DNA of 64,000 nucleotides from Paracoccaceae bacterium (GTDB lineage Bacteria; Pseudomonadota; Alphaproteobacteria; Rhodobacterales; Rhodobacteraceae): positions 1,598,136 through 1,662,135 of the forward strand of contig JAWPMR010000001.1 of NCBI GenBank assembly GCA_033344815.1, read 5' to 3'. The stretch's first letter is position 1; every line of letters begins with the position of its first letter. The notes beneath the pieces were generated by a model. It had not been told where the DNA came from. It searched no databases and saw only the letters and a program-made list of their open reading frames with translations. The translations under genes and the position numbers were made by a program. Of this stretch, positions 1 through 64,000 are shown one piece after another.

Positions 1-2
1 GC

Positions 3-767
3 CGCGATCCGGAGTTTGGCCCGGTGCGGCTGCGCGCCTTTGGCACCTACTCCATCAAGGTCAGCGATCCGGCGAAATTTCTGGTCGAAATCGTCGGGAC
101 AGACGGCGAATTCACCATGGATGAGATCAGTTTCCAGATCCGCAATATTCTGGTGCAGGAATTTTCACGCACTCTTGCGCGCGCCGGGATCCCGGTCATG
201 GACATGGCGGCAAATACCCGCGAGTTGGGACAGCTTGTGGGCAAGGAAATTGCCGCGCAATTGGCGGAATACGGGCTGAGCATGCCCGAGCTATACATCG
301 AAAACATATCGCTGCCGCCAGCGGTCGAAGAGGTCATGGACAAGCGCTCCTCCATGGGCGTGATCGGAAATCTCAACGAATACATGCAGTTTCAGGCGGC
401 TGAGGCGCTGGGGCGCGAGGGCGCGGGTGCCGCGGCCATTCAGGCGGGCCTTGGTGCGGGTCTGGGCATGCAAATCGGACAGGCGGCTGCCAGTCAGGGA
501 CCCTGGGGCGCACGCGCAGCCCCGGCGCCGATTGCTGCGCCACCGCCGCCGCCCGTCGAACATGTCTGGCACATCGCTGAGGCGGGCCAAACCAAAGGGC
601 CGTTTTCCAAGGCCGCTTTGGGACGCATGGCCACTGAGGGCGCTCTGAGCCGGGAAAGCATGGTCTGGACACCGGGTCAGGATGGCTGGATGCGCGCCGA
701 AGATGTCGCGGAACTGGCGCAACTTTTCACCGTTCTGCCGCCCCCGCCACCACCGCCACCGGCGTGA
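3..767 (+). CDS. SPFH-domain protein with C-terminal GYF_2-like domain (5' end outside window)
   Basis: The reading frame is open from the first bases of the window, so the start lies upstream. The visible part begins inside an SPFH (band 7/stomatin) domain (DPEFGPVRLRAFGTYSIKV). An Ala/Gly-rich linker with several GxGxG stretches follows, then a GYF_2-like module (HVWHIAEAGQTKGPFS, ending near WTPGQDGWMRAEDV) and a tail of nine prolines. Proteins of this build are known as SPFH/virion-core-like (YdjI type) and often sit beside a zinc-ribbon partner; here that partner lies two genes downstream. A scaffold role is inferred from the family. The short spacing to the next gene suggests co-transcription. 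Confidence 0.82.
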   Translation, partial: RDPEFGPVRLRAFGTYSIKVSDPAKFLVEIVGTDGEFTMDEISFQIRNILVQEFSRTLARAGIPVMDMAANTRELGQLVGKEIAAQLAEYGLSMPELYIENISLPPAVEEVMDKRSSMGVIGNLNEYMQFQAAEALGREGAGAAAIQAGLGAGLGMQIGQAAASQGPWGARAAPAPIAAPPPPPVEHVWHIAEAGQTKGPFSKAALGRMATEGALSRESMVWTPGQDGWMRAEDVAELAQLFTVLPPPPPPPPA

Positions 768-779
768 GGAGAATTTAGC

Positions 780-1511
780 GTGAAAGGATTTGACACTAAG
801 ACCCAAGAAGCACTGTCAGTTTACGTATATATATTGATGGACGGTACAAAACCTTTCTACGTCGGCAAAGGCACGGGAAACAGACTGTTCGATCATGCGA
901 GGGGCGTTGTTGAGCAAGACAAGGCTTCCGAGAAGATTGAACGAATACTGCAGATCAAAAAGGAAGGGCGGGAAGTTGGACATGTTATTGTGCGTCATGG
1001 GCTCACGAATGAGGAAGCATTTCATGTCGAAGCCGCTCTTATTGATCTGCTCAGAAATTTCGATGATGGCCTAAGCAACATAGCTGCAGGACGTTACTCC
1101 AATATCCTGGGATGGAGGTCCGCAAACGACATCATCGCCGACTATGCAGCGAAACCACTTGAAAAACTGCATCACCCTGTTGTCATCATCAATATCAACA
1201 CTTCCTACAAACGCGGATCCGACGCTCTTTCAATTTATGAAGTAACGCGCGGCGATTGGGTTATAGGCGAGAAAGGACGCGAGACTGTGAAATTTGCATT
1301 GGCAGAATACCGCGGGCGCATCGCCGAAGTGTTTGAAATTGCATCTTGGGAACCCGTTTTTGCAGGGGTATCGAAAGCAGACAAAGATAAATTTCGATGG
1401 AGGTTCGCTGGAAAAATCGCTAGTGATACCGTGCGCGACCAATATCTAAATAGGTCAATCGCCCACGTCAAAACACGCGGAGCGTCTAACCCAATCCGAT
1501 ATACGATTTAG
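780..1511 (+). CDS. GIY-YIG-like (LEM-3-type) nuclease-domain protein
   Basis: This 243-aa protein starts at GTG (780), with GGAGAA just upstream. Residues about 14-42 read VYVYILMDGTKPFYVGKGTG, which fits the first strands of a GIY-YIG fold as found in LEM-3-like nucleases (YVY...FYVGKG). The next roughly 60 residues (a helix with HVIVRHGLTNEEAFHVEAALID) fit the rest of that fold, including a Glu in the expected helix. The C-terminal half is not recognised. The gene is visibly richer in A+T than the genes on either side and separates two genes that belong together, so it may be an acquired insertion. Nuclease activity is inferred from the fold only. Confidence 0.68.
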   Translation: MKGFDTKTQEALSVYVYILMDGTKPFYVGKGTGNRLFDHARGVVEQDKASEKIERILQIKKEGREVGHVIVRHGLTNEEAFHVEAALIDLLRNFDDGLSNIAAGRYSNILGWRSANDIIADYAAKPLEKLHHPVVIININTSYKRGSDALSIYEVTRGDWVIGEKGRETVKFALAEYRGRIAEVFEIASWEPVFAGVSKADKDKFRWRFAGKIASDTVRDQYLNRSIAHVKTRGASNPIRYTI

Positions 1512-1513
1512 TT

Positions 1514-2626
1514 ATGGTGTACGAAACGACCTCGAAGACCAAGCTTTCCGAGCACCATTTTCCCTGTGACAAATGCGGCGCGGATTTGCGGTTTGATCCC
1601 TCCGAACGTCAGCTGGTGTGCGATCACTGCGGCAACAGCCAGGCCTTGGGCGGCGGTCCCTGGGGGAAAACCCAGATCAGGGAATTGGATTTTGACAGCG
1701 CCTTAAACGCATCCCTGCCCGCCCTTGAGATGGAGGAAACGCGGGTTTCCAAATGCCCCAACTGCGCCGCTGAGGTCGAGTTTGATCCCGACATACACGC
1801 CACGGAGTGCCCGTTTTGCGCCACGCCGGTGGTGACGGATACGGGCAATCACCGCCACATCAAACCACGCGCGGTTTTACCCTTTGCCTTTGATGAAAAG
1901 ACCGCGCGCGCAGCCATGACCAACTGGCTGGGCCGCTTGTGGTTTGCCCCCAGCGGGCTTCAGGATTACGCGCGCAAGGGGCGCAAGATGCAAGGGATCT
2001 ACGTGCCTTACTGGACCTTTGATGCGGACACCAAATCCGCCTACACCGGCGAGCGCGGCACAGTTTATTATGAAACGCGCACCGTAATGCGCGACGGCAA
2101 ACGCCAACAGGTGCGTGTTCCCAAAATCCGCTGGCGCGCGGCGCGCGGTCGTGTGGCGCGGTTCTTTGATGATGTGCTGGTGCTCGCGTCCCGCTCCCTG
2201 CCGAAGAAATTCACCGACGCGCTGGAGCCTTGGGATTTGGCCAGTCTGGAACCATATGCCCCCGAATACCTCGCCGGTTTGCGCGCCGAAGGTTACGCCG
2301 TCGAAATCCGCGAAGGTTTTGGTGAAGCACGCCAGAAAATGGACCATATCATCGCGCGCGACATCCGCTTTGACATCGGCGGGGATCGCCAGCGCATTCA
2401 TAGTGTGGACACGCAAGTGCGCGATGTAACGTTCAAACATATCCTGCTGCCGGTCTGGCTTGCGGCCTATAAATATCGTGGTCAAACCTATCGCTTTGTC
2501 GTCAACGGCAGCACCGGCAAAGTGCAGGGCGAACGCCCCTGGTCGGCGATCAAGATCGGTTTCGCGGTGGTCATCGGCTTGGTTGTTGCGCTGGCCATCG
2601 GATATGGCATGGCGGTAACCCAATGA
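1514..2626 (+). CDS. Zinc-ribbon (TFIIB-type) membrane-anchored protein
   Basis: This 370-aa protein has two N-terminal zinc ribbons: Cys18/Cys21 with Cys36/Cys39, and Cys81/Cys84 with Cys99/Cys102. A long soluble middle region of unknown function (YVPYWTFDADTKSAYTG) follows, and one C-terminal transmembrane helix (IKIGFAVVIGLVVALAIGYG) ends the protein. Such proteins are commonly annotated as TFIIB-type zinc-finger or helicase-like proteins although no helicase motif is present. They recur next to SPFH/GYF proteins like the one at the window start, so the two probably work together at the inner membrane. The stop overlaps the next start by 4 bases (ATGA), indicating translational coupling. 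Confidence 0.75.
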   Translation: MVYETTSKTKLSEHHFPCDKCGADLRFDPSERQLVCDHCGNSQALGGGPWGKTQIRELDFDSALNASLPALEMEETRVSKCPNCAAEVEFDPDIHATECPFCATPVVTDTGNHRHIKPRAVLPFAFDEKTARAAMTNWLGRLWFAPSGLQDYARKGRKMQGIYVPYWTFDADTKSAYTGERGTVYYETRTVMRDGKRQQVRVPKIRWRAARGRVARFFDDVLVLASRSLPKKFTDALEPWDLASLEPYAPEYLAGLRAEGYAVEIREGFGEARQKMDHIIARDIRFDIGGDRQRIHSVDTQVRDVTFKHILLPVWLAAYKYRGQTYRFVVNGSTGKVQGERPWSAIKIGFAVVIGLVVALAIGYGMAVTQ

Positions 2627-3294
2627 GCCATATTGCCCCCCTGAAGCACCTGTTGAAGGCGCGCTATTCCTGTCGCGCCTTTCGCCCGGATCCCGTGCCC
2701 GAAGATGATATTCGCCAGATTGTCGATGCGGCGCGCCATGTGCCGTCGTGGTGCAATGCGCAGCCTTGGCAGGTGATCATCACGCAACCCGACGCCACAA
2801 ACAGCTTTCGCACCGCGCTGCAAGCTGAGGTCGCCAATGGCGCGCCACAGCTCGATTTGGCAGGGCCGGAGGGCTATCCGGGCGTCTATGGCGAGCGGCG
2901 GCGCACCTGCGGCTGGCAGCTATATGATGCTGTGGGCGTTCAAAAAGGCGACCGGGCGGCGTCCGGCGCGCAGATGATGCGTAATTTCGCGCTGTTTGAT
3001 GCGCCACATGTGGCGATCATTTCCAGCCCGCGCGCTTTGGGGGGATACGGCGCCATGGACACCGGCGGGTTTGTCACAGCCTTCACGCTGGCGGCGCGGG
3101 CTTTGGGTGTCGACACAATCGCGCAGGCGGCCATCGCCTCCTATGCGGATTTCATACGGCAACATTTCAACATCGACGAGGACCGGATGATCCTTTGCGC
3201 GATTTCCTTTGGCTACGCGGATCCCGATCACCCAGCCAATGGGTTTCGCACCGAACGCGCCGCCCTTGATGACATTCTGGATCTGCGCAGATGA
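2623..3294 (+). CDS. Nitroreductase-family FMN-dependent oxidoreductase
   Basis: This is a 223-aa protein of normal length for the nitroreductase family. The N-terminal segment [17 protein letters not shown] followed by [13 protein letters not shown] is the typical FMN phosphate- and ring-binding start (R-S-R-F...P...NxQPW). The C-terminal part ([19 protein letters not shown]) is also characteristic. Members reduce nitro groups or quinones with NAD(P)H; the substrate here cannot be told. It overlaps the preceding gene by ATGA and the next gene (dtd) by 4 bases, so it belongs to the same transcription unit. Confidence 0.86.
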
Positions 3295-3737
3295 GGGCCC
3301 TGATCCAGCGCGCGAGCGAGGCCAGCGTCACCGTGGACGACGAGATCGTCGGCCAGATTGGTCCCGGCCTCCTGATCCTTGTCTGCGCCATGCCCGGCGA
3401 TGATTTTGTCACCGCGCAAGGGTTGGCTGCCAAAATCGCCAAACTGCGGATTTTCCATGATGATGCCGGCAAGATGAACCTCTCCCTGCAGCAAACCTCC
3501 GGTGCCGCGCTTGTGGTCAGTCAATTTACACTGGCGGCAGATACATCGCGCGGCAACCGGCCCGGATTTTCCGGGGCTGCGGGCCCGGATGACGCCAAAT
3601 CGCTTTATCTTCACTTTGCCGAGGCGCTGCGCAGCCTCGATATTTCGGTTGAAACAGGCCGGTTTGGGGCAGACATGAAGGTCAGCCTGATCAATGATGG
3701 ACCGGTCACGATCTGGATTGACACGGATGCGCCCTGA
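3291..3737 (+). CDS. dtd: D-aminoacyl-tRNA deacylase
   Basis: This 148-aa protein matches DTD over its whole length. It has the [16 protein letters not shown] start, the SQFTL motif (residues 77-81) that forms part of the active site, and the cross-dimer motif near the C-terminus, here NDGPVT (135-140; the family usually shows N-x-GPVT). DTD is a cytoplasmic homodimer that hydrolyses D-amino acids (and glycine) from mischarged tRNA. The start overlaps the nitroreductase stop by 4 bases. The next gene starts 14 bases downstream. Confidence 0.95.
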
Positions 3738-3750
3738 ACAGGAAAAACCC

Positions 3751-4860
3751 ATGACTTCGAAAGACTTGCTCGTAATGCTTTTTGATCGCGGTGTGCGGGC
3801 CGTGCGGGGGGATAGTGCCGTTTCCGCCGCCCTGCAGTCATCGCCCTGCGCGCCACCCGATTACATCATCGCCGTGGGCAAGGCGGCAACCGCCATGGCC
3901 TGCGCGGCCCACGCGCAATTTCCGGGGACGCCTTTATTGATCGTCACCAAATACGGCCATAGCGAGGGCGCGCCGGAGGGGGCCGAAATCATCGAGGCGG
4001 CGCATCCGGTTCTGGACGAAAACAGCCTGCGTGGCGGTGCCCGGATCGCTCAAATCGTGCGCGGTTTGCCAGCGGGCAGCCATCTGATGATGCTGGTGTC
4101 GGGGGGCGCATCCGCATTGGCCGAAGACCCCATCGACGGGCTGAGCCTTGCAGATATGACGGCCAAGGCGCAATCGCTGTTGGCCTCAGGCGCAGACATC
4201 CACGCGATGAATGCCGCGCGCAAAGACATGAGCGCGATCAAGGGCGGGCGTTTGCTGACCGGGTTTAACGGCGCGCGCGTGACAACGCTGGCCATATCGG
4301 ATGTGGAGGGCGACAGCCTGAGCGTCATTGGATCGGGCATCGGGGCGGCACCGGATGCGCCGCGTTTTGATTTTGACCCCAGAATTGTGGCCAGCAACGC
4401 CATCGCGCGAAGTGCCGTGGCCAAAGCTGCCGCGCAGAACGATCTGACGGTGCAGGTGAACCGGGAAACGCTTTATGATGATATCAACGCGATCGCACCA
4501 CAGATCAGCGATACGCTGAAAAACGGCGCGCCGGGGCTCTATGTCTTTGGCGGTGAACCCACCGTCGTTTTGCCGCAAAACCCCGGTCAGGGCGGGCGCA
4601 ATCAGGCCTTGGCCCTGCTGATCGCGCGCGAAATTTCGGGCCTTGGGGGCATCGAGGTTTTGGTGGCAGGCACGGACGGGACCGATGGCCCGACAGATGC
4701 CGCCGGGGCCCTCATCGACGGGACGCTCTGGGAGACGTCAGGTCAATCCGCGCTGGATCAGGCGGATGCAGGCACATGGCTGGGCGCGCGCAATGCCCTG
4801 CTCAAGACCGGACCGACCGGCACCAATGTCATGGACCTCGTGATTGCGATCAAATCCTGA
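3751..4860 (+). CDS. Glycerate 2-kinase (MOFRL/DUF4147 family)
   Basis: This 369-aa protein begins MTSKDLLVMLFDRGVRAVRG. An open frame extends upstream to 3694, inside dtd, but the ATG at 3751 (13 bases after the dtd stop) gives the usual family N-terminus. The N-terminal domain has AVGKAATAMA and LVSGGASALAEDP; the C-terminal MOFRL domain has GGEPTV, GQGGRNQALAL and AGTDGTDGPTDAAG, all classical for GckA/TtuD-type kinases. These phosphorylate D-glycerate with ATP to 2-phosphoglycerate in serine-cycle, glyoxylate or tartrate pathways. No dedicated pathway gene is next to it here. Confidence 0.88.
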   Translation: MTSKDLLVMLFDRGVRAVRGDSAVSAALQSSPCAPPDYIIAVGKAATAMACAAHAQFPGTPLLIVTKYGHSEGAPEGAEIIEAAHPVLDENSLRGGARIAQIVRGLPAGSHLMMLVSGGASALAEDPIDGLSLADMTAKAQSLLASGADIHAMNAARKDMSAIKGGRLLTGFNGARVTTLAISDVEGDSLSVIGSGIGAAPDAPRFDFDPRIVASNAIARSAVAKAAAQNDLTVQVNRETLYDDINAIAPQISDTLKNGAPGLYVFGGEPTVVLPQNPGQGGRNQALALLIAREISGLGGIEVLVAGTDGTDGPTDAAGALIDGTLWETSGQSALDQADAGTWLGARNALLKTGPTGTNVMDLVIAIKS

Positions 4861-4902
4861 CACCCGCTTGACATCATGCCTCTGCGTGGCAAACCTCTGG
4901 CC

Positions 4903-6894
4903 ATGACAGAACAGAATAAGCTGCGCGAAATTGAGGACTTACCCGATTTCGCCATCACCCTGAGCGATGGGTGCCGCCTTTCCGCCCGTGTGTGGCGTCC
5001 CTTGGATGCCAGCGCTGATCCGGTCCCGGTGATCCTTGAATATCTGCCCTACCGCAAACGCGACGGCACAACGGCGCGCGATGCCCTGACCCACCCATGG
5101 TTCGCGATGCGCGGATACGCCTGCGTACGGGTGGACATGCGCGGCAACGGCGACAGCGAAGGGCTGATGGCCGATGAATACACCGCGCAGGAACTGAGCG
5201 ATGCGGTTGAGGTGATCACCCAACTCGCGGCGCAGCCGTGGTGCAATGGCCGCGTTGGCATGATGGGCATCAGTTGGGGCGGCTTTAACGGGTTGCAGGT
5301 CGCGGCCCTTGCGCCGGACCCCCTGAAGGCGGTCATCACCTTGTGTTCGACCGTGGATCGGTTTGCTGATGATATTCATTACAAGGGCGGCTGTCTGCTC
5401 AACGAAAACCTCGGCTGGGGCGCGACCATGTGGTCCTATTCCAGCCGCGCGCCCGACCCTGCCCTGCGCGAGAACTGGCGCGAGATGTGGCTGGACCGGC
5501 TTGAAAACGAGCCGTTCCTGCCCTCGGTCTGGTTGCGCCATCAACGCCGCGATGCCTATTGGCGGCATGGATCGGTGATCGAAAATTATGATGCGATCAA
5601 GGCCAAAGTGCTGGCCATTGGCGGCTGGGGTGATGCCTATAAAAACGCCGTGCCGCAATTGATCGAAGCCCTGCCCGGGGCCAAGGGCATCATCGGACCA
5701 TGGGTGCATAAATACCCGCATTTTGCGGTGCCTGAACCGCGCATCGGGTTCTTGCAGGAAGCGCTGCGCTGGTGGGATCGCTGGTTGAAGGACGCGGACA
5801 ATGGCGTGACGGAGGACCCCGATTACCGCGCCTATCTGATGCACAGCACGCCGCCGGCGCGCTGGTACACAGAGCGCCCCGGTCAATGGATCGCCGAAGA
5901 ATATGGTGCCACCTCCCATATCCCGCCGCGCCGGTTGCATTTCACGGATCGCGGGCTGTCAGACACTTCGGGCTGGCTGTCGGCTAAAATCTCCTCGCCG
6001 CTCGATTGCGGTATGGAAAGCGGGGAATATTGCGCCATCTGGCTCGGTCCCGAGATGCCGGGTGACCAGCGTCCCGATGATGCGATGTCCGCCTGTTTTG
6101 AAACCGCGCCTCTGGATGTGGATACGGACCTTGTGGGCGCGCCCCGCGTAAAGATTACACTGCGATGTGATGCGCCCAACGGGCAGATTGCCGTGCGCCT
6201 TTGCGATGTGGCCCCGGATGGTGCCAGCACGCGGATCACCTATGGCGTTTTGAATTTGACGCATCGGGATGGCCACGCAGACCCCACGCCCCTGCCCCCA
6301 AATGAACCGGTGGATGTGCAACTGACGCTGGATCACGCCGCCTACCGCGTGCTGGAAGGGCATAAGCTGCGGGTCGCGATCTCAAACAGCTACTGGCCGC
6401 TGATCTGGCCGTCGCCGGAGCGCCACACGATCACGCTTGATCAGGGCGAGATTCTGTTGCCGGTGCGCCGTACAAGCAAGCGCGAGGAGCACAGTTTCCC
6501 CCCGCCCACAGCCGCACCCCCCTGGGAGGTCGAAATTTTGCGCGCCTCCAAAAATAGCAGAACACGCGACGTTGATATGGTCACGGGCGTGACACGGCTG
6601 ATGATTGAGGATGACTTTGGCAAGGTCCGCGACGCCGATCACGGCCTGATCGCGGGATCCGTTGCACGCGAAGAATGGTCAATCCATCCCAGTGATCCAC
6701 TGTCCGCACGGGGCACCTGCCATTGGAACGATGAATTGGAACGCGATGGGATCCGCCTGCGCACGGAAGCGCAATGTTCCATGTGGTCGGATGCAACATA
6801 TTTCTACCTGAGCGCGCGTATGGAGGCCTATCAAAACGACCACCTCGTGTTTGAGCGGGACCATTCGGACAAGATCGCACGGGATCACCTGTGA
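4903..6894 (+). CDS. CocE/NonD family serine hydrolase
   Basis: About 663 aa. The N-terminal alpha/beta-hydrolase domain has LEYLPYRKRDGT, the VDMRGNGDSEG turn and the nucleophile elbow GISWGGFNG (Ser124 counted from 4903). The C-terminal half (from about residue 300) is the jelly-roll domain of X-Pro dipeptidyl-peptidase/cocaine-esterase proteins, with LRVAISNSYWPLIWPSPE. Substrates in this family are acyl esters, amides or peptides, so the substrate stays open. An upstream in-frame ATG at 4876 exists; neither start has a strong ribosome site, and 4903 gives the better family N-terminus. A peptide-type ABC importer follows, so a joint role in peptide or amide use is possible (inference). Confidence 0.82.
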   Translation: MTEQNKLREIEDLPDFAITLSDGCRLSARVWRPLDASADPVPVILEYLPYRKRDGTTARDALTHPWFAMRGYACVRVDMRGNGDSEGLMADEYTAQELSDAVEVITQLAAQPWCNGRVGMMGISWGGFNGLQVAALAPDPLKAVITLCSTVDRFADDIHYKGGCLLNENLGWGATMWSYSSRAPDPALRENWREMWLDRLENEPFLPSVWLRHQRRDAYWRHGSVIENYDAIKAKVLAIGGWGDAYKNAVPQLIEALPGAKGIIGPWVHKYPHFAVPEPRIGFLQEALRWWDRWLKDADNGVTEDPDYRAYLMHSTPPARWYTERPGQWIAEEYGATSHIPPRRLHFTDRGLSDTSGWLSAKISSPLDCGMESGEYCAIWLGPEMPGDQRPDDAMSACFETAPLDVDTDLVGAPRVKITLRCDAPNGQIAVRLCDVAPDGASTRITYGVLNLTHRDGHADPTPLPPNEPVDVQLTLDHAAYRVLEGHKLRVAISNSYWPLIWPSPERHTITLDQGEILLPVRRTSKREEHSFPPPTAAPPWEVEILRASKNSRTRDVDMVTGVTRLMIEDDFGKVRDADHGLIAGSVAREEWSIHPSDPLSARGTCHWNDELERDGIRLRTEAQCSMWSDATYFYLSARMEAYQNDHLVFERDHSDKIARDHL

Positions 6895-6941
6895 AACTGG
6901 CCTTAGTGAATATCCTGAAAACCCCTTGCGACAGACCCCAA

Positions 6942-6988
6942 AATGCGCAAGCCTTACGCATCACTAAAAAGAATGCGCAATAGACGCA
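6942..6988 (+). promoter_or_regulatory. Candidate operator: paired inverted repeats 30 bp apart
   Basis: In the 115-base gap before the ABC importer, the 9-mer AATGCGCAA occurs twice, at 6942-6950 and 6972-6980, exactly 30 bp apart. Each copy begins a short inverted repeat: ATGCG/CGCAT at 6943-6961 and TGCG/CGCA at 6974-6988. Three helical turns of spacing would place two dimers on the same DNA face. The regulator is not identified. Confidence 0.4.
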
Positions 6989-7009
6989 CTGTAAAACCGG
7001 GAGAAACCT

Positions 7010-8602
7010 ATGAACGATCAACTGAAACATCTGTCCGACCGCGTGACAAAGGGCCTGATGACCCGTCGCGAGTTTGTTGGCCGCGCTGCCGCATTGGGCG
7101 TAACGGCGGCGGTTGCAAATTCCATGCTGTCCAGCGCGGCAAAAGCCGCCGGACCTGTCAAAGGCGGCATGCTGAAAATCGGTTCGTCCGGTGGCGAGAG
7201 CACGAACACACAAGATCCAGCCCTTGCAGCTTCCGAAGTGCCGGTCACAACCCTGCGCATGTGGGGTGAGCCGCTTGTGAACACAGCACCTGATGGGTCG
7301 CTGGATTTCCGCGCGGCCGAAAGCGTCGAAGCCTCTGCGGATGCAAAGACATGGACCTTCAAAATCCGCCAGGGCGTTGAGTTCAATAACGGCAAGACCC
7401 TGACAGCCGAAGATGTGATGGCGACCATGCAACGCCACACTAATGAAGACAGCCAGTCCGGTGCCTTGGGCATTGTGCAGGGCATTTCGAACATGAAAAC
7501 CGACGGCGATAACTTCATCGTCGAGCTTGAGACGGGCAATGCCGATCTGCCCTATCTGATGTCCGACTATCACCTGATGATCCAACCCGGAGGCGGCGTG
7601 GACGACCCAACGGCCGCCATCGGTACCGGCGCTTACATCCTGGAAGTTGACGAGCCCGGCATCCGTCATGGTTTCAAGCGCAATCCAAACTATTGGGACG
7701 CGGCCAACACGGGCCATGCGGACGAAGTCGAAGTTCTGGTCCTGAACGATTCCACCGCCCGGACGGCGGCCTTGCAATCTGGTCAAGTGCATCTAATCAA
7801 CCGGATCGACCCCAAGGTTGCGGGTCTTCTGGATCGTGCACCAAACCTCGGCGTCAAGAGCGTTTCGGGACGTGGGCATTACGTTTTCATCATGCATGTG
7901 GACACAGCCCCGTTTGACAACAACGAACTGCGACTGGCGCTGAAATATGCGATCAACCGTCAGGAAATGGTCGACAAAATCCTGCGTGGATATGGTTCCA
8001 TCGGAAACGACATGCCGATCAACAAGGCCTATCCGCTGTTTGATGACACCATCGAGCAACGCGAACATGATCTGGCCAAGGCGGCAGAGCATTACAAGAA
8101 ATCCGGCCATGATGGATCCCCCATCATCCTGCGCACCGCAGATGGGGCATTCCCGGGCGCGGTCGATGCCGCAGCGCTCTTCCAGCAATCCGCGCAAGCC
8201 GCTGGTATTCCTTTGGAAATCAAGCGTGAGCCAAATGACGGTTACTGGTCCGAAGTCTGGAACGTGCAGCCATTCTGCGCCTCCTACTGGGGCGGACGTC
8301 CGGTACAGGATCAGATGTATTCCACCGCGTATTTGTCCACAGCGGATTGGAATGACACCCGCTGGAAACGGGATGATTTCGACGCCAAACTTCTGGCAGC
8401 GCGCGCTGAACTGGATGAAGCCAAGCGCAAGGCAATCTATTCCGAAATGGGTGTGTCCCTGCGTGACAATGGCGGTTTGATCCTGCCCATGTTCAACGAT
8501 TTTGTGGACGGCGTTGCAAACAACGTCGGCGGTTGGATCGAAGATCCAAACGATCAGATGATGAACAACCTGGCGAGCATCAAATGCTGGGTGAACGCAT
8601 AG
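7010..8602 (+). CDS. Peptide/nickel-type ABC transporter substrate-binding protein (SBP_bac_5)
   Basis: This 530-aa periplasmic binding protein has a twin-arginine signal (TRREFVGRAAALG, with an AKA-type cleavage site near residue 46). The body is typical of the DppA/OppA family: KIRQGVEFNNGKTLTAEDV, RNPNYWDAANTGHADEVEV and a family-length C-terminal lobe. The start is preceded by GGGAGA. It heads an SBP-permease-permease-ATPase operon for uptake of oligopeptides or similar solutes. The ligand cannot be deduced. A Tat signal on this family is not rare in Rhodobacterales. Confidence 0.9.
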   Translation: MNDQLKHLSDRVTKGLMTRREFVGRAAALGVTAAVANSMLSSAAKAAGPVKGGMLKIGSSGGESTNTQDPALAASEVPVTTLRMWGEPLVNTAPDGSLDFRAAESVEASADAKTWTFKIRQGVEFNNGKTLTAEDVMATMQRHTNEDSQSGALGIVQGISNMKTDGDNFIVELETGNADLPYLMSDYHLMIQPGGGVDDPTAAIGTGAYILEVDEPGIRHGFKRNPNYWDAANTGHADEVEVLVLNDSTARTAALQSGQVHLINRIDPKVAGLLDRAPNLGVKSVSGRGHYVFIMHVDTAPFDNNELRLALKYAINRQEMVDKILRGYGSIGNDMPINKAYPLFDDTIEQREHDLAKAAEHYKKSGHDGSPIILRTADGAFPGAVDAAALFQQSAQAAGIPLEIKREPNDGYWSEVWNVQPFCASYWGGRPVQDQMYSTAYLSTADWNDTRWKRDDFDAKLLAARAELDEAKRKAIYSEMGVSLRDNGGLILPMFNDFVDGVANNVGGWIEDPNDQMMNNLASIKCWVNA

Positions 8603-8614
8603 GGGGTCCGCAAA

Positions 8615-9571
8615 ATGCACCCCATTCTGATACTGGTCGCCCAACGCTTAGCGTTGGGCTTCCTGTTACTCCTCGCCGCCTCAATCCTGATTTTTGCAGG
8701 CACCTCCATTCTCCCCGGAGATGTGGCACAACAAATCCTCGGACAATCCGCGACACCCGAAGCGCTGGAAAACCTGCGCCGTGAACTTGGATTGAACGAA
8801 CCCGCCGTATCGCGATATTTCAGCTGGCTCGGCGGCATCCTGCAGGGGGATCTCGGCACCGCCCTGACAAACGGTCGCGACATCGCTGAAAGCCTCGGCA
8901 GCCGACTGGCAAACACCCTCTTCCTCGCATTCTGGGCCGCGGTCATCGCTGTGCCGCTTGCGATTTTCCTCGGCCTGCTCGCAGTGCGTTACAAGGACCG
9001 CTGGCCTGACAAACTCATCTCCGGTGTGACATTGACCACCATTTCGATCCCCGAATTCATGATCGGCTATATCCTGATCTACTGGGTCTCGATCAAATGG
9101 GGCATGTTCTCTTCCGTGGCGATCATCAATGACAGCATGTCGCTGGGCCAGAAACTCAACGCCATCGCCATTCCGGTCATGGTGCTGACGCTGGTGGTGC
9201 TGGCGCATATGATGCGCATGACCCGTGCGGCCATCCTGAACGTGATGCAATCCGCCTACATCGAAACGGCCGAGCTCAAGGGCCTCGGCATGCTGAAAAT
9301 CATCCGCAAACACGCCTTTCCCAACGCCATCGCGCCCATCGTGAATGTGGTGATGATCAACCTCGCCTATCTGGTTGTCGGCGTTGTGGTGGTCGAGGTG
9401 GTCTTTGCCTATCCCGGCATGGGGCAATATCTGGTGGATCACGTGGCCAAACGCGACGTGCCCGTGGTGCAGGCCTGCGGTCTGATCTTTGCTGCCGTCT
9501 ACATCGGGTTGAACCTGATTGCGGACATCGTATCCATTCTGGCCAATCCAAGACTGAGGCACCCGAAATGA
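8615..9571 (+). CDS. ABC transporter permease, DppB type
   Basis: This 318-aa inner-membrane protein has six predicted hydrophobic segments. The first is at residues 10-30, followed by the periplasmic segment ILPGDVAQQILGQSATPEAL typical of DppB/OppB. The EAA loop that contacts the ATPase (YIETAELKGLGMLKIIRKHA) lies near residue 215. It starts 12 bases after the binding-protein stop, with AGGGGGTCC upstream, and overlaps dppC-like by ATGA. Confidence 0.9.
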   Translation: MHPILILVAQRLALGFLLLLAASILIFAGTSILPGDVAQQILGQSATPEALENLRRELGLNEPAVSRYFSWLGGILQGDLGTALTNGRDIAESLGSRLANTLFLAFWAAVIAVPLAIFLGLLAVRYKDRWPDKLISGVTLTTISIPEFMIGYILIYWVSIKWGMFSSVAIINDSMSLGQKLNAIAIPVMVLTLVVLAHMMRMTRAAILNVMQSAYIETAELKGLGMLKIIRKHAFPNAIAPIVNVVMINLAYLVVGVVVVEVVFAYPGMGQYLVDHVAKRDVPVVQACGLIFAAVYIGLNLIADIVSILANPRLRHPK

Positions 9572-10380
9572 GGATCCCCCTTTCCGCCCTCATCGGGTTG
9601 TTTTTCACCGGCCTGTTCTTTTTCATGGCCATTTTTGCCTCCTTCCTCGCCCCCTACGGCATGGCAGAAGTCGTCGGCGACGTCTGGGAACCGCCCTCTG
9701 ATCAATTCATGCTGGGCACCGACAGCATCGGGCGCGATCTGCTCAGCCGGATGATCTATGGCGGCCAAACAACGATCTTTATCGCCACCGCTGCCACCAT
9801 CCTCAGCTTTGTCACAGGGTCGGTTCTGGGCTTCTTCGCCGCCGTTTCAGGGGGGTGGGTGGATCAGGCAATCAGCCGATTTGTCGATTTGATCATGTCG
9901 ATCCCCTCGCTGATCTTCGCGCTTGTGGTGCTCTCCGTGATGCCCACAACGATCCCCATCCTGATCATCCTGATGGGGCTTCTGGACAGCACCCGCGTTT
10001 ATCGTCTTGCCCGTGCCGTCGCGGTGGACATCACGGTCATGGATTACGTGGAGGCCGCTCGCCTGCGGGGGGAAAAGATCGGCTGGATCATTTTCCGCGA
10101 AACTCTGCCCAACGCGCTCTCTCCCCTGGTGGCCGAAATGGGCCTGCGTTTCATCTTTGCGGTGCTCTTTGTCTCCACGCTGTCCTTCCTTGGACTTGGC
10201 GTGCAACCGCCACAAGCGGATTGGGGCGGCATCGTGAAAGAGAACAAGGAAGGCATCAACTACGGCATCTCGGCCGCCCTCTACCCCGCCTATGCCATCG
10301 CGGTTCTGTGTATCTCGATCAACCTCGTGGCGGATTGGGTGCTGAACCGGACCACATCGCTGAAAGGGGGCCGGGGATGA
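9568..10380 (+). CDS. ABC transporter permease, DppC type
   Basis: This 270-aa permease has an N-terminal transmembrane helix, then LGTDSIGRDLLSRMIYGGQT (the OppC N-terminal signature) and the EAA loop DYVEAARLRGEKIGWIIFRE. The C-terminal part SFLGLGVQPPQADWGGIV is diagnostic for this family. It pairs with the preceding permease, overlapping it by 4 bases. A palindromic spacer of about 100 bases then separates it from the ATPase gene. Confidence 0.9.
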   Translation: MRIPLSALIGLFFTGLFFFMAIFASFLAPYGMAEVVGDVWEPPSDQFMLGTDSIGRDLLSRMIYGGQTTIFIATAATILSFVTGSVLGFFAAVSGGWVDQAISRFVDLIMSIPSLIFALVVLSVMPTTIPILIILMGLLDSTRVYRLARAVAVDITVMDYVEAARLRGEKIGWIIFRETLPNALSPLVAEMGLRFIFAVLFVSTLSFLGLGVQPPQADWGGIVKENKEGINYGISAALYPAYAIAVLCISINLVADWVLNRTTSLKGGRG

Positions 10381-10402
10381 AGCAAGCTTCGCACAACACA
10401 AC

Positions 10403-10466
10403 GAGCCCCCGGGTTGGCGGGTGGGCGCCTTTGGCGCAGCCAAACAGACCCACCGCCACCCGGCTC
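10403..10466. repeat. Intergenic nested palindrome (REP-like)
   Basis: An imperfect long stem joins 10403-10424 (GAGCC...GGGT.GGCGG.TGGG) with 10449-10466 (its complement, with small bulges). A perfect inner hairpin GCGCC-TTT-GGCGC lies at 10425-10437. It sits between the DppC-type permease and the fused ATPase of one operon. It could be a mobile palindromic repeat or an mRNA stabiliser/processing site that sets ATPase levels. There is no T-run, so it is not a classical terminator. Confidence 0.55.
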
Positions 10467-10483
10467 AAAAGGGCGCTGACATC

Positions 10484-12121
10484 ATGACTGAACCTCTTCT
10501 CAAAGTCCGCGGCCTCAAAATTGGTGCCACAATTTACCCGCCGGGTGAAAAATCACGTGACATCGAAATTGTGCATGGCGTGGATTTCGACCTTGGACCT
10601 GGCAAGGTCCTCGGCCTGATCGGCGAATCCGGCGCTGGCAAATCCACCATCGGTCTGGCCTCCATGGCCTATGGCCGTGGTGGCGTGGAAATCACTGGCG
10701 GCACAGTGGAAATCAACGGGCGTGACATCCTCTCCTCCGGCCTGCGCGATGTGCGCCGGTTGCGCGGCGCTGAAGTCACCTATGTCTCGCAGTCTGCGGC
10801 GGCCTCTTTCAACCCGGCCAAACAGATCATGGAACAGGTCACAGAGGCCGCGATTTTCCAAAACAAGTTCTCCAAACAGGAAGCCGAAGCCCGCGCGGTG
10901 GAACTCTTCACCAAACTCGGCCTGCCGGATCCTGGAAACATCGGATCGCGCTACCCGCATCAGGTCTCAGGTGGGCAATTGCAACGCTGCATGACTGCGC
11001 TCGCACTTTGCCCGGAACCCGATCTTGTGGTCTTTGATGAACCGACCACCGCTCTCGATGTCACCACACAGATCGACGTGCTGGCCGCCATAAAGGAGGC
11101 GATCCGCGACACCGGTGTGGCCGCGCTCTACATCACGCACGATCTCGCGGTGGTGGCACAAGTCAGTGACCACATCATGGTCCTGCAACAGGGCGCCATG
11201 GTCGAATACGGCACCACGGATCAAATCATCAACGCCCCAAAAGAAGAGTACACGCAGGCACTGGTCTCTGTGCGCTCGATTGATCACGCTGAACAACGAC
11301 CCACGCAAACACCGGTTCTCAAGGTCGAAGGCATCACGGCGCGATATCGCGGCACGGATTTTGACGTGCTCAAGAACATCAATGTGGAATTACACCCCGG
11401 TCAGACGCTGGCCGTTGTCGGCGAATCCGGATCCGGAAAATCGACGCTGGCGCGCGTGATCACGGGATTGCTGCCCCCCTCCGCGGGTCAGATCACCTTT
11501 GATGGGCGCGTATTGACACCTGACCTGCCAACGCGCCCGCTGGAAGATCTGCGCGAATTGCAGATGATCTATCAGATGGCAGATACGGCGATGAACCCGC
11601 GCCAGACCGTGGGCACGATCATTGGACGCCCGCTGGAATTCTATTTCGGGCTCAAAGGCGCGGAAAAACAAAAGCGCATTCAGGAATTGCTGGATGAAAT
11701 CGAACTGGGTGACGGGTTTCAGGACCGTTACCCGGCAGAACTTTCCGGCGGTCAGAAACAGCGCGTCTGCATCGCCCGGGCGCTTGCGGCCAAGCCCAAA
11801 CTGATCATCTGCGATGAGGTTACCTCAGCGCTTGATCCGCTGGTGGCCGACGGCATCCTCAAACTGCTGCTACGGCTGCAAAAGGCCGACGATGTCTCTT
11901 ATCTGTTCATCACCCATGATCTGGCCACGGTGCGCGCCATTGCCGATAGCATCGCGGTCATGCTGCGCGGTGAGGTCGTCCGCTACGGTCCCAAGAGCGA
12001 AGTTCTGTCGCCCCCCTTTGATGATTACACGGATCTGTTGCTCAGTTCGGTCCCGGAGATGGAGTTAGGCTGGCTCGAAAAGGTGATCGCCACACGCAAA
12101 ATGGAGAGTGCGGGCAACTAG
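10484..12121 (+). CDS. Fused dipeptide-type ABC ATPase (DppD-DppF in one chain)
   Basis: This protein of about 545 aa contains two complete ABC ATPase domains. Domain 1 has Walker A GESGAGKST, signature VSGGQLQRC and Walker B DLVVFDEPTTALD. Domain 2 has GESGSGKST, LSGGQKQRVCIARA and LIICDEVTSALD. ATG at 10484 is chosen because AAAGGG lies upstream and MTEPLLKVRGL is the usual start; the frame stays open to 10421 inside the palindrome. It energises the two permeases before it. Most systems use separate DppD and DppF, but single-chain fusions are well known. Confidence 0.9.
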   Translation: MTEPLLKVRGLKIGATIYPPGEKSRDIEIVHGVDFDLGPGKVLGLIGESGAGKSTIGLASMAYGRGGVEITGGTVEINGRDILSSGLRDVRRLRGAEVTYVSQSAAASFNPAKQIMEQVTEAAIFQNKFSKQEAEARAVELFTKLGLPDPGNIGSRYPHQVSGGQLQRCMTALALCPEPDLVVFDEPTTALDVTTQIDVLAAIKEAIRDTGVAALYITHDLAVVAQVSDHIMVLQQGAMVEYGTTDQIINAPKEEYTQALVSVRSIDHAEQRPTQTPVLKVEGITARYRGTDFDVLKNINVELHPGQTLAVVGESGSGKSTLARVITGLLPPSAGQITFDGRVLTPDLPTRPLEDLRELQMIYQMADTAMNPRQTVGTIIGRPLEFYFGLKGAEKQKRIQELLDEIELGDGFQDRYPAELSGGQKQRVCIARALAAKPKLIICDEVTSALDPLVADGILKLLLRLQKADDVSYLFITHDLATVRAIADSIAVMLRGEVVRYGPKSEVLSPPFDDYTDLLLSSVPEMELGWLEKVIATRKMESAGN

Positions 12122-12289
12122 AGCGGCGTGATTTGACCCTCACCCCCATGTTCGCTGCCCTTCCCTTCGGCCATACCTTCAAAATTGAATTTGAAAGCCC
12201 CAAGTAAACGTCGAAACGCCATAGCCTGGCGGCCATCGCCGAAATCAAACCTTGGTCTGCGCGCCGTCCCTGCAAGCGATTTGCGGGCT

Positions 12290-12775
12290 TCAGGAAGCGA
12301 CGACCTTGCCGTGATGCGCCTTGAAAATGACATCCAGCTGATCACTGCTGCGCATCCCTTCGACCGTCTGGTGCAACCCACCTGATCCGTCAAAGAGCAA
12401 CAACGTCACGTTGCCCACCCCATGACGGACCGCAAAAGTGCGCCCTTCAGGCGTGGTGATATCCGCAATCAGATACACCAGATCACATTCGCCAAATCCT
12501 TTCAGCGCTTTGCGCGCCTGTTTTTGCAATGCGGTGCATGTCGGGCATTGCGGATCATGGACCTGTACCACCACCGGCTTGCCCTGCCCGACCCGGCTGA
12601 GATCATGCTCGGCGGCATAGGCACGAAACGATCCCATCGCGACATAACCGCCGCCCGCCACAGCACCCAAAGCAATCGCCCCGTTCCGCACCACCTTGAA
12701 AAAATCGCGGCGCGTCGGGTTTGCATCCATCCGGGCCTTGGATTTGCGCGGGCGGTTCTTACGGGATTTACTCAT
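12290..12775 (-). CDS. Exported thioredoxin-like protein with CPTC motif
   Basis: About 161 aa. After a Lys/Arg-rich start (MSKSRKNRPRKSKARMD) comes a twin-arginine-like signal (TRRDFFKVV) and a hydrophobic stretch (GAIALGAVAGGGYVAMGSF), so it is exported or membrane-anchored. The rest is a short thioredoxin-like fold with CPTC in VQVHDPQCPTCTALQKQA and no cis-proline segment that I can place with certainty. A role in periplasmic thiol or metal chemistry is inferred. It is transcribed toward the ABC operon (convergent) and away from the LOV gene. An alternative start lies at 12787. Confidence 0.7.
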   Translation of the reverse strand: MSKSRKNRPRKSKARMDANPTRRDFFKVVRNGAIALGAVAGGGYVAMGSFRAYAAEHDLSRVGQGKPVVVQVHDPQCPTCTALQKQARKALKGFGECDLVYLIADITTPEGRTFAVRHGVGNVTLLLFDGSGGLHQTVEGMRSSDQLDVIFKAHHGKVVAS

Positions 12776-12969
12776 CGGGACTTCCAATTGCGAAACAGTA
12801 CAACACCCTAGGCCGGGTAATCCAAGCCGGGCAAAGGCTTTCGCGCCCTGCCGGTGTCACAATCCTGTCAGATCGCCGTGAAGCGGTGGTGATCGCATTC
12901 AGGGTCGGCGCGCGGAAAACGTGGCCATGCTGCCAGGCCTTTTTTTGTATCGCGCGCCGCATTGACGGT

Positions 12970-12990
12970 TTGACAAGCAGGCTTTGTCAA
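12970..12990 (+). promoter_or_regulatory. Perfect inverted repeat over the LOV gene start
   Basis: TTGACAA (12970-12976) and TTGTCAA (12984-12990) form a perfect 7-bp inverted repeat with a 7-base spacer. The right arm ends on the A of the probable start codon, and the AGG of the likely ribosome site lies in the spacer. It could be an operator or an mRNA hairpin that limits translation. Confidence 0.45.
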
Positions 12991-13613
12991 TGTCATCGTC
13001 ACCAACTGTGGATGATGTCATACCTTCCTTCGTGCAAATACCGACCGAGATCAGAAAACTGTGTGACGCCCTCCCGGTGCCCATTACTTTCGCTGATCCG
13101 AATGCGCATGACTTGCCCTTGGTCTATGTGAACGAAGCGTTTGAAAAACTGACGCAATGGCAGTCTGCCGACATCCTGGGCAAAAACTGCCGTTTCCTGC
13201 AAGGACCGAAAACGGACCGGACCATCGTCGAGGATCTTGCGCTGTCTTTTCACAATCGTGAGAGCGACGTATGCAGCCTGGTAAATTACAAACGCGATGG
13301 AACCGAGTTCGTGAACCTGATTGTGGTGGAACCGGTCCATGTTTCGAAAACTCTGGAATTGTTGATGGGATGCCAGTTTGAATACCAAGTCGGATCCAAT
13401 CAAAAATCCCATGCTCAAAATGCCGCTGCAATTGACTTTGCCTTGCGACAATTGCACATGGGCCGCTCTTTGGGGGCCAAACGCACAACGGAGTTGGAAA
13501 CCTACATGTTGGACTCCGTCCTCATGCGGTTCAACGCCGTTTTTGCCAACGTTCAGAATCAACTCATCGCCACCGCCGCGGCAAAAATGCAAAAAGAACT
13601 CACTGCGAAATAG
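12990..13613 (+). CDS. LOV-domain blue-light photoreceptor (short LOV type)
   Basis: About 207 aa. Residues 25-130 form a LOV domain. GKNCRFLQGP carries the photoactive Cys67 that forms the flavin adduct, preceded by VYVNEAFEKLT. It is followed by NYKRDGTEFVN and the strand with GCQFEY, whose Gln matches the FMN-contacting Gln. A helical C-terminal extension of about 75 residues has no enzymatic output domain, so it resembles the short LOV proteins of Rhodobacterales that signal through partner proteins. ATG at 12990 is preferred; a TTG at 12984 is in frame. The next gene lies 74 bases downstream on the same strand and may be co-expressed. Confidence 0.9.
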   Translation: MSSSPTVDDVIPSFVQIPTEIRKLCDALPVPITFADPNAHDLPLVYVNEAFEKLTQWQSADILGKNCRFLQGPKTDRTIVEDLALSFHNRESDVCSLVNYKRDGTEFVNLIVVEPVHVSKTLELLMGCQFEYQVGSNQKSHAQNAAAIDFALRQLHMGRSLGAKRTTELETYMLDSVLMRFNAVFANVQNQLIATAAAKMQKELTAK

Positions 13614-13687
13614 ACCGCACGCCCTTTGCGACGCGGATGACGCCCCCGCCGTGGCGTCCAATGACGCGATGTAAAAGGAGAGCGGCG

Positions 13688-14524
13688 ATGGAAAACAAAC
13701 TGTTGTTGATCATTCTCGACGGGGTGCCGTGGCGCAACTGGCGGCGCCTGTTTGGCAACCTGGAAGGTTGGGTTGATCGCGGCGATGCACGGGTCTGGAA
13801 AATCCGCTCGGTGCTGCCGTCCACCTCAGCGAGCTGTTATGCCTCGATCCACACAGGTGTTACCCCTGCCGAACACGGATGTACCGGAAACGACAACGTA
13901 TTTCGCCTGTCCCAGCCGGATGTATTTTCCCAGACACGTCGCGCGGGTGGGGTGACGGGTGCGGTATCGCATTCGTTCTGGTCTGAGTTTTTCAATCGCG
14001 CCCCTTTCGATCCAGTGCGCGATATAGAATATGATGAACCGGAAAGCATGAGCATCAACCATGGGCGTTTTCATACCATGAAAGGTTACGGGTTGATCAA
14101 TCAAATGACCCCGTCAGATGCGGACCTGTTTGCGACTCTCACCCGGCTTTGCGAAAAGTTTGATCTCAACTACGGCATGCTGCACAGCTGCACGCTGGAC
14201 TGTATGGGCCATCGGTTTTTCCACGACTGTCAGGAGATGGATCACGCCTGTTTCGCAATGGATGAAATGCTGGCCCCCTACATCACGCGCTGGCGTGATG
14301 CGGGGTATGAGGTGATTGTGACAGCGGATCACGGACAGGATGCACGCGGGCACCACGGCGGGCGTGACCCGTTACAGCAAGACGCCGCGCTATATTATTT
14401 CGGATCCGCACAGGGGCCGGACCCGGATCATGAGATTGACCAGTTACAACTGGCGCCCACGATCCTGTCACGGCTTCGCGCCCCCATCGCCGAAACGATG
14501 AAGGCGCCTGTTTTTCTGACCTGA
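13688..14524 (+). CDS. Alkaline-phosphatase-superfamily (type I phosphodiesterase-like) hydrolase
   Basis: About 278 aa. Visible metal and active-site elements are LLLIILDGVPWRNW (first metal Asp), STSASCYASIHTGVTPAEHG (nucleophile region), DCMGHRFFHD, and TADHGQDARGHHGG (metal His/Asp pair and final His). This arrangement fits the nucleotide pyrophosphatase/phosphodiesterase group (PF01663). No signal peptide is seen, so it is probably cytoplasmic. AGGAG stands before the ATG at 13688; an upstream in-frame ATG lacks such a site. Lying just behind the LOV gene, it might be a light-linked function, which is only inference from position. Confidence 0.78.
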   Translation: MENKLLLIILDGVPWRNWRRLFGNLEGWVDRGDARVWKIRSVLPSTSASCYASIHTGVTPAEHGCTGNDNVFRLSQPDVFSQTRRAGGVTGAVSHSFWSEFFNRAPFDPVRDIEYDEPESMSINHGRFHTMKGYGLINQMTPSDADLFATLTRLCEKFDLNYGMLHSCTLDCMGHRFFHDCQEMDHACFAMDEMLAPYITRWRDAGYEVIVTADHGQDARGHHGGRDPLQQDAALYYFGSAQGPDPDHEIDQLQLAPTILSRLRAPIAETMKAPVFLT

Positions 14525-14527
14525 ACC

Positions 14528-16420
14528 TCAGGCGGCAACGGCGCTGCTGGCCAGTTCCCATGGGCGCACAAACGCGCTGAGCGCGTCGGAAATCGCATCT
14601 TCGCCTGTGCCATTGGGTTCGATCTGCGCGAGCAACCCGCGTTTTTTATCATCGACAACCGACACCACCCGCGCGCTGACGCCCGCATTTTCAAGGGCTG
14701 CATTGTAAATTCGCGTGATCGCCATCTTGCGTAAATCCGGTTTGAAGATCTTGCCCACCGCAGTCTTTGGCAGTTCTTGCAGGACCGTCATGTGTTTGGG
14801 TTGTGCGGCCCGTTCGTGCACATGTTCCTTGCAAAAGGCCAAGAGTTCTTCCTCGGAAACGCTCGCGCCGTCCACCAGTTCGACAAAGGCGCAGGGCACC
14901 TCGCCGGAATGCGCATCAGGCTGACCAATCGCCCCGGCAAAAGCCACGGCCTTATGATGCAGCAAAGCCTCCTCGATCTCTGCCGGGTCAATGTTGTGCC
15001 CACCCCGAATGATCAAATCCTTTGCCCGCCCGGTGATCCAGAGATATCCATCCGGATCAACCCGGCCAAGATCCCCTGTACGCAGATGATTGCCGTAATA
15101 GAGATCCTTGTTTTTATCCTCTTCGGTATAAGTATTGCCCACAAACACACCGGGATTGGCCACGCAGATTTCGCCAATCTCATCGGTATCCGCTTCAATG
15201 GGACCATTTGGCGTTTCCTTGAATATCTTCACCTGGCAATAGGGCAATGGCACGCCGATGCTGCCGACCTTCTTGGGTCCGTCCACTGGATTGCAGGACA
15301 CAAGACAGGTCGCTTCGGTCAGCCCATACCCTTCGACCAATGTCACGCCAGTGGCCTTTTCAAAACGGCGGAAGAGTTCAAGCGGCAAAGGAGCCGAGCC
15401 TGAAAACGCGGTTTTCACGGTGCTGACGTCCGCATCAATCGGGCGCTGCATCTTCGCGGAAATCGCAGTGGGCACCGTGATCACAAAGGTGATCTTCCAG
15501 CGCTCTACCAGCTTCCAGAAATTGTCCATGACCCCTTCGCCGCGATATCCCTGTGGGGTTGGAAAGACCACATGCGCGCCCGAGGTCACGGCCGCCATCA
15601 GGATGACATGGCAGGCAAAGACATGAAACAGCGGCAGCGGACAGATGATGTTGTCTTCCTCGGAAAACAACAGTTTCGTGCCCAGCCAACCGTTGTAAAT
15701 CAGCCCGGAATATCGGTGCTGTGCCACCTTGGGCATGCCGGTCGTGCCGCCGGTGTGAAAATAGCAGGCAACACGATCTTCCTGAATGTCTTCGAAACTC
15801 AGAACCTTGGGCTGCCTGGCCACCTCGGCGCGAAAATCCAGGTATTTCGCGTGGTTCTGGACCGTCCGCTTGGGCCGGATCAGCGGCACAATCCACGACT
15901 TGGGCGGGGTCAGATAGCGCAGCAAATCGACCTCAAGCACGGTGGTGACATTCGGCGCCAGCGCCACGGCCTCAGCTGTTTTATCGGCCACGTCCGTCTT
16001 GGGGAACGGGCGCAGTGTCACCACGACCTTGGCGTTCGTTTCACGCAGGATGGAGCCGATCTGTTCGGCATCCAGCAGGGGATTGATCGGGTTGACGATG
16101 CCTGCCACAGCCCCGCCCAGCAATGCCAGAACGGTTTCATTGGCATTTGGCAAGACATAAGCCACCACATCGGTTTCGGTGACCCCAAGGCTGCGAAACA
16201 GGTTTGCGGTCTGGGTGACCTGCTCTTTGAGTGCGGACCATTTGATGGTTTCCGCGCGGTCTTTGGGGCCAGAAAAAATCTGGTAACTGACGGCATTGTG
16301 GTTCGGGAACTTTCCGGCCGTCTCGCTCAGCAGCCCATAAAGCGTTTTTGGCAGCTCACGATCCGTCCATGGCATTTCGGCCTCTATCGCATCGCGATCC
16401 TCAATCCCGGCAAAACTCAT
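14528..16420 (-). CDS. Acyl-CoA synthetase (AMP-binding)
   Basis: This 630-aa member of the ANL superfamily has P-loop HTGGTTGMPKVAQH, the VEGYGLTEATC motif, the hinge GDLGRVDPDGYLWITGRAKD and the catalytic-lysine segment PKTAVGKIFKPDLR. It adenylates a carboxylic acid with ATP and transfers it to CoA. The exact acid (fatty, aromatic or branched) cannot be read from the motifs. The stop lies 3 bases from the convergent phosphatase stop. The chain has about 30 extra C-terminal residues beyond the usual end. Confidence 0.88.
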   Translation of the reverse strand: MSFAGIEDRDAIEAEMPWTDRELPKTLYGLLSETAGKFPNHNAVSYQIFSGPKDRAETIKWSALKEQVTQTANLFRSLGVTETDVVAYVLPNANETVLALLGGAVAGIVNPINPLLDAEQIGSILRETNAKVVVTLRPFPKTDVADKTAEAVALAPNVTTVLEVDLLRYLTPPKSWIVPLIRPKRTVQNHAKYLDFRAEVARQPKVLSFEDIQEDRVACYFHTGGTTGMPKVAQHRYSGLIYNGWLGTKLLFSEEDNIICPLPLFHVFACHVILMAAVTSGAHVVFPTPQGYRGEGVMDNFWKLVERWKITFVITVPTAISAKMQRPIDADVSTVKTAFSGSAPLPLELFRRFEKATGVTLVEGYGLTEATCLVSCNPVDGPKKVGSIGVPLPYCQVKIFKETPNGPIEADTDEIGEICVANPGVFVGNTYTEEDKNKDLYYGNHLRTGDLGRVDPDGYLWITGRAKDLIIRGGHNIDPAEIEEALLHHKAVAFAGAIGQPDAHSGEVPCAFVELVDGASVSEEELLAFCKEHVHERAAQPKHMTVLQELPKTAVGKIFKPDLRKMAITRIYNAALENAGVSARVVSVVDDKKRGLLAQIEPNGTGEDAISDALSAFVRPWELASSAVAA

Positions 16421-16563
16421 TCAAATTCCTCCCAAACCGCCCGATTTCAGGCGTTTTATCATTGGCAAGGAAGATGGGGCCTAATGCGTTTCAGTGCAAG
16501 CTTTGCAATGGGCATCCACCGCTGCGCAACGCTGCGTCACGGGCGCGGTTGGTGCAGAACTGC

Positions 16564-18375
16564 CTATTCCGCAGCAATACCATCGGTGAATTGCAACCGC
16601 GCCAGCCGCGCATAAAGCCCGTCCTCGGCAACCAACGCGTCATGCGGCCCGCTGGCGACCACACGGCCCTGATCCATCACTACAATCCGGTCGGCTTTTT
16701 TAACGGTGGCAAGCCGATGCGCGACAATGAGGGTCGTGCGTCCTTTGCTCAAGATATCCACCGCCGCCTGGACGGCGCGTTCGCTTTCTGCATCCAGTGC
16801 GCTTGTTGCCTCATCCAGCAACAACACAGGGGCGTCGCGCAAAATGGCACGGGCAATCGCAATCCGCTGCTTTTGTCCGCCCGACAGCATTACGCCCCGC
16901 TCTCCGAGATAGGCATCATACCCATCTGGCAGCGCGGTAATGAAATCATGCGCCGCAGCGGCCTTGGCGGCGGTTTCGATCTCCGCGTCCGTGGCACCGG
17001 GACGTCCAAAACGAATATTGTCGCGCGCAGAGGCGGCAAAGATCACCGGATCCTGCGGCACAAGCGCAACCGCCTTGCGAAAGGTATCCCGCCGCAGATC
17101 GCTCAGATTCACCCCATCCAGTGTGATCTGGCCCGAGGTTGGATCGTAAAACCGCAACAGCATCTGAATGATTGTTGTTTTACCCGCCCCCGATGGGCCC
17201 ACAAAAGCCACGGTCTCACCGGGCTCGATTTGTAAACTCACATGGTCAAGTGCGTTGATCTTGGGCCGTGACGGATAGGCAAAGGTGACATCTTCAAAGG
17301 CAATGCGGCCGCTTACGGTTGCCGGTAAATCCACGCCTTTGTCCGGATCCAAAACGGTGTCTTCGGTTTGCAACAGCTCGACCAATCGTTCGGTGGCACC
17401 GGCGGCGCGTTGCAACTCTCCCCAAATCTCGGACAAGGCCGCAACACCCCCCGCAACCATGACCGCATAGATCACGAATTGCACCAAGGCCCCTTGCGAC
17501 ATGTCACCCGCGCGGACGTCCCGCGCACCAATCCAGAGCACGCCGACAATGCCCGCAAACACCAGAAAAATCACAATCACGGTCATCAAGGCCCGCGTCG
17601 TGACACGGCGGCGTGCGGCGTCATAAGACAGTTCGGTCACTTCGGAAAACTCGGCCCGGCTGGCAGTTTCATGGGTGAAGGCCTGCACGGTCTGCACCGC
17701 GCTCAGAGCCTCAGACGCATTGGCCGATGACGCAGCGATCCAGTCCTGATTTTCGCGACTCAGGAAGCGCAAGCGACGCCCCAGCACCAGAATGGGCACA
17801 ATCACCGCCGGCACAATCAGGAGTACAAGCCCCGTCAATTTCGCCGAGGTCAGCATCATCAAGGCCAGCCCGCCCACAAAGATCAACAGATTGCGCAGAG
17901 CGATAGAAACCGATGACCCGATCACGGACAGGATCAGCGTTGTATCCGTGGTGATCCGGCTCAATACCTCACCGGTCATGACCTTTTCATAAAAAGCCGG
18001 ACTCATGCCGATCACACGATCAAAAACCGCCTTGCGGATGTCGGCCACAACCCGTTCGCCCAAGCGCGTGACCAGCGCGTAGCGTAGGCCCGTGCCAATC
18101 GCCAGAAGCGCCGCGATACCGAGTGCTGCGGCGAAATACTGATCCAGAATATGAGAATTCGCGGTGTCAAAATTATCAACCACACGGCGGACTGCCAAAG
18201 GCAGCGTCAAAGATATTACGGCAGTGGTTACCAGAGCGCCAATGGCTGCAATCAACAGTCCGCGGTATGGCCACACGAAAGGCAGCAGCGCGGAAAGCGC
18301 GCCGATCTGGCGCGATTTGGCGCGTTCTTCAGTCTTGCCCGGCGCTGCGGGAACCGGGGTCGTCGTTCGAGCCAT
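16564..18375 (-). CDS. ABC exporter, fused membrane and ATPase domains (MsbA-like)
   Basis: About 603 aa. The N-terminal 330 residues carry six transmembrane helices (the first in YRGLLIAAIGALVTTAVISL). The ATPase domain has Walker A GPSGAGKTTI, the signature LSGGQKQRIAIARA and Walker B VLLLDEATSALD. The build is a homodimeric half-transporter of the lipid/drug exporter type. The substrate is unknown. ATG at 18375 (MARTTTPVP) is preferred over 18399. The gene lies upstream of, and on the same strand as, the acyl-CoA synthetase, with a gap of about 140 bases. Confidence 0.88.
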   Translation of the reverse strand: MARTTTPVPAAPGKTEERAKSRQIGALSALLPFVWPYRGLLIAAIGALVTTAVISLTLPLAVRRVVDNFDTANSHILDQYFAAALGIAALLAIGTGLRYALVTRLGERVVADIRKAVFDRVIGMSPAFYEKVMTGEVLSRITTDTTLILSVIGSSVSIALRNLLIFVGGLALMMLTSAKLTGLVLLIVPAVIVPILVLGRRLRFLSRENQDWIAASSANASEALSAVQTVQAFTHETASRAEFSEVTELSYDAARRRVTTRALMTVIVIFLVFAGIVGVLWIGARDVRAGDMSQGALVQFVIYAVMVAGGVAALSEIWGELQRAAGATERLVELLQTEDTVLDPDKGVDLPATVSGRIAFEDVTFAYPSRPKINALDHVSLQIEPGETVAFVGPSGAGKTTIIQMLLRFYDPTSGQITLDGVNLSDLRRDTFRKAVALVPQDPVIFAASARDNIRFGRPGATDAEIETAAKAAAAHDFITALPDGYDAYLGERGVMLSGGQKQRIAIARAILRDAPVLLLDEATSALDAESERAVQAAVDILSKGRTTLIVAHRLATVKKADRIVVMDQGRVVASGPHDALVAEDGLYARLARLQFTDGIAAE

Positions 18376-19369
18376 GGCGGGTCCTCTATTTCTTAACACA
18401 TTTCATGGCGGCCCGCGCGCCAAGGGTCAAGGCTTGGCAGGTGTTAACTATTTGGATGGAGCCGAAATGCCGCGGATTGATTCTGTACCAAATCATAAGG
18501 CGGCGGTGAGATGAGGTCGTCAGCGGGTTGGCTTGTCAGCGAAATTTGGAATTGCCCCCATCCCGAATGTCGAGCCGTGATCCAGCATCCAAATTTCTCT
18601 GGATTGATCGCTGTCCTGGCAATTTTCGTGTGATCCGGCTTGCCCCCACGGGGGTTCAAGTCGACAAACGCAGGCCGACATCTGTCCCAGCCTGCACGCG
18701 CGGTGACGAGACCTTCCGGACCAAGGCAACCTGCCTTTCATACGCGCCGTTGGACTCCGATCTCTGGTCGCTTGCGGTATGGTCTGGATCGGCGCTGGAC
18801 CGAAATCCTGTCAGACGGTAAGCAGCGCGATTGGGCGCAGCCGTTTCAATGAGACGTGGTTTGAGCAGCGATGATCTCTGGCGACTTTCTTTTTCCACTG
18901 AATGGTGTTTTGCCGTCAGGTCGTTGGGTAGCGGGTCACGGTGCATTTGTTTGGACTCGGTCCGGGCGAACATTCAACAGGCTGTTCCTGATGCTTTTGG
19001 TTTTCTTGACCCGCTGACCTGCGTTGTGACGCTTACCGCGGATTTTGCCGACGCTACCGGACACCGCAAGCGGCCCTTCGCAGATCGTCCGCGGCGGGTA
19101 AATACGCAGATGAAATTCGAAAATACATGCGTCGCAAAGCGAAAAGCCGAGGGCTCACTCCAAGAAGTAATCTTCCAAGGATCAGAGCGCCTCACTGCAT
19201 CTCAGCAAGTCGCACTTACCCTCAGGTGGGAACGTTTTTTCATTCGACTGCGATGCCTAAAGTGCAACTGCAATCGCGGCTTGATGTTGTTGTTGGAGTG
19301 TAGCGACTCTGTCTATCGCACCAGATCCACTTGGCCTGGCGCAATATCATGAATTAATTAGTAAATCTC
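18376..19369. other. Gene-poor spacer before tRNA-Gly
   Basis: About 1 kb without a protein I can recognise. Open frames of up to about 170 codons exist (for example 18831-19352 on the + strand), but they show neither a family signature nor a convincing ribosome site. The left end should hold the promoter of the ABC exporter. It lies at the 3' side of the tRNA, where integrated elements usually sit, but no integrase is visible there. Confidence 0.5.
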
Positions 19370-19443
19370 TGGAGCGGGCGGCGGGAATCGAACCCGCGTC
19401 ATTAGCTTGGAAGGCTAAGGTCTTACCACTACACAACGCCCGC
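19370..19443 (-). tRNA. tRNA-Gly (anticodon TCC), CCA encoded
   Basis: The reverse strand folds into a full cloverleaf. The acceptor arm pairs GCGGGCG (19437-19443) with CGCCCGC (19374-19380). The anticodon loop CTTCCAA has anticodon TCC (complement of 19409-19411), and the T-arm contains GGTTCGATTCC. The 3' CCA is encoded (19370-19372). Glycine identity follows from the anticodon. Confidence 0.97.
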
Positions 19444-19459
19444 TGAACGAAGTTAGGTA

Positions 19460-20751
19460 TTATTTCATAGCTATGTGGGCGTCAAGTGGCATCACTGAAT
19501 GATTGTGATTGTAGACTTGTTGACAGTCACTTTCGGCCGATTCTGTGGAAAAAAACAACGTGTTGCTGGCGCAGAAAGTTGCGGCTTGAACTGCACACGA
19601 GCGCCTTTCTGATTGGGCCTTTTGCGTTTGCTGCGGTGCGGGAAAGATCTTGGCCAGTTTGCGGAGGTTTTGGGCGGTTGCGGCGAGGAGGAATTCGTCG
19701 TTTGCGCCGCATGGGCCTCGTAATCGGAGGCGTCCCAAGCCAGGAATGCGTTTGAGGTGGGCAAAGAGCATCTCGACCTTTTTTCTCAGCTTCATCGAGA
19801 TGACGTATCGCTTGGTCTTGGCAATGTCGCGCGCAACCTGGCATGCGTCTTCGGTTTCTTCTCGAGTGATCTTGCGGGCATCGGCGTTCGGGCAGCACTT
19901 GGCTTTGGACGGGCAAGCCTGGCAGACCTCTTTGAGAGCACGATAGCGCGCAGTGCCTTTGCCAGTCGGCCCACGGTTCGGGTCGGAGTAGTTTCGGCGG
20001 AACTTCCTGAGGGCATGACCTTCTGGGCAGATGTATTGGTCGTTCTCCGCGTCCCATTCAAAGTGTGCACGAGACCAAGTGCCGTAGGCGGTGTCTGCAA
20101 TCAGCCGCTCCGGATGCAGATCGAAATTGGCCTTTGCCCGGTTGAGCATGGTCTTGGTAGATCCAACCTCGGCCTGGCGGATTGAGCGGGTGGCTTCCAC
20201 GTCGACAATGACGCCGTGGTTGTGTCGATCAGGTAGTTGTCCGAATAACTAAAGAACGCTGGGCAATTGCGTGCTACTGTCCGCTGGCTCGCCGGATCGG
20301 AATGCGAGGTGAACTTGGGCTGAACCTCGCTCGCTGCTCCGAATGCCGCCTCATCCAATGTGTCGAGATACGCGCGCACGGCACGCGGCGCGTCGGTTGG
20401 ATCAATGGTCAATGCGTCCCAATCTTCCTTGGGTGTCGAGTTCTGCTTGTTCGCATCGGCTTCGATCAGGCTGGCATCGATTGCCATGCGCTGGCCACTG
20501 ACGAGACCTTCCTCAATGCACCGTGCCACCGTTGTCTCAAATAGATGTCGGAGCAGTTCGCTCTCGCGAAAACGGCCATGACGGTTCTTGGAGAAGGTCG
20601 AGTGATCCGGAACGCGATCATTCAGATCAAGACAGCAAAACCACCGGTAGGCGAGGTTCAGATGCACCTCTTCACACAGCCGCCGTTCGGAACGGATGCC
20701 GAAGCAGTACACAACCAACAGCATTCGGATCAGAAGTTCAGGGTCGATGAT
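19460..20751 (-). mobile_element. IS1182-family transposase remnant (frameshifted, 5'-truncated)
   Basis: Two frames together give most of an IS1182-type transposase. The N-terminal part (20751 to about 20226) reads IDPELLIRMLLVVYCFGIRS, CEEVHLNLAYRWFC, PDHSTFSKNRHGRFRES and AIDASLIEADANKQNSTPKE. The C-terminal part (to 19460) has ADTAYGTW, a Cys-rich segment (CQACPSKAKC) and LFAHLKRIPGLGRLRLRG. One missing base near 20221-20226 breaks the frame where IDTHNHGVIVDVEATRS is expected. The first 60 or so residues are absent, and a stop plus a hairpin precede IDPELL. The element is inactive. Confidence 0.88.
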
Positions 20752-20762
20752 CTACTGCCATG

Positions 20763-20784
20763 GAAAACCGCCCCATAAGGCGGT
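20763..20784 (-). terminator. Hairpin with T-run facing the IS remnant
   Basis: On the - strand ACCGCC, a 6-base loop and GGCGGT (20784-20767) are followed by TTTT. This is a plausible intrinsic terminator for transcription running leftward. It lies exactly at the truncated 5' edge of the transposase, so it may be left over from the sequence into which the element was joined. Confidence 0.45.
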
Positions 20785-21210
20785 CTGACCGGACGCTCAC
20801 GCAGGAAGTGACCGACGCGCCATTGTTGCAGGTACTGACCCACAGAAGGATTCCGGTTTGTCGAGGCACACCAAATACTTCCACCGACAGATAGTCGATC
20901 TGACCCTGCCAACGTCCGCTTCAGGCTGACTGCTGTCATCTGACAGTTTCCGTCAGGAGTTGCGAACTGGTCGAACTGTTTAAGCGGGAGCTATGCGCAG
21001 ATAGCGACCTTTGCAAAGTTTGGCCCGTTTCCCGACAGCGGACTTTCGTGTTGCGTGCGGCGAATGACGGGTGAGAGACCAACGTACTGGATGCTGCACC
21101 GCGCACCAACGTCCGCTAATTTGGCTATCGCCCAAAGAAACGACAAGATCAGACTGGTTTCTGAAAAAGGCTTATGTCATCCTTCTCCTTGATGATTTGG
21201 AGGAGATTTT
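20785..21210. other. Non-coding spacer upstream of the DUF1254 gene
   Basis: No gene is recognised here. GGAGGA stands just before the ATG at 21211 and supports that start. The stretch around 21030-21070 resembles decayed low-complexity intergenic sequence seen again near 22560 (shared TGCGGCGAA). Confidence 0.4.
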
Positions 21211-22224
21211 ATGGTTTGTCGTACTGTGGTCTCAATTTCGGTGGCACTTGGCCTCGTGCTAGGCACGTCGTTATTCGCTCAAGAGCGCGTAAACGTCAGA
21301 AATTTCCCACAGGCAGAGACAGAGACATATTTCAAGGCAATCGTCGCGCAGGGCGCCTTGGGCGAAATGACTCACGAACGTGAGTTGACTCCGATTGACG
21401 CTCAAACAGTGGTGCAAATGAACCGGGACACGCTATATTCAAGCGCCGTATTTGACTTGTCGGAACCAGTAACGATCACAGCGGAAAACGACGATGGCAG
21501 ATTTCAATCATTCTTGATCATCAACCAGAAGAACTTTGTAAAAGGTGTCGAACACGCGCCCACCTCCTTCGAACTGACACAAGAGCGAATGGGCTCGCGC
21601 TATGCCACCGTGCTTGTGCGAACGCTAGTGGACATAAACAATGACGCTGACATCAAGCTGGCACACGCCGCACAAGACAGTATTTCTGTTAGCCAGTCAG
21701 ACCCGGGCTCGCTAGAGCTCACGGATTGGGACAAGACAACCCTTGACGACTTGCGTGCCAAGCTCAAACCACTTGCCGAGTACGAACCGGATACATTTGG
21801 AAGGTTCGCCGATGAAAATGAGATTGACCCCGTCAACTTCCTGATCGGAACTGCCATTGGCTGGGGTGGAAACCCTCGCGAAGCGGCTGTTTATTTTCCG
21901 TCGGTCCCTGACCAGAATAATGGCAAGCAAGCCTTCACGATGACCATGAAAGATGTCCCGGTTGATGGCTTCTGGTCACTGAGCGTCTACAACAAAGACG
22001 GCTTTTTCGTGGAAAACGAACACGACGCTTACACTGTGAACAACCTAACAGCACAAACCGAGGAGGATGGTAGCGTGATAATCCACTTCGGTGGCGACCC
22101 TGACCAACCAAATTACCTCTACTTACCTGAAAACTGGAAGTATCTGATGCGTCTCTACCGTCCCGAACAAGAGATCATCGATGGTAGCTGGGAGATGCCT
22201 CAGCTGGTGGCGGTGAACCCATAA
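21211..22224 (+). CDS. Exported DUF1254/DUF1214 domain protein
   Basis: This 337-aa protein has a signal peptide (TVVSISVALGLVLGTSLFAQ). The N-terminal domain (residues about 30-130, ELTPIDAQTVVQMNRDTLYS) is DUF1254 and the C-terminal one (about 225-337, PVDGFWSLSVYNKDGFFVEN then YLPENWKYLMRLYRP) is DUF1214. The family is common and usually periplasmic; its biochemical role is not established. It stands alone between IS debris, with a possible terminator after it. Confidence 0.85.
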   Translation: MVCRTVVSISVALGLVLGTSLFAQERVNVRNFPQAETETYFKAIVAQGALGEMTHERELTPIDAQTVVQMNRDTLYSSAVFDLSEPVTITAENDDGRFQSFLIINQKNFVKGVEHAPTSFELTQERMGSRYATVLVRTLVDINNDADIKLAHAAQDSISVSQSDPGSLELTDWDKTTLDDLRAKLKPLAEYEPDTFGRFADENEIDPVNFLIGTAIGWGGNPREAAVYFPSVPDQNNGKQAFTMTMKDVPVDGFWSLSVYNKDGFFVENEHDAYTVNNLTAQTEEDGSVIIHFGGDPDQPNYLYLPENWKYLMRLYRPEQEIIDGSWEMPQLVAVNP

Positions 22225-22235
22225 CACTTTGCCGG

Positions 22236-22259
22236 ACCCGCTTTGCTTTAGGGTTTTTT
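22236..22259 (+). terminator. Weak intrinsic terminator after the DUF1254 gene
   Basis: ACCC (22236-22239) can pair with GGGT (22251-22254) across a T-rich loop, directly followed by a run of T (22254-22259). The stem is short, so support comes mainly from the position 12 bases after the stop and the T-run. Confidence 0.4.
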
Positions 22260-22966
22260 GCAGTAGTGGCACCTATTGCATTTGATGGCCGTCCTGCTGA
22301 GCCAGAGACAAAAAAAGTCGAACATTATCGGCCGAAATAACAAAAACAGACATTGGCGCAGCCGCAGCGAAAGGCGGGAAAGTCCCGCATTGAGTGAGTT
22401 CGCGACCCGCGTAGTGAAGGTCCGCTATCGTAAATTCGCGTCTAAGACCATGGGTCTGCTTTGGGCTGCCTGCCGCCATCTGGCAGCAGGTTCCCGACGC
22501 GGATTCGCTGCAAGCCTGCTGCTGCATCGCCGCAAGTCCGATGTGAGCCCAACCTGATCTTTGCATGCAGTGCGGCGAACGGCGGACTACACTGTCACAA
22601 TCCAATCCTACAGAACCAAAACACGCAACTAGTCAACGGACGGATTTGCCCTTCTCACCCAAGCCGACCAGCCCTGAGTTGAATGCACGCTAGGGCTCAC
22701 AATCACCCGTTTTGGGAAAGAGCTAGTTTTGCCAAAACAGATGAGATGCGACCGTCGCGTCGCAACTATCAAGCCGCTCAAAAACACCAGCAACCAAGAC
22801 TCAAACCTTACGTCCCAGCTTTGGCAATAGTTTTTTTGCCGAACACGGCGCGAATTACCCATGTGACGCAAGTGCCAGAAAGGACCCAAAACCAATTCTA
22901 CGGATTTGAGCGACGCCATCGCGCTCTTTGCTGTCTTGGGTGATTACGCAACGCATCAATCCTATA

Positions 22967-23236
22967 CTACCAATTTCGTAAGCCTTCAATTATCTGTCCT
23001 TTTGGCATTTCGATGTACCACTCGATTGCCATCGCTTGACTTTCTGGCAAATAATGAATGCGGCGAGCATGGTTCCAGACGGTTCGAAAATACTTGAGCA
23101 CATGATTGGGACCAGAAGGCGTGCTGGCCATTGCGCGATGTCGCTCTGCCAACATCGACGTTGAAATCTCATCCACAGCCCTGGCCAACGTGCAGGACGC
23201 GTCCCTCCCCCTAACTCTCCTCCCGAAATTTTTCAC
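22967..23236 (-). pseudogene. Possible tyrosine-recombinase (integrase) remnant
   Basis: The 89-residue frame contains NHVLKYFRTVWNHARRIHYL followed by PESQAMAIEWY. This resembles the core-binding segment of tyrosine integrases (repeated pattern of Y/F-R-x-x-x-N-x-A-R, then LPxxP and an aromatic WY). The catalytic domain with its Arg, His and Tyr residues is missing. The match is by pattern only. Confidence 0.4.
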
Positions 23237-23264
23237 CCAAGCCCCGGCCTAAAGGAAAACTCCC

Positions 23265-23345
23265 ATGAAACTCAGTGTATTTGGTGCCGCTGGCGCTATC
23301 GGCTCTCGCGTGGAAGTCACTCGGCGGCGGCCTGTTTTTTTATAA
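23265..23345 (+). pseudogene. Truncated NAD(P)-binding Rossmann-fold protein (26 codons)
   Basis: ATG at 23265 is preceded by AAAGGAAA. The frame reads MKLSVFGAAGAIGSRV, a perfect start for an NmrA/SDR-type nucleotide-binding fold (GxxGxxG), and then runs into unrelated sequence and a TAA. It is the cut-off front end of a gene, with its translation signals intact. Confidence 0.6.
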
Positions 23346-24202
23346 TTGCGGTCTACTTTTTCCGCCTTCGCTGCCAGCGCATCCTCTGGAATGGATCGGA
23401 CTGACGGACTGAGGCACTTAGAGAACCCTTGGCAACTGGACACGAACAGCACCTTCAGTAAAGCCCATCACTTCTCCCATAAGAATTCTATCAAGACGTC
23501 GAATTTGTCCAAATTTCCGACCCAACATTTGTGTATCGAAATAACCAAGCCTCCTACACGAAAGTTCGTCAAAAGTTTCCGATTTCAATCCTGGATATTG
23601 TGAGCAGAACTGGCACGTTAAACTTGGGCCAGTCAGACGCGCGTATGCCTTGGGCATGTAGATCCGGCTTCGCAAGTGACCGGCCCTGCCAGACAAGAAA
23701 GATGTTGGTGGGCGCCGACTGTTGAACAGCCTCTTTGTCTGATTTGCTCGAAGCCCAGCGCTCGGATACGGCACCAGCGACGTCTCATCTGTTCCAGTGC
23801 CTTTTGATGAATGCCAAGTCTCCACGGCTATTTGGTTCCATGGCAGCATCGATGTCCACGCTGCTTGAAGCGAGTTTGACCGCGCAGGTGAGCCGATACG
23901 ATACACGGGGACAGAGCAGGTTTTAACGATCAGGAACCGTTTAACACGACTAAGGCAACAGGTCTGCACGAACCGCTAGAACATTGGCCGGTGGTGGCAC
24001 CCGAAATGGCCACAAACAGGTCTGGCACCGGCCCAAACTGTGTTGACACAACGTTAACGGCTAAATAGCCTCATTCGAAATAATAATTAAATTCATAGAG
24101 ATGCTCCCCAATGCGGGATCTCGCAAAGCCATTTTTATAACCCGGGCTGACGTTGCCGAGTAATTTGACCTCGGAAAAAATACCCCGGACAGGGAGACAG
24201 TC

Positions 24203-27200
24203 ATGGCCCTTTCGTATTTCGGCAGCAACTATAATGTCGTCGCCACCACGGTAACTTTTACACCAAAAGACAGCCAGTTTGGCCCCGGCGCCGGTGGTGA
24301 TCCGATCGAGCCCATGTTCTTTGGCATCGGCGGTGATGAATTACGAACGACCCCGTTCAGTGTCGGCGGTCCCGTGGTGCTTGATTTGCCCTTTCTGGGC
24401 GAGACCGAGGTACTGCGGGCGCGATTATTCGGCGAGTTGGGCGCGCGTCTGGGCCTCGAGATAATCGCCGGGCTGGAGAAAGGCGCAGACGACCCAGACG
24501 ATCCTGAAATTATCACAGCGGGCCAGATCGCTGCCGTTTTACCTTACGATTTGGTGGTGGCCTATCCCACGCTTGCACCGGATGTTGCTTCAGGCGATCT
24601 GGTTGATCTGTTTTTTGATACGAATTTCAATCCTGGTGCAAGTTCTGATACCGGGTTTCAGACCCGGTTTCCCAGTCTGATTTTTGAGATGAACCTGATC
24701 AACGAGCTTGATGTCGTTCTTGGGGCTGAGGTCGGTGTGCTCGGGGCGAACACAACGTTCACGCCTGTTGATTTCGAAGCCTCTTCATCGATTCCGCTGA
24801 TTTCTGTGGATACCGCGCGTACGGATGACGAGGGCGGTGCGGACCCGCTCAACATACTGGGCGTCGGCACACAAACGATTATCAGCCTTCTGGGTCTTGA
24901 TCCGATCGAGAACGAAAACGGCGAGTTCGCTGGCATCTCCGTGCCGCTCAATGCCTTTTTTGACACAACCCTGCCGTCGGACCGCGCGGGTAGCGACACC
25001 GATGTGACCGGCGAGCAACCCACCGGCCGCGTGCCCGAGCGCCCCGAGATCGACATCGGCCGGATCGAATTATTCGTACCCAACATCAACGTCACGTCCA
25101 AGGAAGTTGACGGCGTTTACGTCGCTGATCCCGATAAGCGCGTGGTCAACGGCGTGATACAGGACGATGAAACGGGCCGCGGCGACAAGGATGATCTGGC
25201 AGCACTGGTTCTGGATCTGGATGGCCTTACCACGCTTGCCACCGGCGGGGCCTTTCCACCACTTGAATTGGGGTGGGAGCTCTTTAACAGCAACAATGGC
25301 GAAAGCGACGAGGACGCCAGCCCCTTTGAGTTGGCCATCGATTTCTACTATAACTTGCTTGACGTGGAACTTCGTGCCGCTTTCCCACTGGCGCAAGAGT
25401 TCGAACTGACGCCTGAAATTGCAACAAAAGTATCGTTCTTCGAGACGACGCCGGAGGGCGAAAAGGGCGACGCGGTTGCCGTACAGGTCGCGCAGACGAA
25501 AAAGCAATTGCTCTTTGATGCATCCGGTTCGTTTACCAGCGATGCTGTGGCGCAGCGGTTGTCGGAACTGGCCGCCCAATCCACGCAAGTGGCGCGCGAC
25601 ATCGCGTTATTCGTTGACCTTGAGCGCGCCATTCCCGGTGCCTTTACAGGCGACGTGGGGGGCGTATCAGGCGTGCTGGGCATCAGCCGCGATGGCGGGG
25701 CGTTCCAGCCGCTGGATGCTTTGGGCGATACGCCTATCATCGAATCCGCGCCACAACTGGGCGAAAACCAAAATGTCGACCTTGATCTGACCGGCGTGCA
25801 GTTTGGCTATATCATCAGCAGCCAGATCGACGGGCCAGAAACGACCGAAGTTATCCCGTTGGACTTTGACCCGGACGCGACCGTCTTTCGTCTGGTGGAT
25901 GTTGAAACACCGGCGGGGTTGACCGAAACTGATTTCCTGACCGATCTGTCGGCCCTGAATGTGGTCTATGGCGGTGAGCAGATCTTCGTCGAGGTCGAGA
26001 CCGAGGCGCGCCCAATCATACGGAGCAAGACCGGGTTGGAGTTCGATCTGTCTCTTTTGCTGTCGGGACTGGAGTTCGAAGCCGGGTTCAACGCCAGCGT
26101 CGATCTGGGACCTTTCTCGGTTGGGGTCGGCCTTGACCTGGGCGTTGGGCCACTGTTTGACGAGATCATTCCGCTGTTTAATGCGGATATCATTACGCTA
26201 TTTGACGAGACATTCTCGATCACTGACAGCCGGACGACCTCATCCTTTTTGCTGGGCGGCGATGAGGCTCAGGGCGAACTTGCGCCGGGTGCCATTGTCG
26301 GTACGGAAGATGACGACAAGGTAGCCGCGGACGAGATCGACCCTGTCGCCGTCGCCGATGCGACACAGCAAGCCGCCGACGCTCAGGTCGTGATCGATGA
26401 AACCACACCGTTGATTCCCCCGGCCATTGCTGCCGTGCCCCCTGCTGAGGCTCAGTTAGCACAGGCAAATGCGGTGGAGGCGGTCGCCCAAGCGACCTTG
26501 CAGCGCAATATTCAGTTGTTCAACTTTGGCCTTATCACCGCAGCACAACTTCAGGAAAGCAGGGATGCTTTCGAGCAGGCGCAAGCTAACACCGCAAATG
26601 CACTTGCAGTGCGCAATGCACTTGTGGCTGAGCGTGACGGCCTGATCCAAACGCTCAATGATGCAAACGCTGATCTGGCGGAGGCCGAACAGATACTGGC
26701 CGACTTGAACGGAAACCCTGAGTTGCTGGGCACAGCGCAAGCTGATGTTATCGTCGGGCTTGCAGGTGACGATCGGTTGTTGGGTCTGGAGGGCGATGAC
26801 ACGCTGTTTCCGGGCGAGGGCGCGGACAGCGTTGACGGAGGCGCGGGCATTGATCTGGTAGATTTCAGTGATTTGAACGGCCAGGTTCTGACCACAGCTT
26901 ACGCGGGTCTGCTGCCGTCGGGCGCGCGCGCGGGGGTTGATGCAACGCTGGATGGCGGGATTGAGACCGTAGCCGAAGTGACCAGCGCTGGTACCGCAGG
27001 CGCGATCACAGAAGTCAGCAACGTGGAGCGTTGGCGCCTGACCGATTCAGCCGATGTCTTGCGGATGCAGATATTGGTCGGGCCCGAACTGGATACATTG
27101 CGTGAGGTCGCGCTGCTGGGCGGTGACGATGTGGTCGAGGTCTCCGGGCTTGCTCTGCGCAGTGTAGATGCCGCGCCTATGACCGTAGATCTGGGCGATG

Positions 27201-30200
27201 GCGACGACCTGTTCACCATAGCGAACAGCGGCGGTCTGGCGGATCTTGCGCCGGGCATGACCCTCTTGGGCGGAGCGGGTACGGACACCCTCGCCTTGAC
27301 CGGAGACGTGGATTTACAAGTGCCTTCAGGGCCGCTTGGCGCAACCTTTACCGGGTTCGAGAACATTATCCAGTTGGGCAGCGGTGCCGCAACTTTGGCG
27401 GGTGATGACGGGGCCAACAGGGTACAAGATGGCTCAGGCGATGGCGTTCTGATCGGACGCGGCGGCGTGGATACTCTGCTGGGCGGTGGTGGCAATGACC
27501 GTCTGATCGGGGGTCTGGGCGCGGATGTGCTGGACGGTGGTTCCGGGACAGATACGGTCAGCTACGCCGACAGCACCACATCGATTTTTATCCGCGAAGT
27601 GCCCGGCGCTCAGATGCTGGGCTTTCGTGGCGAGGCACAGGGTGATGTGCTCATCAACATCGAACGGATCGAAGGCTCGGCGTTCAACGATCTGTTCCGT
27701 GGCGGCGACCGCAGCATGACCATTGAGGGCGGCGCGGGTGATGACCGTATCGTCGCAGGCGCTGGCAACGATACAATTTCTGGACAAGACGGCAACGACC
27801 TGCTCTTGCGCGCCGAAGAGGGGCAAGTCTTCGGTACTAACACATTTGATGGCGGCGACGGGTTTGACTTGCTGGGCGGATTCGAGGGCGGCGTGCGTTT
27901 CGCCACCGGATCTGTCACTGGGACTGTGCGCTTTGTTGACCGCGATCCACGCGGTATCTTACCTTTTCAAGACAATAACATAGATCGCACCGGGACATTC
28001 ACCTATACCTCACCGGTAGAGCAGTTCCTGCGCGTGCGCATGGCCGATGGTGTGGCCCAGATGGTCGAGGATGACCTCAACAGCAATGCCATCTTCACCA
28101 GTGTCAGCGTGTTGGGCCGCTACAACTACACCGAGTTTGGCTTGTTCAACATACCAACGGACTGGCGCAATGTGAACATTCAAACCTTTGAGCAGTTTGG
28201 CTTCACGCGCGCATCATTGCTGGCTTCGAGCAACGATTTCGTAGATGGAACCGGTCGGGATTCGCTGAATACCTTCATCGCCGATGCCGTCAGCGGCCTG
28301 TCGTCCAGCGAAATTGTCTCGAGCTTTTATTCGTCCGACATCCGCTCCATCGGTTCCTTGTCCTCTAACGAGCGTATCCTGTCGACCGATACTTTCACCA
28401 ATGTAGAAGGCATTATCGGCACCGCGCAGGACGACGAGCTTTTCGGTGCTGGCGCTGATGAGGCGTTCTACGGCAACGGTGGGGACGACTACATCGAGGC
28501 CGCAGCGGGCGATGACATTCTGGGCTTTGGTGAGGGCCAGGCCCTGCGGGATCTGACCGATCCACCCGGCGAAACCGCTGTTCCAACCTTTGGTCGGCGC
28601 GGCGGGACAAATGCGCCACAGAACAACCCCACCATTCTTGAGCGTCTCCGGACTCTGGACCCTGACGACAATGTGGCGAGCGCATCGCGCGTGACCCTGA
28701 CGGGCGACGTCGACGGTGCCGGAAATACCCGCGTTGACTGGGGCTCGTTTCTCTGGGGCGGCAACGGGATCGACACGCTGGATCTACGCTTTGACCGGGG
28801 CCTCAACTTCTTGCCGACAGATGGGCCAGCGGCCCGCGCCATCGTCGATCTGGACGTGGCACCCACCAACACCACAATCAACACCTTCACCGGGGAACGT
28901 GTCGTCTATGGCACCGCAGTCTTTACCAACCCGGGTGAAGACGCGAGCGCAAGGGGCTCTTACGTCAATGCAACGCTTTATGGCATCGAAAACGTGCTGG
29001 GCACGGCGAACGATGACATCATAAGCGGCGACGGGCGCGACAACCGCATTGAGGGCGGCGGAGGAGCCGACACCATGGACGGGCGCGGCGGCACGGATAC
29101 GGCCAGCTACGCGCTAGCGTCCGAAGGCATTGCGTTGAATCTGCTGCGCGACGGTGCTGGCGTCCGGCTGGACAACACGGGCGGTGGCACAGGCGACGCT
29201 GCGGGTGATACGGCGGTCGGCTTTGAGACCTATGTCAGCACTGACTTTGGGGATACGGTGACGGTAACGGGGGCCGTGGACGTGACATCGGCCACCATTA
29301 CGATTGACGTCGACCATGTGTTTCCGGCCGTTACCATACCTGACCCGGACCCGCTGTTGGACGTTACCCTGCCGGAAGAGACGAAAACCTTCAGCGAAAC
29401 TGTTGCGGTCTATGACGAGCTGGCGACCCCCCTGGCACCCTTGGTTACACTGTCGCTGGGTGCTGGAGATGATGTGCTGACGGCGGATGCAGGCGCTCCG
29501 GTCGCTGCTGATCTGGGCGAAGGAGCTGATACGGCGCATCTTTCCGGCGTAGGTCACGATATCGACCTTGGCCTTGGTGACGATATGGTCACCATTGCTG
29601 AACTACCCGATGCTGCACTGACGGGACACTCGGAGTTCGAACGCACCACGTTCATCGATGGCGGAGAGGGCGTGGATACAGTGATTTTCGCGCCGGATGC
29701 GTTTGTCAGCCTTCGCTCGGATGGCGCAGGCCGCGCAGTGGTTACCGTCGATGCCACGCCAAGCCAGATTGAGACCTCTGCGGTCATAGCCGGGCGCAGC
29801 TTCACCCAATCCGACTCGGAAGGTCCCAACCGCACATCGGTTTTTGACGGTCCCGTGGACCTGACGCAAGAAGACGCCTATTTTGCGGCACTGGAGGATG
29901 CCACCGCATCCCCGGCCATTTACGACCTGACCAATATTGAGTTCATCGAGATTGCAGGCGAGCGGATACGCCTCAACGCAGCCGATCCGGTGGTAGATGC
30001 CGACAAGACGTTGGCGATTACGGAGGACGCGCGCGATCCCTTCGATCTGGGCATCAACGTCTCGGCAGCAGAGCGCACAGCAAGCGCGACGTTCCGCATA
30101 GAAACACTGCCAGAGACAGCGCAGATCGCCCTGCCCGCTGCTGGCGCGGTGGCCGTCGGCGACATCCTCTCCGCCGATGAGTTGGAAGCGCTGCAGGTTA

Positions 30201-32200
30201 TTCCGGGGCAGCTGTTCGGGAATGCGGTGGACCAGTTGGAATATGCCCGCGTCGATCCACCAGAGCCCGAAGCGCCGCGCATCGCCACCCTGCCAAGCAC
30301 AGCCCCCGTGGACGGCGTATCGCTGAACATCACAGCGCCGGTAAGCCCTGACGGCGACCCGATCACCGTCACGATCACAGACGTGCCAGACAGTGGAACT
30401 CTGTTCATCATGCGCCCCGACCCTGGCTTTCTTGCGCTTGGGGTGACGATGTTGATGCCCGTAGAGGTTGTGGCAGGCGATACGCTGACCGCCGAGGAGC
30501 TTGCGGACCTGGCCTACCGCCCCGCTGACAACGCAACAGGATCGGTTGGGGCTGTAGCCTATGTGGCAGATACCGGTCTTGGCCTGCGCCAGCTGGATCA
30601 AACCACGCAAAGCGACGATGCGCCTGCTGAACGTGATGGGCGAGCGGAACAGGTGATCACCATCGAAATCACGCCTGTCGATGACGCGCCGCAAGTGTCT
30701 CGCCTGCTCTACCCGCTCTCACCGAATGGTGTTTTGGAAGCGACAATAAGCGCGTCAGATGCAGAGGACGATGCGTTTACCCTGAGTGTCGAAGAGCAAC
30801 CGACGCTGGGCTCGCTGGATCTGAACTCGGACGGCTCATTCGTGTACAGACAGAACGAGCAAGTGGATTTCGCAGGCGCGGAATTCATCGAAGACCGTTT
30901 CAGCGTGCGTGCCATACAAGACGGCAGCACTTTGTCATCTCCGGCGGTCACGCAAGTTGTCCGCATCATAAACCCGGCCACCCAAACACCTATTGTGTTT
31001 GATGCGACACGGCCCGACGTCTTCTTTGACGACCAGGGCGATCCCATCGCGCTTGGGGGGTTAGGAACAGACGATACAATCATCGGCCATGGCGGCAATG
31101 ATCACTTGTTCGGCTTTGGGGGCAATGACCGTATTCTGGGTTTTGCCGGGGATGATAATCTCTTGGGCGGTACCGGCGATGACACGCTGAATGGGGGCGA
31201 AGGGAACGACACAATCGAAGGCGGCGACGGTGACGATCGCATTTTTGCAGGACCGGGCGAAGATTCGATCAGCGGCGGTGCCGGTGACGACCTGCTGGAA
31301 GGCAATATTGGCAGCGACACGCTCAACGGGGACAGTGGCGATGACATTCTGCGCGGTGCCGACGGGAATGACGTGATTGACGGCGGCGACGGTGACGACG
31401 TGGCATTTGGGGGGAACGGCGACGATATTATCATTGGCGGCGCAGGTGACGACATGCTCGGTGGCAATGGGGGCGACGACACGATCGACGGCGGTAGCGG
31501 CGACGACACACTTGTCGGCGATACTGGCATCGACGTGCTGATTGGTGGTGGCGGTGCGGATACTCTGCGGGGCGGCGGCGGAGATGACACGCTCTTTGGC
31601 GGCGACGGGGATGACCTGATGTTCGGCTCCGCCAGCGAAGACCTGCTCTTTGGCGGCGCGGGCAATGATGTGCTGAATGGCAACAGCCAAGCGGACGAGC
31701 TCTTTGGCGGCACTGGCAATGATATTCTGCGGGGTGGCGACGGCTTTGACTTTCTTGATGGAGAAGCGGGGGCTGATGTTCTGGTAGGTGGCAATGGCAA
31801 TGACATTCTGAAGGGCGGCAGCGGACAAGACACCCTGCGCGGTCAGGCCAACAGCGATACATTCGTCTTCGAAAACGCCTCGGACTCCGCTTTTGGTAGT
31901 GCGGATGTTATCGATGGCATTGACGGGGTTGGCAGCGCAGGTGGTGATATAATCGATGTGTCGTTGATTGATGCCGATGTCGCCAACAGCGGAGACCAGA
32001 GCTTTACCTTCCTCGGTGAGATCACCACGGCGCAGGGCCTCGCAGCAGGCGCAGGCGCGCTTTGGGTTGAGAATTCAGGCGACCAAACGCGCCTCTATGG
32101 TCTTGTCGACGACGATAACACAATCGATCTCGCCGTTCGGATAAACGATGGTGTCGGCACGATGGCTGGCGGCTATTTTACTGGCGACTTTATTCTATAG
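24203..32200 (+). CDS. Giant RTX-type secreted calcium-binding protein (2665 aa)
   Basis: There is no signal peptide; the protein ends in a serralysin-type C-terminal module, so export by a type I system is expected. Layout: residues 1-680 are a beta-rich unknown region (with FSVGVGLDLGVGPLFDEIIP); 713-840 are predicted coiled coil (AERDGLIQTLNDANADLAEA); scattered GGxGxDxΦ repeats lie at about 842-890, 1080-1210, 1405-1440 and 1595-1640; 2040-2256 are cadherin/VCBS-like (SASDAEDDAFTLSVEEQP); a dense RTX array spans about 2283-2549; and the tail DTFVF...DFIL is a peptidase-M10-type C-terminal domain. No protease zinc motif (HExxH) was seen. Adhesin or surface-layer function is inferred. No type I exporter lies in the window. 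The homologous gene at 34164 shares the last 330 residues. Confidence 0.88.
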   Translation: MALSYFGSNYNVVATTVTFTPKDSQFGPGAGGDPIEPMFFGIGGDELRTTPFSVGGPVVLDLPFLGETEVLRARLFGELGARLGLEIIAGLEKGADDPDDPEIITAGQIAAVLPYDLVVAYPTLAPDVASGDLVDLFFDTNFNPGASSDTGFQTRFPSLIFEMNLINELDVVLGAEVGVLGANTTFTPVDFEASSSIPLISVDTARTDDEGGADPLNILGVGTQTIISLLGLDPIENENGEFAGISVPLNAFFDTTLPSDRAGSDTDVTGEQPTGRVPERPEIDIGRIELFVPNINVTSKEVDGVYVADPDKRVVNGVIQDDETGRGDKDDLAALVLDLDGLTTLATGGAFPPLELGWELFNSNNGESDEDASPFELAIDFYYNLLDVELRAAFPLAQEFELTPEIATKVSFFETTPEGEKGDAVAVQVAQTKKQLLFDASGSFTSDAVAQRLSELAAQSTQVARDIALFVDLERAIPGAFTGDVGGVSGVLGISRDGGAFQPLDALGDTPIIESAPQLGENQNVDLDLTGVQFGYIISSQIDGPETTEVIPLDFDPDATVFRLVDVETPAGLTETDFLTDLSALNVVYGGEQIFVEVETEARPIIRSKTGLEFDLSLLLSGLEFEAGFNASVDLGPFSVGVGLDLGVGPLFDEIIPLFNADIITLFDETFSITDSRTTSSFLLGGDEAQGELAPGAIVGTEDDDKVAADEIDPVAVADATQQAADAQVVIDETTPLIPPAIAAVPPAEAQLAQANAVEAVAQATLQRNIQLFNFGLITAAQLQESRDAFEQAQANTANALAVRNALVAERDGLIQTLNDANADLAEAEQILADLNGNPELLGTAQADVIVGLAGDDRLLGLEGDDTLFPGEGADSVDGGAGIDLVDFSDLNGQVLTTAYAGLLPSGARAGVDATLDGGIETVAEVTSAGTAGAITEVSNVERWRLTDSADVLRMQILVGPELDTLREVALLGGDDVVEVSGLALRSVDAAPMTVDLGDGDDLFTIANSGGLADLAPGMTLLGGAGTDTLALTGDVDLQVPSGPLGATFTGFENIIQLGSGAATLAGDDGANRVQDGSGDGVLIGRGGVDTLLGGGGNDRLIGGLGADVLDGGSGTDTVSYADSTTSIFIREVPGAQMLGFRGEAQGDVLINIERIEGSAFNDLFRGGDRSMTIEGGAGDDRIVAGAGNDTISGQDGNDLLLRAEEGQVFGTNTFDGGDGFDLLGGFEGGVRFATGSVTGTVRFVDRDPRGILPFQDNNIDRTGTFTYTSPVEQFLRVRMADGVAQMVEDDLNSNAIFTSVSVLGRYNYTEFGLFNIPTDWRNVNIQTFEQFGFTRASLLASSNDFVDGTGRDSLNTFIADAVSGLSSSEIVSSFYSSDIRSIGSLSSNERILSTDTFTNVEGIIGTAQDDELFGAGADEAFYGNGGDDYIEAAAGDDILGFGEGQALRDLTDPPGETAVPTFGRRGGTNAPQNNPTILERLRTLDPDDNVASASRVTLTGDVDGAGNTRVDWGSFLWGGNGIDTLDLRFDRGLNFLPTDGPAARAIVDLDVAPTNTTINTFTGERVVYGTAVFTNPGEDASARGSYVNATLYGIENVLGTANDDIISGDGRDNRIEGGGGADTMDGRGGTDTASYALASEGIALNLLRDGAGVRLDNTGGGTGDAAGDTAVGFETYVSTDFGDTVTVTGAVDVTSATITIDVDHVFPAVTIPDPDPLLDVTLPEETKTFSETVAVYDELATPLAPLVTLSLGAGDDVLTADAGAPVAADLGEGADTAHLSGVGHDIDLGLGDDMVTIAELPDAALTGHSEFERTTFIDGGEGVDTVIFAPDAFVSLRSDGAGRAVVTVDATPSQIETSAVIAGRSFTQSDSEGPNRTSVFDGPVDLTQEDAYFAALEDATASPAIYDLTNIEFIEIAGERIRLNAADPVVDADKTLAITEDARDPFDLGINVSAAERTASATFRIETLPETAQIALPAAGAVAVGDILSADELEALQVIPGQLFGNAVDQLEYARVDPPEPEAPRIATLPSTAPVDGVSLNITAPVSPDGDPITVTITDVPDSGTLFIMRPDPGFLALGVTMLMPVEVVAGDTLTAEELADLAYRPADNATGSVGAVAYVADTGLGLRQLDQTTQSDDAPAERDGRAEQVITIEITPVDDAPQVSRLLYPLSPNGVLEATISASDAEDDAFTLSVEEQPTLGSLDLNSDGSFVYRQNEQVDFAGAEFIEDRFSVRAIQDGSTLSSPAVTQVVRIINPATQTPIVFDATRPDVFFDDQGDPIALGGLGTDDTIIGHGGNDHLFGFGGNDRILGFAGDDNLLGGTGDDTLNGGEGNDTIEGGDGDDRIFAGPGEDSISGGAGDDLLEGNIGSDTLNGDSGDDILRGADGNDVIDGGDGDDVAFGGNGDDIIIGGAGDDMLGGNGGDDTIDGGSGDDTLVGDTGIDVLIGGGGADTLRGGGGDDTLFGGDGDDLMFGSASEDLLFGGAGNDVLNGNSQADELFGGTGNDILRGGDGFDFLDGEAGADVLVGGNGNDILKGGSGQDTLRGQANSDTFVFENASDSAFGSADVIDGIDGVGSAGGDIIDVSLIDADVANSGDQSFTFLGEITTAQGLAAGAGALWVENSGDQTRLYGLVDDDNTIDLAVRINDGVGTMAGGYFTGDFIL
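31050..31850 (+). repeat. RTX nonapeptide array of the first giant protein
   Basis: Roughly thirty tandem GGxGxDxΦx units (such as GGNGDDIIIGGAGDDMLGGN) form the calcium-binding parallel beta-roll. The underlying DNA is a degenerate 27-base tandem repeat, which explains the long reverse-strand open frames across it that are not genes. Confidence 0.9.
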
Positions 32201-34163
32201 TGGACAGACGATATGAGCCAAAAGAGGTCACAAGCATTCGACCCCGTCGGTTAGGTGGATTGCAACGCGAAAGGACAACAGGCTTTTCATTTAGTCATCA
32301 TCTTCCCCCAACCTATTGATTTTTTTTGGAAAGGGGAATTTTTCAATGTGCGAAAAAGCGGTCGCTGCGGGAAAATCAGGTGCAGTCGAAATAGATTGAG
32401 GTTGAACCCATTGCGGGTTGATTGACCAAGTCACCCGGTGTTGGCCAAAGTAACGCACATCATATCCCGTTGCATGAACGATAAAAATTCCAGAATTAAC
32501 TTTGGTGGGGTCAACACTTCTGCGAGCTGGATTTACCCAACCAAATTAGAACTTTGATGCCGAACCAACGACATTCAATTGTGTTGATCCACACGCTTGG
32601 ATCTTCCTCTCTAAGGCCCTATCCAAACCTTAATGGCGTTTTCCAAGTCACAAGGTAAAAACGGCGCTATGTGTGCTCCGATTTAAGGTGGGATGTGTCT
32701 GAGCGCTTCCCTATTGCCCCCTTAGCTCCCGCATTCACAACGGAAGCTCGCATGTCTGCATTTCATGCTCAGGGCGCTGATTTGGACAAGCGTGTCAGGC
32801 GCAGAGCCCTGCAGTTGCCCAGGCGTCCGGCGCATTTCTGCGGGCGTTTGACTGCCCGGCGATGGGTGCGGCCTGACGGCATTGTCGTGCGATCGCCACA
32901 GCGCCGGTTTGCGCCGGGCATCATCCAGACTGTCGAAGAGCGCATCGTTTTCGCATTGCGCAGAGTGCCATTAAATGACCCGATGCAGGCATTCGCTGGG
33001 GCTTGCCCCGGATCGATGTAGCGCCAGTCGAAATTGTCGTCATTGACCCATTTCAGGACCGCCCGACCGATGGACTCTATGCGGGTGACCGACTTTGCTG
33101 GCCGAAGCGTTACAGGCCCGAAGAAGCGCATCCAACGCGCGTGTGACGCGGGCAAGCATCGCCCCGATCCGGCAGTACTCAAATCGGCGGCGCTTGGCTG
33201 CGACGGCCTTCATCTCCGCTCTATTCTCGGGAGTGTCCGGCGGGCAATCACGCCGAACAGTTTTGGGGATCGACAGAGACAAACCGGCAGATCCTGCGCC
33301 TCGAGACATCATGCGACCGCATCGCACCCGCGCCCATTTGGTCAGCATCGCCTGTCCGTGCCCGGCAGATACTGAGCCGCCACAATACCTAGCATGGAGG
33401 CCGTCGGCAGGGTCTGGCCACCTCAGAACTGCAAAACAGGTTGAAAGAACTTGGTGTTTACGTGACCGATGATTCTAATACAGACACGCCTTGGAATTGC
33501 AGACCGATATCGACCGATTGGCAAAAGCACTGGAAATGCCAGATGCAATTGCGGTCTCGGCAAAGTTTCAAGACGTAAAGAACGGCAATGCGCGCGACGT
33601 CGCAGCCGTACCGGATCGAGGGGATTTGCAATCGAGGAATGCGGCACGCGTGTCGCTGCATCGAACTGAATACCGATCAATCAATTCCTGTTCCGTCAGA
33701 TAGTATTTGAACGTCAACCAGCGGTACTACAGTGACAACGACTGCAATATTCCTGCTTCTGTTCGTCTTGAGACTTTTGTCGTTGCTCCAATTACCGCCC
33801 GAGGCCGACATGGCTATTTCCTGGAAGGCAGATAAGTCTGTTGAGGTCGCTGTACCACGCAAGCCCTGAAAAAAGCCTCGGGAAACACGAAGTTCTGGGC
33901 GAAACCAAGCACGCGGCGCGACCGCCCATCGCGATCGTGGGTTGCCGATCCTTTAGCAATTGAAATGAGCCACAGCTCCTTGGTCAGATTGAACCTTTCA
34001 AGGCAGGTTCACGGCCCTGCGACTGCAAAATAATCATGTGACTGAAACAGTCTGATGAAATTTGCAGCTTCGGTATTGTTGAGCCTTTACAGGCCCATCC
34101 GGGAAAAGGTTAATACAAAAATATTAATGTCATTACTTAACCACAGAAGGTGGAGAATTTTAT
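32201..34163. other. Spacer between the two RTX genes with one IS remnant
   Basis: Apart from the IS3-type remnant at 32760-33290, no gene is recognised over nearly 2 kb. The final 140 bases before 34164 are A+T-rich and carry AGGTGGAG just upstream of the second RTX start. The remaining open frames (for example 33423-33680) show no family resemblance. Confidence 0.5.
32760..33290 (-). mobile_element. IS3-family (IS407-group) transposase OrfB remnant
   Basis: Read in several - strand frames, the segment gives pieces of one IS407-type OrfB in correct order: PKTVRRDCPPDTPENRAEMK then AVAAKRRRFEYCRIGAML; RVTRALDALLR; LKWVNDDNFDWRYIDPGQ then ANACIGSFNGTLR; and DSLDDARRKPALWRSHDNAV then RPHPSPGSQTPAEMRR. 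A central part (HTH end and first catalytic Asp) is deleted and at least two frameshifts are present. It is inactive. Confidence 0.85.
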
Positions 34164-36660
34164 ATGCTGATAATTACGGGTGGAGAAATCATTGAAGGCA
34201 ACAACGGCTTCGACAATTTTGTCTTATATACAGCGACCCTGACAGAGGCTTTGCTGGACCCGGTTTCATTCAGATACGCCGCACGCTCGGGCTCAGCAGA
34301 TGAAGAAGCGGATTTCGACAGCGCCGGCACCATTCTGACAATCCCCGCGGGACAAACCTCAGTGCAGTTTTCTGTCCGCACGGTCGCGGACAACGCTTCC
34401 GAAGCCGATGAAAGCGTCAAGGTCGACATTTTTAATGTGCAAGGCACGACGCTTGCCAATGGTGAATTGCGCGCAACCGTACAAGGCGTCATCCTCGATG
34501 ATGATGGCACGGGTCAAAAGCGGTCAGTGCTGGTCAGTGATGCCTTCCTAGTCGAGGGCGATGCAGGCACAAAACAGGCGGTTTTCGAAATCCGCCTATC
34601 GCAGCCATCAAGCGAGGCCATCACGATCAACTATGATACGCGCGACGGCACTGCGCGCGCGGGCACCGATTATACTGCGGCGCTCGGGTCAGTGACCATC
34701 GCGGCAGGGGACACGGTGGCAACGGTCGCTGTGGACGTCAGTGGCGACACCACCCTTGAAGGGACCGAGCAATTCACTCTTGTTGTTGCTCCCACCGCAG
34801 CAGATGCCGATGAGCTTGCGATCGATTTCGCAAGCGGTATTGCGACGATCTTTGACGATGACGCCTCGGATAGCGCACCTACGTTAACAGTTACCGGCGC
34901 AGATGTGCTGGAAGGCAACAATGGCTTTGACAACTTCATTGCCTATACAGCGACCTTGTCAGAGCCCTCTCTCTCGCCAGTGTCTTTCACCTATCGGGCA
35001 AACTCGGGCACGGGGGATGAGAACGCGGATTTCGACAGCGCGGGCACAACAGTCACCTTCGCCGCCGGACAGACCACGGCGCAATTCTTTATTCGCACGG
35101 TCGCTGACAACAGTTTTGAGGCTGATGAAAGCGTTCACGTCGATATTTTCAATGTGCAGGGGGCTGCTCTACCCAATGGGGAGCTTATCACCACCGTCCA
35201 AAGCGTCATCCTCGATGATGACGGATCAGGGCAAAAGCGCGCAGTCTTCGTCAATGATGTCGTGTTGCTGGAAAGCGACGCAGGCACAAGACAGGCAGTT
35301 TTCGAAATCAGCCTGTCAGACCCTGTCAACGAAACGATCACGCTGACCTACGAAACTCGGGATGGGACGGCGACCGCTGGTTCGGACTATACGGCGACCG
35401 CTGGTACTGTAACCTTTGCAGCAGGCCAGACGGTCGCATCGGTGGCTGTTGATATCTCGGGTGATACAGCCGTTGAAGGAAGCGAAAAATTCTCGCTTGT
35501 CGTCGCCCCCATTTCGGCGGACGCCGATCAACTTGCGGTCGACTTTGCGGGTGGGGTGGCTACGATCCTTGACGATGACGCCTCGAACAATACGCCCTCG
35601 TTGACCGTTACAGGCGGGGAAACTGTTGAAGGGAACAACGGTTTCGACAATTTCATCGCCTATACTGCGACGCTGTCAGAACCCGCGCTGTCGCCAGTAT
35701 CTTTTGCCTATCGCGCTGTTTCAGGAACAGCAGATGTCGCCACAGATTTCGACAATACCGGCACGAACACGATATCCTTAGCCGCTGGGCAGACCTCGGT
35801 GCAGTTCTTCGTCCGCACAGTCGCGGATAACAGTGCGGAAGCCGACGAGAACGTGCAGGTCGACATTTTCAATGTGCAAGGTGCTGCGCTTGCCAACGGC
35901 GAAGAACTCATGACTGTGCAATCGGTCCTGCTGGACGATGATGGCTCCGGCCAGAAACGGTCGGTTATTATCCAGGATACCACAATTGCAGAAGGCGACA
36001 GCGGTACCAAGCAGGCGGTCTTTGAGATCCGTCTCTCAAATCCGTCCGAAGAGGAAATTGTTTTTGATTTCACGACCGTCGAGGGTACCGCGACGAGCAA
36101 TGCCGACTTTCAAGGCGCGAGCGGTCAAGTGACCTTCGCAGCTGGTCAAACCGTGGCTTCGGTGGCTGTCGATGTTTTCGGTGACACAGCGTCCGAGCAG
36201 ATGGAAAGCTTTCAGCTGGTGCTAACAACTGCATCGCCTGAGATCGAAGGCGGACAAACAGGTGTCGCTGCTACGGCCACGCTGCTTGATGATGACACCG
36301 CGCTGGGTTTGGCGCCGGAAATCTCCCTGAGGGCCGGAGAAATCGTTGAGGGGAACAATGGTTTTGATAATTTTCTGACCTTCACGATCACTCTGTCGGA
36401 ACCGTCCACGAGCCCGGTGTCCTTCAGTTACGAGGCGCTCTCGGGCACGGCGATCGTGTCCACGGACTTCGACGTAACCGCCAATACGTTGACCATTCCC
36501 GCCGGTTTGACCACCGGACAGATCTTCGTGCGCACCGTCGCGGACAATTCGCCGGAGGAAGATGAAACCGTTGTGCTTGAACTGTCGAACCCGACCGGTG
36601 CGCTATTCGCTGGCGGCGGTGCCACGTTAAGCGCGACAGGTACCATTCTGGACGACGACA
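34164..36660 (+). repeat. Long Calx-beta double-domain repeats, 239-240 codons each
   Basis: The EGNNGFDN block begins at 34194, 34911, 35628 and 36348, giving periods of 717, 717 and 720 bases. The first three units are complete and the fourth is shortened. The units stay in frame and are similar in both DNA and protein, which points to tandem duplication. Confidence 0.9.
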
Positions 36661-38183
36661 CGCCCGCACCGGTGCTGGGCACGCCGCGGGTGTTGGTGGA
36701 CGATGCCAACGCGCTTGAGGGTAATGTCATGACCTTCACGTTGACGCGGATTGGTTCGACGGCTGAGCTAACGACCGGGTCATTCATGCTGCTGGATGGC
36801 ACTGCCGATTCCGGATCGGACTTCGCGGGGGCCAGCGGGCAATTCACCTTTGACGTGGGCGCTCTCACCACGACGATTTATGTGCCGATCAGTACAGATA
36901 GCCAAAGCGAGGGCGCGGAGACACTGGTCCTGCAACTATCGGACCTCGACAATGGCGTCTTTCCCGGAAACGCACCCGAAGCTTACGCCATCGGCACCAT
37001 TGAACCCACGATAGACCCCCCGAGTTCGAACATCATATCGGGCTCTGAGGCCAGCGAGACGATCAATGGAACAGCCCTTGACGAACAGATACTTGGATTT
37101 GGCGGCGATGACCGGATCCTCGGTTTGGAGGGGAACGACACCATCTTTGGCGGTGTCGGGCTGGATGTGCTCAATGGGGGCGCGGGCAATGATGTGCTCG
37201 ACGGTGGCGCGGGCAATGACCGGGTCTTTGCAGAAGCGGGCGATGATACGCTGATCGGGGGCGCTGGCGACGATCTGCTGGACGGCGGTGTCGGCCGCGA
37301 TACCATCCTCGGTGACACCGGCAACGATATTCTGCGCGGCTCCGACGGCAACGACGTCCTGGATGGGGGTGACGGTGACGACACCGTCTTTGGGGGCAAT
37401 GACGACGACGTCCTGCGCGGTGGCGAAGGCAATGACATGCTGGATGGCAGCGGCGGCAACGATACGATCTATGGAGACGCCGGGAACGACACGCTGGTGG
37501 GGCAGATCGGGATAGATGTGCTCAGAGGTGGCACCGGCGAGGACATATTGCGCGGCGGCGGCGGCGACGACACTTTGTTCGGTGATGAAGATGACGATCT
37601 GATGTTTGGCTCTGCGGGCGAGGATCTCATGTTGGGTGGCAGTGGCAACGACACCATGGAAGGCAACGCGCAGGCCGATACGCTTTTTGGAGAGGATGGA
37701 AATGACATCCTGCGGGGCGGCGATGGCTTTGATTTCCTTAATGGCGGTGCTGGCGATGACATCCTGGCCGGCGGTAACGGCAATGACCGTCTCATCGGCG
37801 GCGGTGGCCAGGATACGCTGCGCGGCCAAGGCAATGCCGACGTCTTCGTCTTTGAGGCGGTATCTGATTCCGCTTTCGGCATTTCGGATCTCATTGACGG
37901 GATCGATGGCGTCGGTTCTGAGACAGGCGATCTGATCGACGTTTCCACGATCGACGCGGATTCCACGCTTGGTGGCGATCAGAGCTTCACTTTTCTGGGA
38001 GAGCTCACCACCGCGCAGGGGCTTGCTGCTGGTGCAGGTGTTCTTTGGGTTGAAAACGCCGGTAACCAAACGCGGATCTACGGGTCCGTGGACAATGATG
38101 GTACAATAGATTTTGCGTTGCGCGTTAACGATGGCGCCGGGATCGACGCGGACGATTGGGTTGCTGACGACTTCTTGCTCTAG
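34164..38183 (+). CDS. RTX protein with Calx-beta repeats (1339 aa)
   Basis: Residues 1-830 are built of Calx-beta-like domains arranged as double-domain units. Each unit starts with an EGNNGFDNF block and contains ILDDDGxGQKR and a D-x-TxxAGxDYT segment. Residues 840-950 are a further Calx-beta domain (VDDANALEGNVMTFTLTRIG). An RTX array spans about 959-1226, followed by a C-terminal M10/serralysin-like module ending ADDFLL. There is no signal peptide, so secretion by a type I exporter is expected. The last 330 residues are clearly homologous to those of the 2665-aa protein upstream. A Ca-dependent adhesive or extracellular structural role is inferred. Confidence 0.88.
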   Translation: MLIITGGEIIEGNNGFDNFVLYTATLTEALLDPVSFRYAARSGSADEEADFDSAGTILTIPAGQTSVQFSVRTVADNASEADESVKVDIFNVQGTTLANGELRATVQGVILDDDGTGQKRSVLVSDAFLVEGDAGTKQAVFEIRLSQPSSEAITINYDTRDGTARAGTDYTAALGSVTIAAGDTVATVAVDVSGDTTLEGTEQFTLVVAPTAADADELAIDFASGIATIFDDDASDSAPTLTVTGADVLEGNNGFDNFIAYTATLSEPSLSPVSFTYRANSGTGDENADFDSAGTTVTFAAGQTTAQFFIRTVADNSFEADESVHVDIFNVQGAALPNGELITTVQSVILDDDGSGQKRAVFVNDVVLLESDAGTRQAVFEISLSDPVNETITLTYETRDGTATAGSDYTATAGTVTFAAGQTVASVAVDISGDTAVEGSEKFSLVVAPISADADQLAVDFAGGVATILDDDASNNTPSLTVTGGETVEGNNGFDNFIAYTATLSEPALSPVSFAYRAVSGTADVATDFDNTGTNTISLAAGQTSVQFFVRTVADNSAEADENVQVDIFNVQGAALANGEELMTVQSVLLDDDGSGQKRSVIIQDTTIAEGDSGTKQAVFEIRLSNPSEEEIVFDFTTVEGTATSNADFQGASGQVTFAAGQTVASVAVDVFGDTASEQMESFQLVLTTASPEIEGGQTGVAATATLLDDDTALGLAPEISLRAGEIVEGNNGFDNFLTFTITLSEPSTSPVSFSYEALSGTAIVSTDFDVTANTLTIPAGLTTGQIFVRTVADNSPEEDETVVLELSNPTGALFAGGGATLSATGTILDDDTPAPVLGTPRVLVDDANALEGNVMTFTLTRIGSTAELTTGSFMLLDGTADSGSDFAGASGQFTFDVGALTTTIYVPISTDSQSEGAETLVLQLSDLDNGVFPGNAPEAYAIGTIEPTIDPPSSNIISGSEASETINGTALDEQILGFGGDDRILGLEGNDTIFGGVGLDVLNGGAGNDVLDGGAGNDRVFAEAGDDTLIGGAGDDLLDGGVGRDTILGDTGNDILRGSDGNDVLDGGDGDDTVFGGNDDDVLRGGEGNDMLDGSGGNDTIYGDAGNDTLVGQIGIDVLRGGTGEDILRGGGGDDTLFGDEDDDLMFGSAGEDLMLGGSGNDTMEGNAQADTLFGEDGNDILRGGDGFDFLNGGAGDDILAGGNGNDRLIGGGGQDTLRGQGNADVFVFEAVSDSAFGISDLIDGIDGVGSETGDLIDVSTIDADSTLGGDQSFTFLGELTTAQGLAAGAGVLWVENAGNQTRIYGSVDNDGTIDFALRVNDGAGIDADDWVADDFLL
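37038..37840 (+). repeat. RTX nonapeptide array of the second RTX protein
   Basis: Tandem GGxGxDxΦx units (for example GGAGNDVLDGGAGNDRVF) cover about 270 residues. Order and variants match the array at 31050-31850 (both end with RGGDGFDFL and GQDTLRGQ), showing common descent. Confidence 0.9.
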
Positions 38184-38213
38184 CTTGGATCGACCAACGA
38201 CAAAATGCCACCG

Positions 38214-38239
38214 CGCCGGAGCTTTTCTTTGCTCCGGCG
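38214..38239 (+). terminator. Strong hairpin after the second RTX gene
   Basis: CGCCGGAGC (38214-38222) and GCTCCGGCG (38231-38239) form a perfect 9-bp stem with an 8-base T-rich loop, 31 bases after the stop. No T-run follows, so it may stabilise the transcript end rather than terminate efficiently on its own. Confidence 0.6.
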
Positions 38240-38397
38240 TCAAATGAGTTGCGCCGAAATCATAGGCTGGTGGAAGATGATATGGTTGACCGCACAAGGA
38301 TTCATCAAGTCTTGTGCCCACCTCAAGATATGTCTGCGTCATTGCAGCGTTGCCCAAAGAGTCTGCCCCTCTGGTTGGTATCCCATTCGCCTTTCCT

Positions 38398-38490
38398 GAA
38401 CTGGATATGATCTGCGACCGCCTCAACAGAGCGCACAGGAAAGGCCTTGGTTGGAGGACACCCACAACGGTTTTCCGCGAAAAGGTGATG
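38398..38490 (+). mobile_element. IS30-family transposase C-terminal fragment
   Basis: The frame reads ELDMICDRLNRAHRKGLGWR followed by TPTTVFREKV. This is the characteristic end of IS30-type transposases (LN-x-RPRKxLGxxTPxEVF). Only these 30 or so codons survive. Confidence 0.6.
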
Positions 38491-38909
38491 GAGGGTACGA
38501 GCATATCTATCTTGTTTACGCGCCAAGCGGCGTCGCATTTGAAGGTGCGCTTACATTTTTAGTATCGAACATGCCGTCTATTTCTATTGCAGCGTTTGTA
38601 ACTTCGACCGAAACAGGCGAACGGTCTCTTCGCAAACCAAAGCACTGTCGGCAAAAAGGTTGGCTCTTTCCGTTCTTTTCTTGTTCGCCCAAATTGCAGC
38701 AGGATGGCTCGTTTCTTGATGGGGAATACAACCGCTGTCGCGCACTGGGCGGCACGGCGGCAAAACACGTGCCGCGACCACGAAAGCATGCGGGGTAAGC
38801 GGCAACCGTGCGTGCATATGGCAGTTCTGTGCGGAGGTGGTTTTGGAAGAGTTGTTTGTTCGGCGGTCTGTTTCAGGTTTGCGGATTTTGCCACAAGCAT
38901 CCCTTCATC

Positions 38910-39014
38910 ACGCCGGGTTTGGATGGGGACAAATTCGGCCAGTTTCCAGAGGTTTTGAGTAGTCGCTGCGCGTTGGAGCTTTTGAGTTGCTCCTTTTGGA
39001 CCTCGCAGCCGCAT
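38910..39014 (-). mobile_element. IS1182-like transposase C-terminal fragment
   Basis: The - strand frame reads MRLRGPKGATQKLQRAATTQ then NLWKLAEFVPIQT. It lines up with LRLRGPCGANDEFLLAATAQ then NLRKLAKIF in the remnant at 19460-20751, but is clearly a different copy. Everything upstream of it is lost. Confidence 0.6.
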
Positions 39015-39498
39015 TCTGGCAGCGCTCGCTGATCTCGAGTTCGATCTTGGTTAAACCACAGGCCTCATGCGCTTCCATGGGCAACAATTAAATCCATTCT
39101 AGCGTTGTGGCTGGTTGCATTTTCAGGCGCGATGTTTCGCTTGTAGGCACGTTACAACGCAAAACGTACTCGGCTGGAATAGGAACGTAGCGGACCAGCG
39201 ACGGAGCCAGAAAGTCGTGTTGGCCCCCGCCTCCGTTCTGTCTGTGAAACCTGCGGCAATGGGCTGTTCTCGATATCAGTGCACGCAGATTACCCCGGCG
39301 ATTGTTTGGCGAAGCCCGGGACGTAGGGGTTTCGGGTTATGGAGAGGGTCAAATGTGGAAACGGGTCTTCACCTGCAGTGTGCGTGCTGGGTGGCTGCTG
39401 TCTGAACATCCGGGCGCATGTGACAGCCAGTCTGCTGTGATCAACCCGATTGCCCGGAAGGATGTGATCAGACCCACTTATTTGGTCCAACTTGAACG

Positions 39499-39765
39499 TT
39501 AGCGCATGATTGGCCTGGGTTCCATCGGGACAATGGTTTCCGGAGCCGGTGGGCGGTAGCCCAGAACAATGTGTGGTCGTTTGGTGTTGTAGTGTTTCCT
39601 CCATTGTTCGATCAAGATTTGTGCCTCCCGTAAGCTGTAGAAGACCTCCCCGTTCAGCAGTTCGTCCCTGAAGCGGGCGTTGAAGCTTTCGCAGTATCCG
39701 TTCTCCCAAGGTGATCCCGGCTCGATGTACGCGGTCTTGGCGCCGACCGCTGCAATCCAGCCTCG
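39499..39765 (-). mobile_element. IS3-family transposase OrfB 3' fragment
   Basis: The - strand encodes the intact C-terminal 88 residues of an IS3-type OrfB: WIAAVGAKTAYIEPGSPWEN, GYCESFNARFRDELLNGEVF, WRKHYNTKRPHIVLGYRPPA, ending at TAA (39501-39499). The catalytic Glu (CESFNARFRDE) is present but the DDE Asp residues upstream are gone, so this is a dead fragment. It is of a different subgroup from the remnants at 32760 and 47004. Confidence 0.85.
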
Positions 39766-40129
39766 GCACCGTCGGGGACACTGTACGCGCCGGGACGCTG
39801 CCCGGCCTCCTCACGGCAGACGTCACGCACGGACCTCACCCCATCGAGGTGCAGCGCAAGCCTTGAAAGGGGCCTGGTTCAACACCTGTCACCAACCTGA
39901 CCCCATCGCACAGATGAAACCCGCTGAGGCAGCATCATCTGCAAAAATCAACGCTCTCGATAACGCCGCGGAAAAAGAGACAAACCTCCGGGAATGCGAA
40001 AAGTGCGGGGAGGTTCAAGGTTGATATGCGCTCATTGCAAGCGAGTGCGACGCGCGGGAAAACGCTTCGCAATATGACTTTTGACGCTAGGGTGGCTGTG
40101 GCTTTTTCCCCAGAGGTCGGATGTCTGCA
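39766..40129. other. Non-coding end of the IS-rich spacer
   Basis: No gene is recognised. It should contain the 3' end of the guanidine operon transcript; no convincing terminator hairpin was found. Confidence 0.4.
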
Positions 40130-40300
40130 TCAAAATTTTGCAAACCTTCTGCCCAAATATCCAAGGAAAACGGCTATGAGGATGCCGACAAGGGCGTAGG
40201 GGTGCATTGCCTCAACAGGCATTATGCTTGCTTCAGGTGCGTGGTGCGCTCCAACTGGCAGCGCCCAAAATGCTGGCAATACAGCAAAGAGATTTTTCAT
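40130..40300 (-). CDS. Small membrane protein, last gene of the guanidine operon (56 aa)
   Basis: ATG at 40300 overlaps the stop of the preceding gene (ATGA), which argues for a real, translationally coupled gene. The product starts with a signal-like hydrophobic segment (MKNLFAVLPAFWALPVGAHH), followed by a short His/Met/Glu-containing stretch (HHAPEASIMPVEAMH), then one transmembrane helix (YALVGILIAVFLGYLGRR) and a basic end. I do not recognise a family. His and Met at the membrane surface suggest metal binding, perhaps as part of metal uptake for the hydrolase (inference). Confidence 0.62.
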   Translation of the reverse strand: MKNLFAVLPAFWALPVGAHHAPEASIMPVEAMHPYALVGILIAVFLGYLGRRFAKF

Positions 40301-40725
40301 CTGTTTTCCTTATCCGATGCGGTGTGATGTCCCAAAAAAGTCCGGAGATCTACGACCTGTTTGGTTTTGAGTGAGACGTAGACAAGACCCATGTTCGTAC
40401 GTTCCGTCACCATTTCACCCGGGTATGGCAAGTAACTGAGTTCTTGCGATCCGAATGACGGTGATGCCGTACCGACCTGCCATTCTGTGGTGAGTTGTAT
40501 GTCCACCAACTTCATCTTTGGCCCGCCGCTCACGCTATCGATTTCAAGTGGGACGCCAGCGATACGCAGATAAGACATTTTGTCTTTTGCGCCGACAAAA
40601 CCGTCAATGAATTGCGTTGTAAGCACCATCAATTCATCTGCCTTGTCCGCATCAGGCATGTGGCTGTGCAGGTGGTCGTGGCTGTGGTTGTGGCCGACAT
40701 GACCGTTCACGATATCATGTGGCAT
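40297..40725 (-). CDS. His-rich protein of unknown family, guanidine operon
   Basis: About 142 aa. The first 22 residues contain eight His (MPHDIVNGHVGHNHSHDHLH), a typical metal-binding tail. The remainder (residues 25-142, with FIDGFVGAKDKMSYLRIAGV and LSYLPYPGEMVTERTNMGLV) is a soluble domain I cannot assign. The start at 40725 overlaps the hydrolase stop by 11 bases; an in-frame ATG at 40755 would add ten residues. The gene lies between a probable nickel-dependent ureohydrolase and a small His-containing membrane protein, so metal storage or delivery is the obvious hypothesis. It is not a HypA/HypB homologue: no P-loop and no CxxC zinc site were seen. Confidence 0.72.
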   Translation of the reverse strand: MPHDIVNGHVGHNHSHDHLHSHMPDADKADELMVLTTQFIDGFVGAKDKMSYLRIAGVPLEIDSVSGGPKMKLVDIQLTTEWQVGTASPSFGSQELSYLPYPGEMVTERTNMGLVYVSLKTKQVVDLRTFLGHHTASDKENR

Positions 40726-41959
40726 TGGACCACCGCTTTCCTTCGAATTCACCATGGGGAATGGTGACAGGTTTGTCTATGTGCTGCTTATGCGCACCCA
40801 TTTTGCCATTGGCCACCAACGACCCCAGCACGTCAACGATGACCCGGGTGCCCATTAGGGCGGTAATCTCGGATTGGTCATAAGGCGGTGCAACCTCGAC
40901 CAGCTCCATCCCGCAAATACCTTCTGCGGCTACTCTGGAGACCAGGCCGAGCGCTTCACGGGGAAGAAATCCACCGGGCTCTGGCCAACCAGTACCCGGC
41001 ACAAAACCGCAATCAATACTGTCGATATCAAAGGACAAATAGACCATATCCACCCCGTCCCATGCCATCTCCAGCGCCATTTCAGCCGTCTTGTCTATCC
41101 CCATCTTTTCCATATCGCCCATGGTAATGATGTTGGTTTCGCGCTCGCGCGCCACTTTCACGGCTTCGCGGGGTACCTGCCAGCCACCAATACCCACCTG
41201 CACCAGATTCTTCGCGGGAACATTGGGCATATTCGTGGCATGGAACCAGGGCGTCGTGTGCATGCGCTCATCGAGGTCTTTTTCCTGAATGTCGGCATGA
41301 CGGTCAAAGTGAATGATACCGATCTTTTTGGACGTGCATTCGGCAATGCCGCGCACGCAAGGAAAGCCGATTGAATGATCCCCCCCGATCATGATCGGCA
41401 AGCTGCCAGACGAAGCGACATGACTGACCGCCCGGGTGATCTGATCGAATGTCTTTTCGATATTGCCGGGGATGGTGAAGACGTCCCCCGCATCGCAAAG
41501 CGTCATCTGTTCGCGCAGATCCACGCCCATTTCGTAGTTGTAGGGTGTATACAACGCGCTGATCTTGCGCACGCCTTGTGGACCAAACCGGGTACCCGCG
41601 CGATAGGTTGTGCCCCCATCAAACGGAATGCCCAGAATCGTGGCGTCATAGTCGCTGACCTCTGTCACATCCTCTGCATAGGGGGCCTTCAGAAACGTGT
41701 TGATGCCCGCGTAATGCGGCAATTCCCCTCGTGCGAAGGTCGGGATGGACTTGTCTTCGATGCTTTCAGCGCCTGTCAGGCCCATGCGCAGTGCCCATTT
41801 TTTTTCCTGCTCCCAGCCCGAGCCGGGGATGTCGGACTCGGCCTGCATCGCTTTCCACCCGCGCAGCTTGGTCAGGTCGGGGTGGTGAAACCGACGCTCA
41901 TCATGGGCATGAACGGTCGGATTATGTGACCTTGATCTATCCGTTTTCTTGAAAAACAT
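40715..41959 (-). CDS. Ureohydrolase, probable guanidine hydrolase (GdmH-like)
   Basis: This 414-aa member of the arginase/agmatinase superfamily is longer than typical agmatinases because of an N-terminal extension of about 80 residues. Metal ligands are visible: GGDHS (His195), FDRHADIQE (Asp219, His221, Asp223; here D-R-H where many members have D-A-H) and SFDIDSID (Asp311, Asp313). Guanidine hydrolase uses Ni(2+) to make urea and ammonium. The family call as guanidine hydrolase rests on the guanidine-I riboswitch and transporter in the same operon plus the long N-terminus; agmatinase or guanidinobutyrase remain possible. GGAG precedes the ATG, which lies inside the end of the ATPase gene. 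Confidence 0.82.
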   Translation of the reverse strand: MFFKKTDRSRSHNPTVHAHDERRFHHPDLTKLRGWKAMQAESDIPGSGWEQEKKWALRMGLTGAESIEDKSIPTFARGELPHYAGINTFLKAPYAEDVTEVSDYDATILGIPFDGGTTYRAGTRFGPQGVRKISALYTPYNYEMGVDLREQMTLCDAGDVFTIPGNIEKTFDQITRAVSHVASSGSLPIMIGGDHSIGFPCVRGIAECTSKKIGIIHFDRHADIQEKDLDERMHTTPWFHATNMPNVPAKNLVQVGIGGWQVPREAVKVARERETNIITMGDMEKMGIDKTAEMALEMAWDGVDMVYLSFDIDSIDCGFVPGTGWPEPGGFLPREALGLVSRVAAEGICGMELVEVAPPYDQSEITALMGTRVIVDVLGSLVANGKMGAHKQHIDKPVTIPHGEFEGKRWSNAT

Positions 41960-42707
41960 GGGTGTGCTCCGTTAGAGTTTGAAAAGGAATGCCGCCGTCG
42001 CGCGCATCGAAATCGTAAGTGATTGTGGCGCCATAGAGGTTGGGATCATGCGGGTCCCAGCGTGGCTTGTCGAATACAAGCACGCGGTCCCCAAGTTTGA
42101 AGGCTTCTTCCAGATCATGGGTGACCATAAAAACGGTCATGCCCGTTTCTGCCCGTAAGTCTTGCAGGAAATCGTGCATGGACAGGCGTGTGCCGGGGTC
42201 AAGCGCACCAAATGGTTCATCCAACAACAAGATACGCGGTTTGGCCGACAGAGCCTGCCCAATGGCCAGCCGTTGCTGCATACCGCCTGACAGAGTAGCC
42301 GGATAATGATCCGCCACATGATCGAGCCCGCAGCGGGCCAGTGTTTCATCCGCGCGCGCCAAAGCAGCCTGGCGTTCGGCGCCAAAGAATCGACCCCAGC
42401 CACGGCGAAAACTCTCGCCGGCAACGACGTTTTCCCGCACGGTGAGATGCGGAAACACCGAGTATCGCTGGAAAACGATGCCTCTGTCGAGGCCCGGTTC
42501 GCGTGCGGGCGCAGACCCGTTAATTCGGATTTCTCCGCGCGTAGGCCGTTCTTGCGCCAATAGCAACCGAAGGAAAGTGGATTTACCGCAGCCGGATGCG
42601 CCGACGACAGACATAAATGTCCCTTCATCGACCTCGACGTTGACGCGCTCGATGATGGGTCGGCCATCATAGCTTTGGAAAATATCCGTGGCAGAGACGA
42701 AACTCAT
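41937..42707 (-). CDS. ABC transporter ATPase, NitT/TauT type (guanidine operon)
   Basis: This 256-aa ATPase has Walker A GASGCGKST, Q-loop region, signature LSGGMQQRLAIG and Walker B ILLLDEPFGALD. It is of the nitrate/taurine (SsuB/TauB-like) class. It overlaps the permease by ATGA and the ureohydrolase start by 23 bases. Together with the permease and binding protein it forms an importer, probably for guanidine or a simple guanidino compound. Confidence 0.88.
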   Translation of the reverse strand: MSFVSATDIFQSYDGRPIIERVNVEVDEGTFMSVVGASGCGKSTFLRLLLAQERPTRGEIRINGSAPAREPGLDRGIVFQRYSVFPHLTVRENVVAGESFRRGWGRFFGAERQAALARADETLARCGLDHVADHYPATLSGGMQQRLAIGQALSAKPRILLLDEPFGALDPGTRLSMHDFLQDLRAETGMTVFMVTHDLEEAFKLGDRVLVFDKPRWDPHDPNLYGATITYDFDARDGGIPFQTLTEHTHVFQENG

Positions 42708-43516
42708 AGCCCGCCCTCCGCCCAGGGAAAGAGGCGGCGGGACAGGTTGCGCAGCGCCCAGTCGATCAAAAAGGCGAGGATCGTGATCCAGATCACATAT
42801 GTGAGGATCACATCCATTGCGAGGTAGCGGCGCACCAGAAAGATGCGGTAACCAAGACCCAGATCAGCGGCAATCGCCTCTGCTGCAATGAGGAAAAGCC
42901 ACGCCGGACCAAGGGAAAGGCGCACGGCCTGGATCAAGCGGGGCATGATTTGCGGTAGGGCAACCCGGATTGCAATGACCCAGCTGGAGCCGCCAAGTGT
43001 CTGCGCTTTGACCAGCAACTCTTGCGGAATTTCCAGCGTTCTCTGGCTGAGATCGCGAATGAGGAATGGGAGTGTGCCGATGACGATCAGGACTACTTTT
43101 GACAGCTCTCCCAGTCCAAAGACGATGAACAAGATCGGCAATAGGGCCAAGGGCGGGATCATCGACAAAACCGCAACAAATTGCGCGAGCAAACTACGCA
43201 ACAATGGAAACAATCCGATCAGTAAACCAAAAACGAGGCCGACGAAGGCGGAAATGCCAATCCCCAAGCCCAACCGCTTTAGGCTTGCCCATGTGTCATG
43301 CCAGAGCAGAATGCGCCCGGTCCGCCGGTCGCCTTCCGTCCCCAGCCGTACGGCCGTGTCCCAAATGGTGCCGGGCGCAGGCAGCAACTTGTCGGCGGGG
43401 TTTTCACTTAGCCGGATATCAGAACCGACTGTATAGGTGATAAAGACCAATACAAAGGGCAGCAGCGCCAAGAAAAGCGCAAGCGGTTTGCCAGGTATGA
43501 TGTTTATGAGACGCAT
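42704..43516 (-). CDS. ABC transporter permease, NitT/TauT type (guanidine operon)
   Basis: About 270 aa with six hydrophobic segments and the EAA-like loop of the SsuC/TauC family (LLVKAQTLGGSSWVIAIRVA). ATG at 43516 (MRLINIIPGKPL) is preferred; 43534 is in frame. It lies 38 bases after the binding protein and overlaps the ATPase gene. Confidence 0.86.
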   Translation of the reverse strand: MRLINIIPGKPLALFLALLPFVLVFITYTVGSDIRLSENPADKLLPAPGTIWDTAVRLGTEGDRRTGRILLWHDTWASLKRLGLGIGISAFVGLVFGLLIGLFPLLRSLLAQFVAVLSMIPPLALLPILFIVFGLGELSKVVLIVIGTLPFLIRDLSQRTLEIPQELLVKAQTLGGSSWVIAIRVALPQIMPRLIQAVRLSLGPAWLFLIAAEAIAADLGLGYRIFLVRRYLAMDVILTYVIWITILAFLIDWALRNLSRRLFPWAEGGL

Positions 43517-43554
43517 CCAGTGGCCGCGGCGCAAACCGCAGCGACCGTCCTTTC

Positions 43555-44604
43555 TTACAGTGCGCCGTCCGCGGCCATTTGCATATAGGTTGTGTCAAAA
43601 CGCAGCATGACGTTGCCTTCTGCCCCGGTGATTGAGCCATCAGGATAGGCGACGCCTACGAAGTCCGCTGAGGGCGCACCCTCACCAAGTATACCCTTGT
43701 CAAACAGAAATTCGGCGACATTCACCATCGTGACAGGCAAGGCGGCGTCGCTTGTAAAACTCACCGCCTCGGCCGGGGTGAAGAACATCTCAGTGGAATC
43801 CAATTGCGCCTTGTAACCATCCAAATCTGTACCGGAAGCTTCCGCCATCGCGCTCAAGGCTGCTTCATCCCCGGAGGCCATCAGACCCATTACCTCGTAC
43901 CATGCCCCGACCAAGGCTTTGCCGAAATCGGGGTTTGCGGCGAGGGTTTCCGTGTTCACGACCATCATGTCAATGATCTCACCGGGAATATCGGCGCTGT
44001 CGAACAACTTGTTTGCGCCCGGTTCTTCCATGATCGCCGAGACCAGCGGATTCCATGTGACGACGGCCTGCACGTCATCTGTTGCGAAAGCTGCAATCAT
44101 GTCAGCGTCTGATGTGTTGATCACGCCACCAAGATCTGCTTCGGACAATCCGACGGTGTCCAGGCCACGGGCCAAAAGGTAATGGGATACCGAAAGCTCA
44201 ACCAGGTTCACCTGTTTGTCCTCCAAGGCCGAAAGGTCACCTTCGCCCTTGATGACAATAGCGTCGTTGCCGTTGGAATAGTCTCCCACGATCAACGCTG
44301 TGGTATCCACACCGCTGCCCGAAGGGATGGACAGCGTGTCCATGTTGGTAGCTGAAACGCCGTCAAACTGACCTGCAGTGTATTGGTTGATCGACTCGAC
44401 GTAATCGTTGATCTGGACGATCTCGACATCAATGCCATATTTCCCTGCCCATTTGTCCATAATGCCGCTGTCCTCAAGATACCCCCAAGGCATCCAGCCC
44501 ACATAGATCGACCACGCGACCCTGAAATCCGTTTTTTCCTGCGCACCCGCGCATGTGGCAAAAGTAAGGGCAACTGCAGTGGTTGCGGCAAGTATCTTGA
44601 TCAT
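43555..44604 (-). CDS. ABC transporter substrate-binding protein, NMT1/TauA-like (guanidine operon)
   Basis: About 349 aa with a signal peptide (MIKILAATTAVALTFATCAGA). The mature part (FRVAWSIYVGWMPWGYLEDS, then VEIVQINDYVESINQYTAGQ) is a NitT/TauT-type periplasmic binding protein. ATG at 44604 is chosen because GGGGA lies upstream at a good distance; the ATG at 44619 has none. This is the first gene behind the guanidine-I riboswitch, and binding proteins of this class are known partners of that riboswitch, so guanidine is the likely ligand. Confidence 0.86.
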   Translation of the reverse strand: MIKILAATTAVALTFATCAGAQEKTDFRVAWSIYVGWMPWGYLEDSGIMDKWAGKYGIDVEIVQINDYVESINQYTAGQFDGVSATNMDTLSIPSGSGVDTTALIVGDYSNGNDAIVIKGEGDLSALEDKQVNLVELSVSHYLLARGLDTVGLSEADLGGVINTSDADMIAAFATDDVQAVVTWNPLVSAIMEEPGANKLFDSADIPGEIIDMMVVNTETLAANPDFGKALVGAWYEVMGLMASGDEAALSAMAEASGTDLDGYKAQLDSTEMFFTPAEAVSFTSDAALPVTMVNVAEFLFDKGILGEGAPSADFVGVAYPDGSITGAEGNVMLRFDTTYMQMAADGAL

Positions 44605-44656
44605 TCTTTTGGTCCCCATTGTTTTTTACAATTGGATTGACCGCGTGGTGAGCAAA

Positions 44657-44692
44657 GGGAGGGCGCAGATCAAACCGGCGCAGTAGCCTCCC
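44657..44692 (-). promoter_or_regulatory. Possible expression platform of the guanidine riboswitch
   Basis: The conserved aptamer end GGGAGG (44692-44687) can pair alternatively with CCTCCC (44662-44657), extended by GCGC/GCGC across a 5-base bulge. Such a stem would compete with the ligand-bound aptamer and would fit an ON switch. Only a weak T-run (TTT) follows, so both transcriptional and translational control remain possible. Confidence 0.45.
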
Positions 44693-44790
44693 GGGATTTT
44701 GCCCCGCCGTGTACCTCCTGGCTTGTGGCAAGGAGGCGACATCTCTCGGACCAGGCCCTTGGAGGAAGGCGGAACCCTAGATATCCTGCG
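44687..44790 (-). promoter_or_regulatory. Guanidine-I (ykkC) riboswitch
   Basis: The - strand leader carries every conserved block of the ykkC aptamer in order: TCTAGGGTTCCG (44781-44770), CTGGTCCGAGAG (44754-44743), a variable hairpin with CCTCCTTG/CAGGAGG (44736-44714), ACACGGCGGGG (44712-44702) and ATCCCGGGAGG (44697-44687). This RNA binds free guanidine and usually turns expression on. It stands about 80 bases before the binding-protein start and should control the whole six-gene operon. Confidence 0.95.
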
Positions 44791-47003
44791 CGTTTATGAA
44801 ACTGCGTTTGCGAGATTGACTCAACGCGCAGATCCTGAGCCGGGATGTGGAAACACTGAGCTGCTCATTTTTGCGGCAAAAAATGATATGGTGTGGAAAA
44901 TTCGGGCGAAAAAGGAATGATTTGGGACCAAGACTATGGTTGAAGCACATGTCCAGCGCACCGGCACCAAAAACATCGGCTAGGTATTCAACGCTTGTTA
45001 CAGCGCTCGACAGCCGACGCCGGCAAATACAATCACGCATCCGAGCCATCGCTTCGTTTGCATCCGCTCGCCCGGGACCGTTGAAGCGAACCAAAACGCG
45101 GGCAACCCGTCCATTGACGTCGTGACAGTATCGTAATGCGTTTTGGGAATTTGCCGCGATGCTGATCAACACCACGCAGACAGCGGTCAATTGCGCCAAT
45201 GTAACGGTCACGGCATCACCACCAGAAACACCAAAGGAAAAGACCTAAAAACGGGCTACGAGCGACTCCAGCAGCCAAACCAGCCCCCTTATGGAAAGCG
45301 CCGTGAAGAGCAAAGCTTTGGATGCAATGTTAAGACCGGTCGAGATTGCCCGCCGAGTGGCCTCCCGTGGCAATGGTTAATATGATCGGGTCACCAATGT
45401 GAAAGTCAAGAAGCAAAAACCCCGAGATCGGGACGGTTAGATACACGCGCTGATTGCGGTTTTTTGGCTGATAAACCGCAACCAGAAATCGTGGATGCCC
45501 TGGCTTGCCGCAGCCATGGGCCCCAGAACCAGGGCGTTTTCAAAGCAATTCCCATACGTTCGTCCCAATCGATCAATCGACCAAACGGCGTTGACCTCTC
45601 GGAAAGACCGATCATACACATTTTCGCAAACAGAATGAAAGAAAACCAGCAAGATCCGCGCCTACATGTGACCAAAAAAGGTTATTCTGATCGTTTGCTG
45701 TTTTCCGCAAGAAGGACTCGATTGCGACTCTTTCTGCGCGACGAAAACGGCCGATGTCATTTTCGATTTCGCGTAGGTCAAAAAATTTAACAGGCTGTAT
45801 TACAGATTAAACCCCGGCCATAAGGCTAAAGCACAACAGGGCCCTCCTAACCCGAACTCGTATTTCAAAAAGTCTCATTTCGCGGAGGGGGGGCGTCCGT
45901 TTTACTCAACCCTAGATCTCCTAGAACGTGTATCTGTACGCAACTGCATCCCCTTTTGTCCAAATCAAAAAAAGATGATATCCGCTCTGGGCAGAATTCG
46001 ATTATCCCTATCATGCCCAGACTCCGATGTGGAAAAGAATCTGTTTTTAAAGCAAGAGCTTTTAGCTTTTGGGATGTTTTCGATCCTCGCTTCAATCGTA
46101 AACGAAGTTAAAGCCATCCCCTTTTCCCTCGGCGAGCGCTAGAGGCGTGAGTTTTTCTGGTTTCGCAGGGTTTTAGGCAAAAGCAGCGACGGCGAGTTCA
46201 TATTTTCGCCCAAAAAACCGTTATTGGTCGCGACCGTCTTCGACCAAAAATGCGTTGGAGTATCGCAAACAGCATTTTAACCTGCGTGCGGTTTTTTTGC
46301 GCGGGCACGTTAAACGCTCAGACTGCGGGTCAAAGCGCAACTTCAGTGAAGTTCCCTTTCTTTCGGCGGATCTTACGGTCTTATGAATTTGGGCAGCCTT
46401 TGGCTTTTGGCAGTCGGGTCATTTTTTTGGGTTTGAGCGCCCGATAAATGGATGACCACCAGCTTGTTGCATGCCGCGCCTGATCAGAGCAGGGCCACGG
46501 CTCATAGATCGGTTTCGCCCTCCGGCTAGATGCCGTGACCGATCTGATTGTTCCATTCAAGATCGGATTAGGAAAGCGTCCCAGTTTTACGCTTTTTTGT
46601 GCGGAGGACCGGGGACGCAGAGGCGAATCCACCATGCAAGCGTGGACCCCAGCCGAGTGCCGGAGGATAAATAGGCTGTATCCACAACCTCCCAATCCGG
46701 CTTGGAGCCGGATCGCTCCTGGGTCCGGCCCATCATCTTGCGGACACAGGTTTCGGGCGTCTTTTTTGGGCCGACCGACATCTGCATCAAGGCTGATACT
46801 GCAATCTGTACTCCTGTGACAGCCTCGCGAGAAGGCTTCGGACCCAGGCCTATTGCGGGTTATTGGCCTCTTGTCGACGGGATCGGCGCGCGCATCGGAA
46901 TGCTGACACCTTCGTCGTGTAGCCCATTACGGGTTCTGAGACAGATTGAGTGTTTTGCCAGGTTTGGGTTTTTATCTCGTCATAATCCTTGCGGGGATAC
47001 GAG
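44791..47003. other. Gene-poor region upstream of the guanidine operon
   Basis: About 2.2 kb with frequent stops in all frames and no recognised family. Open frames up to about 145 codons (for example 44777-45211 on the - strand) look like chance. The first 100 bases next to the riboswitch should hold the operon promoter. The rest has several A/T runs and looks like decayed DNA. Confidence 0.5.
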
Positions 47004-47682
47004 ATGAGAACGCGAACCGGGGTGAATGGATCGGCTGACAGACATGTCGCGGAAAACAAACGTAAAACACGCCGGAAGATCTCTGCAGAAGACAAGATCC
47101 GGATTGTTCTGAATGGCTTGTGTGGGAAAGCTTAGTTGCGCAATTGTGCCGACGAAGGCCAGAAGTTTGTATTACATTTGATCGAAGGACTTCATGGAAG
47201 CTGGGGAGAAACGGCTGGCGGGGATACGGCGCGTCAAGCTACATCCAGTGACGTCACCAGTTTATGAAACCTGAGGCCTGCGCCTAACCGGTGGTGGCAA
47301 ACAGACTTCACCTATCTCAAGGTCATCGGCTGGGAGTGGGTTTACCTTTCGACAATCCTGGAGGACTACAGCCGCTACATCATCATCCTGCTGCCCGGCA
47401 GTCGTTTGCCAGGCAAACGATGAGCGGGCGCGGGAATGCTGGCGCCAGACTCTCAAGAACCGCATCTTGTTGGAAAACGACTTCCTGCCTGGTGATCTCG
47501 AGGCGCAGATCGCGGCTTTTGTCAGGCACTGCAATCACCAGCGATATCACGAGAGCTTGCACAATTTGACACCCGCCGACACCTACAAGGGTAGAAGCCA
47601 AACCATCACGCTCGAACGTGAAAAGACAAAGAGGACAGCAATGAAACCAAGGCGCTTGCAGCACGCCAAATCCGCTGCTTAA
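47004..47682 (+). mobile_element. IS3-family element remnant (OrfA and OrfB pieces)
   Basis: The first part is an OrfA start (RKTRRKISAEDKIRIVLNGL, then a stop, then a frame with GGDTARQATSSDVTSL). After a deletion follow OrfB pieces: WQTDFTYLKVIGWEWVYLST then ILEDYSRYIIILLPG, and after another deletion WRQTLKNRILLENDFLPGDL, QIAAFVRHCNHQRYHESLHN and LTPADTYKGRSQTITLERE, ending at 47682. The central DDE region is missing, so it is inactive. Confidence 0.85.
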
Positions 47683-47823
47683 CTAAAACCAGAGGAACAA
47701 TGACACCTCAAAGTCAGACTGCGATCTGTCTCAGACTGTTCGAAAAGAGACAGAATTACTTTTCTTGCCAGAGCGTTCCGCCAAACGACGTAGTCATGCT
47801 CGGAAAAAGCACACTTTGCGACA

Positions 47824-49665
47824 TCAACTCATATTGCGCCGCAGGATTGTTCCACCATCTCCGGCTGCATAATATTGACCGCTGGCATCAACGGCGAGCG
47901 CGCGCAGACCTGCGCTCGTGCCGGTTGGGTCCATGTGCCAGCGTTGTCCATCATAGCGTGCCGCGACACCACCCGCGCCAACAGTCATTACGTCGTTTTC
48001 ACATCCGGTGACAGCAAGCAAGTCATTTCGGGCCCTTATCGGAGTGATTTGCCAGCGCGTGCCATCGAAGTGACCGATGGTGCCTGACAGACCAACGATA
48101 AAAATATCGTCCAATGCCCGTCCCCAGACGTCGAACAAGAAGTGTTCAGTTCCTGCGTTGAACTCATCCCAACGAGAACCGTTCCATCGCATGACCTGGC
48201 CGAAATCGCCGACCGCAAGAAGGTGCTGTGCATCCAATCCCCAAAGCCCATACAACGCGCTTTTGGTGCCTGAAGGCATGCGTTCCCATTTTGTGCCATC
48301 CCACTGCAACACCAGCCCTTCGTCACCGGCGGCAAAAATCTGTCCCGTGCCGTCTGCCCAAATCGACAGTAAGGTGACATCCATCAGCAAGTCGAAGTGT
48401 TTGCGCCAATCCTGACCGTCAAAGTGGTGGATTTCCCCCAATTGGCCAGCGGCCAGCAGTCCGCCATCCGGTGCCCGGTTCACATCATGGATGCCTATTG
48501 CTGCCACTGGTGGCAGCTTTTCCCATGTACCGCGATCAAGAAAAAGGACCGTGCCCTCTTCGCCGCATGCATAGAGTTCATCCTCAAGGGGATCATGCCA
48601 CATCCCCCAGAGTTGCCGATCTGTCCCGCTGTCCATCGCTTCCCAATTGGCGGCGTCTTCTTTTGACAAAACAGCAGGCGCAAAGGACTCCAAGGCCTCG
48701 CTATGACCGACCAGTATGGTTCCGAAGTCTCCCACGGCCAAGGTTTCGCCAGAAGGGAGTTCCACGAGGCCCAACAGGTCATGCGACGTACCGCTTTGCA
48801 GGCGATCAATGCGACCTTCGCGGATTAGGTGGACCTGCCCGGCATCACCCAGTGTTAGGATGCCTTTTGATGTAACCCCCAACGCACGGAAACGGCTGAA
48901 TTTCATGTCTGTAAACAGTTTTTCAAATGTCTCGCCATTCCAAAGAACAGCGTCGCCGCGAAATCCGTTGGCATCAACGAAGTACCGCCCGCCTACCAAC
49001 AGCGCGCCACCAGTTTCCAAACCAAGTGACGCGGTGAAATGAGACCCGATAGGGCAGACCAGTTGTTGCCATTGCCCGTCACTTTCGCGGACTAGCACGG
49101 TCCCATCACCGCCCGAGGCCATGATGCGACCATCCTTTAAGACAATGACAGATCGCAGGTGAACCTTTGTCCCAGAAGTCTCGGGCGACCAGCTTTGCCC
49201 ATCAAAATGCAGGATTGTCCCATGATCTCCGACCGCCCAGGCGCGCGCATCTTCGAGACCGCAAATGTCAAATAAAGGTGTGTTTTCGCGCGTCGCCGGA
49301 TATTTGCCCGACGCGTCCACAACACAGCCATGTGCGTGATGCCACTGCGCGCCATCATAGCGCAGGATGAGGCCCATCCACCCAACGGCCCACAGGTTGG
49401 ACCTGTCAATGCCCCAAAGCGCATGAATCGGCACTGGAACCGGACTGGACTGACGGTTCCAGTCCGCACCATCAAAAGAAAAGATCACCCCATCATCGCC
49501 GACAACGAACAAGCCTTGTTCATCGGCCCAAGCGTCCCAGAACACATCCCCCGGACCTGCGGCCAGTCCCTCAACCGCATACCACTCGCCAGCCGCTTCC
49601 GGTGGCGCGCCAAACTGACCTCGGAACAATCCGCGACGCGAAACCGACTCCGGTGTTCCATCCAT
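47824..49665 (-). CDS. Beta-propeller (BNR/YCF48-like repeat) protein, molybdoenzyme operon
   Basis: This 613-aa protein consists of about ten repeats of the form LWGxxxxxxxAVGDxGxIxxxDGxxWxxxxSGT, for example LYGLWGLDAQHLLAVGDFGQ and FDVWGRALDDIFIVGLSGTI. That suggests one or two beta-propellers. No signal peptide is seen (start MDGTPESVSRRGLFRGQF has an Arg pair but no clear hydrophobic stretch). It begins 3 bases after the NBP35-type ATPase and is the last gene of the six-gene operon. Function is unknown; a scaffold or assembly factor for the molybdoenzyme is one idea. Confidence 0.75.
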   Translation of the reverse strand: MDGTPESVSRRGLFRGQFGAPPEAAGEWYAVEGLAAGPGDVFWDAWADEQGLFVVGDDGVIFSFDGADWNRQSSPVPVPIHALWGIDRSNLWAVGWMGLILRYDGAQWHHAHGCVVDASGKYPATRENTPLFDICGLEDARAWAVGDHGTILHFDGQSWSPETSGTKVHLRSVIVLKDGRIMASGGDGTVLVRESDGQWQQLVCPIGSHFTASLGLETGGALLVGGRYFVDANGFRGDAVLWNGETFEKLFTDMKFSRFRALGVTSKGILTLGDAGQVHLIREGRIDRLQSGTSHDLLGLVELPSGETLAVGDFGTILVGHSEALESFAPAVLSKEDAANWEAMDSGTDRQLWGMWHDPLEDELYACGEEGTVLFLDRGTWEKLPPVAAIGIHDVNRAPDGGLLAAGQLGEIHHFDGQDWRKHFDLLMDVTLLSIWADGTGQIFAAGDEGLVLQWDGTKWERMPSGTKSALYGLWGLDAQHLLAVGDFGQVMRWNGSRWDEFNAGTEHFLFDVWGRALDDIFIVGLSGTIGHFDGTRWQITPIRARNDLLAVTGCENDVMTVGAGGVAARYDGQRWHMDPTGTSAGLRALAVDASGQYYAAGDGGTILRRNMS

Positions 49666-49668
49666 GGT

Positions 49669-50778
49669 TCAGTTGTCCTTTGAAGTAAGGGTCGATTGCG
49701 ACAGGCGCGCGGCTTCCGTCTCCAGCAGCTCTGCAACTTCTGTGCCCAGCGCCTCGCCATCTTGCACCTGCGCCAAGGCAGCTTGCAGATCGGCGTCCGC
49801 CAAGTTTTCTTGAAAGACACCTGCCATTGTTTCGGCCACTGCACGATTGAAGGTCTTGCGCCCAAGTGCCGCGACGGACGCGATCATCGGCGCGAATGCG
49901 CGGGCCTCAGGGCTCTCTGGCAAAGCGCTTACGATCGGCCTGCCCTCGTCTGATCCCATCGCCAGTTCCGGTGACAGCGGCACTTCCGCAATTTTGCCGA
50001 TATTGAGTTTTGCCAAGGCCTCAGTCACGCCGGCGTCGGGAAAGAGATGAAAGGTCTCGCTGCAATGCGGACATTGAACACCGGCCATGTTCACCACGGC
50101 CCCAACCACGGGCAGACCCCTTTCGTTACAAAAACGGCCAGCTTTGAGACTGTCCATCTGCGCAATCGCCTGGGGCGATGTCACCAACACGGCGGACATA
50201 TTGCTGCCTTCGAGCATGTCACAAAGCGTAATCAATTCGTTGCCCGTTCCCGGCGGCATATCCACCACGAGGTAATCAAGAGAGCCCCAGTCAAAACTGC
50301 CGATCAGGTGGTGAATGAAATCATGTTTATAGGCATCTCGCCAGACGATAGGCGTGGTTTCGTCTTCCAACATGAATGCAAGTGAGCCCACTTTTACGGG
50401 ATGTTCGATGTCATCCGCTTTGAAACCATGGGTTGCGAGGCCACTTTTTGAGGTCCGCGTCTTGGACCCTGCAAATCCGAAAAACCGGCTTTGATTTGGA
50501 CCGTGGATGTCGGCATCCGCAACGCCGACCCGGAAGCCCTCCTTTGCAAGGCCCGCAGCCAGATTTGCACTGACCGTGCTTTTCCCGACGCCTCCCTTAT
50601 TGGCCAATACCACAATGATCTGGTCGATCTCCTGCAGTCGGTTCTCGATCAGAACCTTATTGTGATATGGCTTGTCGAGGTTGCAGGTGGATTCTTTTGG
50701 ACAGAATTGGCAGGCGTGACCCAAGCCACAATCTTCGTGCACCACACTGGCTTTTTCTTCGGGGAGAAGGAAATCCAT
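49669..50778 (-). CDS. NBP35/Mrp-type P-loop ATPase with N-terminal cysteine cluster
   Basis: 369 aa. The N-terminus has Cys17, Cys22, Cys25 and Cys30 in CGLGHACQFCPKESTC, similar in style to the NBP35 ferredoxin-like motif. The deviant Walker A KGGVGKST is at residues 59-66 and a CPHC pair (Cys234, Cys237) sits where Mrp/NBP35 proteins bind the transferable Fe-S cluster. The last 100 residues extend beyond the family core. These proteins carry and insert Fe-S clusters in the cytoplasm. Its place right after the gamma-subunit gene suggests a dedicated cluster-insertion factor for the multi-cluster beta subunit (inference). Confidence 0.84.
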   Translation of the reverse strand: MDFLLPEEKASVVHEDCGLGHACQFCPKESTCNLDKPYHNKVLIENRLQEIDQIIVVLANKGGVGKSTVSANLAAGLAKEGFRVGVADADIHGPNQSRFFGFAGSKTRTSKSGLATHGFKADDIEHPVKVGSLAFMLEDETTPIVWRDAYKHDFIHHLIGSFDWGSLDYLVVDMPPGTGNELITLCDMLEGSNMSAVLVTSPQAIAQMDSLKAGRFCNERGLPVVGAVVNMAGVQCPHCSETFHLFPDAGVTEALAKLNIGKIAEVPLSPELAMGSDEGRPIVSALPESPEARAFAPMIASVAALGRKTFNRAVAETMAGVFQENLADADLQAALAQVQDGEALGTEVAELLETEAARLSQSTLTSKDN

Positions 50779-50781
50779 CGG

Positions 50782-51546
50782 CTATTCCGACGCCATATCG
50801 AGCAAAATCCAGCCTTCCGACACAGACTTGAACCCATCGCGTTGTGCATTGCTGCCTTGCCAATGGGCAAACGCAACAGGCACGACATCCCGGTCAAAGG
50901 AAGCGTCGTGATCACCTGTTTCCGCCAAGGGACGCGACATCACAACCGTCCACTCATTGGGATCGCCATCATTGTCAAAATAGAGGCTGTCACCGGTGAC
51001 CGTTTGCTCGTCAAGCATGGTGGTGCTTCCGGGGCCACCGGCCGCAAGATTTTGCACCCCGTCACCGTCTGATCGCCAGTACCAGATGTTCACCGGGCTA
51101 TCGGGTCCATCCCCCATAATGTAGGATGTCTCATCGTCGCCAAGCGAAAACTGCACTGCGGCGCCGTCGCGGAACCTGTCGAGAGATGTCAGCGTATCGC
51201 GCGTGTCATCAATCCAACGCATCCTGACATAAAACCGTTCCGATGTCCGGGCGAGGGTCAAGTACAAATAGGTCGTTTCCTCATCGTAGTCTGCACGCAG
51301 CTCGACAGATTCGTGCACGGCGGGTGCGGGGTTCATGGAGACGCGGTATTCTGGCAAACGATCCCAGATAATATCATCAGGATCATTGGTCGACCGAAGG
51401 TATATCCCGTCTGGGATTTTTGAAACAGACACGCTGTCATAGGCTTCAAGCAGCTTCACATTCGCCTCGACCAGGTTTTCCGCAGTTGCCGGAGCGGGGA
51501 CCGTCAGCGTGGCCAATGCGGTCAGAGTCGCAATTGATTTCATCAT
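50782..51546 (-). CDS. Type II molybdoenzyme gamma subunit (heme b-binding, periplasmic)
   Basis: 254 aa with a Sec-type signal (SIATLTALATLTVPAPATAE). The mature part (IYLRSTNDPDDIIWDRLPEY, later VQFSLGDDETSYIMGDGPDS and VNIWYWRSDGDGV) fits the heme b-binding gamma subunits of ethylbenzene, selenate, chlorate and dimethylsulfide enzymes (DdhC/EbdC class). It passes electrons from the Fe-S subunit to periplasmic acceptors. It stands fourth in the order alpha, beta, chaperone, gamma. The downstream ATPase starts 3 bases later. Confidence 0.84.
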   Translation of the reverse strand: MMKSIATLTALATLTVPAPATAENLVEANVKLLEAYDSVSVSKIPDGIYLRSTNDPDDIIWDRLPEYRVSMNPAPAVHESVELRADYDEETTYLYLTLARTSERFYVRMRWIDDTRDTLTSLDRFRDGAAVQFSLGDDETSYIMGDGPDSPVNIWYWRSDGDGVQNLAAGGPGSTTMLDEQTVTGDSLYFDNDGDPNEWTVVMSRPLAETGDHDASFDRDVVPVAFAHWQGSNAQRDGFKSVSEGWILLDMASE

Positions 51547-51557
51547 GGTGGTTCTCC

Positions 51558-52313
51558 TTAATCCCAGAGAGACTGTGCGGGCTGTTCGACGGGAATGCGG
51601 CTTGGTTGCGGGGCGTCCGGGTCCCTGAAAGGGCCGACGCGCACTTCCAATTCGTTGATCTGCACATCGGACCAGACGCAGATATCCTGGACCAGTTGCG
51701 CGACTGTCGAATCAAGTGTTTCGACGGGGCTGCGCCGCAAGAGACCTGCGACGGTATTGAGAGTGGGACCAAGATAGCGGCACAGAAAGTCGCGCTGTGC
51801 CCTTTGATAGCCGGTCTCGTCCTTGCCTTCCGCCAAAGCACGCGCTTCGAGATGACAGAGCACAGACATTAGCTCCAGCATGCTTGCCAGATGGTCGGGT
51901 TCGTCCTGCTTGCCCTCATCACGCGTGGCCGCTTTCAGCCCGAAGTGTTTGTAAAACGCAATAATGTTCAGCATGAAGACCGGGCGTGTCAGACCGGCCA
52001 GAATGTGTTCGTGATCCCCTGCCAGAAGTGCTGCCACGGGCTTGCCTCCCGGGCCATGTAAAAATGCGCTGATGTAGCCCGCCTCAAACGTCTTGTAGTC
52101 CTTTGAAGGTGACGCCACGGGCCATGGTGATCCTGTGTATGCGCCCCAGGCCTCATTCAATGCAGTGTGAAACTCACCCGACGACACGGCTTCGTAGAAT
52201 TCCACAGTAGGATGTCCGAAAGCCAATGCAGCAAGCCGCCAAATCGTTTCTTTTGACCTGGCTCGACTTGGGCTGCTACCCATTGCGGGTTGTGATGTCA
52301 CCCCAACTGACAT
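51558..52313 (-). CDS. TorD-family molybdoenzyme assembly chaperone (DdhD-like)
   Basis: This 251-aa, mostly helical, cytoplasmic protein shows the TorD/DmsD pattern: a start with WRLAALAFGHPTVEFYEAVS, a middle LLAGDHEHILAGLTRPVF, and EPDHLASMLELMSVLCHLEA, the E-P-DH-x3-x-LE core of the family. It binds the alpha subunit and its Tat signal until the molybdenum cofactor is inserted. Its ATG overlaps the beta-subunit stop by one base (TGATG). Confidence 0.85.
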   Translation of the reverse strand: MSVGVTSQPAMGSSPSRARSKETIWRLAALAFGHPTVEFYEAVSSGEFHTALNEAWGAYTGSPWPVASPSKDYKTFEAGYISAFLHGPGGKPVAALLAGDHEHILAGLTRPVFMLNIIAFYKHFGLKAATRDEGKQDEPDHLASMLELMSVLCHLEARALAEGKDETGYQRAQRDFLCRYLGPTLNTVAGLLRRSPVETLDSTVAQLVQDICVWSDVQINELEVRVGPFRDPDAPQPSRIPVEQPAQSLWD

Positions 52314-53293
52314 CAGCTCAGCTTGAACATTTCGGCATGGCGATAGCCGATCAACGTATCCATCAACTCGCTGTCGCCGCCATCAGCCTTTTTGGCCCGT
52401 TCGGCCGTGATTGTGTCAAGCGCCGCGCTCACTCCGTCTCCAAACAGCCCTTCCAGATAATCCAACGGCACCCGGCTTTCTGCGGAAACCTCACCCGCAG
52501 CATCAATTTTGGGAGGCGACAAAGGTGGCACGTAGAACACGTTGGGCTTGGTGCCCCATTCAGGGTGGAGCGGTAGAGCCACCTTATACTTGTCCACCAA
52601 TGTGTGGATCGGGCCCTCTTCGTCATCTCGGTAGCCAATCCAACGAATCCGTCCAACGCATTGCTTGGCACAGGCAGTGGGCAAACCTTTCTCGATCCTA
52701 GGATAGCAGAATATGCATTTCTCGGATTTGGAAATCTCTTCGTTGAAATAGACCTTTTTGTAAGGGCAGGCAGAGACGCAATAACGATAGCCCCGACAGC
52801 GCTCCTGATCGATAAGCACGATGCCGTCTTCCTGGCGCTTGTAAATTGCGTTGCGCGAACAGGCCGCCAGACAGGCTGGGTTTTCGCAATGGTTACACAG
52901 ACGCGGCAGGTAGAAATAATACGAGTTGGGATACTCCCCCTCGCCTTCGTCCTCGTCCCAGTTGGCACCCCAAGTCGGCTTGACGTTGGGACGCAACCAA
53001 GGATCGGTGCCGGTCATCAGCGCCTCTTCGTAGTTGTAGTCCCAAGGAACACCATAGTCTTCTGCGCTGGGCTCTGTCCCAAGCTTGAGCGCTCCATCCT
53101 CGTCAAAACCACCGCCCATATCGGCATAGTTCTTGGGATAACCGGTCCCGGGCATGGTCTCGACATTGTTCCAATACATGTATTCCCGGCCATTGCGGTT
53201 GGTCCATTGCAATTTACAAGCCGACGTACAGGTGTGACATCCGATGCATTTATTCAGGTCCATCACCATGCTGATTTGACGTTTTACAGCCAT
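52313..53293 (-). CDS. Type II molybdoenzyme beta subunit (four Fe-S clusters)
   Basis: 326 aa with four cysteine groups: CIGCHTCTSAC (residues 16-26), CNHCENPACLAAC, CRGYRYCVSACP and CIFCYPRIEKGLPTAC with CAKQC close by. In the third group a Tyr stands where the second Cys would be, the mark of a [3Fe-4S] cluster in the NarH/DdhB/EbdB class. The subunit has no signal and is co-exported with alpha by the Tat system. It relays electrons from the molybdenum site to the heme subunit. Confidence 0.92.
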   Translation of the reverse strand: MAVKRQISMVMDLNKCIGCHTCTSACKLQWTNRNGREYMYWNNVETMPGTGYPKNYADMGGGFDEDGALKLGTEPSAEDYGVPWDYNYEEALMTGTDPWLRPNVKPTWGANWDEDEGEGEYPNSYYFYLPRLCNHCENPACLAACSRNAIYKRQEDGIVLIDQERCRGYRYCVSACPYKKVYFNEEISKSEKCIFCYPRIEKGLPTACAKQCVGRIRWIGYRDDEEGPIHTLVDKYKVALPLHPEWGTKPNVFYVPPLSPPKIDAAGEVSAESRVPLDYLEGLFGDGVSAALDTITAERAKKADGGDSELMDTLIGYRHAEMFKLS

Positions 53294-53319
53294 TTCTTAG
53301 TCCTCCCTCTCACGCCGTC

Positions 53320-56055
53320 TCAAACTGGCTCCACGTCAACGCTGCTTTCATGCGCAAGCTGGTTTGCGTTCCATTTGAATAGCTTAAAGCCCAGATGTCC
53401 CCAACCACCGGCAAGTTCCAAAGGTTGGATCAGGGTTGCCATAGTATTGTTCATTGGCTTCATCTGTTCGTATTGATGCGGCTCCCAGCCATGTTCCATC
53501 ATGATCGACGTGTCGGGCATGCTGGGGTAAAACTTGGCCTGCGCGAAAAACTCGCCGATGCCGTTGAAAACCCGCACCTTCGAACCGTCAGTGATACCTT
53601 TTTGCGCCGCCAGTCTCGGGTTGATGTAGATGTTGGGCTCACCCCGTTGCAGACGCATCATGAACTTGTTCGAGCGCCAGTTGGAATGGATACCCCATCG
53701 GGTGTGCGGCGAATAGAAGCTCAGCGGGTAGTTCGAGGCTTCTCGACCCGCATGGTGGCGCGCTGTCGGCACCACCGCACCGAGTTTTTCGAAATTCGGG
53801 TGATCACAATAGAACGTCACCCGACCTGTCAGGGTGTCATATGGTTTTTTGTCCTCGGTCTGGGCGACGAACGGATTATAGGGTTCATCCACCGGGATCG
53901 GCTGATTGTTCCCGCCCTGAGCGTTCATCACAATGAAGCCTTGCTCGGCGGCTTCCTCCAATGTCACACCGCCCATTTCGGGACTGTTGTCGACAAGCCA
54001 TTTCGTAGCGTCGTAATCCGTCATTAACGCGCCGTTCATCGTGTAATCATCATGGATCGTGTGCAGATCGCGGGTTACCCCGCCATCTTCGTACCCTTCA
54101 GTGATGCCCCGCGCGATCGCCCGTTCCTGGATCTTCTTGGAGAGGTGCGCCATGATTTCCCAATCGGGTTTGGCTTCACCAATCGGGTCCACCGGACGTG
54201 AGAACACGTTGATGAAACGGTGAAATCCGACGGAGCGCAAATCCCAGGCCTCATAGTGGCTGGCGGCGGGCAAAAGGTAGTCGGCCCATTGCGCCGTTGA
54301 ATCCATCCGCACGTTGATGTCAACGAAAAGCTCTTTGACCTCTTCGAGGATGCGCTCACGGTATTTGTCAGCCGACTTGTTCCGGCGGAACTTGTTATCC
54401 GCAATCGAGATCAGACCTTTGACATCGCCATTGTACGGCATCCAGCCTTCCGAGATGCTTTCATTGATCATCTCTTCCATCTCGTCGAGATCGAATCCGA
54501 CGCGGGCTTTGAGCTTTTCATTGTCGAAATGCTTGCGCGCATGATCAATCAAGTGACCGCGCTGAAATTCGGCCATGCCACCGGGTTCGAGACGAGGAAA
54601 CTTCTCAAAACCAAAGAGCGCGAGGCTCAGCCAGGGTCCGTGGTTCCAGTCGATCCAGGACGTATCAACCCCACCGGTTTTACCGCCATGGCCGGTCAAG
54701 CTCAGCATCAGCGCTTGGGCCCAGCCCGTGTAGATACCGTTGGAATACCGTCCTACGTTAAAGCCGAGCATCAGGATAGCTTTTTTGGCATTCGCAAATG
54801 CGCGCGCCTCTTGGCGCAGCATCTCAGGCGCAATACCGGTATCAGCTTGCGTGGCTTCAGGCGTATATTTCGCCGCCTCGACTTTGACCTTCTCAAAAAC
54901 GGTTGTGACCTCGATCCCATCAACGGTGAAAGTGCCTTCGAGGGCTGGATCGACACCATCCAATGCGATGGTTTTTTCTTCAGCACCCATGCTGCCTTTC
55001 AGAAGGACCGCGGCACCCGAATTCAGATCCCAGTGATAAAAGTTCTGATCCGAGCCGCCATCGACCAGATCCGCTTCACGCAGCATCTTGCCATTGTCGG
55101 TGCGCACCAGAACCGGCAGGTCAGTCTGTTCCTTCATGAAATCGGGCTTAAACAGACCTTCCTCAATGATCACCTGCACGAATGACATGGCGAGGAACGG
55201 GTCCGCGCCTTGCTTGATCGGCATCCAGAGATCGGCGTGGATCGATGAGGGGTTATAATCCGGCGCAACAGAAACTATTCGTGCACCATTCCACTTGGCT
55301 TCCCAGATATAATGAGCGTCCGGTATCCGGGTTGCGTTGGGATTGAACAGCGACATCATGATGTAGTCTGCGTCAAACCAGGCATCCGATGTGAAACTCT
55401 CCAACGGATTGCCATACGCCAGATGCGCGCCGGTGTTCAGATCACCGACGTCGGTGAAGATGTCGAGTTGTACGCCCCCGACGAGCGATGCAAATCGGTA
55501 AGGCGCCGCAAATCTCACCATAGAAAGGTTACCCGAGCCAGTATGGGTCATGAGGTTACCCGGGCCGTATTTTTCGAAAATGTCGATTATTTTGTCGGCA
55601 ATCTCTTCGGTGATCTCGTCCCATTCCATGCGTTGCCACTTGCCTTCGCCGCGCTCTCCCACACGCTTCATTGGGTAGCGCAAGCGGTCACCTTCATACA
55701 TGGCGGCCGAATGGATCGCGCCTTTCTGGCACCCGCGCGGATTGGCATCTGGCACATTCGGATTGATTTGCGGATATTTTGCAAGCTGTTCTTCGCGGAT
55801 AACGATCCCGTCTTTGACGTAGACATCAAAGGCACAGTTCCCGACGCAGTTTATGCAATGCGCAGCCTTGCCGATCTTGTCCCAGGTAAATTCACGCCGA
55901 TAAAGATCTTCCCAGTCGCGGTAGGGATAATCTTCACCCAAAGTATCTTCGATGGGCTCCAATCTGTTAAGCGACCAAGCCTTGTTGGCGGCGAATACTC
56001 CGGCCCCTGTGATCGTTGTGTTTCGCAGGAACTCTCGACGCTTCATGCGCAGCAT
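53320..56055 (-). CDS. Type II DMSO-reductase-family catalytic subunit (DdhA/EbdA class)
   Basis: About 911 aa. The Tat signal is MKRREFLRNTTITGAG. The cluster motif is H66-x3-C70-x3-C74-x34-C109 (HCINCVGNC...GC), the spacing of type II enzymes such as NarG. DVGDLNTG (around residue 205) probably supplies the Asp ligand to molybdenum. The length and gene order alpha-beta-chaperone-gamma match dimethylsulfide dehydrogenase (ddhABDC), but chlorate, selenate and ethylbenzene enzymes are close relatives and the substrate is not proven. ATG at 56055 is preferred because GGGGGAGG lies 6 bases upstream; the ATG at 56061 touches that site. Confidence 0.9.
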   Translation of the reverse strand: MLRMKRREFLRNTTITGAGVFAANKAWSLNRLEPIEDTLGEDYPYRDWEDLYRREFTWDKIGKAAHCINCVGNCAFDVYVKDGIVIREEQLAKYPQINPNVPDANPRGCQKGAIHSAAMYEGDRLRYPMKRVGERGEGKWQRMEWDEITEEIADKIIDIFEKYGPGNLMTHTGSGNLSMVRFAAPYRFASLVGGVQLDIFTDVGDLNTGAHLAYGNPLESFTSDAWFDADYIMMSLFNPNATRIPDAHYIWEAKWNGARIVSVAPDYNPSSIHADLWMPIKQGADPFLAMSFVQVIIEEGLFKPDFMKEQTDLPVLVRTDNGKMLREADLVDGGSDQNFYHWDLNSGAAVLLKGSMGAEEKTIALDGVDPALEGTFTVDGIEVTTVFEKVKVEAAKYTPEATQADTGIAPEMLRQEARAFANAKKAILMLGFNVGRYSNGIYTGWAQALMLSLTGHGGKTGGVDTSWIDWNHGPWLSLALFGFEKFPRLEPGGMAEFQRGHLIDHARKHFDNEKLKARVGFDLDEMEEMINESISEGWMPYNGDVKGLISIADNKFRRNKSADKYRERILEEVKELFVDINVRMDSTAQWADYLLPAASHYEAWDLRSVGFHRFINVFSRPVDPIGEAKPDWEIMAHLSKKIQERAIARGITEGYEDGGVTRDLHTIHDDYTMNGALMTDYDATKWLVDNSPEMGGVTLEEAAEQGFIVMNAQGGNNQPIPVDEPYNPFVAQTEDKKPYDTLTGRVTFYCDHPNFEKLGAVVPTARHHAGREASNYPLSFYSPHTRWGIHSNWRSNKFMMRLQRGEPNIYINPRLAAQKGITDGSKVRVFNGIGEFFAQAKFYPSMPDTSIMMEHGWEPHQYEQMKPMNNTMATLIQPLELAGGWGHLGFKLFKWNANQLAHESSVDVEPV

Positions 56056-56150
56056 GTCCATCCTCCCCCTATGGCAATGCGTCCATCGAATTTGGACGGA
56101 TACTTGCGACTCAGCGTAGCGAAGTCAGAGAAATCAAAGGCTGCAAAGTT

Positions 56151-56181
56151 GTTATGAGATGTTAATCAAATGTAAACAAAC
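56151..56181. promoter_or_regulatory. Candidate response-regulator site: three direct repeats
   Basis: GTTATGAGAT, GTTAATCAAAT and GTAAACAAAC follow each other at 56151, 56161 and 56172, about one helical turn apart. OmpR/TorR-class regulators bind such tandem half-sites. The position between the divergent molybdoenzyme and sensor-kinase genes, and the OmpR-type regulator encoded next door, support the reading. Confidence 0.5.
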
Positions 56182-56246
56182 CCGATCCGGGGTTTTCTGA
56201 GACGCCATAAAATGCTGTAATTCAAGGGCAAGCTTCGTCTGGGAGG

Positions 56247-58646
56247 ATGATCGCAACGATCAAGAAGCACATGCCAAAGGATCCGGATCACATTGTTTCG
56301 CCCCCCCGCGGGCGAGATCACCGCATCGACGCGCTCGTAGGGTTTCTGGACCAGCGCCTCGACATGCTGGTGGAAAAGTCCATAGAAATCGCAAAATCAA
56401 ACGGCTACGCACCCTTTACCACAACCATTCGTGCAGCTTGGGTTCAAGCCATCTTAAGTGTTACCGAGAGTCTGGGGAAATACATCCGCAGCAGCGTTGA
56501 TACACCCCATGGGCCACTTGCCACACTTGATTATGCAGCGGATCCCCGCTTTGCCCGAATGCGGCTGATTGCAAGGCAACACCGGTCCAATGGCATCACT
56601 TTGCAGATGTATGTTGGTTTGTTCAAACATTTCCGTAACCTCTATTTAAGTGAGCTTGCTCGATTGCCAGGCGGTATCAGCGCCGAGGAAACTGCGCGGG
56701 TGCGTGACTTCTTTGATGAAACGGAACTAAGCATAGCCGCCGATTGGAACGCCAAGGGAGACAATCAAAGGCTGCGCGAACTGCAAGACCGCACACGGGC
56801 CATAACCTTGGACAAGGACCTCTATTTTGCGGTCTTTGAAAGCCTGCAAAACCCGGCTTTCCTTTTAGATCGGGTCCAGAATCTCGTAAATGCGAACCAG
56901 GCCTCTGCCGAACTGTTTCTGGGACGCGATGCTCAGGCCGGCGACATTATCTACTTGCGTTCAATGCGGCTCAGAAAAAGCTCCCTGCAAAACGTGATCA
57001 ACCAGATCATGGAAGCTGCGCAATCATCAGAACAGCCGATTTGGCTGGAAACCCTGGAGGGTCTGCGCTGTTTCGACGTGCGCACCCGCGGGTTGCACGA
57101 TGCCGTCGAAAACACCGCTCTGGGGCACGTCGTTTTGCTCAACGACGTTACAGCTCACCATCGCCGCGCCGAAGAAGCTCAGCAATCCGAGCAAGGCATG
57201 TCAAGGTTTCTGGCAACAATGAGCCACGAGATCCGGACACCGCTCCACAGTGTGCTGGGGGCTGCGGAACTGTTGCGAACTGCGGATCATGCTAATGGCG
57301 AGACATATCTCGACGTGATTGAAGGAGCGGGCAAAGCTCTTTTACAGACGCTGAGCAATGTGCTGCACTATTCGAAGTTTGAAAACGAAGCGCCCTTGCC
57401 GCGACCGATTTCGATAGACTTGAACGAAGAAATACGGACGTTTGAACGCAACGCCGTTGTTGGAGGCAATACTCTCAAGAGCCGCCTAAGCTTTGATATT
57501 GCGAAGGATGTTCCGAAATCTGTCTATATCGACTGGGGCATGACGCAGCAAATCTTGAGCAATCTGGTGTCAAATTCGCTGAGAGCGGACAACGGCGACG
57601 GTGTTGTTGTGTCAGTCCAACGGGTCGAAGCGTCTGATAACGCTTATGTACTGCGCTTTGAGGTGCGTGACCAAGGAACAGGTATCCCGGAAACGGCGGC
57701 AGCTGCGTTTTTTCGTCCTTTCGCGCAAACGACCGCGCGCGATACCGCCGGCGGCGGTTCAGGACTGGGCCTCGCGATCGCGCGCCACTTGACCGACGCC
57801 ATGGGTGGTCAGATCGGATATGACAACCTGGAGTCGGGCACTGTCGTTTGGTTCGAAATCCCTTTCAAGCCATGCAGATTGCGAGAGTCGCGTGTTCTGC
57901 ACAAGTCCGACCCTTCCGAATTAGCAATGAACGGCGTGAATTCCTGCTTGCTGGTTGACGACGATCCCATCGGCGTGATCGTCACGGCACGCCAACTGGA
58001 GCGTCTCAGTCTGTCGGTTACAAGGGCCGCCTCGGTAAAAGAAGCAAAACAACAGGCTGCTGAGGCAACATTCGATATTTTCATTGTTGACTATTTGTTG
58101 CCCGACGGTGACGGCCCCGGGCTGGTCAAAGACCTGAAACGGCACGGCAACGGTCGCGCCAAATTCTTGGCGCTGACTGCCAACGTCGAGGCGCTTGCGG
58201 GATGCACCAACGATTTTGATGAAGTGCTCGCCAAACCAGTTGGACAGGTGCACCTTTCCGCGGCCATATTCGGATCGGGGTCTCGCGTACTCCCTTCCGA
58301 GGAGAGCATGCGGGCCGGTTTTGATGGACTCTGGGGGCTATCGCCGAAAACCGTTACCGCGATGATCAACACGTTTTCCTCCTCTTGGGAAGATTTCCGG
58401 GCACAAATGCAGACTGAAAGCCCTGCATTTTCAAAACATGATTTGGCGCTGATGTCGCACAGACTTGCCGGTAGTTGCGCAATCATGGGTATCGTCGAAT
58501 TGGAAGCTGGGCTTCGCCGGCTTGAGTCGCAATGTCTCAGCGAGACAGACACAATCAATCTGGCCGACTTTGTGCCTGAGCTTGACAGGGACCTCGCGGA
58601 CCTGGCGTCTTGGCGGCGGTTGAACACCGCATGGCCCACCGAATGA
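56247..58646 (+). CDS. Hybrid sensor histidine kinase (TorS-like; PAS-HK-REC-HPt)
   Basis: This 799-aa cytoplasmic protein has no transmembrane segment visible. Residues 1-170 are a helical sensory region resembling RsbRD-type/globin-like N-termini (AAWVQAILSVTESLGKYIRS). Then come a PAS-like domain, HisKA with SHEIRTPLHS (His327), an ATPase domain with GTGIP and GGGSGLGLAIARH, a receiver (Asp615 in DYLLPDGDG) and an HPt domain (His738 in SHRLAGSC). The full phosphorelay ends in the next gene, which overlaps by ATGA. GGGAGG touches the ATG, so the start may differ slightly. It is divergent from the molybdoenzyme operon, its likely target. Confidence 0.88.
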   Translation: MIATIKKHMPKDPDHIVSPPRGRDHRIDALVGFLDQRLDMLVEKSIEIAKSNGYAPFTTTIRAAWVQAILSVTESLGKYIRSSVDTPHGPLATLDYAADPRFARMRLIARQHRSNGITLQMYVGLFKHFRNLYLSELARLPGGISAEETARVRDFFDETELSIAADWNAKGDNQRLRELQDRTRAITLDKDLYFAVFESLQNPAFLLDRVQNLVNANQASAELFLGRDAQAGDIIYLRSMRLRKSSLQNVINQIMEAAQSSEQPIWLETLEGLRCFDVRTRGLHDAVENTALGHVVLLNDVTAHHRRAEEAQQSEQGMSRFLATMSHEIRTPLHSVLGAAELLRTADHANGETYLDVIEGAGKALLQTLSNVLHYSKFENEAPLPRPISIDLNEEIRTFERNAVVGGNTLKSRLSFDIAKDVPKSVYIDWGMTQQILSNLVSNSLRADNGDGVVVSVQRVEASDNAYVLRFEVRDQGTGIPETAAAAFFRPFAQTTARDTAGGGSGLGLAIARHLTDAMGGQIGYDNLESGTVVWFEIPFKPCRLRESRVLHKSDPSELAMNGVNSCLLVDDDPIGVIVTARQLERLSLSVTRAASVKEAKQQAAEATFDIFIVDYLLPDGDGPGLVKDLKRHGNGRAKFLALTANVEALAGCTNDFDEVLAKPVGQVHLSAAIFGSGSRVLPSEESMRAGFDGLWGLSPKTVTAMINTFSSSWEDFRAQMQTESPAFSKHDLALMSHRLAGSCAIMGIVELEAGLRRLESQCLSETDTINLADFVPELDRDLADLASWRRLNTAWPTE

Positions 58647-59374
58647 GCGAACTCTACCGCCATAAATCAAAGACGCATGATGCCATCAAAAGCGCCGTGC
58701 TTTGCATCGAGGATGATCCAATTGTTCAATTGATGCTGGACGATATCGTTGGCGTTGCGGGCGCGGATTGTTTTGTTGTCGGCACGGCGCGTGAGGCAGA
58801 AGAACATCTCTCCAACAGCACGTATGATCTGGTTTTATTGGACCGACAGTTACCAGACAGTGACGGGCTATTGCTCATTCAGTCCATCAAAGAAACCAGC
58901 GACTGCCCGATTATCGTCCTTAGCTCAATGAATGAAACGAGAGACAAGCTTCTTGGAATTGGCCTCGGTGCATCCGAATATGTGACCAAGCCCTTCAATC
59001 CATTGGAATTAAGCACGCGCATACGACAATTGTTGCACGCAAATTCCAGTTTGAACGCGGGAATCGATAAACGCGTTTTCAAAAGAGCGGGCATTCAATT
59101 TGATCCCGGCACGCGAAGTTTAAAATTCGGTGGCGGCGACCGGGTTTTTCTGGCACCGGCAGAAGCGCGGTTGCTCCATATCCTTATGTTGAACGAAGGA
59201 GAGGTTCAAACCAGGGATCAACTGTCCCAATTCGCGTGTGGGCGTGAATGGTCTCCGGGCGACAGGACTATTGATGTGTTGATAAACCGATTGCGCCGCC
59301 ACATACAGGCAACGTTCGCCGAGATTGTAACGGTCCATCGGACAGGTTACCTCCTTATTATTACTCAAGATTAA
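58643..59374 (+). CDS. OmpR/TorR-type response regulator
   Basis: About 243 aa. The receiver domain has IEDD (residues 22-25), phospho-acceptor Asp67 in LLDRQLPDSDG, and VTKPFNPLEL. The winged-helix output domain shows LAPAEARLLHILMLNEGEVQ, RTIDVLINRLRRHI and VHRTGYLL. ATG at 58643 overlaps the kinase stop (ATGA), so the pair is coupled. It receives phosphate from the kinase HPt domain and probably controls the divergent molybdoenzyme promoter. Confidence 0.9.
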   Translation: MSELYRHKSKTHDAIKSAVLCIEDDPIVQLMLDDIVGVAGADCFVVGTAREAEEHLSNSTYDLVLLDRQLPDSDGLLLIQSIKETSDCPIIVLSSMNETRDKLLGIGLGASEYVTKPFNPLELSTRIRQLLHANSSLNAGIDKRVFKRAGIQFDPGTRSLKFGGGDRVFLAPAEARLLHILMLNEGEVQTRDQLSQFACGREWSPGDRTIDVLINRLRRHIQATFAEIVTVHRTGYLLIITQD

Positions 59375-59743
59375 GCTTAGCGCGTCAGCCGAACTCAGCG
59401 ACAGCGGATCCAGTCGCGTATCTCACATAACGACACCGTTGGGTCTTGCGAAAGAGATCGGATCCACCGATTTCAGCACTGCACAGGGCGTTTCCAGTCG
59501 CGCACAGTACGGAATTTGGAAGATGCACAACACTAGAGTGCGTCCGGAATAGCTTTGGGATCGCCATCGCCCTTGTAGACGTGGCGCTGATAGGCTTACC
59601 GCCCATCGGACCCTTGTGATCGCTCGAGCTCGCGCTTGAGATGCGCCGTCCCGCCTCTGGAAACGTGCTGCTACCGTGATGGCGCATCTCTAAAACACCC
59701 TGTCAATAAAACGAGATGACCGTGTTCCGTAGCCAAGCCTGGG
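59375..59743. other. Spacer without recognised gene
   Basis: No coding or structural signal was found in these 370 bases after the response regulator. Confidence 0.4.
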
Positions 59744-60318
59744 TTATCCACGCGACAGAGTTGCGGAGATGTCTGCTTCGAGAGCGGACATATCTGTCAG
59801 TGTTGTTTCAGTATGGCGGGTCAATAAGCCACTGATCTGAGAACGCAACGTGGTAAAATTGGTCGCCAAGATCGCCTTACTTGTCCCACGCAATGCAACG
59901 GCGCCATACCGACGACCGCGTTCCATGACCTGGTTGGTTTTTGGCGATCCACCTTATTAATTTGAGCGACGATTAGGTTTTCGCATGCGGCGAGGTAGAC
60001 TGTTTCGCCTGTCTCCTAGGACAGATGCAGCAATGCCAATGCACTCATCTCACGCAGGTTCAAGCTATCGACGGAGTCGCGGCCAACCTGCCAAGTCTTG
60101 AGAATTGCCGCATTAGACTTGTCGGGACTGTGTTTCACATAACTGCTCGTGATCAGCGTTTGCAGCAGGCGAAAGGTATTCGATTTAGTGAAGCCCATCT
60201 CCTTGGAAAGCGCCGTAACGCCCTTGCCTTTTCGGGAGGCCGGCAGGTTTTCCAGAATCGCGAGGCCCTTGGACAGGGTGGATTCGATTGTCGGTTTTGT
60301 AGGTGCGTCTTTTGTCAT
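59744..60318 (-). pseudogene. IclR-family transcriptional regulator, decayed
   Basis: From ATG 60318 the - strand reads an IclR winged-helix domain: TIESTLSKGLAILENLPASR, VTALSKEMGFTKSNTFRLLQ then TLITSSYV. The frame stops at 60016, before the effector domain. A second piece (59926-59744) has RHTETTLTDMSALEADISAT followed by LSRG and then a stop, matching the middle of the IclR effector domain. The C-terminal part is not found. Both pieces are in the right order, so this is one broken gene. Confidence 0.68.
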
Positions 60319-61152
60319 CGGACAAGTTTTCTTCGCCCGAAACCTCCGCGGTGATCGAGGACAAAACCGGCGTACAAAAAGTGTTGTTTGCTTTGCCGGT
60401 TTGCGCAAGTTCAAAATGCGCATGCCGCATGGCGCATAAGTTCCGAAGCCAAAGCCATTGGCGTTCTAGCAGGGCGAAACGAGCAGATAAGGACAGGATA
60501 AGTAACAGCCTCCCCAATCCGTCCGTCGCCGCCGATGGCGGTCCTAAAAGTCGCTTTCTATAACTGGATAATAGTCGTGAAGCGGATCATCAACAGGTAC
60601 ACGAGCCTTGAGGTCTGCTGCATCGCGGGCAGGCCAATCATGCACTAACATTCAAAGTGCACCACTCAAGTGGCGCTGATCAATCGGATAAAGAGTACAG
60701 AGACTTAAGGAAAAAATGTCCAAGGAAAGCGATGTCGTTCCGAACGGCGGCGCAGTCATTTGAGCGGCACGCTTGGTGTCTTTCTCCACAATTCAATGCT
60801 CTTGAGTGTGTTCTTGGCCACTATTGGGCTTAGAATACGCTATTTGAGATTGAACTGCTGTTTCAGAGTGCCGTGATGCCTTCAACTCGGATGTTCGGAC
60901 GCGCGTGTTCAACGTGCTTTTTGGCCCCTTTGGAGCCACAGTTGCGGCTTGTGTCAGTGATCACTCAGGCATCATTCATCAGCTGATCTCACCGAACGTG
61001 GTTTGCGCAATCGCATGGAGAAAGTACGCAACTTCTTCAATCGATGTCGAGACCGGAATAGTCTAAAGTGTCATTGTCACATAAAAGCGCCTCGTTTGAG
61101 ATCCGCATGTTTTTCGAAGTCGTGTACATGGTAGACGCCCCTGCTAACCACG
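60319..61152. other. Spacer without recognised gene
   Basis: About 830 bases without convincing coding signal. A short stretch near 60990-61065 (+ strand, RNRMEKVRNFFNRC) is faintly similar to the end of IS5-type transposases but is too short to claim. Confidence 0.4.
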
Positions 61153-62412
61153 CTACTGCGATGTAAACCCTGCTGCTTTGAAATATCTGCTGAGGCAGCG
61201 CTGCACGTGTTGTTCTATCAAAGTGCGCGGGCACGTTGGCGTCTCGCCAAAGTCCAGCCCCATGAAAGCCTGAGAGACTAGAGTTTCTGGGATCGATTTG
61301 GATGTAAGTACGCCCAGCATCCGATCCAATGCAGAGGCAATCTCCGGGTTTGTCCAGTAGTAACGAATCCGATCACTGTAGCTGTAGACCTTCAGGATGT
61401 TGAGTTCTTCTTGGGTGCCACTGTAATACCCCTGCCAATAATCGGGCTTAGCACTCATTTGCTCATCAATAATATCTTTTATCCCCGAAGGCTGTGCATC
61501 GGTAAACTTTTCTTCAATGGAGGCCAAGGCCCAGACCGCCTCCCGAAAACGGAAGGTGAGTTCAGGGCCGACTTTGAGAAAGAAAAAATGGTTTTCGACC
61601 AGATCGCTCAGAGCTTTGGTAGATTGATAATCGGTCGAATGCGCCTCAAAGGTCAGTCTATCTTCGGACAGGATTGCCTCGCTCAATGGGCGCGCTTTTT
61701 CCGGCGCAAATGGGTAGATCGACGTATGTCCAAAGTCGACACCCGGCTGGGTAACAACAGAAACGATACGCGACCATGCGGCGTCTAAGCCCCGTGCAGC
61801 CCACGCATCGCGGTGCGTTTGAATCGTTTCGCGAAAACGCGCTACGGAAGTCACATCAAGCGAGTCTGGCTCCTCGGTTTCGCCGCCCGGAATGGGAACT
61901 TCAGTTCCGATGATGTAGATCAGTTCATCGGGCTGGAGCGCATGGGCTTCGGCGACCGCGCAAAGATCGGCCGCTCGTTCGGCGATTTGTGCGAAAGTTG
62001 GAGTGGGTTCGCCGCCACAAGCCATGCTGGTGTCGAGGTGAATTTTCTTGAACCCAGCCTGCACATAGGATTTCACCAACTCACGTGATTTATCCATGGC
62101 GATATCCAGCGGCTCCGCCTTCCAGACATTCGGGCCAAGGTGGTCACCACCCAGGATCAACTGGTCCATCGGAACGCCAGCCTTTGCAGCCATTTCACCA
62201 AGCCATGCGATGAAATCCGCCGCCGTCATTCCGGTGTAGCCACCATATTGATTGACCTGATTACAGGTGGCCTCGATCACGGTCGGGAAGCCGGTTTGTT
62301 TGGCATAAGACAGCACGGCACGCAAAACGTATTCGTTGGCCGTACAAAAACAAGGCAAACCTATGGCTTCGCCTGCGCGGTTGCGTGCAATCATGTCATG
62401 GACAGCGCTCAT
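61153..62412 (-). CDS. GatZ/KbaZ-family protein (tagatose-phosphate metabolism)
   Basis: This 419-aa protein matches the GatZ/KbaZ family (PF08013) throughout: GLPCFCTANEYVLRAVLSYA, EATCNQVNQYGGYTGMTAAD, ILGGDHLGPNVWK and TEVPIPGGE. Family members are described as the non-catalytic partner of class II tagatose-bisphosphate aldolase; in Agrobacterium a relative acts as D-tagatose-6-phosphate 4-epimerase beside a tagatose kinase. No aldolase subunit is present here, but a PfkB kinase is, so the epimerase role is the better guess. It starts one base after the kinase stop. Confidence 0.86.
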   Translation of the reverse strand: MSAVHDMIARNRAGEAIGLPCFCTANEYVLRAVLSYAKQTGFPTVIEATCNQVNQYGGYTGMTAADFIAWLGEMAAKAGVPMDQLILGGDHLGPNVWKAEPLDIAMDKSRELVKSYVQAGFKKIHLDTSMACGGEPTPTFAQIAERAADLCAVAEAHALQPDELIYIIGTEVPIPGGETEEPDSLDVTSVARFRETIQTHRDAWAARGLDAAWSRIVSVVTQPGVDFGHTSIYPFAPEKARPLSEAILSEDRLTFEAHSTDYQSTKALSDLVENHFFFLKVGPELTFRFREAVWALASIEEKFTDAQPSGIKDIIDEQMSAKPDYWQGYYSGTQEELNILKVYSYSDRIRYYWTNPEIASALDRMLGVLTSKSIPETLVSQAFMGLDFGETPTCPRTLIEQHVQRCLSRYFKAAGFTSQ

Positions 62413-62413
62413 G

Positions 62414-63364
62414 CTATGTTCTCGCCGTTTGAAGTTTCAGGAAAGCGGTGATCTCTGCCGGGCTGGAATTGCCTTCCATGGGACCACGTCGTGTTACAGC
62501 AAGAGCGCCAGCCGCATTGGCGCGCTCCCCCGCATCCTTGAGTGTTCCACCCAACGCCAGCAGAGAAATAAAAGTACCACCAAAACAATCGCCCGCCCCG
62601 GTTGGATCAATCTCTTCAACCGCGTGCCCAGCGTATTCGTGACGTTCGCTGCCACTTATGACTGTCGCACCGGCAGAACCGCGCTTGATGACAATAACTT
62701 CAGCCTTTGACGTCAACAATTGTTCGATTGCCTCCTCTTCTGACAGATCTGGAAACAAGAACTTCAGATCGCTGGTACTGGGCATGAGGTAAGTGCTCCG
62801 TTCGATTGTCTCGGTCAGCGCGATGCGGACTGCGCCGTCTCGCATAAGTTCCGGGCGTGCATTCGGGTCGCAGCAAATCTTGCCACCTGCTGCATCGACG
62901 CGGCGGAGCGTTTGCATGATCATGTCGCGCATCTTGGCGTTACCGAGCGATGCAGCAGACACGTGAAGGATCGTGTTCGCCGGATCCAAGAGCGTTTCCG
63001 GGACAACGAAATGATCGGACGCGGTGTTGGCCATATGAAATATGAAGTCGCGCGTTCCATCGTCATAATAAGACACGAACGCAACGCCGGTCGTGTGATT
63101 TGCGTGACGTGTGACGCCACTTGTTCCGACGCCATCGGCTTCCAGGCGACTCAATACGGATTGACCAAAACCATCCTTGCCAACGCCGCCGACCATTTCT
63201 GTCCGCGCGCCCATTCTGGCGGCCTGATCAAGGAAAATTGCAGGCGCGCCGCTGGGATACGGGCCTGAATAGTCACTAATCTTGCTCAATCCACAGTTTC
63301 TTTGGTGCGAGACAAACTCCACGAGTAGCTCTCCGATTGCCGCGATGGCGGGTGTTTTTCCCAT
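62414..63364 (-). CDS. PfkB-family sugar kinase, probably tagatose kinase
   Basis: About 316 aa. It has the PfkB N-terminal pattern (AAIGELLVEFVSH, then GGVGKDGFGQ) and the C-terminal signature IDPTGAGDCFGGTF with the catalytic Asp. ATG at 63364 is chosen because AAAGGA stands 9 bases before it; the same site touches the ATG at 63373. It shares an operon with the GatZ/KbaZ-family gene and diverges from a LacI regulator, which together suggests galactitol/tagatose use. The substrate is inferred from this context. Confidence 0.85.
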   Translation of the reverse strand: MGKTPAIAAIGELLVEFVSHQRNCGLSKISDYSGPYPSGAPAIFLDQAARMGARTEMVGGVGKDGFGQSVLSRLEADGVGTSGVTRHANHTTGVAFVSYYDDGTRDFIFHMANTASDHFVVPETLLDPANTILHVSAASLGNAKMRDMIMQTLRRVDAAGGKICCDPNARPELMRDGAVRIALTETIERSTYLMPSTSDLKFLFPDLSEEEAIEQLLTSKAEVIVIKRGSAGATVISGSERHEYAGHAVEEIDPTGAGDCFGGTFISLLALGGTLKDAGERANAAGALAVTRRGPMEGNSSPAEITAFLKLQTART

Positions 63365-63399
63365 AGGGTTCATCCTTTTCAAGGGAAGACTTAGGGAAT

Positions 63400-63420
63400 T
63401 TTTTTGCACATGTCAAAAAA
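63400..63420. promoter_or_regulatory. Candidate LacI-type operator
   Basis: TTTTTTG (63400-63406) and CAAAAAA (63414-63420) are perfect inverted arms around CACATGT, itself nearly symmetric. The site lies in the 114-base gap between the kinase and the divergent LacI-type regulator. Confidence 0.45.
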
Positions 63421-63478
63421 CGTGATATACACCTGCTGAACATTGCAGCTCCAAATGCAAGGCAACCGAGTTGGCCGC

Positions 63479-64000
63479 ATGAGTAAACCTAAGATCCACA
63501 CCATGAAAGAGCTTTCCAAGGTCATCGCAATCTCGCGACCGACCTTGGCCCGCTACTTTGAAGATGAGTCCAGCGTCTTGCCTTCAACAGCAAAAAAGAT
63601 CAAGGAGCGCTTGGGTGAAGTCGACTACGTCTACAACTTCCTTGCGACACGGCAGAACCGCAAGTCGACGGGGCTCGTTGGGGTCGTGATCCCATATTTT
63701 GAGGATCTATTCTTCGCGAGTTTGCTTGATTCCATTGAAGTCGCGGCGCGCGCAACTGGGCTTACAATCATCACTCAAAGTTCGCACGGAGACCCGGATC
63801 TGGAAGCGGAGGCAATCCGCAAGCTTAGGTCGATGAACGTCGATGGCGCAATCGTGGCGCCTCTTGGCAATGACGGCAATTATGCCACTTTTCGGGCAGC
63901 CAGTGAAGATTTTCCCATTGTTTTTGCAGATTCCTACCCAGATGGACACCTGCCTAACGCCGACTTTGTCGGCACAAACAATGCAAACAGCATCGGTCTC
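63479..64000 (+). CDS. LacI-family transcriptional regulator (3' end outside window)
   Basis: The first 174 residues are visible. The helix-turn-helix is TMKELSKVIAISRPTLARYF, followed by the hinge region (YNFLATRQNRKSTGLVGVV). The sugar-binding core begins with IPYFEDLFFASLLDSIEVAA and DGAIVAPLGNDGNYATF. It slightly departs from the LacI norm (ISRPTLARYFEDESSVLPST instead of the usual VSxxTVSRxLN). It is divergent from the sugar kinase operon and is presumably its repressor. Confidence 0.9.
   Translation, partial: MSKPKIHTMKELSKVIAISRPTLARYFEDESSVLPSTAKKIKERLGEVDYVYNFLATRQNRKSTGLVGVVIPYFEDLFFASLLDSIEVAARATGLTIITQSSHGDPDLEAEAIRKLRSMNVDGAIVAPLGNDGNYATFRAASEDFPIVFADSYPDGHLPNADFVGTNNANSIGL

Follow-up and report, generated by a model that had tools for sequence, protein, structure and literature searches.

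The closest described systems include nickel ureohydrolases with or without recognised helpers. In the parts of the published accounts available to us, enzymes of the GdmH group require nickel and are served by helpers of the HypA/HypB type (PMC11410670, PMC12186494, PMC8390497, PMC11399263). The gdm operon of Synechocystis is described there as encoding the hydrolase Sll1077 (GdmH), HypA/HypB-like accessory proteins that load nickel, and ABC transporter genes of the SsuA, TM_PBP2 and NrtD-SsuB types (PMC8390497, PMC12186494). For the guanidinase of the comammox bacterium Nitrospira inopinata, the available text of PMC11410670 names no known chaperone and calls metal loading 'unclear'. A third arrangement is found in the metformin/dimethylguanidine hydrolase operon, where the order is hypA-hypB-ureohydrolases-hupE according to the accessible portion of PMC11399263.

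The window analysed here is a stretch of 64,000 nucleotides from a Paracoccaceae bacterium, a relative of marine Roseobacter bacteria with a genome of 5.08 Mb. On its minus strand, the list of open reading frames places six genes, overlapping or nearly abutting, behind a guanidine-I aptamer (Table 1). This locus has in common with the Synechocystis operon, as far as the latter's available descriptions go (PMC8390497, PMC12186494), the guanidine-I riboswitch, the type of ABC importer and GdmH, but the genome gives no HypA match and the operon instead contains a His-rich protein (P5) and a microprotein (P6). In the N. inopinata locus, too, a guanidinase of the GdmH group is under guanidine-I control, but with an APC permease, where ours has an ABC importer, and with no chaperone found in the text at hand (PMC11410670). 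Shared with the metformin operon, in the available account (PMC11399263), are a nickel ureohydrolase (predicted here), nickel helpers (proposed here) and a membrane gene downstream, although its helpers are HypA/HypB and HupE whereas those proposed here belong to two orphan families.

Table 1. Features of the guanidine operon (positions in the window)
Feature	Position	Strand	Basis
Guanidine-I (ykkC-yxkD) riboswitch aptamer	44686-44791	-	RF00442, 78.6 bits, full length
Proposed translational expression platform	44611-44676	-	Segments conserved in 15 aligned leaders; pairing by eye
ABC substrate-binding protein (SBP), putative guanidine binder	43555-44604	-	TIGR03427, 512.7 bits
ABC permease, resembles taurine/nitrate type	42704-43534	-	PF00528, 66.6 bits
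ABC ATPase, resembles nitrate/taurine type	41937-42707	-	PF00005, 110.4 bits
Predicted GdmH-type guanidine hydrolase (ureohydrolase family), gene 4	40715-41959	-	PDB scores, tree, GTGWPEPGG motif
P5 (gene 5), orphan His-rich protein, 142 aa	40297-40725	-	gdmH co-occurrence; His-rich tail
P6 (gene 6), 56-aa microprotein	40130-40300	-	Similar ORF after P5 in relatives

Leader, gene layout and importer

A search of the window with the RF00442 covariance model gave a significant match (78.6 bits against a gathering threshold of 63, E 2.6e-12) that aligns over model positions 1-107 of 107. This confirms the aptamer as a guanidine-I riboswitch, with predicted guanidine binding and gene control; the complete aptamer that the initial annotation had placed at 44687-44790 differs from the match by one base at each end. 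The match is the sole one in a covariance search of the whole genome. Among 57 gdmH-bearing alphaproteobacterial genomes, 52 have a guanidine-I match (51 above the cut-off), on the same contig as gdmH in 50. Downstream of the aptamer, the segment GGTTTGATCTGCG (44664-44676) is able, judged by eye, to pair with an anti-Shine-Dalgarno segment, GCGGTCAATCC (44634-44644); the latter has an alternative pairing partner in the Shine-Dalgarno sequence GGGGACC (44611-44617). These segments are kept across 15 aligned leaders of close relatives, and the Shine-Dalgarno hairpin is part of the minimum free energy fold of the window's leader, a fold that is not unusual (z only -0.91). We propose that the platform is a translational switch in which guanidine binding to the aptamer would turn expression on, probably through release of the SBP gene's ribosome-binding site, a direction of switching that we infer.

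Within the SBP open frame (43555-44619) we chose ATG 44604 as the start because ATG 44619 overruns the Shine-Dalgarno sequence and relatives start right after GGGGACC. The product passes the cut-off of NCBIfam TIGR03427 (512.7 against 333.9 bits). The permease and the ATPase are recognised by Pfam (Table 1); all NCBIfam matches listed for the permease, and the 25 listed for the ATPase, fall under their own cut-offs. Both resemble nitrate/taurine-type subunits and, judging from gene type, the transporter would import guanidine. The overlaps running from permease through ATPase, gdmH and P5 to P6 are 4, 23, 11 and 4 bases in turn, and SBP and permease are separated by about 20-40 bases, the exact gap varying with the choice of start codon, in agreement with the earlier description of six genes overlapping or at most 40 bases apart.

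The ureohydrolase

The product of gene 4 is a member of the Pfam Arginase family. In a PDB search it scores 550.8 bits against the Synechocystis guanidinase (7esr/7oi1) and 540.8 bits against that of Nitrospira (9fek), both of which carry the label agmatinase in the PDB; the next family follows at 168.6 bits, some 370-380 bits below. In a tree that has long branches and contains no arginase or verified agmatinase row, it clusters with the characterised guanidine hydrolases in a 25-row set that includes both reference enzymes (support 96/97), apart from a guanidinobutyrase and the paralogues from its own genome. Two of the paralogue loci (L003 and L004) overlap and give the same row, so the paralogues compared number three rather than four. 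The metal-ligand motifs GGDH, DRHxD and SFDID are all present, together with GTGWPEPGG, whose Trp would by motif correspond to the active-site Trp305/313. This Trp is found in 24 of 25 GdmH-side rows, with Thr in L187; the guanidinobutyrase also has Thr at this position, as do the four own-paralogue rows, two of them representing a single protein.

We therefore predict a GdmH-type guanidine hydrolase, which would convert guanidine to urea and ammonium at a site that, from family membership, is expected to contain nickel. Could the enzyme instead act on agmatine or a similar guanidino compound, the guanidine regulation of the operon being incidental? The NCBIfam agmatinase model TIGR01230 is barely passed (178.0 bits against a cut-off of 174.3), but a second agmatinase model, PRK02190, scores 212.7 bits, under its cut-off of 302. 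The distance in score from the next solved family, the placement in the tree, the Trp of GTGWPEPGG and the guanidine riboswitch upstream all argue against such a substrate, which we regard as very improbable; on the PDB scores, tree and motif we rejected an agmatinase or guanidinobutyrase identity, although the TIGR01230 cut-off is passed. The initial annotation had read the locus as one for guanidine uptake and hydrolysis, and that reading, predicted from sequence, is supported by the covariance match and by the grouping of the enzyme with characterised guanidinases. Since a urease is encoded elsewhere in the genome the hydrolase route can be completed, and this chromosomal urease would finish it from urea. 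Read as an operon alone, the locus is very probably a guanidine-inducible nitrogen-scavenging unit. One internal stop was flagged in each of four gdmH matches in other genomes (G419, G750, G1017 and G194); in the first three the open frame stops at the end of the match, so the flagged stop is the terminal one.

P5 and its association with gdmH

Within the P5 open frame (40297-40755) we chose ATG 40725, which coincides with the MPHD start of relatives. Profile and structure-database searches returned no Pfam or NCBIfam family over cut-off and no PDB relative. The best E-values were 0.085 (Pfam) and 0.056 (NCBIfam, a Ni/Co efflux model) for 17 diverse members, and 0.016 for 40 members against Pfam. 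We thus rejected membership of a known family, HypA, HypB and UreE included, as Pfam, NCBIfam and the PDB gave weak matches only; some of these are to His tags or metal proteins, and they probably stem from the His tails. Homologues were absent from the viral contigs searched. In titles and abstract openings of the literature no His-rich partner of guanidine hydrolase is described, although an earlier mention is possible, and the available text of PMC12508155 mentions none. The N-terminal tail has a median of 17 His over 79 named loci, with at least 8 in 76 of them and 5-7 in the other three. The window's own tail is short, with 8, and the P5 of locus L172 is nearly devoid of His; given these, the tail may not be essential. 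The core, by contrast, is His-poor (median 0) and conserved, with nine invariant residues in 17 diverged members.

P5 travels with gdmH. The two genes are neighbours in every one of 57 sampled alphaproteobacterial genomes that carry gdmH; these span 11 GTDB families, and a contig break separates the pair in one. Of 295 genomes sampled at GTDB-family level, 44 have gdmH, and P5 is present in each of these and otherwise only as one remnant. Of 385 sampled at class level, 11 have gdmH, each together with P5, and two further copies of P5 are incomplete. The pair is adjacent in 79 of 80 named loci, with short and often overlapping junctions, and the sequence of the 80th ends at gdmH. On plasmids, P5 accompanies gdmH in seven of seven alphaproteobacterial cases and none of four actinobacterial ones, and no further plasmid matched; nor was P5 found at four actinobacterial gdmH loci (L184, L185, L186, L187). 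In the family and class samples, the only copies lacking a strong gdmH match are three incomplete ones in draft genomes: short pieces in G159 and G418, and in G655 a near-whole core that is missing its own start and continues from a broken substrate-binding gene. P5 without gdmH may therefore occur, as in G655, but is rare.

HypA (PF01155) has no match in 40 of the 57 gdmH genomes, including anywhere in this one; the remaining 17 have it on a different contig or 45 kb or more away, a distance limited by draft contigs. No HypA is listed within 8 kb of the annotated actinobacterial loci L184 and L186 and, in view of the actinobacterial loci and N. inopinata, some GdmHs seem to do without P5 or HypA. 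In the window's own genome a G3E GTPase lies about 2.5 kb from the urease and is, by place, UreG; the urease system with this GTPase could share nickel with GdmH.

Proposed roles of P5 and P6

From the genomic evidence, it seems somewhat likely that P5 delivers nickel to GdmH. Its His-rich tail would collect the metal, presumed to be Ni2+, and its conserved core would dock on GdmH and hand the metal over, so that P5 would fill the role of the HypA/HypB-like pair of Synechocystis, GhaA/GhaB. The explanation as a whole, a guanidine operon with P5 as the dedicated metal-delivery protein of GdmH, we hold to be rather likely. Our confidence falls a little short of an even chance for the broader claim that P5 founds a new nickel-delivery family, dedicated to GdmH across Alphaproteobacteria, which has no nucleotidase partner in the operon and replaces HypA/HypB, with P6 as a membrane-side metal collector. 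Should P5 prove to load the enzyme in Alphaproteobacteria, nickel delivery would have a new mechanism, P5 would be the gene to co-express for active guanidine hydrolase, and thousands of proteins now lacking a function would acquire one.

Hpn and UreE are small His-rich nickel proteins, and Hpn exemplifies a nickel store or buffer. P5 might similarly be a store or detoxifying sink that guards the cell or maintains a nickel pool without direct transfer to GdmH, as its very His-rich tails of variable length could suggest; we consider this unlikely, as a buffer would need neither the conserved His-poor core nor so tight an association with a single enzyme gene across 57 genomes. About as unlikely, though marginally less so, is a role for P5 as a subunit, structural or regulatory, within a heteromeric GdmH, the tail serving another metal or none. 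A subunit would fit the tight pairing and the junctions, which are short and often overlap, as well as the almost tail-less L172 protein and, in the accessible text of PMC11399263, the heteromeric metformin hydrolase; but in that of PMC11410670 the guanidinase of N. inopinata forms a homohexamer and so resembles the Synechocystis enzyme, P5 matches no ureohydrolase model, and most named loci keep eight or more tail His. A partnership with the transporter could be read from the order SBP-permease-ATPase-gdmH-P5, seen in 93 of 104 loci looked at, but P5 still adjoins gdmH in L124 and L189, two loci with none of the three ABC genes recovered alongside at the score limits used; most improbable of all, this role was rejected. 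The nickel-delivery role has parallels in CooJ, Hpn and UreE-type proteins, which like P5 are small, His-rich and encoded beside a nickel enzyme (for CooJ, the available text of PMC6006190). UreE shows no convincing sequence relation to P5 (a single member of 17 matches it, E 0.78), and CooJ and Hpn are likened by description. CooJ has 16 His and binds four Ni, and its His tail is C-terminal, whereas that of P5 is N-terminal (PMC6006190, same text).

The start of P6 meets the end of P5 in an ATGA overlap. Seven P6 members gave no family over a curated cut-off, the lowest E-values in Pfam being 0.0064 (PSDC) and 0.017 (DUF6732); HupE was not matched, and that identity was rejected. Of the 79 named loci, 49 have a similar ORF directly after P5 (46 strict matches and 3 relaxed ones), a candidate in L093 having been dropped as not similar; outside the window's GTDB family it occurs in 1 of 14 loci and so is not universal. 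By eye and hydropathy, P6 has a signal-peptide-like start, a His-containing segment and one transmembrane helix. The histidines come after the signal peptide, in a segment with some likeness to HupE, and P6 may gather Ni2+ on the outer side of the membrane.

The guanidine-I riboswitch and its operon

The initial annotation had proposed a complete guanidine-I aptamer at the head of six genes for guanidine uptake and hydrolysis. The aptamer is borne out by cmscan, which scores it at 78.6 bits against a cut-off of 63 (E 2.6e-12) and as the sole guanidine-I match in the genome (a single 5.08 Mb contig, 99% completeness). Downstream on the same strand lie six genes, five read as open frames and the small sixth by translation, which overlap at four of the five junctions. 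Family searches recovered all of the gene families that had been named. The substrate-binding protein matches TIGR03427 at 512.7 bits, a model that the library labels as a 'putative urea' transporter; permease and ATPase resemble nitrate/taurine-type subunits, and the enzyme belongs to the arginase family. Genomes G065, G127 and G239 have two guanidine-I riboswitches apiece, and some relatives may thus possess a second guanidine-controlled unit.

Features discussed in the text (window positions, except where a contig or locus is named)
Feature	Position	Strand
Guanidine-I aptamer, complete	44686-44791	-
gdmH, putative guanidine hydrolase	40715-41959	-
Gene 5, His-rich protein	40297-40725	-
Gene 6, microprotein	40130-40300	-
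1339-aa open frame	34164-38183	+
613-aa open frame	47824-49665	-
Tandem ureohydrolases, same genome	G000:C1:972496-974309	
Riboswitch and gene 5 piece, genome G159	L176 6023-6595	
gdmH stretch, Rubrobacter plasmid	L184 8022-15439	

The nearest solved structures to the enzyme are 7esr and 7oi1 (551 bits) and 9fek (541), then the guanidinobutyrase 3nio (169); PMC11410670 describes 7OI1 and 9FEK as the guanidinases of Synechocystis and N. inopinata. The proposed identity also holds in a 30-row tree, for which the program warned of long branches (locus L187 included): the enzyme clusters with both characterised guanidinases in a 25-row set (support 96/97) that also takes in 18 further rows from Alphaproteobacteria and four proteins from actinobacteria, but neither the guanidinobutyrase nor the paralogues encoded in the window's genome. 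The tryptophan of GTGWPEPGG, present in 24 of these 25 rows, would by its motif correspond to Trp305/Trp313 of PMC11410670. There is a counter-signal, however, in that the enzyme narrowly exceeds the NCBIfam agmatinase model (178.0 vs 174.3). The same genome encodes urease alpha at 4.48 Mb (189.7 bits), and a G3E GTPase about 2.5 kb from it is, judged by its place, probably UreG. It also holds a tandem pair of ureohydrolases with 32-34% identity to the window GdmH, at least one of which carries GTGTPEIGG, a motif resembling that of guanidinobutyrase.

Of the 80 named loci, a simple core-motif search located the aptamer in 33, in addition to the window, which makes the leader survey partial. 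Spacers in the 33 measured leaders are of 80-85 bases in 18 and of 90-95 bases, with a different sequence, in 15; the alignment (the window and 14 close relatives, n=15) covers 15 of the 18 in the shorter class only. Three segments are kept after the aptamer, namely GGTTTGACCCGCG or near, GCGGTCAWTCCA, and a Shine-Dalgarno, mostly GGGGACC, immediately 5' of the start codon. By eye, the middle segment could pair with either neighbour, and the minimum-energy fold of the window leader, the overall stability of which is not unusual (z -0.91), contains a hairpin masking the ribosome site. We infer that the leader is a translational switch. On the leader data, the start of the first gene was also moved to 44604.

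Gene 5 as a companion of gdmH

The operon is of an already known kind; the accessory module is its new part and supplies a candidate for an open question. We compared the presence of gdmH (E<=1e-100) and gene 5 on matching genome samples. In the window's own GTDB family (295 genomes; the Rhodobacter/Roseobacter group by named relatives) 44 genomes have gdmH and 45 have gene 5, and in the class sample (n=385) the counts are 11 and 13. The seven gdmH genomes of the phylum sample (n=398) are all of the window's class, and gene 5 is present in all three that were new. The sum is gene 5 in 57 of 57 gdmH genomes from 11 GTDB families, adjoining gdmH on the same contig in 56 (the exception, G098, has each of the two at the start of a contig). 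Among 80 named loci, whose species may overlap with those genomes, it is directly downstream of gdmH in 79, at a distance of at most some 500 bases; the remaining locus, L102, is cut off at gdmH by the end of its contig. Gene 5 is retained even in L124 and L189, where the search did not locate the three ABC genes beside gdmH. Eleven plasmid records carry gdmH (E<=1e-100), with gene 5 in 7/7 from Alphaproteobacteria and 0/4 from Actinomycetota, and two gene 5 queries matched no plasmids beyond those seven.

The extra gene 5 genomes hold incomplete copies. G159 has no gdmH match; a short gene 5 piece lies directly behind a guanidine-I riboswitch and is followed by a gene 6 homologue that by eye seems intact. 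It looks as if the middle of the operon was deleted, unless this is an artefact of assembly. G418 has only an 82-residue piece, and G655 (L203/L205) a near-whole core lacking its own start and continuing from a broken guanidine-type substrate-binding gene. The G655 copy has its His-rich stretch on the C-terminal side rather than the N-terminal.

No Pfam family, NCBIfam family or PDB relative was found for the 142-aa product. A single query retrieved 1142 homologues and a diverse alignment at least 2954 (best 8000 candidates scored); among the 120 matches listed per search none had a Pfam domain, and names, where given, were hypothetical or uncharacterised. The protein comprises a His-rich N-terminal tail (median 49 residues and 17 His, range 5-28, 79 loci; at least eight His in 76 of the 79) and a core with a median of no His, recognisable to 21% identity, in which nine residues do not vary across 17 diverse members. 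With eight His within its first 22 residues, the tail of the window protein belongs to the shorter ones. That of L172 is nearly without His, and the tail may therefore be dispensable.

Nickel loading of GdmH

GdmH is reported to be nickel-dependent, and in Synechocystis its gene is encoded with two nickel-loading accessory proteins (PMC12186494). hypA and hypB are described as frequent in gdmH operons (PMC8390497), likewise in marine picocyanobacteria (PMC10119275), and the related metformin hydrolase as dependent on HypA/HypB co-expression, with hupE downstream (PMC11399263). For N. inopinata, PMC11410670 states that a chaperone was not found and terms the loading mechanism unclear. HypA has no match in the window's genome, and none in 40 of the 57 genomes with gdmH; the remaining 17 have a match (16 above cut-off), placed on a different contig or, for G266 and G005, at least 45 kb from gdmH. 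Because GdmH needs nickel, the usual loader is missing and a His-rich orphan accompanies the enzyme, these data suggest that gene 5 is its nickel loader. A precedent is CooJ, for which PMC6006190 reports 16 His, four bound nickel and mutants requiring added nickel. Against this reading, four actinobacterial gdmH loci are without gene 5, and HypA is listed in neither of the two that are annotated. On the Rubrobacter plasmid, gdmH adjoins sodium:solute symporter, formamidase and urease genes in a stretch that lacks gene 5 and has no HypA annotated.

Gene 6 and other genes of the window

Gene 6 encodes 56 aa and starts on the ATGA where gene 5 ends. Its product begins much like a signal peptide and continues with a segment of the type AHH or AHxxxHxHPHG, a single hydrophobic helix and a basic end; no library family scored above its cut-off for the seven members searched. 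Of the 79 named loci, 49 have a similar frame directly 3' of gene 5 (46 strict and 3 relaxed matches), but among the 14 loci beyond the window's GTDB family only one does. Our guess would be metal collection at the membrane.

Elsewhere in the window, the 1339-aa frame has Calx-beta-like repeats and, at its C-terminal side, a series of RTX-type GGxGxD repeats, which by eye would fit a large secreted calcium-binding protein. The 613-aa frame has many WAVG/GTILHFDG-type repeats and, again by eye, may be beta-propeller-like.
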